Positions 1-35,277 of a stretch of 35,277 bases of DNA are shown in pieces. This DNA comes from a virus. Below the pieces are notes generated by a model. It was not told the origin of the DNA. It did not search any database and saw nothing but the letters and a program-made list of their open reading frames with translations. The translations under genes were made by a program, and so were the position numbers. The DNA lies in IMG/VR virus record IMGVR_UViG_3300035034_002102, positions 1 through 35,277 of that record. The stretch is one strand, 5' to 3'. The first letter of the stretch is position 1. Every line of letters starts with the position of its first letter.

Positions 1-49
1 GTATTTCAACAAGTATTTCAGACAAAATCAATAAATCTTCCATGTAAGT

Positions 50-93
50 GATTTTTAAAAAGAAAGACGGTGAAAATCAATTCACCGCCTTTC
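50..93 (-). terminator. Rho-independent terminator
   Basis: On the minus strand a 13-bp stem with one mismatch (arms 62-74 and 81-93, 6-nt loop) is followed by a run of six T. It lies just after the stop of the small minus-strand gene at 117..275 and fits as its terminator. Confidence 0.75.
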
Positions 94-116
94 ATAACCT
101 TATGAAAAAGAGAATT

Positions 117-275
117 CTAATTTGATAATTTGACCATTTCTTCCCGAATCTGTTTTAACCTTTTCAACCTATCTTGGAATACTTGCTCTTTGGTGCAAAA
201 GTTTTGATTCATTGCCTGAATAATTTGTTGTCGTTCGGTAATAAGTTGACCGAATCGCGTTATTGATTTGCTCAT
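117..275 (-). CDS. Small hypothetical protein (52 aa)
   Basis: This open frame starts with ATG at 275 and stops with TAG at 117-119. It begins MSKSITRFGQLITERQQ and ends EEMVKLSN. It is rich in Q, K and R and is probably mostly helical. No family is recognised. There is no Shine-Dalgarno site, which is usual for Bacteroidota. A terminator lies 24 nt past the stop and a 12-bp hairpin lies in the 5' leader at 304-356, so it looks like the last gene of a short minus-strand transcript. The coding-like composition and the terminator placement support it as real. The function is unknown. Confidence 0.6.
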   Translation of the reverse strand: MSKSITRFGQLITERQQIIQAMNQNFCTKEQVFQDRLKRLKQIREEMVKLSN

Positions 276-303
276 GTAGCTTTTACTTTGTTGTGAATAA
301 AAT

Positions 304-356
304 AAGTGCAGCGGCTACCTCCATTCGGCTCAATCCTTATCCTTGCCGCTGCACTT
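304..356 (-). other. Perfect 12-bp hairpin in leader of the 52-aa gene
   Basis: Arms 304-315 and 345-356 are perfectly complementary over 12 bp and enclose 29 nt. Read on the minus strand, the loop carries two AAGG motifs and GGAGGT, and an AT-rich stretch follows before the ATG at 275. It could be a leader regulatory structure or an attenuator. No known riboswitch is recognised. Confidence 0.5.
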
Positions 357-394
357 GTATATATCAGAAATTAATCAAAATCCTTTTTGTAAAG

Positions 395-423
395 AAAAAG
401 CGGGGAGTAGGCAACCGCTTTTT
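395..423. terminator. Bidirectional terminator-like hairpin
   Basis: A 9-bp stem (395-403 with 415-423), A-rich on one arm and T-rich on the other, with an 11-nt loop. The layout would work in either direction. Confidence 0.55.
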
Positions 424-499
424 ATTTAAGAACCTATTTTAAACTTAATTGAGAACAATTCCTTTGAATTTTTTCCCTTATTCTAAATCCTACTATTTG

Positions 500-555
500 A
501 AACGGCTTGGGAGTTGAACCCAATTTAGACCTTGCAAAATGCTTTCCTACCGTTT
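500..555 (-). ncRNA. tRNA-like element without a D-arm (element B)
   Basis: On the minus strand a 7-bp acceptor-like stem (AAACGGT with GCCGTTT, one G-T pair) encloses 25 nt and a perfect T-arm: stem TTGGG/CCCAA around the loop TTCAACT, matching the tRNA T-loop consensus. The total is 56 nt, against about 73 for a normal tRNA. The 25-nt middle cannot hold both a D-arm and an anticodon arm, and no clear anticodon stem forms, although CAAGG sits where the loop would be. It shares its layout and 3' end (GCCGTTTCAAATA) with the element at 763-818. It may be a decayed phage tRNA or a separate tRNA-like RNA. Confidence 0.5.
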
Positions 556-611
556 TCCTTTTTTTCGCTCTGCTAATTTCTCGTCATAAACGTCATGCGA
601 ACGCTTTGCCC

Positions 612-665
612 TAATAGTGTTTCATCAAGTACCTTATCTCCTTTGAGATAGAATTCACACTATTA
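612..665. other. Nested hairpin (element C)
   Basis: A 9-bp outer stem (612-620 with 657-665) encloses a 6-bp inner hairpin (635-640 with 645-650, loop CTTT on the plus strand). The 54-nt size is close to that of the two tRNA-like elements on each side, and the minus-strand inner loop region reads CAAAGGAG. There is no T-loop, so it is not called tRNA-like. The function is unknown. Confidence 0.4.
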
Positions 666-762
666 TGCAAATTAGTTTCAGTTTAAATGCGAACTACCTA
701 TTTTCTCTTTTTCAAGATGTACTGAATAAGATACTAATTCAGCATAGCGTATCGGTATTTGA

Positions 763-818
763 AACGGCATCAGGACTCGAACCCGACTTACGATGAACCT
801 TTATAACATCTTGCCGTT
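763..818 (-). ncRNA. tRNA-like element without a D-arm (element A)
   Basis: On the minus strand a perfect 7-bp acceptor-like stem (AACGGCA/TGCCGTT) encloses 25 nt and a T-arm: stem TCGGG/CCTGA around the loop TTCGAGT. The 7+25+17+7 architecture and 56-nt length are the same as at 500-555. Within the 25 nt, GATG...CATC can pair weakly around a loop containing ATAAAGG, where an anticodon arm would be. The D-arm is absent. A weaker T-arm-like motif (839-851, loop TTTGAGT on the minus strand) lies 20 bp away. Confidence 0.5.
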
Positions 819-975
819 TTCCAACGTATTTTTTTGTGCGGACTCAAACCGTAAGAACCTCGTCAGGACTTGTATTTTCAAAAATTACTGCGAAAATGTG
901 ACGGTCAGCCTCTTAATTCCAACCGCCTACAACAATCTAAAAACGCAGCAACTTTTATATTTTGATGGCTTGTTT

Positions 976-1011
976 GGAAATCAACGGATTCCTAAGAATC
1001 CGTTGATTTCC
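976..1011. other. Perfect 16-bp inverted repeat
   Basis: Arms 976-991 and 996-1011 are perfectly complementary with a 4-nt loop. It lies 33 nt past the stop of the minus-strand gene at 1045..1260. No T-run follows on either strand, so it may be an RNA 3'-end stabiliser or processing hairpin, or a protein-binding palindrome, rather than a standard terminator. Confidence 0.6.
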
Positions 1012-1044
1012 TTAACCAAATTAAACCAAATTATGATTCATAAT

Positions 1045-1260
1045 TCACACGTAAGTTGGTAATTCTTCTATTCTGTATAAATAGCCCGTTTTGCGTTGTA
1101 ATCTTTCAGGATTAACGAAAACCCAGCCTTGGTCGTAAATCCTTGCTATGTCGTCTAAGAATGATTTATCATTGCAGTATATGCAATCTCCTTCTTTTTG
1201 ATAAGCCGGTGTTGTTTCTTTGTTTGCAGTCACCTCATCTAATGCCTTTGCTAAGTTCAT
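1045..1260 (-). CDS. Small hypothetical protein (71 aa)
   Basis: The ATG is at 1260. The protein begins MNLAKALDEVTANKETTP and contains GDCIYCND, a short CxxC pair that alone would not make a zinc site, then a hydrophilic C-terminus ending IEELPTYV. No family is recognised. A terminator-like hairpin lies just upstream (1273-1311) and a strong 16-bp hairpin just downstream, so it is probably transcribed alone. The amino-acid mix is protein-like, unlike the antisense frame over it. Confidence 0.6.
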   Translation of the reverse strand: MNLAKALDEVTANKETTPAYQKEGDCIYCNDKSFLDDIARIYDQGWVFVNPERLQRKTGYLYRIEELPTYV

Positions 1261-1272
1261 TTTTTTGGTTTT

Positions 1273-1311
1273 AAAGAGTCGTCCCGATTTTATACCAGAA
1301 CGACTTTTTTA
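1273..1311. terminator. Terminator-like hairpin of the AGTCGTCCCGA family
   Basis: AGTCGT (1277-1282) pairs with ACGACT (1300-1305), with T6 following on the plus strand. The left arm begins AGTCGTCCCGA, as do the hairpins at 9732-9768 and, with one change, 30654-30687. It lies 13 bp upstream of the minus-strand gene at 1045..1260. Confidence 0.5.
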
Positions 1312-1350
1312 TTACACAATACAAAACCCTATGTCTTTGATTTTTTTAAA

Positions 1351-1382
1351 CTCGCTTCATTCACTATCACTTTTGAAGCGAG
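1351..1382. other. 9-bp hairpin in a non-coding stretch
   Basis: CTCGCTTCA (1351-1359) pairs perfectly with TGAAGCGAG (1374-1382) around a 14-nt loop. It sits in the gene-free stretch 1261-1774, where I see no convincing coding frame on either strand. Confidence 0.4.
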
Positions 1383-1626
1383 CCTTGGAAAACATTACTA
1401 AACCATTGTGCGTAAGGGCTTTCTATGACCTTTTTGCGTTCAACTAATGCGAGTTATAGATTTCAAATAAGTAGGTTATCTGTGACTTATACCATTTTGA
1501 TAGAAATGATATATGAATTGAGCTATAAACCTTACCTAAAATTGTTGCTCAAATCAGACACTTGTCCGTTTAAAATCAAATCACACTAATATCGCATAGC
1601 TTTTCCTTACCAGCTTTATGTGTCGC

Positions 1627-1694
1627 TGTATCGAAGGAATTGAACCTTTTTTAAAGCCTTTAACTTTAGATACAATCTCGCACTTTTGCGAGAT
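1627..1694 (-). ncRNA. Third tRNA-like element (element G) plus adjacent hairpin
   Basis: On the minus strand, 1674-1627 has a 6-bp acceptor-like stem (TGTATC/GATACA), a 17-nt anticodon-like arm with a perfect 5-bp stem and 7-nt loop (TAAAG, TTAAAGG, CTTTA), and a T-arm-like hairpin with loop TTCAATT. The total is only 48 nt, with no D-arm. A 7-bp hairpin (1675-1681 with 1688-1694) directly abuts it. This copy has the best anticodon-like arm of the set but the weakest T-stem. Confidence 0.4.
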
Positions 1695-1774
1695 GAAAAA
1701 ATATAGGAAGCAACTAAATCACTCCCCATCACGTCACTAAAATCACATTATTGTTAATTCAACTAATATTTATA

Positions 1775-2077
1775 TTATAAATTAGTAGCTTGCGTCTTTA
1801 CGTATTCGAGCATCATCGCTCTAAGCCGTGTATCGACCTCACTACGATACTTCTTTGCGGCTCTTTTTCCAGTTATAATCCCTGACACATAGTTAATTGG
1901 AATGTCCAATTCCAGTGCTATTCGACTGTAAAAAGAACTTACTTCCTCCTTTTTACTTACAATCTTTTTTGCAATCTCGCCCAACAAGTTCAAATCATAA
2001 CTTTCTATATCCTCAGCTGAAAGGGAATCAACATCTTCTACTGTGACTATTATCTGTTTATCTTCTGTTATTATCAT
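1775..2077 (-). CDS. Putative DNA-binding regulator (100 aa)
   Basis: The N-terminal half is acidic. The C-terminal half (about residues 50-90) reads like a helix-turn-helix: IALELDIPINYVSGIITGK followed by a basic stretch (RAAKKYR). The gene is divergent from the XRE-type gene at 2229, with the shared region 2078-2228 between them, the classic layout of a phage lysogeny switch with two opposing regulators. It may be a Cro-like or repressor-like protein. The motif assignment is by eye and the role is inferred from position. Confidence 0.6.
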   Translation of the reverse strand: MIITEDKQIIVTVEDVDSLSAEDIESYDLNLLGEIAKKIVSKKEEVSSFYSRIALELDIPINYVSGIITGKRAAKKYRSEVDTRLRAMMLEYVKTQATNL

Positions 2078-2097
2078 TTGTGTTTTGTTCTGTTACA

Positions 2098-2186
2098 ATG
2101 TATATAATGTATCTTTGGTAAAATGATGAAACAAATGTATAATAATAAAACTAAAAAACAAACTAAATTAGTTTAATTATTAGTTT
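2098..2186. promoter_or_regulatory. Divergent operator/promoter region of the lysogeny switch
   Basis: Four half-sites form one symmetric array: AAACTA at 2148-2153 and 2160-2165, then TAGTTT at 2169-2174 and 2181-2186. Each pair is spaced 12 bp apart and the whole is symmetric about 2167. Closer to the minus-strand gene are three direct ATGTAT repeats (2098-2103, 2107-2112, 2135-2140). The region separates two divergent DNA-binding genes, so these are likely operators. Exact promoter elements could not be fixed. Confidence 0.6.
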
Positions 2187-2228
2187 AAAAATATAATTTT
2201 TATTATGTCTATATATAACTTGTTGATT

Positions 2229-2630
2229 ATGAATAGCAAACTAAATGTTGTTAATCAAGGTTTTTTGCTGAAAAAGATTAGAAAAGAACTTGATTTATCA
2301 GGAAATGACTTTGCCGAACCCTTGGGGTTTACAGGCGCGTACCAATATAATTTGGAAAAAGCGGCGAAAATTCCTAAGAAAATCGTAAAAAAAGTCGTAG
2401 AGATTTTTCAAATAAATGGTAATTATCTTGAAACTGGCGAGGGCGAAATGTTTCAAAAAAAGGAGGGGGAGGGAGAACCTCAAATAATAATTGAAGGCGA
2501 CTTAAAAGAGGATTACAAACAGATTCTTTTGGAGGCGAAGAAACAAACGAAACTGTTGGAGCAACAAAACGAATTATTTAAGCAGTTTTTAGAACATCAA
2601 AATCGTGATAAATATGAAAAATCGCATTAA
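2229..2630 (+). CDS. XRE-family phage repressor candidate
   Basis: The 133-aa product has an N-terminal helix-turn-helix of the Cro/C1 (XRE) type, with FLLKKIRKELDLSGNDFAE followed by a recognition-helix region. A C-terminal segment rich in Q, K and E (EAKKQTKLLEQQNELFKQF) is a likely coiled coil for oligomerisation. ATG 2229 is chosen because the domain starts soon after it; an in-frame ATG at 2205 would add eight residues. The gene faces the symmetric operator at 2148-2186 and overlaps the start of the lipoprotein gene, so the two are probably co-transcribed in the lysogen. There is no LexA-like protease domain, so induction would need another signal. Confidence 0.7.
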   Translation: MNSKLNVVNQGFLLKKIRKELDLSGNDFAEPLGFTGAYQYNLEKAAKIPKKIVKKVVEIFQINGNYLETGEGEMFQKKEGEGEPQIIIEGDLKEDYKQILLEAKKQTKLLEQQNELFKQFLEHQNRDKYEKSH

Positions 2631-2826
2631 TAATCGCATTAAAATCATTGTGATTTTAGTATTATTTTTTCAAAACTGTGTCAGCAAAAACGAGAGTGCA
2701 GGTAGGCGTTTTGACAAGCTGGGCGACGAAGCACCGCACATGGATGCTTATGATGATTTGATTATTAATAATTTAAAAGCTAAAAACGAATATTTTGATA
2801 GCTTAAACGAGGTCAAACAGCACTAA
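2614..2826 (+). CDS. Small predicted lipoprotein, possible superinfection-exclusion factor
   Basis: The 70-aa product begins MKNRINNRIK, then has a hydrophobic helix ending LFFQNC, a plausible though non-standard lipobox. A short, charged mature part follows. The start overlaps the repressor gene by 17 nt (ATG 2614; an in-frame ATG at 2605 is also possible), so it is likely expressed from the prophage. Small lipoproteins in this position often block superinfection or alter the host surface in other phages. That role here is inference from context only. Confidence 0.55.
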   Translation: MKNRINNRIKIIVILVLFFQNCVSKNESAGRRFDKLGDEAPHMDAYDDLIINNLKAKNEYFDSLNEVKQH

Positions 2827-2830
2827 AAGT

Positions 2831-3028
2831 GTGTCAGTTTGATGTCAATACAGTGTCACTTAATGCAAGTTAAGTGATTTGAAAGCCTTAAAAATGGATT
2901 TTAGGTGTGGAATAGCTGTTTTTTTAGCTGTTTTTAGGGGTGTTTAGAATCCCTCTTCCTCCGCAAAGTGGCAAAAAGTGTTTATATAAACGCTTTACAG
3001 GAAAACAGTAAGAAAAACGGTGTCACTT
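2831..3028 (+). other. Putative attP region
   Basis: Directly upstream of the integrase, 2947-2964 reads GAATCCCTCTTCCTCCGC. This matches the expected 3' end of a tRNA-Ser gene: T-loop end, TTCCTCC acceptor strand and G discriminator. Around it are candidate integrase sites: the direct repeat GTGTCACTT (2853-2861 and 3020-3028), the inverted pair CACTTAA/TTAAGTG (2857-2863, 2870-2876), and an almost perfect 22-bp palindrome at 2975-2996 centred on TATA. The tRNA identity is inferred from sequence form, as the host attB is not in the window. Confidence 0.5.
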
Positions 3029-3078
3029 GCGTGATGCCTTTTTTTTTGTCCGCTGCTTAAAATCTTTATTCTAATATC

Positions 3079-4242
3079 ATGAGAAATCTATTAAAATATC
3101 GTCCTTGTGAGCTGGTGCAAGGCAAAAAAAGATGGTATATTAAGTACTATCAAACTAATCCGAAAACAGGGAAATGTGAGCGGCAAAGGGAAACGCATAG
3201 CATTAATCGAATTAAATCTTTGAGTGATCGCCGAGCGATTGCTTTTGATTTGATGTTATTGATTAATGAACGACTTGCAGATGGTTATCCATTTGGGGAC
3301 CATTATGGCGAAAACATCGAAACATTACGATTGAAATTGACGAATATATTAGATTCAATTGAATTTGCTTTGCAACTCAAGCTAAGTGAATTTGATAATG
3401 ATGATTCAAAAAAAGGCTACAACAATAAGGTAGCCGTTTTTAAAAATTGGATAATCGAGCGAGAATATCACGAGCTTCAAATTAAAGATTTTGAAGTTTT
3501 GCAGGTTCGAGAATTTCTAAATTATTTGTTGCAGGTTCGCAAATTAGCAGCTGTCACTTATAATTCTTACATCGTGCATTTGCGTCAGATTTTTAAAATA
3601 CTTGAGGAACAGTTCTATGTTTCCGAAAATCCATTTTTAGGGCATCGTTATTTGAAAGAAAAGCCAACCAAAATCCGTCTGCGATTTAAAGAAAATCCTC
3701 GAAAACGGTTTATTGAAATACTAAAACAGGCGGGCGAAACTTGGCTATTGTTAGCAATCGTTTTGCAATATTATTGTTTTGTTCGTCCAAAGCAGTTGCG
3801 ATTGCTGAAAGTTTCCGATATTGATTTTCAAAAATGGACGATAGAGCCGCCAGTTACTACGAACAAAAGTGCGAAAGAATTGAATTTAGTTATCCCTAAA
3901 GTTGCGCGAGATTATTTGCCAATTTTGCTCAGAAGTAGCAACCAAAATCTTTTTTTATTTAGCAATTTGCAGGAAGGGCCAGGAAGCACGCAAATTGGCA
4001 AAAGTGTGATGTATAGACGACATCAAAAGTATTTAAAAGTTTTGAAAGCGGAAGGTCACAATATTGATGGGCTTACTTTTTATAGCTGGAAAGATACAGG
4101 CGGTCACGATATGACTTACAAAAATTCAAATATTTCGATTTTTGATGTTCAAGATAGAATGAATCATTCGAGTCCAAAAACGACAAAACGTTACGTTGCG
4201 AGTAATGATAGTAGTGCAGATTTTATTCACAATGAGATTTGA
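3079..4242 (+). CDS. int: Tyrosine recombinase / phage integrase
   Basis: This 387-aa protein has the layout of Bacteroidota phage and ICE integrases: an N-terminal arm-binding region, a SAM-like core-binding domain (about 105-190) and a C-terminal catalytic domain. Visible catalytic positions are R236 (in YCFVRPKQL), H363 (in DRMNHSS) and the nucleophile Y372 (in TKRYV). The usual HxxR box appears as WKDTGG (337-342), so its histidine and arginine are replaced, as this clade often tolerates in part. It would integrate the phage at the site partly copied in the upstream attP-like region. It is read away from the repressor block, with its own leader. Confidence 0.9.
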   Translation: MRNLLKYRPCELVQGKKRWYIKYYQTNPKTGKCERQRETHSINRIKSLSDRRAIAFDLMLLINERLADGYPFGDHYGENIETLRLKLTNILDSIEFALQLKLSEFDNDDSKKGYNNKVAVFKNWIIEREYHELQIKDFEVLQVREFLNYLLQVRKLAAVTYNSYIVHLRQIFKILEEQFYVSENPFLGHRYLKEKPTKIRLRFKENPRKRFIEILKQAGETWLLLAIVLQYYCFVRPKQLRLLKVSDIDFQKWTIEPPVTTNKSAKELNLVIPKVARDYLPILLRSSNQNLFLFSNLQEGPGSTQIGKSVMYRRHQKYLKVLKAEGHNIDGLTFYSWKDTGGHDMTYKNSNISIFDVQDRMNHSSPKTTKRYVASNDSSADFIHNEI

Positions 4243-4358
4243 AGTTGTGCACTTTCTGCACAAGTTTGTAACGGTAAGCGTTTTTTATATAATTTAACCT
4301 TATTATTGTATGTTTTGATATATAATTTTTGGATATAGTTGTGTTTTTTGAAATTATC

Positions 4359-4421
4359 ATTCCGAGGTGTCGCTCGGAATGAAAAGCAGTTGTTAAGTAA
4401 TCCTTTACAACTGCTTTTTTT
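4359..4421 (+). terminator. Hairpin plus terminator after int
   Basis: An 8-bp hairpin (4359-4366 with 4373-4380) is followed by a 12-bp stem (4382-4393 with 4407-4418) running into a T-rich tract. It closes the integrase transcript and isolates the next four genes. Apart from this, 4243-4509 shows no gene. Confidence 0.8.
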
Positions 4422-4509
4422 ATGCTCTGAATTATCGCAAAACTAATAAATATTAATAATAATTATCTCAATACTTGATTTATTAAATAACTTATTACAT
4501 ATTTGCTGT

Positions 4510-4743
4510 ATGAAAGATATAGAGATACTAAAAGATGATTTAAACATTAACAATGTCGAAGCGACACTACTTTATTCGTTGCTTTATCTTAATGAAAGAC
4601 CAGATATGATTTTCGAGGAAGCAGCTCGGGAATTTGAAAAAATGGGATTAATTTCTGTTTATGCAATCATTGATAAAAAACTCTATATCAATAACACACC
4701 TGAGCTTTACATTTATGCAGGTGTGCCGAATCTGAATGAATAA
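4510..4743 (+). CDS. Hypothetical protein, first gene of cargo cassette (77 aa)
   Basis: A small acidic protein starting MKDIEILKDDLNINNVEATL and ending in a hydrophobic, tyrosine-rich strand-like part (LYIYAGVPNLNE). No family is recognised. It starts the four-gene plus-strand cassette that lies between the integrase terminator and the terminator at 6511, so it may be expressed from the prophage independently of the lytic genes. Confidence 0.55.
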   Translation: MKDIEILKDDLNINNVEATLLYSLLYLNERPDMIFEEAAREFEKMGLISVYAIIDKKLYINNTPELYIYAGVPNLNE

Positions 4744-4762
4744 AAAAATTTATCTAAACTAT

Positions 4763-4794
4763 CTCAAAAGCTGTTTTATTAAATAGTTTTTGAG
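4763..4794 (+). other. Intergenic hairpin
   Basis: CTCAAAAGCT (4763-4772) pairs with AGTTTTTGAG (4785-4794) with one G-T pair around a 12-nt AT-rich loop. It sits between the first and second cassette genes. It may be a weak terminator or a processing site. Confidence 0.35.
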
Positions 4795-4824
4795 GTGCAA
4801 AAATTAAAAAAATGGCTGTAATTA

Positions 4825-5073
4825 ATGCGAACATTTCACTCGTTTAGTGAAGCGAAAAAGAAAATGAATGATTTAGGGTTTAATTCTAAATATGTAACAA
4901 TTGGTTTTGCCGATGTTATTTTAAAAAAAGAAAATAATCGTACAGATGATGACGGTTACGAAAAGGAAAATTACGATACTTGGTGGACGATTACATTGAC
5001 ATCATCTTATCATGTCCAACAAACTTTACAAGAAATGTATGAAACAAATGGGGATGAATGGCAAAAAAACTAA
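4825..5073 (+). CDS. Hypothetical protein of cargo cassette (82 aa)
   Basis: The ATG is at 4825. It has a basic, helical N-terminus (FSEAKKKMNDLGF) and an acidic middle (NRTDDDGYEKENYD) followed by TWWTITLTSSYHV, which looks like beta strands. No family is recognised. Its stop lies 4 nt before the next ATG (5078), so the two are probably translated together. Confidence 0.55.
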   Translation: MRTFHSFSEAKKKMNDLGFNSKYVTIGFADVILKKENNRTDDDGYEKENYDTWWTITLTSSYHVQQTLQEMYETNGDEWQKN

Positions 5074-5077
5074 ATGA

Positions 5078-5626
5078 ATGAAAACTAAGAAAACATATCC
5101 GTTCAGCGAGAAAGAAGCTGAACGGATTCAAAAAAGGTTTGGTTTGTCTAATCGGCAAATCGCAAAATGGCGTTTCCGAAATAGCTTTCCAAAAAAACTT
5201 TATGAGGGAACTTATAACCTCGAAAAGATTGCAATTTCTGAAAGTGAAAAATTGAAAGTTTTGAAAATATGCGACTTATTAAGTAAGTCACATTGGGATT
5301 GTATCAGCGATTTTAAGCTATATGCAATCGAAAAGAACGAAAGCAACATGTATGAACATGAGTTGATTTCTTTTAAACGAGAGTTGACGAATTTGACGAA
5401 CGAACTGAAACAATATAGGATTACAAAAAACGCAAAACACTTGAAATCTTTTCTTGAAAATAAAAGAGTTCAACACATGAAATTCTTTTATTATCAAAAC
5501 ACTTTCAGTAAGTTTCATTCACAATTGATTTATGAAGCAATCTTAAATCAATCTAAAATATTAGAAGATTACAAAGAAGCAATATCAATGATGATTGATA
5601 TTAGACTCGAATTTTTTACTTTTTAA
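5078..5626 (+). CDS. Hypothetical protein with possible N-terminal HTH (182 aa)
   Basis: Residues 10-40 (EKEAERIQKRFGLSNRQIAK then a basic WRFRNSFPKK) resemble a helix-turn-helix, so DNA binding is possible. The rest is long and helical, with coiled-coil character around ELTNLTNELKQYRITKN. It starts 4 nt after the previous gene and ends 10 nt before the MYG1-like gene, an arrangement that suggests one operon. It could be the regulator or the targeting partner of the cassette. No known family is recognised. Confidence 0.55.
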   Translation: MKTKKTYPFSEKEAERIQKRFGLSNRQIAKWRFRNSFPKKLYEGTYNLEKIAISESEKLKVLKICDLLSKSHWDCISDFKLYAIEKNESNMYEHELISFKRELTNLTNELKQYRITKNAKHLKSFLENKRVQHMKFFYYQNTFSKFHSQLIYEAILNQSKILEDYKEAISMMIDIRLEFFTF

Positions 5627-5636
5627 ATAACACGAC

Positions 5637-6512
5637 ATGAATTGTTACACACATAGCGGCTTATTTCATGCTGACGAAGTTTTTGCATTTGCGATATTAA
5701 AGTTCGCAAACATCTGTGATAAAGTCGTTCGGTTAAAGGATATTTACAATATCCCAAAAGACGGAATCATAGTGGACATTGGGCGAGAGTATGACGGTGT
5801 CAAGAAGTTTGACCATCATCATTGCTTAATTTTGCGTGACGACGAGAGTTGTTACGCAAGTGCGGGATTGATATGGAAGCATTTTGGTAAAGATGCAATT
5901 CGGAATTCTACTCAAATAAAATCGACTGAAATCGTTGATTTTGTTCATGCTAAAGTAGAACAGAAAATAATTATTAGCTTAGACTCGCATGATGCTGATG
6001 CAGAATTTGAGTGTGTTGGTAAAAATAGAGTTGGCGAAGTTGATATTTTTACTTTATCAAATGTAATTTCTTCATTCAATAGCTTTGATATTAAGAACGA
6101 TGTTTGCCAAAACGATTGCTTTGAAAAGGCAGCCGAGTTGGCGACTTCTGTTTTAATTTCACAAATACATAGTGCTTATTTTTTATCACAAGCGATGTAT
6201 GAATTTGATGAAATATCAAATTTTAGAAAAAATGGACTTGTCATTGTTTTAGATAAATTCGTGGATTGGAAAGAAATCGTTTGTGAAAAATATCCAACTG
6301 CCTTGTTTGTCATTTCTCCATCCGCACATCCGGGTTCACCTTTTTCAATGATTGCCGTTCCAATCGCTGCAAATTCAAGAAAATTGAAAAAAACAATTCA
6401 TCGACCGACTTGGTTTTTGGGTTTTGTTCATCAAGCTAAATGGATAGCAGGCGGCAAATCGGTCGATGAATTATTAGACCTTGCAGAATTTAATCTCAAC
6501 AGTTGGAAATAA
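5637..6512 (+). CDS. MYG1 / UPF0160-family metal-dependent hydrolase
   Basis: The 291-aa length is normal for bacterial MYG1 relatives, which are DHH-like phosphoesterases; eukaryotic MYG1 acts as a 3'-5' RNA exonuclease. Family motifs are present in order: THSGLFHADEVFAFAIL at the N-terminus (H6, H11, D13), VDIGREYDGVKKFDHHH (D47, D59-H62), YASAGLIWKHFG (73-84), SLDSHDADAEF (from 114), and a C-terminal IHRPTWFLGFVHQAKW block. The metal ligands appear intact, so the enzyme is probably active. MYG1 genes are usually chromosomal; one in a phage, last in a cassette flanked by terminators, suggests lysogen-expressed cargo. The real substrate is unknown. Confidence 0.85.
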   Translation: MNCYTHSGLFHADEVFAFAILKFANICDKVVRLKDIYNIPKDGIIVDIGREYDGVKKFDHHHCLILRDDESCYASAGLIWKHFGKDAIRNSTQIKSTEIVDFVHAKVEQKIIISLDSHDADAEFECVGKNRVGEVDIFTLSNVISSFNSFDIKNDVCQNDCFEKAAELATSVLISQIHSAYFLSQAMYEFDEISNFRKNGLVIVLDKFVDWKEIVCEKYPTALFVISPSAHPGSPFSMIAVPIAANSRKLKKTIHRPTWFLGFVHQAKWIAGGKSVDELLDLAEFNLNSWK

Positions 6513-6549
6513 AAAAAGGCTTCACATTGATTTGTGAAGCCTTTTTTTT
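6511..6549. terminator. Bidirectional terminator between MYG1-like gene and tape measure gene
   Basis: A long stem AAGGCTTCACA/TGTGAAGCCTT with A7 before and T8 after lies between two converging genes. It overlaps the stop codon of the plus-strand gene and ends 2 bp from the stop of the minus-strand gene. It serves both transcripts. Confidence 0.9.
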
Positions 6550-6550
6550 A

Positions 6551-9500
6551 TCATTCCAAATTGCTATCAATTCTTTTCGTTCGATTCTTAATATCCAGCA
6601 AGGTATCGTCATTCAAAGCGACAGATGCCGAAATTGGTTTTTCTAAAATAACCGTCAATTTATCAACCGACAATTTCAACGCAATTAGCACCTCGGTATT
6701 TTGACCGCTGCTGCTATCTTTTATGTCGGCTGTCAATCCGCCTGTCTGCATTTGTCGCCCTGCTAAAACTTCGAGCGCTGCAATGTGATTGAATGCAAGA
6801 GGGTTTCTCACCGTGTTCGCATCTACAAAGTACTCGCTGCCGTTTTCGTTTGCGAGTATCAACTTGGGACCGGAGGGTAACATTCCTGTTTTAGTGCTGC
6901 TTCCTAAATATTGCGCGGCATAACTTTTGCCGTCTGTCGCTCCTTTGACATTGTGCATACCTCCTGTAAAACGTTGCGGTACTTTTGTTTCACCAATTGT
7001 TTTTTTTGCACTTGCGATATTTGCGAAAACAGTACCCAAACCTGCCGCAATTTTGACTGCCAGGTCAATCGGTGTTATGGAAGTCGAAGCGGCTGCTGCA
7101 ATAACGCCCGATATAGCTTTTGCAGTATCAAAACCGATTTGAGCGAGTGCTATTCCTTTTTGAAAAGCAATAGCCGCTTCGGATTGATTACCGAACGCAT
7201 CTATTAAGCTGCTGAAAGAATTCGTAACATTGTCAAATAATTCGCCATATTTCGCTAACCCTTCTTCTTTGAATTTATCCTCAATCGCTGCTTTTTCTGC
7301 TTCGTATTTTTCAGTTAAAGCAGTCGTATCAATGCCGTATTTTTCAGCAGCAGCAGTCAATTCACGATGACTCGCTTCTAAGTCTGCCAACTCATTTTCT
7401 AAAGCCGTTCCTGTTTCTGCTCGAATTGTTTCCTGCAAAGCGGCTCGTTCTTCAGCATCTTTGATTAGCAAAGCGGCATCTGCTTCGTCCTTTTTGAGTT
7501 TTTCTGCTGCTGTTTTTTCTGCTTCTTTTGCTGCAAAATCATCTTTGACCTTTTGAATTGCTTCGAGTTTCAACTGTTCTAATTGTGCGAGTTGAGCGGT
7601 TGCTTGTATTTCTGTCGCTTCGTCAATCTTCGTTTCAAATTGAATTTCGATTTGTCGAATCTCTTTTTCCTGTCCTGTCAGTCCGTCTAACTCATTTGCT
7701 TTTTGCAGTGCCGCAATATCTTTATTTAACTTTTCAAGTCGTTGTTTCAGTTTTTCAGCTGCTTCTGTCGCCTTTCTTTCCGCTTCTTTTATTGCGTCTT
7801 CTGCTGCCTTTTCTGCTTCTTTTCGTGCCGTTTCTGCTTCTGATTTCAAGCGTTGACGCAATTCATTAGCTTTTGTAATCGCTGCTGCTGCTGCTGCTTT
7901 TTGCTTCTCTTCTTCTATCTTTCGTTTTTCCGTTTCTTGCTTATTGAGTTCCGAAAGTTCTTTTTTTCTGCGTTCGTCGGCATCTTTCTTTTGCTTATTA
8001 ATTCGGGATTTGGATAAGGCTTCCTTTTCTTTTTGCAGCGTTTCTTCAGATTTGAATAAGTTTTTGATAGATTCCCAAGCCTCTTTTGCTGCTTTCGCAA
8101 TCGCATCAACTGCATTTCTTACCGTTTCAGAACGTTTATACAACGTAATAAAACCTGCGATTAGTAAGCCGACTGCCGTGATAACGAGACCGATGGGGTT
8201 CATTCGCATTGCGAGATTAAAAACCCTTTGAGCGATAGTTGCGACTTTTATCTTACCTGTCAACAAACCTTTTACAGTTGTATAAGCCGTTTCTGCAAAA
8301 ATCACCGCCCGAATAACACCAACCGCAACGTTTGTCGCTACCGTTTCCGCAATTATTGCAACGGTTTTTCTTTTTGATGCTAACGAACTTGCTATTTTTG
8401 AAGCGGTTGCGGTAATTGTTGCGACATTCATTGCAGCGATTACCGTTGTGATTGCGACAACAATGTTCATGTTTTCCTTCATAAACTTCGTCAAATTCAT
8501 AATGCCATTGACGAAACTTTTTACATTTTGAATAGCACTAATTAAAAGGCTCAAAAACACTGCTTTTAATTGAGTGCCTAAAGTTTGCGTCTTATCAAAT
8601 ATCTCTTGAGTCGCTTCGCTCATTCGTTCTTCTTGAAAAGCAAGTTCTTTTTGAGCGTTGAGGTTATTGATTTGTGCAATTGTCAACCCATCCGTTTCAT
8701 CTATTAAATCATCTAAATTGCCGCCAAGTTCTTTCAAAGATAAGATGTAATCAACCCCGACTTTTTCACCAGAAGCTCCAAAAATTCCTGCTAAAGCAGT
8801 TCCCGTTTCTTGTGAGTCATTTTCAAATAAAGCCATTTGTTTCGATACCGCTTCAATCGCACCACCGATTCCATCTTCTGCAATTATTTTTTTTATTTCC
8901 TGTGATGTAATGCCAATTTTTTGAAGTGCGTCAGCGGTTGCTTTTGGCATTTCTCTTAATCGAAGTTGGGCTTCTTCAATTGCTGCAATTCCGTAATCGC
9001 TAAATTCACCGCTTTTTGATGCCTTGACAATTTGAGCGGTCAACCCTTCTGCACCGATTCCAATTTCTTTTGCAACAGGAATATATTCCCTTATTTGCTC
9101 TAACATTTCGCCGTTCGCATTTCCGCCTGCGATGTAGCCTTTTTCTATAATTTGTAATGCTTCTCCGATACTTATTTTCATTTCGTTAGCAACGGAATTT
9201 GCAACCTTGAAAACTTCACTTGCATCATCGCCAAACGTTCGACTCAATGCGATACTTTGCACCGTGACACTCGCCAATTCAGCACCAACCAAATCGCTTG
9301 TTTGCTTAATTTCGCGTCTGAGGTTCATGTATTCCTTAGAAACTGCCGCTAAATGTTTACCCATTGCGACTACTGCCGTTGCTGCTGCCCCTGCCATTGC
9401 AACGACTGTAAGCGTGCCTATTGGATTAATTGATTCTTTAATAGATTCCCAACCCGACTTAACGCCCCTAATCTGTTCTCTGTGATTCGACAATGTGCCT

Positions 9501-9676
9501 TTCAGCTCCGACAACCGCTTTACAGCTTGTTCATATTCGGCAGTACCTGGCGTAAGTTCGCGTTCTATTACTCTGTTGAGTTTTCGAGCTTCACTTTTGA
9601 TATTTTTGATAGATTTACCTGCATCTTCGTCGTTGATGTAGATGTTGATTCGTCTTGTTTCTGCTTTGTTTGCCAT
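6551..9676 (-). CDS. Tail tape measure protein
   Basis: This 1041-aa protein is the longest in the window, as expected for a tape measure that sets tail length in siphoviruses. It opens with a helical segment (MANKAETRRINIYINDED). Hydrophobic stretches lie near residues 85-110 (TLTVVAMAGAAATAVVAMG) and in the middle (about 390-520). A very long charged coiled coil of E, K and A follows, then an alanine-rich hydrophobic region near 850-900 and a glycine-containing C-terminus. It is the last gene of the rightward-to-leftward late operon, bounded by terminators at 9732-9768 and 6511-6549. Many antisense frames over it reflect its biased composition and are not genes. Confidence 0.9.
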   Translation of the reverse strand: MANKAETRRINIYINDEDAGKSIKNIKSEARKLNRVIERELTPGTAEYEQAVKRLSELKGTLSNHREQIRGVKSGWESIKESINPIGTLTVVAMAGAAATAVVAMGKHLAAVSKEYMNLRREIKQTSDLVGAELASVTVQSIALSRTFGDDASEVFKVANSVANEMKISIGEALQIIEKGYIAGGNANGEMLEQIREYIPVAKEIGIGAEGLTAQIVKASKSGEFSDYGIAAIEEAQLRLREMPKATADALQKIGITSQEIKKIIAEDGIGGAIEAVSKQMALFENDSQETGTALAGIFGASGEKVGVDYILSLKELGGNLDDLIDETDGLTIAQINNLNAQKELAFQEERMSEATQEIFDKTQTLGTQLKAVFLSLLISAIQNVKSFVNGIMNLTKFMKENMNIVVAITTVIAAMNVATITATASKIASSLASKRKTVAIIAETVATNVAVGVIRAVIFAETAYTTVKGLLTGKIKVATIAQRVFNLAMRMNPIGLVITAVGLLIAGFITLYKRSETVRNAVDAIAKAAKEAWESIKNLFKSEETLQKEKEALSKSRINKQKKDADERRKKELSELNKQETEKRKIEEEKQKAAAAAAITKANELRQRLKSEAETARKEAEKAAEDAIKEAERKATEAAEKLKQRLEKLNKDIAALQKANELDGLTGQEKEIRQIEIQFETKIDEATEIQATAQLAQLEQLKLEAIQKVKDDFAAKEAEKTAAEKLKKDEADAALLIKDAEERAALQETIRAETGTALENELADLEASHRELTAAAEKYGIDTTALTEKYEAEKAAIEDKFKEEGLAKYGELFDNVTNSFSSLIDAFGNQSEAAIAFQKGIALAQIGFDTAKAISGVIAAAASTSITPIDLAVKIAAGLGTVFANIASAKKTIGETKVPQRFTGGMHNVKGATDGKSYAAQYLGSSTKTGMLPSGPKLILANENGSEYFVDANTVRNPLAFNHIAALEVLAGRQMQTGGLTADIKDSSSGQNTEVLIALKLSVDKLTVILEKPISASVALNDDTLLDIKNRTKRIDSNLE

Positions 9677-9731
9677 TTGTAGATTAATTTTTTAGCAATT
9701 TCGCAAGGTTGAAAATGTGATTAAAGGACGT

Positions 9732-9768
9732 AAAAAAAGTCGTCCCGAATAATCGAAACGACTTTTTA
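9732..9768 (-). terminator. Terminator of the AGTCGTCCCGA family
   Basis: A perfect 10-bp stem (AAAAAGTCGT 9734-9743 with ACGACTTTTT 9758-9767) has an inner TCGA-rich loop, and a T7 run follows on the minus strand. It separates the 128-aa tail gene from the tape measure gene, which may therefore depend on readthrough or its own promoter. Confidence 0.75.
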
Positions 9769-9813
9769 TTAATAACTGTAACTGGTGCGAAATTAATCGT
9801 TTACAGTCTTATT

Positions 9814-10200
9814 TTAAACAATTCTTATCCTTCGAAGTTGCATAATTGCATCTGCTAATACTTTAGCTGTTTCGTCTGCTTTAAATTGTGCTGCAAAATC
9901 GCCAATTTTTTCATTTTCCGTATCTAAAACAGAACTAAACCAATCTTTTTTTTCTCTAAATTGTCCGTTCTTTTTTCCATATCCTCTACTAACGCCTAAT
10001 TTAACAAAGATACCTTGCCTCGCAAAAGAGTATCGAATGTTATTAATTAAACCAAATGTTTCTTTTCGAGTTTTGACCTGTAATGACTGCATCAATGCAC
10101 CTGTTTGTTTCAAGTTTAGCCTTGACATTTCCATCAACATTTTTTGCTTCGTAGCTTTGGCCATCGCTCTGATTTGTCCGTTGTATTGTTCGTCTGTCAT
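9814..10200 (-). CDS. Putative virion/tail protein, HK97-gp10-like (128 aa)
   Basis: I use ATG 10200 (MTDEQYNGQIRAMAK), which is 13 nt after the previous stop. The longer frame up to 10338 would overlap the neighbour by 125 nt. The protein is basic and holds KQTGALMQSLQVKTRK, NIRYSFARQGIFVKLGVSRG and a DWFSSVL segment, a pattern like phage HK97-gp10 or minor tail proteins, which act at the head-tail joint. It lies just before the tape measure gene. The family is tentative; the phage-structural role is likely from position. Confidence 0.6.
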   Translation of the reverse strand: MTDEQYNGQIRAMAKATKQKMLMEMSRLNLKQTGALMQSLQVKTRKETFGLINNIRYSFARQGIFVKLGVSRGYGKKNGQFREKKDWFSSVLDTENEKIGDFAAQFKADETAKVLADAIMQLRRIRIV

Positions 10201-10213
10201 GATGCTTTTGATT

Positions 10214-11932
10214 TTAGAAACAAAGTAAATCAACTGTTGATTCTGAAATACCTTTTGCGTTTGCCTTGAAAGATACTGACTTGACAACCCCAACGACCCT
10301 GCCCGCTTCGTGTTGAATTTCCTTGATAGGATTTTCAAAAGTTACAATTTTCAATAAATCTACTGAAGACAAGCCGAGTATTTTTTTTAGATATTTTCCT
10401 TGATTTATTAAATCTAATAATTTTTTATTGTCTGTATAGAAGTCGTCAGGCGTTGTGTAATTTTCGCAACTTGGATTAGTGTCGTGTGTGTATTTCAATA
10501 GTTTTAATATGAAATCACTATTGAGCGGCTGTTCTACGTAGCCTGTGCCGTAAATCGTTGCAGCGAGAGGGTATTTATTTTTCCCTTCGCCGACTACTTT
10601 TGTGTCGTATTTTCTTGCATCGTCCTTCGGGTCTTCCTGTATTTCAATCGTTAAACCCTCGAAAAGTGGGGTGTTCCAGCCGTAAAGTTCCGTTGCTTTG
10701 TCTGTCCAATCTTCAGCAGACTGTTGTATAATGTCATTGATAGATTCAATCTTTAATGACTTATTATTTTCAAAAAAAGCGACTAAAAAACTCGATCGTA
10801 CGACTTCAAATAATTGTGCAGCCGAAATATTCGGAACAAATGTATCTAAATCGAAAGTGCGTTTGAACGCATTATAAAATTCTGATGCTGTCTGTCCGCC
10901 AATTTCGCTATCAATCGTTTTAGAATGATGCAAAAACAAGGTTTCCAATTCACTTAAAAATGAACCTTCCAAATTAGCAAAATTCAAAGTCGAAAGGATT
11001 TGCTCAAAAATATATCTTAAACTCACATAAGGCGATAAGGTATATTCCCATTCCCCTTTATCGTGTGCCGTATCATTTAGCAAATAATTGCTATTGTAAT
11101 CATTAATCACGTTTCGATAAACCGTATTCGCTTCGTAAAGTGAGCCGTTTAAAATTCTTGCATACGCTACTTTCAAACTATCCAATGCCGCACTTTTGAC
11201 ATTTGCTAAGTATGAAGTATATGCCGTTTCGTGAATCTCATGCTGATAGTTTGCGACTTCATAAGTCCATTCATAGCTGTGCCACGTTTGAAAATCCGCC
11301 GCCAAAAGGATAAATGCTTCAACTGATTGTTGTTGTGTCAAAATAATTGTATCCGAATTGATATAACCGCCTGCCGCTCCTGCATAAGTTGCATTGACAA
11401 GTCCTATTAGCGCTGTAATCGCACTTGCTTTTGTTTGCCCTCCAATCGCTGTAATTTCATGTGAAAATATTTCACCATTTATTTTGAATCCGATTTCTGC
11501 ATTTTTCGGAATTGGTTCTGGTGTATTTTTGAGTTTTAATCTAAAATTGGCAGGAGCGGTCACGACTGTAATTGTTTCTTTCAACACATCTTTTATCGTA
11601 ATTCTATCCAACTCATTTACGAAATCAGTTGTATAATCCGTAAATGTTAAATCATAACTGTCATTTGTACGGTTGTCAATCTTCAAATATCCTGAAAGAA
11701 ATTCATTGCCGAAAAGGTAGATAATTGCTTCCATTTTAAAATTAATTACGGTTGTATCTAATCGATATGCGTGATTGAAAATTCCGTTATTAATTGCCGT
11801 TGCATCGACTTTGACAGGAAAGGAAAATGCTTTTTTCAATCCCAACTTTGTGAAAATTGGATTCAACAAAGTGAAATTAAAATCAGCATTCCCAAGCTCC
11901 AAAAATTGATTGTTTACTTTTATTGATAGCAT
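10214..11932 (-). CDS. Large tail/baseplate structural protein (572 aa)
   Basis: It starts MLSIKVNNQFLELGNADFNF, has beta-rich segments throughout and no signal peptide or membrane segment. It is only 2 nt from the preceding gene (11935..13410), so the two are tightly coupled. Size, composition and position between tail-region genes and the tape measure gene suggest a tail-tip, hub or baseplate component. I cannot assign a named family. Confidence 0.65.
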   Translation of the reverse strand: MLSIKVNNQFLELGNADFNFTLLNPIFTKLGLKKAFSFPVKVDATAINNGIFNHAYRLDTTVINFKMEAIIYLFGNEFLSGYLKIDNRTNDSYDLTFTDYTTDFVNELDRITIKDVLKETITVVTAPANFRLKLKNTPEPIPKNAEIGFKINGEIFSHEITAIGGQTKASAITALIGLVNATYAGAAGGYINSDTIILTQQQSVEAFILLAADFQTWHSYEWTYEVANYQHEIHETAYTSYLANVKSAALDSLKVAYARILNGSLYEANTVYRNVINDYNSNYLLNDTAHDKGEWEYTLSPYVSLRYIFEQILSTLNFANLEGSFLSELETLFLHHSKTIDSEIGGQTASEFYNAFKRTFDLDTFVPNISAAQLFEVVRSSFLVAFFENNKSLKIESINDIIQQSAEDWTDKATELYGWNTPLFEGLTIEIQEDPKDDARKYDTKVVGEGKNKYPLAATIYGTGYVEQPLNSDFILKLLKYTHDTNPSCENYTTPDDFYTDNKKLLDLINQGKYLKKILGLSSVDLLKIVTFENPIKEIQHEAGRVVGVVKSVSFKANAKGISESTVDLLCF

Positions 11933-11934
11933 AT

Positions 11935-13410
11935 CTATTTTGCTTCTGTAATTTCAAAACTAAAACCGTTTATAAAAACATCGTCAACCGCTACTGTTTG
12001 CGATTTTGTATTAATAGTGACAGGTATCCAATTTGCATTTTTTAATAAATAAACGAAAGGAGATTTGAAAATATCAATGTGTGCTTTCGCTTCTGATAAG
12101 TTGTGAAAAAATCCTGTGTTGACTTTGTAAGATTTTGATTCTGAAAAGTCATAATCAAAAACTTTGAATGCTTGAGGAGTATAATCCTGTTGTAAAATTC
12201 GTTCGCTTGTTTGCTTTTGAATTTCCGTCACCTCATCCCATGCACCGCTCGTGCAAAGGATTGTTGGTAAGCCGTAGCGATTGAAATATAAAAATTGATG
12301 CTCATAGCGTTGGTAATCTCTATCGACATAGAAAGTATATTGCTGTGAATAAATATTTAAAGGGTCTGATGATTCGACCTGTTGATTGACAATTCTGATT
12401 TCAAACTTTTCAAAAGTTGTTGCATCATCGTGAGTCGTTAAGCCAACTGGAACGATTAATATTTCACCCGCCGCAACATTAATCCCGTCGTAATACTTTA
12501 CCCAATCTCCTACGTCTCCATTCGATGTGTATCGAAATTCAATGTCGATTGTTTTATCTGTTAAATAGTTATAAAAACAAATGAATTGATGTTGTTTAGC
12601 AGTAATATATTGAAACGATTGTGTCGATAACCAGGCATTTTCTATGTCGATGTTTTCAAAAAAGGGATCTTCATTTGCAAAATCAAAAGTCGTCAAACCG
12701 CCCAAATGTGCTGATTTAGTTGCTGCTTTTGTCCATGCGCCTGCCGTACCGTCATTTATTTCTGAGTAACGGTAAAAATAAGGTATAAACATTTGAGAAA
12801 AACTTAAAGCAGACATTAGCGGCAAAACTGGGTATTTGGATAGTAATTCGTCCATCAATATTTTTTGAATTTGAAAACTACTAATCCCGTCATCATTCAA
12901 ACTATCTGAAAGCGTGACGGCTTTTTGCCATAACTCGCCCTTTACCCATATCTCAAAATTGATAAAAAAATTCTCTTTTCTATCTAAATCAACTTTTGAA
13001 ATCGTTGTGACCGTTCCTGTATCGCTTGAAGCTGTGCCGATTGTAATCACTTCGCTTGATAGCAAAGTGATAAAAAGCGGATCTGCCGGGTCTGTATCTC
13101 TTTCTAATATGATTTCATCAAAAAAGAAAAGATTATCATTTGCCTTTAAATATGTTTGAATTGCGATTTGATGTGCGCCGTTAAGCGAACCGGACGGTAA
13201 AGTTAACGAAATTGTAATCGCTTGCGAATTAGCTGTTTCTGTGACGGTGAAGTTCCAATAATTTGATACCTCAACAGCTGCCCCAATTTCGATTCTAATC
13301 CCAATTTTTTGAGCTGCCGTGGTGTCATAATTATCAGACTGCAATTTGACAAAAATAGGATTGTCCAAAAACATTCTGTCGGGCGGTGTAGTGATTGCTG
13401 TTATTGCCAT
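11935..13410 (-). CDS. Putative tail structural protein (491 aa)
   Basis: The sequence is beta-strand-like and rich in T, S, I and aromatic residues (for example GAHQIAIQTYLKANDNLFFF and YFYRYSEINDGTAG). No enzymatic motif is visible. It overlaps the upstream gene by 10 nt and abuts the downstream gene, so it belongs to the tail operon. Candidate roles are distal tail, tail-tip or receptor-binding scaffold. The specific family is not recognised. Confidence 0.6.
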   Translation of the reverse strand: MAITAITTPPDRMFLDNPIFVKLQSDNYDTTAAQKIGIRIEIGAAVEVSNYWNFTVTETANSQAITISLTLPSGSLNGAHQIAIQTYLKANDNLFFFDEIILERDTDPADPLFITLLSSEVITIGTASSDTGTVTTISKVDLDRKENFFINFEIWVKGELWQKAVTLSDSLNDDGISSFQIQKILMDELLSKYPVLPLMSALSFSQMFIPYFYRYSEINDGTAGAWTKAATKSAHLGGLTTFDFANEDPFFENIDIENAWLSTQSFQYITAKQHQFICFYNYLTDKTIDIEFRYTSNGDVGDWVKYYDGINVAAGEILIVPVGLTTHDDATTFEKFEIRIVNQQVESSDPLNIYSQQYTFYVDRDYQRYEHQFLYFNRYGLPTILCTSGAWDEVTEIQKQTSERILQQDYTPQAFKVFDYDFSESKSYKVNTGFFHNLSEAKAHIDIFKSPFVYLLKNANWIPVTINTKSQTVAVDDVFINGFSFEITEAK

Positions 13411-13922
13411 TTTGCTGTCTTTACTTTAATATCCAAGAAATTAGAAAATTCAAAAATCACTTGCCAACCTGAATAATTTGCGATTTGGTCAAACGGCGTG
13501 ACGGCGAAAGATTCAATTTTTTGCACCGAATATTCCCAAAAAATGTTCTCTTTTGAGTCTTGAATTATCTTCGCAATAATATCTTCAATGATGCTTTCAC
13601 AAAGCGTTTCGGCTGTAATTTTCGCATCTGTATTGTCTTTTTGGTAAGGAGCGATGATGCAAAAACCGCCCATTAGGGCTTTCATTTCATGCTGCGAATT
13701 TGCATCGTAACCGTTCCAAATGTATTTTATTGCAATTAAAAGCGGCGATTGGGGACGAAACTTTGAACGCATTTTTTTCAAAATATCGGTGTTGTCGTCC
13801 CGATAGAGTTCCTCTATCGAGATACAGGCAAACGCTTGTTCGCCTGTATCTTCGCTATGATTCAAATCAACGTGCGAAGCGGCTAATGATTTGAAGTAAT
13901 TGATGTAGTTTTCTAATCTCAT
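13401..13922 (-). CDS. Putative tail or connector protein (173 aa)
   Basis: It starts MRLENYINYFKSLAASHVDL. The middle has a GGFCIIAPYQKDNTDAKITAE segment, and the C-terminus is beta-rich (GWQVIFEFSNFLDIKVKTAK). The length and mixed alpha/beta layout resemble tail-terminator or neck proteins, but I cannot match a family. It starts the block that follows the terminator at 13965-13999, so it may have its own promoter. Confidence 0.55.
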   Translation of the reverse strand: MRLENYINYFKSLAASHVDLNHSEDTGEQAFACISIEELYRDDNTDILKKMRSKFRPQSPLLIAIKYIWNGYDANSQHEMKALMGGFCIIAPYQKDNTDAKITAETLCESIIEDIIAKIIQDSKENIFWEYSVQKIESFAVTPFDQIANYSGWQVIFEFSNFLDIKVKTAKWQ

Positions 13923-13964
13923 ATTGTGAATATATTATACAGTTTTAAAACAAAATAGGACAAA

Positions 13965-13999
13965 AAAGAAAGGCAGCGAACAAATGAATGTCGCTGCCG
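13965..13999 (-). terminator. Terminator after holin candidate
   Basis: On the minus strand an 8-bp stem (13972-13979 with 13991-13998) is followed by TTTCTTTTTT. It ends the transcript carrying the SGNH gene and the small membrane protein. Confidence 0.75.
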
Positions 14000-14025
14000 T
14001 TTCTCCTGAAATGGAAGTCAAAATA

Positions 14026-14214
14026 TTATGTTTTTGATATTTTCAGGCTGCTCAATGCAGGTGCAACTTTTGACGCTACATTGCCAAACAGAAATGCTCC
14101 TGTAATAAATTTAATTGCATCATTTACAATTTCATCGTATTTACCTATAAATGCTAATGTTGCAATAAGTAATGCAATAAATACGACAAATAATAACTTT
14201 CTTAATCCGTGCAT
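14026..14214 (-). CDS. Small membrane protein, holin candidate (62 aa)
   Basis: A short basic N-terminus (MHGLRK) precedes a hydrophobic helix (LLFVVFIALLIATLAFIG). A second, weaker hydrophobic segment (AIKFITGAFLFGNVASKVA) follows, and the protein ends in a charged tail. Size and topology fit a small phage holin, which would open the inner membrane. It follows the SGNH gene by 11 nt and precedes a terminator. It is far from the endolysin gene (32624..33973), so the holin call rests on topology only. Confidence 0.5.
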   Translation of the reverse strand: MHGLRKLLFVVFIALLIATLAFIGKYDEIVNDAIKFITGAFLFGNVASKVAPALSSLKISKT

Positions 14215-14225
14215 ATTTGTTGTTT

Positions 14226-16085
14226 TTAAAAAGTTGCTAATGAAACTCGTTTTAAATTAGACGCATCGGTTTTCACATAAATAAAATCACCCTTTACCCA
14301 TACCGATAAAATAGAACTCGATGCCGCTTCTGCAAGTAAGTTTGTCGAACTTGAAGGAACGTAACTCAATTCAGGAAACAGAAAGTTTGACGGTGCGAGG
14401 TTGCCTGTTGTTGTTGCTACTTGCGAAACTGCACCGCCTATTCTATATTTTAAAAAACTGTCAAAATATAGATTTGCAAAAGCCCCGCTTCCAGCAGTTT
14501 GAATTGTTTGATTTTGTAAATTGATAGTTCCCAATTGCAAAGCAACATCATAACTGCTATTATAATTTGACGTAAAATGAATTATTTTAGAAGTTCTTTC
14601 TTTAATAAAACTATCACCAATTTTAAACACTTTTCCCTCAAAATTTGGCGGATCCGTTGATAAATTACCGCCTATCGAAAACGGTGTATTTGAGTTGTCA
14701 ACGCTTTTAAAACTTAATTTTCGGGGAAATTCAATAGAATAATCTAAATTAAAACTTGTATTATCATTAAATATTTTGATTCCTTTTTCGTTTGATGCAC
14801 CTGCAATTCTTGTATTATTACCTAAAAAACTTGGTTTAGTAATATCATTACTTGCATTACTATAAGCATAAGCTTCACTTGACGCAAAAATATCTTTTAG
14901 TATTAAATTTGCAATAAATAGATTAGCATTTTGTGATAAATGCACACCATCTCCGCCCATTTCTGCGTTATTTACAGTCGTATAACTTCGGTAAGGTGTA
15001 AAACCATCAAAGTATATATAACCTCTTTCTTTTGCTATAATGTAAGAATCATAATTATATTGTACCATAAAAGTTGAACTTGACGAAGGTGAAGTTCCGA
15101 CTATAAAAATATCTGTTTTATTTGTTAAGCTGTCTAAAACCTCATTAGACAAATCTGTTAAAGCCGCTTTCCAACCTAAATCTTTAAATTCAAATTGGAT
15201 TAGGTCAATATCTAATTTTTTGCAAAAAAACAAAAGTTGCAAGTTTGCAGCATTAGCATTTGAAAGAGCTAAACCACCTTCGCTAAGATTTATTTCTTGT
15301 ATTCCGCTTTTGTCATCTGTAAAACTTTGCGGTTTTAATACAGTAGTAACTACATCAGACCAAACTTTTATATTTGAAAAATTAACTTCTGACGAAGGAA
15401 TAATTTTTAAATATGCTAATGCTTCACCTGTTACTAATGAAACACTACTTGTATCATCACCATATTTAAAATAAAAATTCCCACTTGATTGTGGTTCTAT
15501 AAAAACGTGTATTGTGTCACTAATACAAGTTGAATATCCTGCTAATGCACTTACATTATAAACAGTATTTGCAGCAAATTCATAAACGTTGCCATTTACC
15601 CATTTTGAATACTCGTTATCTGTTAAATTAGCCGAAAAACTTAATAACTCTTCATTTGCAAAACTTGCAGTGCTTGTTTCAATACTTGCATTTCCACCTA
15701 AATTTGCATGTAATTTACGACCGTAATGCACCCATTTTGACCTCCCAACTGAATCACCATAAGCCAATACTTTATAATTTACGCGAGTATTATCTCGCTG
15801 TGTATATAGCTTATTAAAATACCGATACGGGTAAATATTTCGACTTGTGTTTAATACAAGTGTACTGTCCATGGTGGCTACATTCCCATAAGGCGTTCGC
15901 AAAATATTAAAACGCTTGTCGTCCGTCCCTAACTTTTTCCATTTGTTCCCAACTTTTACGGGTATAATTCCCGTTTCTTGTGATTCAATTTGTTGTGCGT
16001 ATTTGTCATTGATATTTTGAGCATCAACTAAAGTGGTTGCAAAAGCGACTAAAAAAAGCAATAATAAGTTTTTAAATAATTTCAT
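14226..16085 (-). CDS. SGNH/GDSL-hydrolase domain protein with signal peptide
   Basis: This 619-aa protein begins with a clear Sec signal peptide (MKLFKNLLLLFLVAFATTLV then DAQ). An SGNH hydrolase core follows: block I LAYGDSVG with nucleophile S112, and block V DGVHLS with D379 and H382. A beta-rich C-terminal half of about 200 residues could bind cell-surface glycans. SGNH enzymes deacylate polysaccharides or lipids. In phages they usually occur as tail-fibre or depolymerase domains, but those lack export signals, so the signal peptide is odd. It lies inside the late operon, between possible tail genes. It may modify the host surface rather than be a virion part. Confidence 0.75.
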   Translation of the reverse strand: MKLFKNLLLLFLVAFATTLVDAQNINDKYAQQIESQETGIIPVKVGNKWKKLGTDDKRFNILRTPYGNVATMDSTLVLNTSRNIYPYRYFNKLYTQRDNTRVNYKVLAYGDSVGRSKWVHYGRKLHANLGGNASIETSTASFANEELLSFSANLTDNEYSKWVNGNVYEFAANTVYNVSALAGYSTCISDTIHVFIEPQSSGNFYFKYGDDTSSVSLVTGEALAYLKIIPSSEVNFSNIKVWSDVVTTVLKPQSFTDDKSGIQEINLSEGGLALSNANAANLQLLFFCKKLDIDLIQFEFKDLGWKAALTDLSNEVLDSLTNKTDIFIVGTSPSSSSTFMVQYNYDSYIIAKERGYIYFDGFTPYRSYTTVNNAEMGGDGVHLSQNANLFIANLILKDIFASSEAYAYSNASNDITKPSFLGNNTRIAGASNEKGIKIFNDNTSFNLDYSIEFPRKLSFKSVDNSNTPFSIGGNLSTDPPNFEGKVFKIGDSFIKERTSKIIHFTSNYNSSYDVALQLGTINLQNQTIQTAGSGAFANLYFDSFLKYRIGGAVSQVATTTGNLAPSNFLFPELSYVPSSSTNLLAEAASSSILSVWVKGDFIYVKTDASNLKRVSLATF

Positions 16086-16091
16086 TTCTGT

Positions 16092-16943
16092 TTATGATTT
16101 TTGTGAAATCTTTCTTTGTTCGTGATTCAAATACTCAATTATCGTAAATAAATTCGTGTTTCCTGTTTTTTCTAAGTCGCCAAACTTACCGCCCGACAAC
16201 TCCAATATTAGCTGAACCCAAGTGTTTAATTTTGATTCCGAATTGGTTGCACCGCCGATTTTCATGCGAGGATGCAATGCTTCTAAAATCAATTTTCGAC
16301 AAGATTCGTAAAAATGTAGAATGAGCATTTTCTTATAAAATTCGATGTTTTGGATATCGTAAGCTCGTTTGTTAATCGTTGATTCGTGCTTATTGAATTC
16401 GATGCGAACATCGCCCTCATAATTCATTACTTTATTTTCTGCTGTTTTAGGCTTGTGATTTCGATACAAAACCGCAATCAAGCGATTCAATGCAAATTTG
16501 GTGTTTTTCTTATCTCGTAACGCTTCAAAAAATGCTTCCAAATGTGCAAATTCCCAAACAGTTATGTTGTTTAAGAATTGTGACGGGGCGTGATAGATGC
16601 GGGTTTTGTTCTTTAGTATTTCGAATGGAGGGCGAGTTAAACCGCCATTTATAAATAAATTCCCGTCATCGATCCTTCCAAAAATCCAATCCGTGCATGC
16701 CATGATAACATCATTCAACTCGTCAAAAAATTGCGTTTCACTTTCAATTTTTGCGTCCTTTTCCCATTTCTTGAAAAAAGAAAGTTTTTTATTGAGCAAT
16801 AGCTTTGTGATTCTAAGCCTTGACTCATGAATCTTTGTATTTTCATCATATAGTATGTTGAAAATACCGTGCAATTCGTTCTGTGTGCAGTCGTTCCAAT
16901 TCTGTGGAATGTTGATTGCTTCTTTATTGATTTTGATTTCCAT
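16092..16943 (-). CDS. Hypothetical phage protein (283 aa), possible tail assembly factor
   Basis: It starts MEIKINKEAINIPQNWNDC and is largely helical. The C-terminal segment NTWVQLILELSGGKFGDLEK and a following NLFTIIEYLNHEQ resemble the ends of Bacteroidota phage proteins often placed near tail genes. No catalytic motif is visible. It lies 6 nt before the SGNH gene and follows the cupin-like gene in the same operon. The function is not certain. Confidence 0.55.
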   Translation of the reverse strand: MEIKINKEAINIPQNWNDCTQNELHGIFNILYDENTKIHESRLRITKLLLNKKLSFFKKWEKDAKIESETQFFDELNDVIMACTDWIFGRIDDGNLFINGGLTRPPFEILKNKTRIYHAPSQFLNNITVWEFAHLEAFFEALRDKKNTKFALNRLIAVLYRNHKPKTAENKVMNYEGDVRIEFNKHESTINKRAYDIQNIEFYKKMLILHFYESCRKLILEALHPRMKIGGATNSESKLNTWVQLILELSGGKFGDLEKTGNTNLFTIIEYLNHEQRKISQKS

Positions 16944-16967
16944 GATTCAAATATAAAAAACGATGAA

Positions 16968-17387
16968 TTACTGATTAAGGACAAAATCATTTTTAGAAAG
17001 CCCTTCGAACATGCAAATCACTTCTGTATCTTCGAGAAAGTAAACCTTATGTTTCAATCCTTTTTCGATTAAAAACGAGTTTGGATACTCCAAAACTGTA
17101 TCGTATTTCGGAGTGACAATTCTAATTTTTCCTTTTTTATTTTTAATTACTAAATGTTCTGATATTCCTTCATGCGTGTGATTCCCAAAAAATTGTCCTT
17201 TTTTTGCAAAATACGCTAATGCCGTGCAGCCTAATTTTTTGAAACTTTCTAATATTATCCATTCGTTTTCTTTTAAAAACGATTGCTGCTTTTGAATTTC
17301 ATCAATTTTAATGTTCTGGTCATCTTCATTAATAGTATGAAAAAAGAAATTCAAGGAACTCCTTAATTCTTTGATTGCCTGATTCAT
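16968..17387 (-). CDS. Cupin-like protein (139 aa)
   Basis: The C-terminal half reads like a single cupin barrel: GQFFGNHTHEGISEHLVIK (two histidines and a glutamate), then a beta-rich KIRIVTPKYDTVLEYPNSF, then a third histidine in KGLKHKVYF. These could bind a metal. The N-terminal half is helical. The start overlaps the stop of the next gene upstream in the ATGA manner (17384-17387), so translation is coupled. Cupins bind sugars, metals or small ligands; in virions they appear rarely. The role here is unknown. Confidence 0.6.
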   Translation of the reverse strand: MNQAIKELRSSLNFFFHTINEDDQNIKIDEIQKQQSFLKENEWIILESFKKLGCTALAYFAKKGQFFGNHTHEGISEHLVIKNKKGKIRIVTPKYDTVLEYPNSFLIEKGLKHKVYFLEDTEVICMFEGLSKNDFVLNQ

Positions 17388-17701
17388 AACTTATTTATTT
17401 GTTTATCAATGCTGTTGAGGATCATCTTAATTTCAGTAATATTATTAGAGATATTCCCTGTCAATAGGTTATCAATTTTCGATACATCAATACCCAAAGA
17501 CCTCATGAAATGACTCATTTCAGTAAGTAGCAAAATGTTTGCTTTGTCCTGTTCTTTGATATAATCGCCTTGTTTTCTGTTTTCTCGCCATAAAGCGGTT
17601 AAGGCAGCGATTAACATCGAAATAATTATTGAGCCAAGCCAAACTACAATTTGTAGGTTAGCAGATTCTTGTTGGATTATTTCAGGAGATGTAATATCCA
17701 T
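17384..17701 (-). CDS. Single-pass membrane protein (105 aa)
   Basis: ATG 17701 gives MDITSPEIIQQESANLQIVV followed by a transmembrane helix (WLGSIIISMLIAALTALW), then basic residues (RENRK) and a helical cytoplasmic tail. A start at 17737 would add 12 residues. The topology resembles small phage membrane accessory or holin-like proteins, with one hydrophobic segment. It overlaps the cupin gene by 4 nt. Confidence 0.55.
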   Translation of the reverse strand: MDITSPEIIQQESANLQIVVWLGSIIISMLIAALTALWRENRKQGDYIKEQDKANILLLTEMSHFMRSLGIDVSKIDNLLTGNISNNITEIKMILNSIDKQINKL

Positions 17702-17777
17702 TCTTTTCGTATTTACTAAGTTTATTAAGTGAGTCACAAGATTGTAAGTGTTTGTAATTTACGAAAGGACGAAATAC

Positions 17778-18746
17778 CTAAAACCGGTAAATCGCACCGT
17801 CGTTTTTTGTTGCCGTCACCGTTTCGGTAGCTGCAAATGTTTTATACGTTTCGTATAGTTCATCTATTGCGAGCAATCTTAGAAGTCGGCTGATATACAT
17901 GAATCCTGTCATGTTTGAGAAATTCGTTGTCAGACGGATTTGGTCATTACTTGCCGAGATGGTTGATGTGTTTTCGTTAGCAGTCTGAATAATTTTAAAC
18001 CCGTCCCGTGTTGCTTTGCCTGACCCTGCCTTTGCCGCAAATTCAATAACGAAATTCGTTGTTGCTTTTGCAATCAAAAGCAATGCAGACGAGTTTTCAG
18101 CTGTCAATGTTCCTGCCCTTTTTTCATTTAGTAATTCATTAAAATAAGCATCACCGATATAAGCCCTGATAACAAAATCCTCGACAGCTTGAATTGAAGG
18201 CACTAAAAAATCAAAGGTTGCCGCAGGTGCAGCTAAGCGATTAAAACGATTGAACTCAATAGAGTTCCATAACAACATTTCGGTGTTAGAATTTCGAGTT
18301 GATAAAGCGTTTTCAAAATACCATTCGTAATCAGGATTGCCTTTTTGTGCCTCCATTTTACCTAATGTGTATTCTATTGCCGTGAATCCTGAGTTTAAGA
18401 TTTCAGCTTTTAGAGCATCAGTTTGATATTTGTACGCTGTTTTTTCATTTTCCGTTTCAATCCGCATAACGCCTGAGTCAGATATTTGGACTTCGGTTAA
18501 AGGCAGTTGATGGTACAAAGCAAAATTAGCAATACAACGTTGAATTGAATTGATTAGTCCGTGCCCCGTTTCTGCTTGATATGCAATCAAGGCATTGTCT
18601 AATAAATCGCCAATTTTTGGCCGCAAATAACGTTCTGCGGCATCTTTTAACCGCTGCTGCAAATCGCTAATAGAAAGCGAAATATTGACAGGAAGCTGCT
18701 TTTTGAAATCGGCTTCAGTATCGAAAAAATATCCTGTTTTACTCAT
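17778..18746 (-). CDS. Phage structural protein downstream of portal (322 aa)
   Basis: It begins MSKTGYFFDTEADFKKQLPV and has the helical, acidic make-up of a conserved protein family found just after the portal gene in many Bacteroidota phages (possibly DUF6712; I am not certain of the name). It overlaps the portal gene by 8 nt. Position suggests a head-tail connector, adaptor or completion role. No catalytic motif is visible. Confidence 0.6.
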   Translation of the reverse strand: MSKTGYFFDTEADFKKQLPVNISLSISDLQQRLKDAAERYLRPKIGDLLDNALIAYQAETGHGLINSIQRCIANFALYHQLPLTEVQISDSGVMRIETENEKTAYKYQTDALKAEILNSGFTAIEYTLGKMEAQKGNPDYEWYFENALSTRNSNTEMLLWNSIEFNRFNRLAAPAATFDFLVPSIQAVEDFVIRAYIGDAYFNELLNEKRAGTLTAENSSALLLIAKATTNFVIEFAAKAGSGKATRDGFKIIQTANENTSTISASNDQIRLTTNFSNMTGFMYISRLLRLLAIDELYETYKTFAATETVTATKNDGAIYRF

Positions 18747-20055
18747 TTTTTATTCCTGTTTTAGCGTTATCAGTTGTGACGTGACGAGTATGTTCAAACG
18801 CCCAAAGAACGTCCCAACCGTTGACCATTGATGCAACCTTAAACGCCTCTAATGCTGTTTCCTGTTCGATAGTATTAGTGTCCGTAATGCCATTGAAACC
18901 CTCTCGAATATCAGAACCCGAACCGGAACCGATTGACGATGATGTTCCCATACCGATCTGATTTGGGTTCATCATGAGCGCGTAGGCGACTTGCTTATCG
19001 GCTGCATCGCTTGACGGAATCCACTGGTCATTCCTTGTCTTATCGTCCACGGCTTCGACTTCGATTTTCGCTTCTGCATTACCAAAAGCATCGACACCGT
19101 ATATGTCAGTGATGCTTTTATAGATATTATCAGACCCCGACAAATTATTATTCATATCGTCAATCTTAGCATCAATAATCTTTTGCTGTTCAACTTGCGT
19201 CATGCTGTGCCAATCTTTGTAGCGATTGACGAAATAATTGATTGGAATCCGAATGATATATTTCAGACTCACTTGATTACGCTGCATTTGCGTAATGGTA
19301 AGTGGTGTGTTAATAGAAACGTCCAACCAACCGCCTTTTTCAAATAGACCTATGTGGAAAGGAGTAGCGTAATATTGGTCTCCTGTATTATACTTGTGAT
19401 GAATGATTAATTCCCGACTTCCTGAAAGTCGTTGGATAGACCTCCAAGGGTCGTTTTCATTATACGCTTGTATTTTTACCGTTTCGACAGGAGAAGGAAA
19501 ATCATGTGCCATGAAAATATTATCAATCTCAAGCCGTGCGTTGGGCTTACCCAATCTACAAGATTTTGCAGGGCGATGTACTAACCGCACAATCTTTCGT
19601 TTGTCGCTGCTAAACATCAATGATGTAAAGCAATTAAAGAAGCGCTTGTAATCGAAAAGTATTCCCTGACAATACTTAGGATGATTTGTCATCTTTAAAA
19701 AGTCCTCTATCTCAGGCATAATCAACTTTTCTCTGACCTCAATACCTTTGTCGTTATATGTACGCCTGTAATAATACACGCCTTGTCCATACATCATACC
19801 AACGTGACGACCTACGATTGGCAAGGCGGTGGTAGTTTTCTTTAGCTTATCCTCAACCTCTCGAGGAAACCTATCCCCTCGACCCCACTCAACCCAATCA
19901 GTCCCTTGGTTGATGATGTCTGGGTCTTTGATTGGTTTAGGTATGACAGGTGAAGTGCCTTGCTTCATATACGAAGCCTGCGGTAACATAGCCCTCATCT
20001 CACCCTCTCCATCGCTAACGATATTGACCCTTATATGCTTATTCTTATCACTCAT
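18739..20055 (-). CDS. Portal protein
   Basis: This 438-aa protein has portal-like features: an acidic, flexible start, WVEWGRGDRFPREVE, helical segments through the middle (TQMQRNQVSLKYIIRIP) and a long stem-helix region near 280-300. A later stretch (MNPNQIGMGTSSSIGSGSG followed by an IREGFNG-type segment) matches portals of Bacteroidota phages, which form the DNA-entry ring of the capsid. It lies between the terminase block and the connector gene. Its start overlaps the preceding small gene by 4 nt (ATGA type). Confidence 0.8.
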   Translation of the reverse strand: MSDKNKHIRVNIVSDGEGEMRAMLPQASYMKQGTSPVIPKPIKDPDIINQGTDWVEWGRGDRFPREVEDKLKKTTTALPIVGRHVGMMYGQGVYYYRRTYNDKGIEVREKLIMPEIEDFLKMTNHPKYCQGILFDYKRFFNCFTSLMFSSDKRKIVRLVHRPAKSCRLGKPNARLEIDNIFMAHDFPSPVETVKIQAYNENDPWRSIQRLSGSRELIIHHKYNTGDQYYATPFHIGLFEKGGWLDVSINTPLTITQMQRNQVSLKYIIRIPINYFVNRYKDWHSMTQVEQQKIIDAKIDDMNNNLSGSDNIYKSITDIYGVDAFGNAEAKIEVEAVDDKTRNDQWIPSSDAADKQVAYALMMNPNQIGMGTSSSIGSGSGSDIREGFNGITDTNTIEQETALEAFKVASMVNGWDVLWAFEHTRHVTTDNAKTGIKNE

Positions 20056-20399
20056 AGAACGACCTCTTTATTATTGAATTTAAGTATTAGTATTGGGTGT
20101 AGCTTTATAATTTGATTCGACTCATTACCTGCTATCAATAAGCGAATGTTTATTGTCTTATTTCTTTTATGATTTGCATTCTTAGTGATGCTCTGAATTT
20201 GTTCATCATTGCCTTGCGGCAGTACTATCTTGTCACTACTATTACCTGCAACAATCACCGCCTTAACATCGACAATCTCACCTGCTTCTTTTTTGTTGAG
20301 ATTGTATTTCATAAACTCGCAATGAAACGTAACGAATTGACCGTTTTCATCTTTCGAGTAAATTTCTTGCATCATTTTTTTGTAAGTGATTATGTTCAT
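20052..20399 (-). CDS. Hypothetical protein before portal (115 aa)
   Basis: It starts MNIITYKKMMQEIYSKDEN and has alternating hydrophilic and beta-like parts (NIRLLIAGNESNQIIKLHPI). No family is recognised. It is coupled to the portal gene by an ATGA overlap. It may be a virion or regulatory accessory protein. Confidence 0.55.
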   Translation of the reverse strand: MNIITYKKMMQEIYSKDENGQFVTFHCEFMKYNLNKKEAGEIVDVKAVIVAGNSSDKIVLPQGNDEQIQSITKNANHKRNKTINIRLLIAGNESNQIIKLHPILILKFNNKEVVL

Positions 20400-20429
20400 A
20401 GTGCAAATTATTAATGATGTTTAAATTGC

Positions 20430-20455
20430 AAAAGGACGTAATGAGAACGTCCCTT
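20430..20455 (-). terminator. Terminator-like hairpin upstream of the portal block
   Basis: GGACGT (20434-20439) pairs with ACGTCC (20447-20452), followed by TTTT on the minus strand. It is a weak terminator, placed after the possible small gene at 20455..20604. Confidence 0.45.
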
Positions 20456-20604
20456 CATATATCCTTGAAAAATGCCTTTGCAATTGTCATTTGCGTTAGG
20501 GCATAGCGGAGAAGTTCGTCTGTCATTTTTTGAATGACATTGTTTTGACTGATTAATTTGCTGATTATCAACTTACGAGGCTTGTAAATTATATTTATTA
20601 GCAA
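20455..20604 (-). CDS. Possible small protein with TTG start (49 aa)
   Basis: A frame that is open from inside the terminase end runs to TGA at 20455-20457. It has no ATG until late (MTDELLRYALTQMTIAKAFF). Taking TTG at 20604 as the start gives a plausible 49-aa basic protein (PRKLIISKLISQNNVIQK in the middle). It overlaps no other gene. The start choice is uncertain, so only the final 23 codons, which have an ATG, are firmly a candidate. Confidence 0.3.
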   Translation of the reverse strand: MLINIIYKPRKLIISKLISQNNVIQKMTDELLRYALTQMTIAKAFFKDI

Positions 20605-20617
20605 AACCTCGCAATTG

Positions 20618-22240
20618 TTATTTTGAATATGATTGAGATTGTGGCAATTGAGCGTAACCTCGCAATAGATTTGAGAATAAACCTAAAATCAAGTAATCTG
20701 CTGCATCTGATAGATGCGTAGCTTTTAATGCTTCTTTTGTGTTGCGTTCGCTGCCTTTGTTTTTTTGTATCAATCCCTTTGAGGATTTTTTTGCAGGGGC
20801 TTGTTGCATTGAAAAAAGCAAGTGTTTACAGTTTTCTTTATTAAATCTGATTTGTGGTTTGCCAGGTTCTCCTTTTAATAAGATATTCCAGAGATTAAAT
20901 CTTGTTTCGTGCAAAGCATTTGACCTTGAAGTAGTTAATTTTAGCACCCGCCAACCCCTTTTTTTTAATACTTCAGCGGCTTGATTGGCGGTTGTGATAC
21001 GGCTGTTTTCTTTTGCGTTATTTGCAGACGAGTCATAGTACATATATACCAATTTTTCTTCGTGCGATTCGTAGTATTTCGCAAATTGTTCCATTAAATC
21101 ATCTACAATTTTTGGTGTTAATACAAATAAATCATTGATGATATTGAAACCGTTTAGCGTTTCTTGTCCGACAATCATGCAATTAATCGCTGCACCAAAA
21201 TCAATTCCTAAATATAGCGGCTTTTTTGTATCGCAGTCGCCGTCGCCTTTTGAGTTTGCTTCGATGCTCACTTGTTGGTAATAGCCGTAATCATAAGCAC
21301 TATATTCATGTGATTGCGACAGTAACGGATAAAAACTATTTTCAGTTTTCCCGACTCGCTTATTCATTATTTCAGCTTGATAAAGATAATCCGGCATCAT
21401 GCGTTTCATATCTGCAAACCAACCTTTTCTAAGATTTTGGTAATTTAACCGTGCATCCGCTCTCAGGAATTTCATCTTTTTAGGATTAGCAAGGGCTTGT
21501 AATTCCATGTCAATAAACCATTGTCCGTCAAGAGTCAAAGGCGTTGATGAGGTGTAAAGGAGTGACCCGAATAGCTTATTCCCTTCAAAAACATCGACAT
21601 TCGTACCTCTATTCGTTGAGTGAACTTCCTCGTCTAATTTGTTTTTATCCAGCAGGGCGGCTTCGTCACCAATGCCCCAATCCGTATTGATACCACGAGC
21701 CATGCCAATCCCGTCCTGTGATATTAAATGAATGCCTGTTCCGTTGTGAAACGAAATATAATTATCATTTTTCAGCGGTTCTTGGTAGGCTTTCGCCCAA
21801 GATTTTTGCCATTTCACTGGCGGGCGTTTGCTAACGAAATAATGTAAGCCCTCGAACAACCCTTGCATTCGTAACCCTTGAATGGTTGACGGTAGCGTCC
21901 TTGTTAGTATTTGTTGAAAAGTATTGCCGACTATAAAGCCTTTCGACCGTGGCATTTCATAAACTAATTTTCTAATCCTATCTGCTATCAAAGTAGATTT
22001 GCCCGTCGCCCGTCCGAATTCTAAAAACAGTTCTAATTGCTCAACTATACTTGAAATATATTGAGCGGGATTATAAATGAGTGGCTTATAATGTTCATTA
22101 ACTTGCTTGATTAGCGACTCAAAGTTTCCCGATTGGCGGGAATGCAGATATTGAATAGCAGTTTCAATTTCTTTTTCAATCTTTGCTTGTTTCGCTAATC
22201 TCGTTTCAAGTTGTTGATTCGTTTTCGATGACATCTTCAT
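20618..22240 (-). CDS. terL: Terminase large subunit
   Basis: This 540-aa ATPase/nuclease packages DNA into the prohead. Walker A is GRATGKST (76-83) and Walker B is WGIGDEAALL with D192 and E193. The nuclease domain shows YLGIDFGAAIN (D347), MYYDSSANN (D403) and HLSDAADYL (D512, D515), forming the metal-binding acidic set. MKM at the start gives two possible ATG codons, 22240 and 22234. It overlaps the preceding small-subunit candidate by 35 nt, a common coupling of the two terminase genes. Confidence 0.92.
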   Translation of the reverse strand: MKMSSKTNQQLETRLAKQAKIEKEIETAIQYLHSRQSGNFESLIKQVNEHYKPLIYNPAQYISSIVEQLELFLEFGRATGKSTLIADRIRKLVYEMPRSKGFIVGNTFQQILTRTLPSTIQGLRMQGLFEGLHYFVSKRPPVKWQKSWAKAYQEPLKNDNYISFHNGTGIHLISQDGIGMARGINTDWGIGDEAALLDKNKLDEEVHSTNRGTNVDVFEGNKLFGSLLYTSSTPLTLDGQWFIDMELQALANPKKMKFLRADARLNYQNLRKGWFADMKRMMPDYLYQAEIMNKRVGKTENSFYPLLSQSHEYSAYDYGYYQQVSIEANSKGDGDCDTKKPLYLGIDFGAAINCMIVGQETLNGFNIINDLFVLTPKIVDDLMEQFAKYYESHEEKLVYMYYDSSANNAKENSRITTANQAAEVLKKRGWRVLKLTTSRSNALHETRFNLWNILLKGEPGKPQIRFNKENCKHLLFSMQQAPAKKSSKGLIQKNKGSERNTKEALKATHLSDAADYLILGLFSNLLRGYAQLPQSQSYSK

Positions 22241-22823
22241 ACTCTATTTCTTCTATTGCTGTTTTAAAAAATTCTGACAAATCAACAGAACCGCTTGATT
22301 CTAATGCTTTGACCGCAATGTCTTGGAATTTTTGGTCAACTGAAATAACATAAACGTGACCTTCTAAAGAAGCAAAATCAATCTGTTCATCTTCTTTTCT
22401 ATCCATTCCTGTCACCTTCACAAGCGTATTGATTGCGGCATCTTTGCGTTGCATGGCAATATTCCAAACTTTTTGGTTTTCATTTTCTTCTGCCCAACGA
22501 ATCATTTTTTGAGCGGCTTTAATATCTTGTCTAATATTTTGAACCGCTAAGGATTTCAAAAAATCAGTTTTGATTTCAACAATTGGAGCAATAAGAACTT
22601 GACACTCTCGAATGTATTTGTAAGCCGTGACGGAACTAATTGAACTACCGCTCAAATGCTTTTCGCCTTCCATAAGCATTTGAGCGGCGACCGTTGGCGA
22701 GTCGTATTGTTCTAACATTGCGTAAGCTCGCCACAATTTCCTGTCATATTCTTTTTCTTTATCGGTGAGCTCAACCTGCTCTGGGTTCAAATAGTAATCC
22801 CTTAATTTTTCAACTGTTTTCAT
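22206..22823 (-). CDS. Terminase small subunit candidate
   Basis: This 205-aa, largely helical protein begins MKTVEKLRDYYLNPEQVEL. The N-terminal part (about 35-80, with SPTVAAQMLMEGEKHLSGSS) could be a DNA-binding helix-turn-helix, as in small terminases that recognise the pac/cos site. It is placed directly before terL with a 35-nt overlap, and follows the 225-aa gene with an ATGA overlap. The assignment rests mainly on position and helical layout. Confidence 0.6.
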   Translation of the reverse strand: MKTVEKLRDYYLNPEQVELTDKEKEYDRKLWRAYAMLEQYDSPTVAAQMLMEGEKHLSGSSISSVTAYKYIRECQVLIAPIVEIKTDFLKSLAVQNIRQDIKAAQKMIRWAEENENQKVWNIAMQRKDAAINTLVKVTGMDRKEDEQIDFASLEGHVYVISVDQKFQDIAVKALESSGSVDLSEFFKTAIEEIEYEDVIENESTT

Positions 22824-23497
22824 AAATTAAGTTCTTTTTTTATACTTGCTATTTCTATATTGTAATTCATTAAATACCCTTCATATCGCTGCTGTTCATC
22901 TTCTGTCAAAGTGCCTTTTAGCTTCTTAGAATACTTTGTGATATACGTTCGTAACGTCTTAAATCGTTCGTGCTTATTTATGATTATTTCTACTATACTT
23001 TTTGATATTTCATCAGCAGGTTCTTGCCCCGTTGCTCGCCAAATTCTTATTTTATCCCAAATCCCATCGTGTGTTTTGGCTATTTCAATAATTCGACAAC
23101 AGGCGGAAAAGCGTTGTGTTGGCGGGGTCATTCTCAATCTTGCATGAATAGCAGCTTGTTCTTTTGCAAGATTGGCATATTCGGTTCTTAATAGTCGTAT
23201 TGAAAAAGGAGCATTGATAAATACCTGTTCAACAGGAACGGAATCAACCGCCTTGATTTTTGACAATGGTACACCGCCAATAGACTCATTTTGTTTCGTT
23301 TCTTTGGACATTCTTTCCGCAACAAAAACCATTTTTCGGTTTCGAGTTTTGAGTTTTTTCAATTCCCAATCCAACTTATCTTTCCAAAACTTCTTCGGGT
23401 ATTTATTTTCAAGCTCGTTTTTGAGGTCTTTTAAATAAGCTGTCCCGCCGTTTTGGATATAGTTCTGAAGCAGGATTTTATATTCGTTTGCTGTCAT
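22820..23497 (-). CDS. Hypothetical phage protein (225 aa)
   Basis: It starts MTANEYKILLQNYIQNGGTA, has a basic region (KKLKTRNRKMVFVAE) and is helical throughout, with a coiled part near the end (EEQQRYEGYLMNYNIEIASI). No family is recognised. It is the first gene after a terminator (23503-23541) and overlaps the terminase small-subunit candidate by 4 nt, so it probably starts a terminase transcript. It may assist packaging. Confidence 0.5.
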   Translation of the reverse strand: MTANEYKILLQNYIQNGGTAYLKDLKNELENKYPKKFWKDKLDWELKKLKTRNRKMVFVAERMSKETKQNESIGGVPLSKIKAVDSVPVEQVFINAPFSIRLLRTEYANLAKEQAAIHARLRMTPPTQRFSACCRIIEIAKTHDGIWDKIRIWRATGQEPADEISKSIVEIIINKHERFKTLRTYITKYSKKLKGTLTEDEQQRYEGYLMNYNIEIASIKKELNL

Positions 23498-23502
23498 AAA
23501 AC

Positions 23503-23541
23503 AAAAATGCCCTTAAATGCAATTGCAAATAAGGACATTTT
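23503..23541 (-). terminator. Terminator of capsid-block transcript
   Basis: A 12-bp stem with one mismatch (23504-23515 with 23530-23541) is followed by TTTTTGTTTT on the minus strand. It ends the capsid-region transcript. The inner loop includes the palindrome TGCAATTGCA. Confidence 0.75.
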
Positions 23542-23564
23542 AAAATATGTACAACATGGAATTT

Positions 23565-24107
23565 CTAAACAACAGCAGCAATACGAAGCGTGCCACTAAA
23601 AATCGGTGCAATTTTGCCCGTTCCACAAGCGATTTTGTACTCACCGCCCGCACGGTCGCCAACCGTTTTTCCTTGAGTTAGTGACAACTCAGTGAGGTAT
23701 GCTGGGTCGTCATGTCGCCCAATTATTCTCAGATTATCGTTTCGATCTTTCACCGCAACGATAACATAAGCATTCACGAAATTACTCGCAAATGATAATT
23801 TATCTTTCAAAGTCGATGCTAAGAAAAACCCTAACTCATTAGAAAATGCTTGTCCGCCAATTTCGCCTACAAGTGCGTTTACCAATTCTGCGGAATCGAC
23901 GACCACAGGAATTGTTCTGAAATAATCATCGTCACTCGCAAAAGTGAAATCGCCAGTCATAATCATATCGGCACCAGGATCTGCTGCATCAAAAGCCGCA
24001 GTTGCAGGAGTCACTGTAACTCCTGAGCGGTTAATGATAAAGAGTTCCATTCTGTGGCCTGCGGGGTTGGGGCTACCCTCTCCGCTTGTAACCGTTACTA
24101 AATTCAT
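23565..24107 (-). CDS. Virion structural protein (180 aa), head or tail
   Basis: ATG 24107 gives MNLVTVTSGEGSPNPAGH; an upstream in-frame ATG at 24143 is also possible. The sequence is beta-rich and low in lysine at the start (RMELFIINRSGVTVTPATAA) and ends TLRIAAVV. Position just after the capsid gene suggests a head-decoration or head-completion protein, but a tail-tube role is also possible. No exact family is assigned. Confidence 0.55.
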   Translation of the reverse strand: MNLVTVTSGEGSPNPAGHRMELFIINRSGVTVTPATAAFDAADPGADMIMTGDFTFASDDDYFRTIPVVVDSAELVNALVGEIGGQAFSNELGFFLASTLKDKLSFASNFVNAYVIVAVKDRNDNLRIIGRHDDPAYLTELSLTQGKTVGDRAGGEYKIACGTGKIAPIFSGTLRIAAVV

Positions 24108-24174
24108 TCTATTATATTGAAATTCAATAAAATGCTTTATCAAAAAAACGTTTTATTAAATGATAATTGAAAAA

Positions 24175-24465
24175 TTAAACTTCTTCCTCTACTACTTCTG
24201 CTTCGTGATGTCCAGTAACGATGATTAGTTTCGTTTCCGACTCAATTAATTGCGTCATCAACTCTTTATCCTTGATAATTTCGTTTTTGTGTTTAATATT
24301 ACCGTTTAAAGACAACTTACTTGAATGACCTTTTTTGAAAGCATATATATTACCGTCGTCATGCTTGTACTCGCCCTCCAATTCCTCTGGAACTTGGACT
24401 CCTTTTTTTGCTAACAAGGCTTCTAATTCTTCAATTCTCGCAGCGTCTTTTGATTTTCTTGCCAT
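24175..24465 (-). CDS. Small acidic protein (96 aa)
   Basis: It starts with a basic coil (MARKSKDAARIEELEALLAK) and ends in a very acidic tail (HHEAEVVEEEV). It sits between the capsid gene and the 180-aa virion gene. A role as head accessory or chaperone is possible from context. Family unknown. Confidence 0.55.
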   Translation of the reverse strand: MARKSKDAARIEELEALLAKKGVQVPEELEGEYKHDDGNIYAFKKGHSSKLSLNGNIKHKNEIIKDKELMTQLIESETKLIIVTGHHEAEVVEEEV

Positions 24466-24481
24466 TTTTTGATTATGATAA

Positions 24482-24516
24482 TAGGCAGTTATTAAGTATA
24501 ACTTAACAACTGCCTA
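24482..24516. other. Strong hairpin after capsid gene
   Basis: A 16-position stem with one mismatch (24482-24497 with 24501-24516, loop ATA) lies between the capsid stop and the next gene. No T-run follows, so it is probably an mRNA-stabilising or processing structure rather than a terminator. Confidence 0.55.
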
Positions 24517-24539
24517 AAGATTATTTAATTATTTTTTAT

Positions 24540-25502
24540 TTACTCAATGTCACCGTCAGACATATAGACTAATGAAGGAATTGCAAACCCAACGGCTTCG
24601 TGCCAATCTGCCATAACATGTACGGCACGTTTTTCACTTTCGATAGTAAAATTCAAACGTTGTGCAGGATCGCGCTGGTCATACAAGCGAATCATGTTCC
24701 AAGACGGCGTTGTAAAAATACGTTGCTTTGATGCCATTGAAGGCAATCCAACGATTGTATGATTCGTGAAATCAATCTTTGCATTTTGCGTGGTTGGATC
24801 GTAATTCATGTTTTGACCGTAACTCGCACGTCTATCACGAGCTGCCCATTTTCGGATTGTGTCCGACATAAATACCTTCATTTCTTTCTGCTGCCATTTG
24901 AACGGCAACGCATCGTGAAACGTTTCTATTTTGTCGAAAGCGTTTGCAGTAGTGATTGTGCCGAGTGCGATGGGCGTGATAACCGATGCGGTATCGTAAT
25001 CATTCATTTGCTTTTCAAAACCATCGTAACAATCCGCTGCATCTCCTGCCGTACCCGCACTTGCGATAGCTTTGTAAACACCCGTGTAAATCATTTCCGT
25101 TTCCCGGTCTTCTTGAATTTGTGGAACTACCATTTTGTCGATGATGTATTTGACAATTGGATAGTCTTTCGGCTCTAATTTCTCATCTGCCAAAAATCCC
25201 AACCAAGTATCCATAATTTCGTCAGGATAAATCGTCATGTCGATTTTACATCTGCGAACTTGGATTTTTTGAGCTGTAAATGCAGGTGCTCCTTTTGCTG
25301 TAAATGCTTTTTGAAACGGTTGCGTAATTGAAGTGATTTCAGCAGAACTCATTTGATATTCTCCTTTTGCATTCACAACCGTTTTACAATATTGGCTTGT
25401 GACGCTATCTTGAAAAATATCTTGTGCGATTTCACGTTCGTTTTTCACAATGAATGATGACATTGTGCCTGTAAAATCGTTCATGTTAATTGTGTTTGAC
25501 AT
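24540..25502 (-). CDS. Major capsid protein
   Basis: This 320-aa protein starts MSNTINMNDFTGTMSSFIV. It shows the composition of an HK97-fold capsid, including the helix IVKYIIDKMVVPQIQEDR (the long spine helix) and an alternating C-terminal region ending GDIE. It lies directly after the protease/scaffold gene, the usual order. A strong hairpin after the gene may raise its expression. The fold call is by pattern, not by search. Confidence 0.75.
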   Translation of the reverse strand: MSNTINMNDFTGTMSSFIVKNEREIAQDIFQDSVTSQYCKTVVNAKGEYQMSSAEITSITQPFQKAFTAKGAPAFTAQKIQVRRCKIDMTIYPDEIMDTWLGFLADEKLEPKDYPIVKYIIDKMVVPQIQEDRETEMIYTGVYKAIASAGTAGDAADCYDGFEKQMNDYDTASVITPIALGTITTANAFDKIETFHDALPFKWQQKEMKVFMSDTIRKWAARDRRASYGQNMNYDPTTQNAKIDFTNHTIVGLPSMASKQRIFTTPSWNMIRLYDQRDPAQRLNFTIESEKRAVHVMADWHEAVGFAIPSLVYMSDGDIE

Positions 25503-25541
25503 GTCTTTTTTTTATTTTTAAATGAATATAATGAACAGGGG

Positions 25542-25919
25542 TTACTTCGCTTTTCGAGCGTCCGCCTTTGACTGTAATTCTTTTTCAAAAGCAGTCATGT
25601 ATTGTTCATTGCCCAAAGGTGTATTTTCTTCGCCCGATATAGCTTTTGCAGCAGGAGCTAAATCCGCAACAGCATCGACTGTTTCTTGCATTTTAGTTTG
25701 TTGCAACTCAAAAGCATTGATTTTTTGATTCAAAGTGTTTTCCATCTTGGTAAATTTTGTGTCAATTGCCGCCTGTAATTTCGTTTCCATACCTTCACTT
25801 GCTTCAAAGTGTGCATCTAACTTTCCGATTGCTTCTTCATTAAGTGAAACATTGCCGTTTTGGTCTTTTTCTAATGCTGAGAAGCCAAGAAAAGCCGCAA
25901 CTTTTTTTCCAAAATTCAT
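25542..25919 (-). CDS. Possible internal scaffold product (125 aa)
   Basis: The in-frame ATG at 25919 would start MNFGKKVAAFLGFSALEKDQ. It is preceded by AT-rich, non-conserved-looking codons (K, N and T linker) that resemble an intergenic leader more than a domain. The product would be only the scaffold portion, as Nu3 is of lambda C. Shown by context only. Confidence 0.4.
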   Translation of the reverse strand: MNFGKKVAAFLGFSALEKDQNGNVSLNEEAIGKLDAHFEASEGMETKLQAAIDTKFTKMENTLNQKINAFELQQTKMQETVDAVADLAPAAKAISGEENTPLGNEQYMTAFEKELQSKADARKAK

Positions 25920-26831
25920 ATTTGTAGTTTTTCGATTTTTATTTTTATTAAAAGTTTTTCTATGATTTAAGCCTTGCTTTTCTGCGTATTGTAGAATTTC
26001 CGCCCAACTTTTTTTCCCGTCTATTAATCCTTTCTTTTTTGCTTCGGTCGCCATATAGGTTCCGCCTGTAAAAACCGAATCGTCAACATTTGGACGCATC
26101 GTTTTAACCGATTTGAAAAACGTTTCTGCAAAAGGATCTAACAAAGATTTCTGAAGCGGTTCGGTATCTCCATCAATTGCCTTCTGAAAAAGTGCATTTT
26201 TGTCTGTTGAATATTTTGAATAAATATCCGTAATATCTAACCCCTGAGAAGCATAATATTTTTTCCAATTCGCAACCGTTACAAATACACCGATTGAACC
26301 GATAATATCTGTATCCTGTGCCGCAAATATTTCGTCAGCTGCACAACTAATTCCATACGCCGCACTCGCATTCAAGCCATTGTACCAGGCAAAAACGGGT
26401 TTCGAGATTTGACCCCGAATAAATTCAGCAACCGAAGCAATATTTGTCGCTTCACCGCCGCCCGAATCAATGTCTAAAATGTGAGCTAAAACGTTTGGAT
26501 TATTGTCTGCTTGCTGCATTGTTCGCATTAAAGTCAAAGTTCCGGATGGGCCACAACTTTGATCCTCTTTTGTAATCATACCTTTTATAGGCGTTACAAA
26601 AATGCTATTCGGCTGTACTGAATCATATTTAACATCATAAGAATCTACAACCGTAACGGAATATGGCATAAATTCCGATTTTGGAACATCGTAAAAATCA
26701 ACCGCTTCGCCTTTTAGTAATTTGCTCAAAATTGGTAATGATGCCGCCTGCGTTGCTGCATCGACACTCCAAACACCGAAAAGAATTGACCGTAATAATT
26801 TTGGATTAACCATTTTTTTTATTTGATACAA
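25542..26831 (-). CDS. S49-family prohead protease with scaffold-like C-terminus
   Basis: Residues 70-290 form an SppA/S49 peptidase: HILDIDSGGGEATN, then FAWYNGLNASAAYGISCAAD with nucleophile S156, then GSIGVFVTVANW. The last ~125 residues (from M305) are acidic and coiled (EGMETKLQAAIDTKFTKMEN), like phage scaffold proteins. A lysine- and asparagine-rich linker (290-304) joins them. This resembles lambda C/Nu3, where a scaffold is also made from an internal start. It cleaves scaffold during head maturation and is the gene before the major capsid gene. Confidence 0.85.
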   Translation of the reverse strand: MYQIKKMVNPKLLRSILFGVWSVDAATQAASLPILSKLLKGEAVDFYDVPKSEFMPYSVTVVDSYDVKYDSVQPNSIFVTPIKGMITKEDQSCGPSGTLTLMRTMQQADNNPNVLAHILDIDSGGGEATNIASVAEFIRGQISKPVFAWYNGLNASAAYGISCAADEIFAAQDTDIIGSIGVFVTVANWKKYYASQGLDITDIYSKYSTDKNALFQKAIDGDTEPLQKSLLDPFAETFFKSVKTMRPNVDDSVFTGGTYMATEAKKKGLIDGKKSWAEILQYAEKQGLNHRKTFNKNKNRKTTNMNFGKKVAAFLGFSALEKDQNGNVSLNEEAIGKLDAHFEASEGMETKLQAAIDTKFTKMENTLNQKINAFELQQTKMQETVDAVADLAPAAKAISGEENTPLGNEQYMTAFEKELQSKADARKAK

Positions 26832-26864
26832 TAATAAGGTGTATAAAAAACAGTAATAAGGACG

Positions 26865-27347
26865 TTACACCGTCACGACAGGCGACTTTCGCAACGTTTG
26901 ACCAGTGAAGATTAAAGAATGTGACGGGAAACCTTGAAAGTCATCACCCGACGCAAAAGAACTTGAAAATGATAACGGTTGGTCTAATGAACCTATCAAA
27001 ACATTAACACCGAGGCGCAATGGAACAATTACAATAAACCGATGCAATGCCATTTCTTGCAATTCATCTTTTATATTTTGGTTGAAATTCGGCAAACGTG
27101 TCTGAATGTTCTGGTCGAATAAAACCCCTTCTTTACTATTCTTTTGACTTTCTGACCAAGATATTTTTGGAAAAACAGGAGCGGAAAACCAAGCCTTACC
27201 CGCTTTTAATCCAATTTGCGATTTTAATAAATTATTCAAAATACCATTCGGGTAAGTTGAAATATCCGCAATCGGTAAGTATTGAATCACTTTAACACCG
27301 CCTGCCAAAGCACCGCCTGCCATTTCAAAATTCGATAAACCTATCAT
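26865..27347 (-). CDS. Hypothetical protein, first gene of capsid operon (160 aa)
   Basis: It starts MIGLSNFEMAGGALAGGVKV and is a mix of hydrophobic and S/Q-rich segments (SSSFASGDDFQGFPSHS). No signal peptide is clear and no family is recognised. It is read just after the terminator at 27389, so it probably starts the capsid transcript, upstream of protease and capsid genes. A virion or head-assembly role is likely. Confidence 0.55.
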   Translation of the reverse strand: MIGLSNFEMAGGALAGGVKVIQYLPIADISTYPNGILNNLLKSQIGLKAGKAWFSAPVFPKISWSESQKNSKEGVLFDQNIQTRLPNFNQNIKDELQEMALHRFIVIVPLRLGVNVLIGSLDQPLSFSSSFASGDDFQGFPSHSLIFTGQTLRKSPVVTV

Positions 27348-27388
27348 ATTTGTATGTTTTGAGTAAAAATGAGATTGTTATATCAAAT

Positions 27389-27425
27389 AAAAAAGGCTAT
27401 CAATTTTCAGTTGATAGCCTTTTTT
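27389..27425. terminator. Strong bidirectional terminator
   Basis: A 15-bp stem (AAAAAAGGCTATCAA with TTGATAGCCTTTTTT, 7-nt loop) lies between the DnaA-like gene and the capsid operon. It separates the two transcripts. Confidence 0.85.
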
Positions 27426-27430
27426 ATGTC

Positions 27431-28264
27431 TTATGCCGTTTCAAAATCTTTAATCAAAATCTTCCTTTCGTCATTATGTTGATTTATCAACGTATAAAAT
27501 ATCTTATAAAAATCATTTTTAAACAAATACATATTTTTGCACACGTACATTATATAATAGTGTGCCGTGCTACGACTCACATCAAAATAAGCTGCAATAT
27601 CCCTTTCTCGCATTTCGCAGCCCCAGTATAACATGGCCGCCAGTGCTTTTTTGGCATATACAATGTCTTTTTGCTTATTTTTGCGCAATACGTTTTCTAT
27701 GTCTATATTTAATACCTCGCAGCTTGTATTGATAATCCCGTCAAAATCTCTTAGCATTGCGATAAAGTGTTTTGCGTTTTGCTCGAAAACTAAGGGGACA
27801 ATAATAGTATCGGAATTAGAGCAAAATAATACGTTTGAGTTGATTTTCTTTGATAAACTTACAATTTGTTTCCTTTTTGCTTCTTTTAATCGAAATCTGT
27901 AAAAATGCTTTTTTGCCGTATCCATTTGCAAAATTCCATCATCCAAGCTATATTTTGACATATAATTTTGGATGGCGGTTGCGATTGGAATATCCATTTC
28001 TGTCTGAGCTGCAAGGTAGATTGACATTTCATTCATTACCGCTTCGTGTAAATGAATTCCAACTTTTTCTGACAGCTTCAAATCATTTTTTGCAACAAAA
28101 CAAACTTCGCCTTGCTTATCTTTCAATTTATTTGATGCCTTATTCGGTAGCAATAAAGTTTTAATGAATTTTTTGTGAATAGATTTATCCAATATGAATT
28201 CGTATCCATACGTATTCAAGATTACATGAGCAGCAACCAAAGAAGTGTAAACTTTTACTTTCAT
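27431..28264 (-). CDS. DnaA C-terminal-like DNA-binding protein (277 aa)
   Basis: I start at ATG 28264 (MKVKVYTSLVAAHVILNTYG), since the 34 residues upstream look non-native. The C-terminal part YAKKALAAMLYWGCEMRER then DIAAYFDVSRSTAHYY closely follows the pattern of DnaA domain IV, which binds DnaA boxes: helices before and after an R-rich turn. There is no AAA+ Walker motif. It is therefore a candidate origin-binding or regulatory protein, acting alone or through the iterons at 29417. It is flanked by terminators on both sides. Confidence 0.6.
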   Translation of the reverse strand: MKVKVYTSLVAAHVILNTYGYEFILDKSIHKKFIKTLLLPNKASNKLKDKQGEVCFVAKNDLKLSEKVGIHLHEAVMNEMSIYLAAQTEMDIPIATAIQNYMSKYSLDDGILQMDTAKKHFYRFRLKEAKRKQIVSLSKKINSNVLFCSNSDTIIVPLVFEQNAKHFIAMLRDFDGIINTSCEVLNIDIENVLRKNKQKDIVYAKKALAAMLYWGCEMRERDIAAYFDVSRSTAHYYIMYVCKNMYLFKNDFYKIFYTLINQHNDERKILIKDFETA

Positions 28265-28344
28265 AATGTTACCTTTATAATGAAATACATTAATAAGATT
28301 ATAAAAATAACACTTTTTTGATGAAATTATCATTTTTTTGATAA

Positions 28345-28376
28345 TAAAAAAAGGGAATTCCGTCACCGAAACTCCC
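28345..28376 (-). terminator. Terminator after spanin-like genes
   Basis: On the minus strand a 9-bp stem (28353-28361 with 28368-28376, two G-T pairs) is followed by TTTTTTT. It ends the transcript of 28406..29300. Confidence 0.75.
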
Positions 28377-28405
28377 TACTTACTGGCTCAAAACAAAACC
28401 CAATA

Positions 28406-28918
28406 TTATTTAAACCAATGATCATATCCTAACTTCGCTGCCAAGATGGTTATTGGAGCAAATAATATCGCTGTCCTTCGCCTTGACTTCGCCTTGCTTT
28501 TTTCCAATAATTTGTCTTTTGCTTTTGCAGTTTCTTCTAAAGAACCAATCTCGTATTTCTGCTTTTCAACGAGCAACTCTATCTTTTTAATTCGTATTCG
28601 AGATTCATTAATTAGGTTGGTTTTGTCCTGAATACAATTTCCATAATTCGCTGATTGAATTGCAATTTCATTTTCCAAAAACCGTAGTTTTTTTTGAAGC
28701 TCGTCAATCAAGCTATCACCCGAATTATTTTCCACATAAGCCAACGCCCGAAATGTCAATTCATATAAATCTTGATTAATGACAAAAGCATATTTTGGCA
28801 AAATATGAACCGTGTCACCTTCCACAACTTTCAAAATTCCTACACCTCTGTAATTGAAAGTTTGAGATTTCCCTGCAAAGGCGAATAGTAAAAATAATAA
28901 TAATAGCTTAGTTTTCAT
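28406..28918 (-). CDS. Signal-peptide coiled-coil protein with C-terminal membrane helix; spanin candidate
   Basis: The 170-aa product has an N-terminal signal peptide (MKTKLLLLFLLFAFAG then KSQ), a long coiled coil (about 75-140, with KLRFLENEIAIQSAN and VEKQKYEIGSLEETAK) and a C-terminal hydrophobic helix after RRR (ILFAPITILAAKLGY). It overlaps the preceding gene by 11 nt. With the inner-membrane coiled-coil partner it would bridge the envelope, as Rz/Rz1 spanins do for outer-membrane fusion. The role is inferred from topology and pairing. Confidence 0.55.
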   Translation of the reverse strand: MKTKLLLLFLLFAFAGKSQTFNYRGVGILKVVEGDTVHILPKYAFVINQDLYELTFRALAYVENNSGDSLIDELQKKLRFLENEIAIQSANYGNCIQDKTNLINESRIRIKKIELLVEKQKYEIGSLEETAKAKDKLLEKSKAKSRRRTAILFAPITILAAKLGYDHWFK

Positions 28919-29300
28919 ATCTTATATTTTTTTTACTATTTAAAATTGCAGCTCGTTCGTTTTCGTTCGCTGCTTTTAATGCTTCGATTCTATTATTAAA
29001 ATCTCGCAACGCATTTTGGTAGTCCTTTTCTGCTTTTAGCTTATCTGATACTTCCTGCTCGATGACCAATTTTTGATTTCTAAACTCCGTATCTAAATCA
29101 AGTACTTCAATCGTCAATTCGTCATTCGTGAATTTAAGCGATTCAATTGATTTTTTTTGGGCAACGTTGAGCTCCATCAATTCCTTGTTTTGCTCTTTGA
29201 GGTTGATGTATCCAACCACGCTGAATAGGATAAAAAGGCCTAAAACTACAAAACCCACATTTTTTAATTTGCTAATAATACTCATATCAATATTCATCAT
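28908..29300 (-). CDS. Inner-membrane coiled-coil protein (Rz-like spanin candidate)
   Basis: This 130-aa protein has an N-terminal anchor (VGFVVLGLFILFSVVGY) and a long periplasmic coiled coil (about 33-115, with ELMELNVAQKKSIESL and FNNRIEALKAANENE), the same layout as phage lambda Rz. Start codons at 29300, 29297 and 29285 are in-frame. It overlaps the next gene and its transcript ends at 28376. Spanins usually lie next to endolysin genes, but here they are on the other side of the origin-like region. Confidence 0.55.
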   Translation of the reverse strand: MMNIDMSIISKLKNVGFVVLGLFILFSVVGYINLKEQNKELMELNVAQKKSIESLKFTNDELTIEVLDLDTEFRNQKLVIEQEVSDKLKAEKDYQNALRDFNNRIEALKAANENERAAILNSKKNIRYEN

Positions 29301-29416
29301 GCTATCCTGTTTTGATTAACAATGATTCAAAAGTAAAGCCTTCCGAAATCGCAACTTAGGACAGAATAATTAAGAAACATATCAAAAAACAGGCTGTAAG
29401 TGTTGCAAATGAACAA

Positions 29417-29496
29417 GATACATTTTGTATCTTCCCATGTTACATTTTGTATTTTCCCATGTTACATTTTGTATTTTCCCATGTTACATTTTGTCA
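29417..29496. repeat. Four 22-bp iterons, candidate replication origin
   Basis: The core TACATTTTGT begins at 29419, 29441, 29463 and 29485, exactly 22 bp apart; units two to four also share the flanks ATGTTACATTTT and TTTTCCCAT. A 22-bp step keeps the sites on one face of the helix, which is typical of iterons bound by Rep-like initiators. AT-rich stretches follow (29505-29545 and 29628-29652), which would suit DNA unwinding. No gene is visible from 29301 to 30038. Confidence 0.6.
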
Positions 29497-29706
29497 ACAC
29501 ATAGAAAGGAGTTATTATTTATTTATAATTATTTAAGATTTAGTTGTAGTTGTGCAACACTCGAAAAATCCCATTTTTTGGTTTTGCAAAATTATATTTG
29601 GTCGAATCGGTCGAAATCGAACAACTCCATTTACAAAAAATTTTTTTTCTTTTTCTCGGGGGCGCGCGCGGATTGAAAGCGAAATCGGGTTTTGGGTAAG
29701 GTTTGA

Positions 29707-29812
29707 TTTTACATTTTTTATTGAATGGTGGTTGTGGTTTTGGGCGAATAGGGAACGTTTAAAAAATTCGATAAAGCAGCATATACTAAAGTCATTACAA
29801 TTGCTTAAATAG
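29707..29812. repeat. Imperfect long repeat, copy 1
   Basis: This 106-bp stretch starts TTTTACATTTTTT and ends GCTTAAATAG. It shares order and blocks with copy 2 at 29890-29994, including CGTTTAAAAAA and ACTAAAGTCATTA. It begins with the same TTACATTTT core as the iterons. Confidence 0.55.
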
Positions 29813-29889
29813 AAAGAAAAGTGGCAATAAGAAAAGATGCGAGGTTCGGGAATAGTGACGTTGCGATAAGCATTTGTAAGAATATGCGG

Positions 29890-29994
29890 TTTTACATTTT
29901 TTTTGCTATTCTTTGTTCGTTTTTAAGAGGGTAGAGAGCGTTTAAAAAAAATAGCGAGGTATCGGAAACTAAAGTCATTAAGTCGCTTATATAG
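29890..29994. repeat. Imperfect long repeat, copy 2
   Basis: This 105-bp stretch is 183 bp from copy 1 and keeps the TTTTACATTTTTT start, a CGTTTAAAAAA block and ACTAAAGTCATTA near the end. The middle diverges. It reads as part of an origin-like block together with the iterons. Confidence 0.55.
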
Positions 29995-29998
29995 ATAA

Positions 29999-30035
29999 TA
30001 AAAAAGCCGTTTCCGAATGAATCGAAAGCGGCTGC
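29999..30035 (-). terminator. Terminator of small early genes
   Basis: A stem AGCCGTTTC/GAAAGCGGCT with one bulged G is followed by TTTTTT on the minus strand. Its inner part (TTTCGATTCATTCGG) resembles those of 9732-9768 and 30654-30687. It comes directly after the stop at 30039. Confidence 0.75.
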
Positions 30036-30038
30036 AAA

Positions 30039-30191
30039 TTATTTTTCAAACGAATCCAATGCTTTAGCAATTAGAGCAATCGGTTGAATATTCCTACCAG
30101 GATCACCTTCAATAAATGCACCTTTAAAATATGCGTTGCCTTGAATCTTTACTGCTAAATCCAATCGTTTCAAAGAAATATATGTTGTCAT
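30039..30191 (-). CDS. Small protein (50 aa) overlapping the preceding gene
   Basis: Starts ATG 30191 (MTTYISLKRLDLAVKIQGN) and ends ALIAKALDSFEK. The central YFKGAFIEGDPGR looks like real coding sequence. It overlaps the gene at 30124..30357 by 68 nt in the +1 frame, so it is either a separate coupled gene or the continuation of that gene after a frameshift. A terminator follows right after the stop. No family is recognised. Confidence 0.5.
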   Translation of the reverse strand: MTTYISLKRLDLAVKIQGNAYFKGAFIEGDPGRNIQPIALIAKALDSFEK

Positions 30192-30357
30192 ATTCTTCAA
30201 ATTCTTCAATAACTGAATCTGAATGTGCTTGTGAAACCTTTGCGATTAGGTCGTTATCTTGTACTTTTAAGAAGTAGATACCTTCTTGTAGTAGATGGAA
30301 GCTAACGAGCTTCTCTAAGAGTCGAAATAACTCTTGACGTTTTGCAATACGTTTCAT
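30124..30357 (-). CDS. Small hypothetical protein (77 aa)
   Basis: It starts MKRIAKRQELFRLLEKLVSF and has an acidic middle (DSVIEEFEEYDNIYFFE). The last 21 codons overlap the +1-frame gene at 30039..30191. It overlaps the zinc-ribbon-like gene upstream by 4 nt (ATGA). No family is recognised. Confidence 0.5.
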   Translation of the reverse strand: MKRIAKRQELFRLLEKLVSFHLLQEGIYFLKVQDNDLIAKVSQAHSDSVIEEFEEYDNIYFFETIGFSSKDSRQRIF

Positions 30358-30629
30358 AAAAATAATTTGATTTGATTTGGTGCGATAACATCAGGAAGAA
30401 CAAAATCTGAATTAATATCAAAACTCGAAGTTGTTTTTATGTCTGATAAATCCATATTTACCGAAATATCCATATCTATTTGAATTTCTATTTTTTTGCC
30501 ACAATTACAATCAATTTCTGTATTTGTAACATCGCTTTGTCTGTCAGATTCATCGAAAGATGAAAAATAATCATCTGTATCTACATCGTGACTTTGCCGA
30601 CAATTTGGGCACTTTATTTTTATAGACAT
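30354..30629 (-). CDS. Zinc-ribbon-like acidic protein (91 aa)
   Basis: An N-terminal CPNC pair at residues 8-11 and a later CNCG pair around residues 42-45 look like a four-cysteine zinc site. The rest is very acidic (DIDVNMD-like, SDIKTTSSFDINSD). The start lies 25 bp downstream of a terminator (30654-30687), and the gene overlaps the next by 4 nt. Small zinc-ribbon proteins of phages often bind host polymerase or nucleic acid; here that is inference. Confidence 0.55.
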   Translation of the reverse strand: MSIKIKCPNCRQSHDVDTDDYFSSFDESDRQSDVTNTEIDCNCGKKIEIQIDMDISVNMDLSDIKTTSSFDINSDFVLPDVIAPNQIKLFL

Positions 30630-30653
30630 TATTTCCTATTTTAAAAAAGTTAC

Positions 30654-30687
30654 AAAAAAAGCCGTCCCGAATCCTCGAAACGGCTTA
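30654..30687 (-). terminator. Terminator of the AGCCGTCCCGA family
   Basis: AAGCCGT pairs with ACGGCTT around CCCGAATCCTCGAA, and the minus strand continues with TTTTTTT. It lies between 30714..30929 and 30354..30629. Confidence 0.75.
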
Positions 30688-30713
30688 TAACCTAACCCTA
30701 AATAACAATATTT

Positions 30714-30929
30714 TTAAAATGGCAGTCCGTGTTCCGAAACACACCATTGATATTTATATCCTACGTAATTACCGAAAAAATCAAGTCCTGTTATCTTAGC
30801 AACCTTCTCCGCAAAATCTTTATCGTTTGTATCTAACTCGTTTTTGACAAAATTGAGTTCGTATATTACGCCCTTAAATTCGGCAGTTTGGGCGAGTTCC
30901 ATCGCTGCTGCTTCTAATTTACCACTCAT
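30714..30929 (-). CDS. Small hypothetical protein (71 aa)
   Basis: It starts MSGKLEAAAMELAQTAEFKG and ends QWCVSEHGLPF. It is helical, followed by a short aromatic stretch (FFGNYVGYKYQW). The ATG overlaps the stop of the frameshifted gene upstream (ATGA at 30926-30929), which shows that reading frame is used. Family unknown. Confidence 0.55.
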   Translation of the reverse strand: MSGKLEAAAMELAQTAEFKGVIYELNFVKNELDTNDKDFAEKVAKITGLDFFGNYVGYKYQWCVSEHGLPF

Positions 30930-31103
30930 CGTTTATTCTGTTTTGTGATCAGGTAACGAACCTTTCTACCCTCTATAATTTCCTCACATTTGCCGAAAGT
31001 CAGCTCTGCAATCTTGTGAGCGACACCTATGTCGTAAGTAGACTGTAATGGCTTCGCTTTGAAGCTCGTCTTTTGCTGCTTTTGCTGCCTGTCTTAGTGT
31101 CAT
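30926..31103 (-). pseudogene. Small gene needing a +1 frameshift (58 aa if joined)
   Basis: The frame from ATG 31103 (MTLRQAAKAAKDELQSE) soon becomes unlike its start and stops at 30984. The +1 frame, open from about 31094 to TGA at 30926, reads as normal protein (GVAHKIAELTFGKCEEIIEG and then RKVRYLITKQNKR) but has no start codon. The ATG overlaps the upstream stop (TAATG) and the +1 stop overlaps the next ATG (ATGA), so both junctions fit one coupled gene with a +1 shift. This may be a programmed shift, a real inactivating deletion, or a base missing from the sequence. Confidence 0.55.
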
Positions 31104-32089
31104 TATAAGCTATTGAATAAGTCAATAAACGCACTAAACGCATTGCTACGTTTACGTTTTTCATTGCTTTTCTTATAAGAATCTTCTTTTTTCAATTTCG
31201 ACCCTTCTGCGAGTCGGTTCTTGAATTGCTTGTTGATTAATTTCGGGTCGAATCTGTCAGGGTTGTCGATAAAGTATTCATTTTTTGATACTGCATAAAG
31301 CAGCCAATCAAGTTCCCAAAGCAACTCTTTCGCCGATGGCATTTTGCCATTCTGCACGAATAGATTATCACTTGCTTTTAGTATTATTTCCCTGAGTGCA
31401 GTTAAGGTTCTTTTGTCGAAGTCTTTCGATTTGAATGCTACCGCAAAGGCATTTAAGAAGTGTGCGTCAAATGCAGTCGTTCCAATGCTTTCCAATTCTG
31501 CTTCTTTTATATTATTTTTAGCTGCTAATTTTTTGAATTTTCTTTCGATTTCTGATTCATTCGCACCGTTATCGTTCGTTTGCGTTGTCGTTTGCGTTTG
31601 CAACGGGGTTACTTGTTTCAATGCGGCTGCAAGCGGGGCAGGTTTCTGTGCTATTTGTGTTGTAGATACTTCTTTATCTATTGCTGTTTTAGTTGCTGTT
31701 TTATTGTATTTCTTTTTCGATAGCGTACTCATCATTTCAATAATATCTTTTTGAAATATCTTTTCGTTAAGACAGTAGCGATATGTTTTATCCCAAGCAA
31801 ATTTGTTCATTTTGCTCGACACCTCTATAATTTCTTGCTCCAATAGTGGAGCAATCAAGTACCCTAACTGTCGCACGGACATTTCAGGCAAAACTTCGTC
31901 TGAAACGATTTTCTTATAACCGCCTTCTACGTAAACCCAGCACTTTCCATCAACAATATTTTTTTCGTTGATGCGATTCGATGCGGTGAAGTAGATTAAT
32001 TTTTCAATAAAGCGTCCTGCATTGCGACCGTACTGGCGAGCTAAGTCAAGCCTTTGGGTTATAAATTGATGATTCGGATTCATGCTCAT
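31103..32089 (-). CDS. Replication-initiator-like protein (328 aa)
   Basis: The N-terminal 120 residues (MSMNPNHQFITQRLDLARQY, then GGYKKIVSDEVLPEMSVRQL and YLIAPLLEQEIIEV) look like the winged-helix start of phage replication proteins such as DnaD/replisome-organiser types. A threonine/glutamine-rich linker (about 150-175, TQTTTQTND) joins it to a helical C-terminal domain ending in a basic tail (KKEDSYKKSNEKRKRSN). It lies 1.6-2.7 kb from the iterons at 29417. It likely recruits helicase or binds the origin. Start at ATG 32089. Confidence 0.6.
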   Translation of the reverse strand: MSMNPNHQFITQRLDLARQYGRNAGRFIEKLIYFTASNRINEKNIVDGKCWVYVEGGYKKIVSDEVLPEMSVRQLGYLIAPLLEQEIIEVSSKMNKFAWDKTYRYCLNEKIFQKDIIEMMSTLSKKKYNKTATKTAIDKEVSTTQIAQKPAPLAAALKQVTPLQTQTTTQTNDNGANESEIERKFKKLAAKNNIKEAELESIGTTAFDAHFLNAFAVAFKSKDFDKRTLTALREIILKASDNLFVQNGKMPSAKELLWELDWLLYAVSKNEYFIDNPDRFDPKLINKQFKNRLAEGSKLKKEDSYKKSNEKRKRSNAFSAFIDLFNSL

Positions 32090-32119
32090 AGTTATTAGGT
32101 ATTTAGGTAAAATGGTTTT

Positions 32120-32512
32120 CTAAAACATTTCAATATTTATTACATTCGTTAATAACTTCGTTTCATTATCTAATAGATTTTCATCTATTAATATCGAAAA
32201 TTCAGACTTGATCAACTTGACGGTTTTCGTCAAATCTTTCAATCTATTTTTACAATACTGAGCAAACTCTTTTAATGCAGCCGCTTCAACTTTTTGCTGC
32301 CAAATTCCACATATCTCGACCTCTTGCAGTCTTAATCTCGCTTTTACGTAGAATTTTTTAGACTCAAAAAACTCTTGTTTATCTATGTAGCAACCGTTTT
32401 GATGTCTTTTACACATCGTTTCGTGGTTGTCATTGTCAGCGAGTTCGCTGTGTAATTTCTGTGCAATTGCGTATTCGTAAGCTATGATTGCTGTTACTTT
32501 AGTCTGTGCCAT
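32120..32512 (-). CDS. Hypothetical early protein (130 aa)
   Basis: It starts MAQTKVTAIIAYEYAIAQK and is mainly helical, with HETMCKRHQNGCYIDKQEFF as the only striking segment. No family is recognised. It is 30 nt upstream of the replication-like gene and in the same direction, so may be co-transcribed and assist replication. Confidence 0.5.
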   Translation of the reverse strand: MAQTKVTAIIAYEYAIAQKLHSELADNDNHETMCKRHQNGCYIDKQEFFESKKFYVKARLRLQEVEICGIWQQKVEAAALKEFAQYCKNRLKDLTKTVKLIKSEFSILIDENLLDNETKLLTNVINIEMF

Positions 32513-32570
32513 TTGTACTATAATTTCTGTTTGTAAATTAACGACTAACTTGATAATTAAACTAAGACCT

Positions 32571-32596
32571 AAAAATCAGACGGCTCTCACCGCCTG
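32571..32596 (-). terminator. Terminator after endolysin gene
   Basis: On the minus strand CAGGCGG pairs with CCGTCTG (one G-T pair), followed by ATTTTT. It lies 28 nt past the endolysin stop. Confidence 0.7.
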
Positions 32597-32623
32597 AAAA
32601 CCCAAAAAATAAACATCTTTAAA

Positions 32624-33973
32624 TCAACCTTGGATACCGTTTCCAAGGTATTCGATGTTTGAAAATTCGCACATCGTCATTATAATAGCTTCTACTATTT
32701 TCGATTGAAACTTATCTGACATAAGGAAGCAGGCTTCGCTGTAATTGTCAAAGAAGCCTAACTCAAGTATTGCAGCAGGCATGGACGTTGCTTTCAACGT
32801 CCAAAAGTTTGACTTTTTAATGCCTCGCTGATGCCATTCAGGCAAAAAGTGTTCGACATTTACTTTCAATCTTTTCGTAAATGCTTCCATTTCCGAACCT
32901 CGATAAATATGAGATTCCATTCCGCTCGCAACTTGTTTCGCTGCATTTTCGTATTCGTCAGCGATTGAATATTTATTCTCGTTATCAAAAGCAGTTGCGT
33001 TGTGGTCAATCGTAATTAATGCCGTTTTGCCAAGTTGCTTTTCAAATCTGTTCGCTCGATTAGCACGCTCCATTAATCCAATGTCTTGTATTTCAGGAAC
33101 CAGGACTTTATAGTTGAGTCCGAGTTGGTTGCACCGACTTACGAGCCGTGCAACTATCTGTCTATTAATCTCATATTCGTAAATCGTGAATTCACCGTTT
33201 GGCAATTCCTTTTTAAATGTTTTACGCTTTCCTGCTGTATTGTCACCGTGTGAATTATTCAAAATCCAAGTTTCGACGCTCAGAATCCCTTGCGGCTTTT
33301 TGTTCGTATTCTCTTTTGTTGCACCGTCAAATCTTGCTAAATCGTAATACTCAATCACGCTTATCAATTTTGCAGCATACTCTTCATCGTCACCGCCATA
33401 ATTCGCCCGTTGCAATTCCTCCGCCCAACAGGCGTAATCTTCACATTTGAAACAAGCCGTGTAATAGATTCTTTCTGCTAAAAACCTCGAGTGACTGCGG
33501 AATGAAAACCAAGGTGTTTGGTAAACTGCAAACTCGCCTTGCTCAATCAAATCAGGATTCAAGCGGCAATCAACTTCATGAAACGTCACATCGTTTTTGC
33601 ACTTGACGCCGAATAGATTCTTGAAGTTTATAGCATTATACGAGGTGCCACCGTCTGATTCAAGTATTGCCTGCGATAAGGTAATAGAAGCGGGTATTCC
33701 GAAGAGCCTTTGCTCTTCGATTGCGATTTGAGAGTAATGTTCGGCAAATTGTTGCTTCTCGTTTGCGTTCGCAACGAGCTTACTGAATACTCGATTATTA
33801 ACTCCCCGCCCGATTCTTGCACTGCTTTCACCGTCTCCAAAATCAGCTGCAAATGCTGTTGCTCTATTTTTTTTTTGCTCCGCATCGAAAGGCGAAGTAT
33901 TAAGATCTTTTTGACACCCTGCTAATATTGTGATGCAAATGATTAGCATCATTACTTTTGTTAGATTTTCCAT
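32624..33973 (-). CDS. Bifunctional lipoprotein endolysin (glucosaminidase + amidase)
   Basis: Residues 1-20 are a lipoprotein signal with a clear lipobox (ITILAGC, C20), followed by QKD. Residues 75-215 resemble a GH73/FlgJ-like glucosaminidase (GIPASITLSQAILESDGGT with E105, then NFKNLFGVKC). Residues 230-430 are an amidase_3-type N-acetylmuramoyl-L-alanine amidase with zinc ligands visible: SHGDN (H242), YEYE (E266/E268), TIDHNA (H324) and the catalytic AILELGFFDN (E404). It cuts both glycan and peptide parts of the wall. Lipidation of an endolysin is unusual and would route it through Sec and the lipoprotein pathway. Confidence 0.85.
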   Translation of the reverse strand: MENLTKVMMLIICITILAGCQKDLNTSPFDAEQKKNRATAFAADFGDGESSARIGRGVNNRVFSKLVANANEKQQFAEHYSQIAIEEQRLFGIPASITLSQAILESDGGTSYNAINFKNLFGVKCKNDVTFHEVDCRLNPDLIEQGEFAVYQTPWFSFRSHSRFLAERIYYTACFKCEDYACWAEELQRANYGGDDEEYAAKLISVIEYYDLARFDGATKENTNKKPQGILSVETWILNNSHGDNTAGKRKTFKKELPNGEFTIYEYEINRQIVARLVSRCNQLGLNYKVLVPEIQDIGLMERANRANRFEKQLGKTALITIDHNATAFDNENKYSIADEYENAAKQVASGMESHIYRGSEMEAFTKRLKVNVEHFLPEWHQRGIKKSNFWTLKATSMPAAILELGFFDNYSEACFLMSDKFQSKIVEAIIMTMCEFSNIEYLGNGIQG

Positions 33974-34013
33974 ACTGTTATATTTGTTGTTGATTGTTTG
34001 ACAATTTTTTTTA

Positions 34014-35213
34014 TTAATAAAGGCTTTCTCCGGATCTAATATGTTTAATCACATTTGCTAAAATTACATTTGTTACAGGAAGGAATAAACACTCGATAAG
34101 GTGTAAAAACCATCTGAAATTATAGACTACGTCCATCATTTCTCCTTCGTTGTTCGTTGCTCCAAATATTTCTTTGTGTATCGCCATGGATGCGAATTCA
34201 GCCGTGCAGAAAAACAGTATTAGTGCTATGTGTTGCCATTTTTTCAAGTGATTCGTAAAGAAGGTCGTAATTGCCATCATCGAGCCGAATAAAATTGACA
34301 TCAATACGATATCAATTGACCATGTTTCTTGTGCAGAACCTAAAAAGAAAATGATTCCTGTCGTAACACCTGCCAAACCCAAAATCCAATAAAGGATTTT
34401 TCTGATTAAGGTTTTTTGGCTTTTCATCTTTTCAATATGTGGAATGTAAGTCGATTCTAATTCCGTGTAAGTCGCTTTTAATTCCGTGTAAGTCGCTTTT
34501 AATTTCGTGTAAGTGCCTTCCAAATCGACGTGCTTTTTATGTAAGCCACTATTGCTTTTTTGTAAGTCGGTGTAAGTCGTTTCCAATTTCGTGTAAGTGC
34601 TATGTAAGTCACTATTGCTTTTTTGTAAGTCGGTGTAAGTCAATTGAAGTTTCGTGTAAGTCGAATCTTCGCTTTCATTCGCTTTGCGTATGTCGTTTAA
34701 TCGACTTACGTTGATGCTGTTTTCTGCTTTTTTTGCTGCTAAGTCTTTTAGTGCTTTTTCTGCTCTATCGTCTGCCTCTTTTCTTAATCTATTTGCCGTA
34801 TTTAATTCTTTTTGAGAATTGTTGTCGGCATCATAATACCCTCTTAACTTCGTAGCTATACTATCGTTAGCCGTTCTTAACTCTTGTATTTTTCTTGCTT
34901 GAGACTCTGAATCTCTTTTCAAAATTGGTAGTTCTGAAGCTGCATTTTGTAGCTTCATCTCAAAGTACTTTTCTTGTACCGTGTAAGCCGTTTCTGATAC
35001 CTCTGTAAGTGCTAAAAGCGACTTACATTCGTAGTAAACAGAACGCTCAATTGTTACTTTTTCAGCGAGATTCACTTCCAACTGTCGCTGTAAGCGATTG
35101 TGGTGTTTTACCTCGTTTAGGTCTGCAAGCTTCTTGATTCCGGAAAACGGGAATAAGATTTTTCCGTTTTGCTCAACAATTTCAAATTCTATCTCGTTTA
35201 TTTTCAGTATCAT
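34014..35213 (-). CDS. Coiled-coil, multi-pass membrane protein with iterated TGTAAGTC sites in its gene
   Basis: This 399-aa protein has an unidentified globular N-terminus (1-95, MILKINEIEFEIVEQNGKIL), a long coiled coil (95-265) including heptads of the form TYTxLxx (190-256), and four predicted membrane helices near 272-292, 301-320, 326-346 and 367-390. The coiled region is encoded by repeats of 21 nt. The octamer TGTAAGTC occurs nine times in the plus-strand sequence of the coil and three times in inverted orientation upstream. A membrane-anchored, DNA-binding tether is possible. No family is recognised and the function is unknown. Confidence 0.6.
   Translation of the reverse strand: MILKINEIEFEIVEQNGKILFPFSGIKKLADLNEVKHHNRLQRQLEVNLAEKVTIERSVYYECKSLLALTEVSETAYTVQEKYFEMKLQNAASELPILKRDSESQARKIQELRTANDSIATKLRGYYDADNNSQKELNTANRLRKEADDRAEKALKDLAAKKAENSINVSRLNDIRKANESEDSTYTKLQLTYTDLQKSNSDLHSTYTKLETTYTDLQKSNSGLHKKHVDLEGTYTKLKATYTELKATYTELESTYIPHIEKMKSQKTLIRKILYWILGLAGVTTGIIFFLGSAQETWSIDIVLMSILFGSMMAITTFFTNHLKKWQHIALILFFCTAEFASMAIHKEIFGATNNEGEMMDVVYNFRWFLHLIECLFLPVTNVILANVIKHIRSGESLY
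34445..34662 (+). repeat. TGTAAGTC array inside the coiled-coil gene
   Basis: Exact plus-strand TGTAAGTC starts at 34445, 34466, 34487, 34561, 34571, 34603, 34624, 34634 and 34655. Variants TGTAAGTG (34508, 34592) and TGTAAGCC (34540) fill the series. The first four are 21 nt apart, one heptad of the coil, on the coding strand reading GACTTACA (Thr-Tyr). Confidence 0.8.
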
Positions 35214-35228
35214 TTTCGTTTATTTTTT

Positions 35229-35277
35229 GACTTACACGACTTACATAAATTCAAATCGACTTACATGCTCACTTACA
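35229..35277 (-). promoter_or_regulatory. Inverted TGTAAGTC sites upstream of the coiled-coil gene
   Basis: Three exact GACTTACA sites (35229-35236, 35238-35245, 35258-35265) and one CACTTACA (35270-35277) lie just before the start of the gene at 35213, in the opposite orientation to those in the coil region. They are candidate binding sites for control of this gene or for an origin or centromere-like function. Confidence 0.6.

Follow-up and report, generated by a model that had tools for sequence, protein, structure and literature searches.

IMGVR_UViG_3300035034_002102 is a linear virus contig of 35,277 bases, which was analysed over its whole length (hereafter the window). At its right end lies P0001 (34014-35213, minus strand), a gene of 399 aa that according to codon usage is coding in all segments in the annotated frame. 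The protein is laid out as an N-terminal domain (residues 1-95), a coiled coil at about residues 96-258 with heptad repeats at 181-258, and a hydrophobic C-terminal domain (259-399) with about four putative transmembrane segments, judged by eye from the sequence and not computed. No Pfam family above the cut-off was found for P0001, and the N-terminal domain matched no family, DNA-binding families included. Single-sequence models were of low confidence (pLDDT 55 for the full protein and 66 for the N-terminal domain), and together with the missing family match this means that nothing specific supports DNA binding by the N-terminal domain. The C-terminus showed weak matches to phrog_15559 (E=9e-4) and to the holin phrog_565 (E=0.03), and directly downstream of P0001 is an endolysin gene (glucosaminidase and amidase_3; 32624-33973, minus strand). 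Because of this weak holin-like character and the endolysin next to it, P0001 may equally be a lysis protein.

Searches for homologues of P0001 gave none in viral contigs, GTDB genomes, phages, plasmids, 50 records of TerL relatives and 22 genomes, and none in Bacteroidota genomes sampled twice (399 and 395 genomes, for the N-terminal part, the C-terminal part or both), with the reservation that the scans of contigs depend on exact matches to short peptides and could miss distant relatives. One candidate (L262) was rejected since its match is by coordinates confined to the coil, and three weak matches (L263, L322 and L323) were rejected as no related gene is found there. P0001 thus appears to be an orphan.

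The structural module (about 6.5-27.3 kb) has its relatives among temperate phages of Bacteroidota. The terminase large subunit (TerL) is 35% identical to that of Polaribacter phage Leef_1, 42% to one in a Flavilitoribacter nigricans contig and up to 45% to those of uncultured viruses. The stretch from 27.4 to 35.3 kb has no counterpart in the TerL relatives, apart from a weak endolysin match. The window encodes a tyrosine integrase and repressor-like genes, and therefore the phage is probably temperate. According to gene order in comparison with relatives such as G007, the right contig end probably corresponds to the early region, with the late operon on one side and the immunity/integrase genes on the other. 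Elsewhere, a homologue of MYG1/UPF0160 (PF03690, E=4e-40), an exonuclease family according to Pfam, is found at 5637-6512 of this temperate phage. Two related stretches at 490-560 and 755-835 (TTTGAAACGGC...GAACCC) look by eye like the 3' parts of minus-strand tRNA genes and are possible attachment-site or tRNA remnants; ARAGORN called no tRNA in the window, and the Rfam scan likewise gave nothing.

The octamer series in and upstream of P0001

The window contains 14 copies of the octamer TGTAAGTC, compared to 0.60 +/- 0.80 in shuffles, and 13 of these exact copies fall within 34445-35265 (about 0.83 kb), set against 0.6 expected per whole window. This is the densest 8-mer or iteron-like cluster of the window, and the lone copy away from it is at 4113. 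Nine exact copies are on the plus strand in the coil (34445, 34466, 34487, 34561, 34571, 34603, 34624, 34634 and 34655), as part of a coil array of 12 sites of the form TGTAAG(T/C)(C/G) in one orientation and two frames (34445-34662, plus strand). Seven further copies in the region differ by one mismatch (34508, 34540, 34592, 34703, 34982, 35004 and 35270). Outside the coil, the sense strand of P0001 carries CGTAAGTC at 34703-34710 (minus strand, Val-Ser-Arg) and an exact TGTAAGTC at 35020-35027 (minus strand, Cys-Lys-Ser). On the plus strand are TGTAAGCC at 34982-34989, where the coding strand reads Ala-Tyr-Thr, and TGTAAGTG at 35004-35011, where it reads Leu-Thr and which forms an inverted pair with the site at 35020.

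Upstream of P0001, four copies (three exact and one variant) lie in non-coding DNA on the minus strand, all within 64 bp of the start codon: at 35229-35236, 15 nt away from the start codon, at 35238-35245, 9 bp from its neighbour, at 35258-35265, and, as TGTAAGTG, at 35270-35277, up to the very last base. The array is thus cut by the contig end and may continue past 35277. Another TGTAAGTG (43-50, plus strand) is within 50 bp of the opposite contig end and, should the two ends meet, could mark the other limit of the array, but this is suggestive only. The sites in and upstream of P0001 total about 20. An earlier note on this DNA had listed nine plus-strand copies in the coil, one inverted copy at 35020 and three inverted copies upstream, and all of them were recovered in our count at the same coordinates.

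Read frame by frame, the core sites use all three antisense phases and, on the sense strand, phases 0 and 2, which makes five of the six frames. This agrees with the earlier observation that the octamer is re-used as Val-Ser-Arg at 34703, as Cys-Lys-Ser at 35020 and as non-coding DNA upstream. The octamers of the coil also alternate between two frames, x-ACT-TAC-ACx (Thr-Tyr-Thr) and GAC-TTA-CAx (Asp-Leu-Gln/His), a point absent from the earlier note. By contrast, a word that is a by-product of codon repeats, as in pentapeptide or collagen-like genes, would keep to a single frame, and the typical repeat genes retrieved in a scan for three octamers in short gaps used one frame each. A comparison over 320 loci, which amount to 3.8 Mb and were not chosen at random, gave no second real gene with an array of at least 8 copies in at least 3 frame classes; another multi-frame array (L299) was rejected as non-coding DNA with a chance ORF.

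It could still be that duplication of heptads copied a Thr-Tyr-Thr stretch and that the other copies are coincidental. Tandem Repeats Finder reported a 21-bp unit in 3.3 copies (34445-34514, plus strand) and a 63-bp unit in 2 copies (34538-34661, plus strand), which explain much of the coil series and bear out the previous suggestion that part of it follows from 21-nt heptad repeats. As these units are tandem duplicates, the coil copies are not independent and seem to stem from about five independent sites. The decisive test is therefore that of the sites outside the coil, and it is a fair one because the motif had been defined on the rest of the series. Between the coil and the start codon (34664-35213), four sites with at most one mismatch were found against an expectation of 0.36 (none of 4000 simulations), and TGTAAG occurred 4 times in the non-coil coding part against 0.37 expected (1 of 20,000). 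The 64 bp upstream contain three exact copies where 0.001 would be expected, and outside the coil overall there are 8 sites (at most one mismatch) against 0.41 (0 of 4000). With four or more copies of a short site close together, the series exceeds what chance would give, in the non-coil part independently of duplication.

Codon choice was unusual as well. Resampling of synonymous codons according to the usage of the phage gave a mean of 0.63 octamers and a maximum of 4, against 10 seen (0 of 20,000), and shuffling the gene's own synonymous codons gave a mean of 1.15 and a maximum of 6 against the same 10. The earlier note had proposed selection at the DNA level, with a frame-aware null model as the check; this null is rejected, and with the upstream copies being non-coding the series is not a mere by-product of protein repeats. 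The signal at the DNA level is well supported. Duplication amplified the coil part, but as an explanation of the series as a whole the by-product reading is rejected: it fails for the non-coil sites, both coding and upstream, for the two frames inside the coil and for the choice of codons, and is strongly disfavoured.

Helical spacing and candidate functions

The coil sites follow one another at steps of 21, 21, 21, 32, 21, 10, 21, 11, 21, 10 and 21 bp, corresponding to 2, 2, 2, 3, 2, 1, 2, 1, 2, 1 and 2 helical turns, and every one of them is near a multiple of 10.5 bp. The 21-bp gaps are imposed by the heptads. The gaps of 10, 11 and 32 bp are not dictated by the heptads and also lie near these multiples, which argues for phased iterons, although both 10-bp steps are copies of each other. 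Because most of the 21-bp gaps are set by heptads and duplication, the helical phasing rests on few independent gaps. The upstream gaps are 9, 20 and 12. The flanks of the non-coil sites resemble the coil flanks weakly (p about 0.04), so the shared element is a short site of about 8-9 bp and not a copied longer block.

We consider a helically phased iteron array, functioning as a replication origin and/or early control region, the best explanation of the series, with a probability of roughly 0.45 as one figure for either role. A DNA-binding protein encoded by the phage would recognise the octamers as short asymmetric sites, which are placed at nearly whole helical turns from each other. Located in the probable early region, the array would begin or continue upstream of P0001 and then cross two thirds of its coding sequence, and the protein bound there would assemble into a multi-copy nucleoprotein complex serving as the origin and/or the control region. 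Duplication of heptads would have amplified the sites in the coil: as a heptad equals 21 bp, or two turns of B-DNA, each added heptad would put the next site on the same face of the helix. The half-step sites (10-11 bp), which are in the other frame, would have arisen separately.

The likeliest binder would be the product of ORF 31103-32089 (minus strand, 328 aa), a candidate replication initiator that matches phrog_11233 'replication initiation protein' (E=2e-5) and, with 32% over 106 aa, an elemovirus replication initiation protein. This ORF is on the same strand as P0001, about 2.3 kb downstream of the array and not adjacent to it, and no iterons were found in the ORF or its flanks. An initiator-like gene at this distance and without iterons of its own, combined with the densest cluster of the window, favours an origin or early control region. 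Alternative binders would be the N-terminal domain of P0001 and a phage protein of 311 aa (ORF 27431-28366, minus strand) with a weak C-terminal HTH (HTH_Tnp_4 E=8e-5 and Bac_DnaA_C E=0.005, both below the curated cut-offs). Searches for viral relatives of the endolysin, the initiator and the HTH protein gave none that were usable. Against the iteron reading counts that no homologue of P0001 was found that could attest to conservation of the sites, the array being described from a single genome. The array region, as far as it is covered before the contig ends within it, has a GC content of 0.357, the same as the rest of the window, and appears to lack a marked AT-rich unwinding element.

The sites could also be operators, with a repressor or the N-terminal domain of P0001 binding the upstream sites to act on transcription and the in-gene sites to block elongation, resulting in autoregulation. 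The clustering of sites at and in one gene, four of them so close to the start codon, fits with this. A precedent is known from cluster A mycobacteriophages, in which elongation is halted at stoperators, repressor sites located outside promoters (PMC6550527). Stoperators have in common with the octamers that they are repeated and asymmetric, that most of them are not at promoters and that the phage is a temperate one (PMC6550527). However, stoperators are spread over the genome, whereas only one exact copy of the octamer is found outside 34445-35265. Moreover, a scan for sigma-70-type sites only revealed no promoter-like signal above chance upstream, no octamer lies between the divergent repressor-like genes at 1775-2630, and the N-terminal domain matches no DNA-binding family, and we regard an operator array as somewhat unlikely.

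The opposite orientation of the upstream and coil copies raises the idea of an RNA element, in which the upstream copies, UGUAAGUC in the transcript, would pair with the GACUUACA copies of the coil, fold back and control the translation of P0001. All four upstream copies are indeed opposite in sense to all 12 coil copies, the sites at 35020 and 35004 can form a hairpin, and the predicted folding of the transcript was stronger than that of shuffles (z -4.4, 0 of 20, from 20 shuffles only). This stability is, however, an automatic consequence of the opposed copies, the 5' part alone was not significant (z -1.5), and one duplex does not need so many redundant copies. Such a role is very unlikely.

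A further possibility concerns partition or membrane tethering, with the N-terminal domain of P0001 binding the array and the hydrophobic C-terminal domain anchoring the phage DNA to the membrane. The order of the domains (N-terminal domain, coil, hydrophobic C-terminus) would suit a tether, as would the position of the array in the gene of its own putative binder. But the phage has an integrase and an integrated prophage needs no partition, and the arguments given above, the absent DNA-binding family match and the weakly holin-like C-terminus next to an endolysin gene, speak against it, making a tether quite improbable. Still more doubtful is a dual-coding version, in which the heptad period of 21 bp, or two turns, would double as a phased binding array for P0001 itself, its N-terminus binding and its C-terminus anchoring phage DNA or the origin to the membrane.

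Known systems and arrays in other phages

Gene O of phage lambda contains ori, and the iterons of plasmids show helical phasing (PMC5043065). The iteron array suggested here resembles a lambda-type origin in that short sites recur within the coding part of a gene of the early region (PMC5043065). The iterons of lambda, however, are 19-bp inverted repeats in the initiator gene, while here about 20 asymmetric sites of about 8 bp are situated in and upstream of a coiled-coil membrane-protein gene. The array is in P0001, which has no similarity to initiators, and unlike in lambda it neither lies inside nor abuts the initiator-like gene, which counts against the iteron reading. Because lambda-type membership fails on this point, we claim only that the array may work like an iteron origin. 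Iteron plasmid origins consist of many short repeats, mostly direct and in B-DNA helical phase (PMC5043065), a make-up that the present array seems to share. They differ from the present array in that the latter is partly protein-coding and its cognate initiator is a candidate only.

Binding sites within genes are already known, but here about 20 share one coiled-coil gene in five of the six frames, and two codes seem to act on the same DNA simultaneously. Confirmation would make this a tractable case of a protein repeat building or amplifying a phased DNA-binding array.

The scan for three TGTAAGTC copies in short gaps retrieved 38 viral stretches, mostly one-frame protein repeats (pentapeptide ADLQG and collagen-like), compared to 37 with the reversed octamer as a control. 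Given this control, five non-coding stretches (L104, L127, L129, L142 and L143) were rejected as shared arrays, and the octamer is not enriched in other viruses. Three of the five (L104, L129 and L142) hold non-coding TGTAAGTCA arrays in 9-bp steps on both strands, in phages without evident relation to this one, which the control scan suggests to be a coincidence. A Chi-like or host uptake word was also rejected for the 11 Bacteroidota genomes scanned, in which the octamer was near or below the reversed control. In the literature nothing relevant on the octamer was found. To the extent that searches could tell, the octamer seems to be confined to this phage.

Arrays of other octamers are a different matter. 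When TerL relatives were scanned for dense 8-mers in several phases, many carried one lineage-specific octamer array with copies in both orientations: CAGTCCCA seven times (L164), AGTCCAAA 12 times (L166), GTGCTAAC 11 times (L172), GTTACAAA nine times (L174), GTTCCAAC nine times (L209), GATTACAA eight times (L219), and others. In these six, in L231, L235 and L247 and in others, 7-12 copies are packed into about 170-360 bp each. That arrays of an own octamer appear to be common among the TerL relatives is in favour of the iteron reading. The octamer differs between lineages as if the DNA-binding specificity evolves fast, and from the arrays it seems that a rapid change of iteron specificity is common among these temperate Bacteroidota phages. 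This could be studied in cultured members, for example Polaribacter phage Leef_1.

Like the TGTAAGTC array, those of the relatives (for example in L172 and L166) consist of lineage-specific 8-mers over a few hundred bp on both strands. Unlike it, they use other octamers and are mostly in the non-coding gap ahead of the capsid operon, and their position nearer to the capsid genes is a further point against the iteron reading. The syntenic counterpart of the relatives' arrays is more likely the stretch at 29300-30124 of the window, and because of this we treat them as apparent analogues of the TGTAAGTC array rather than as established homologues. The stretch at 29300-30124 is a non-coding gap of 820 bp with a 22-bp tandem repeat in 3.5 copies (TACATTTTGTATTTTCCCATGT, 29419-29494) and more copies of TACATTTT.
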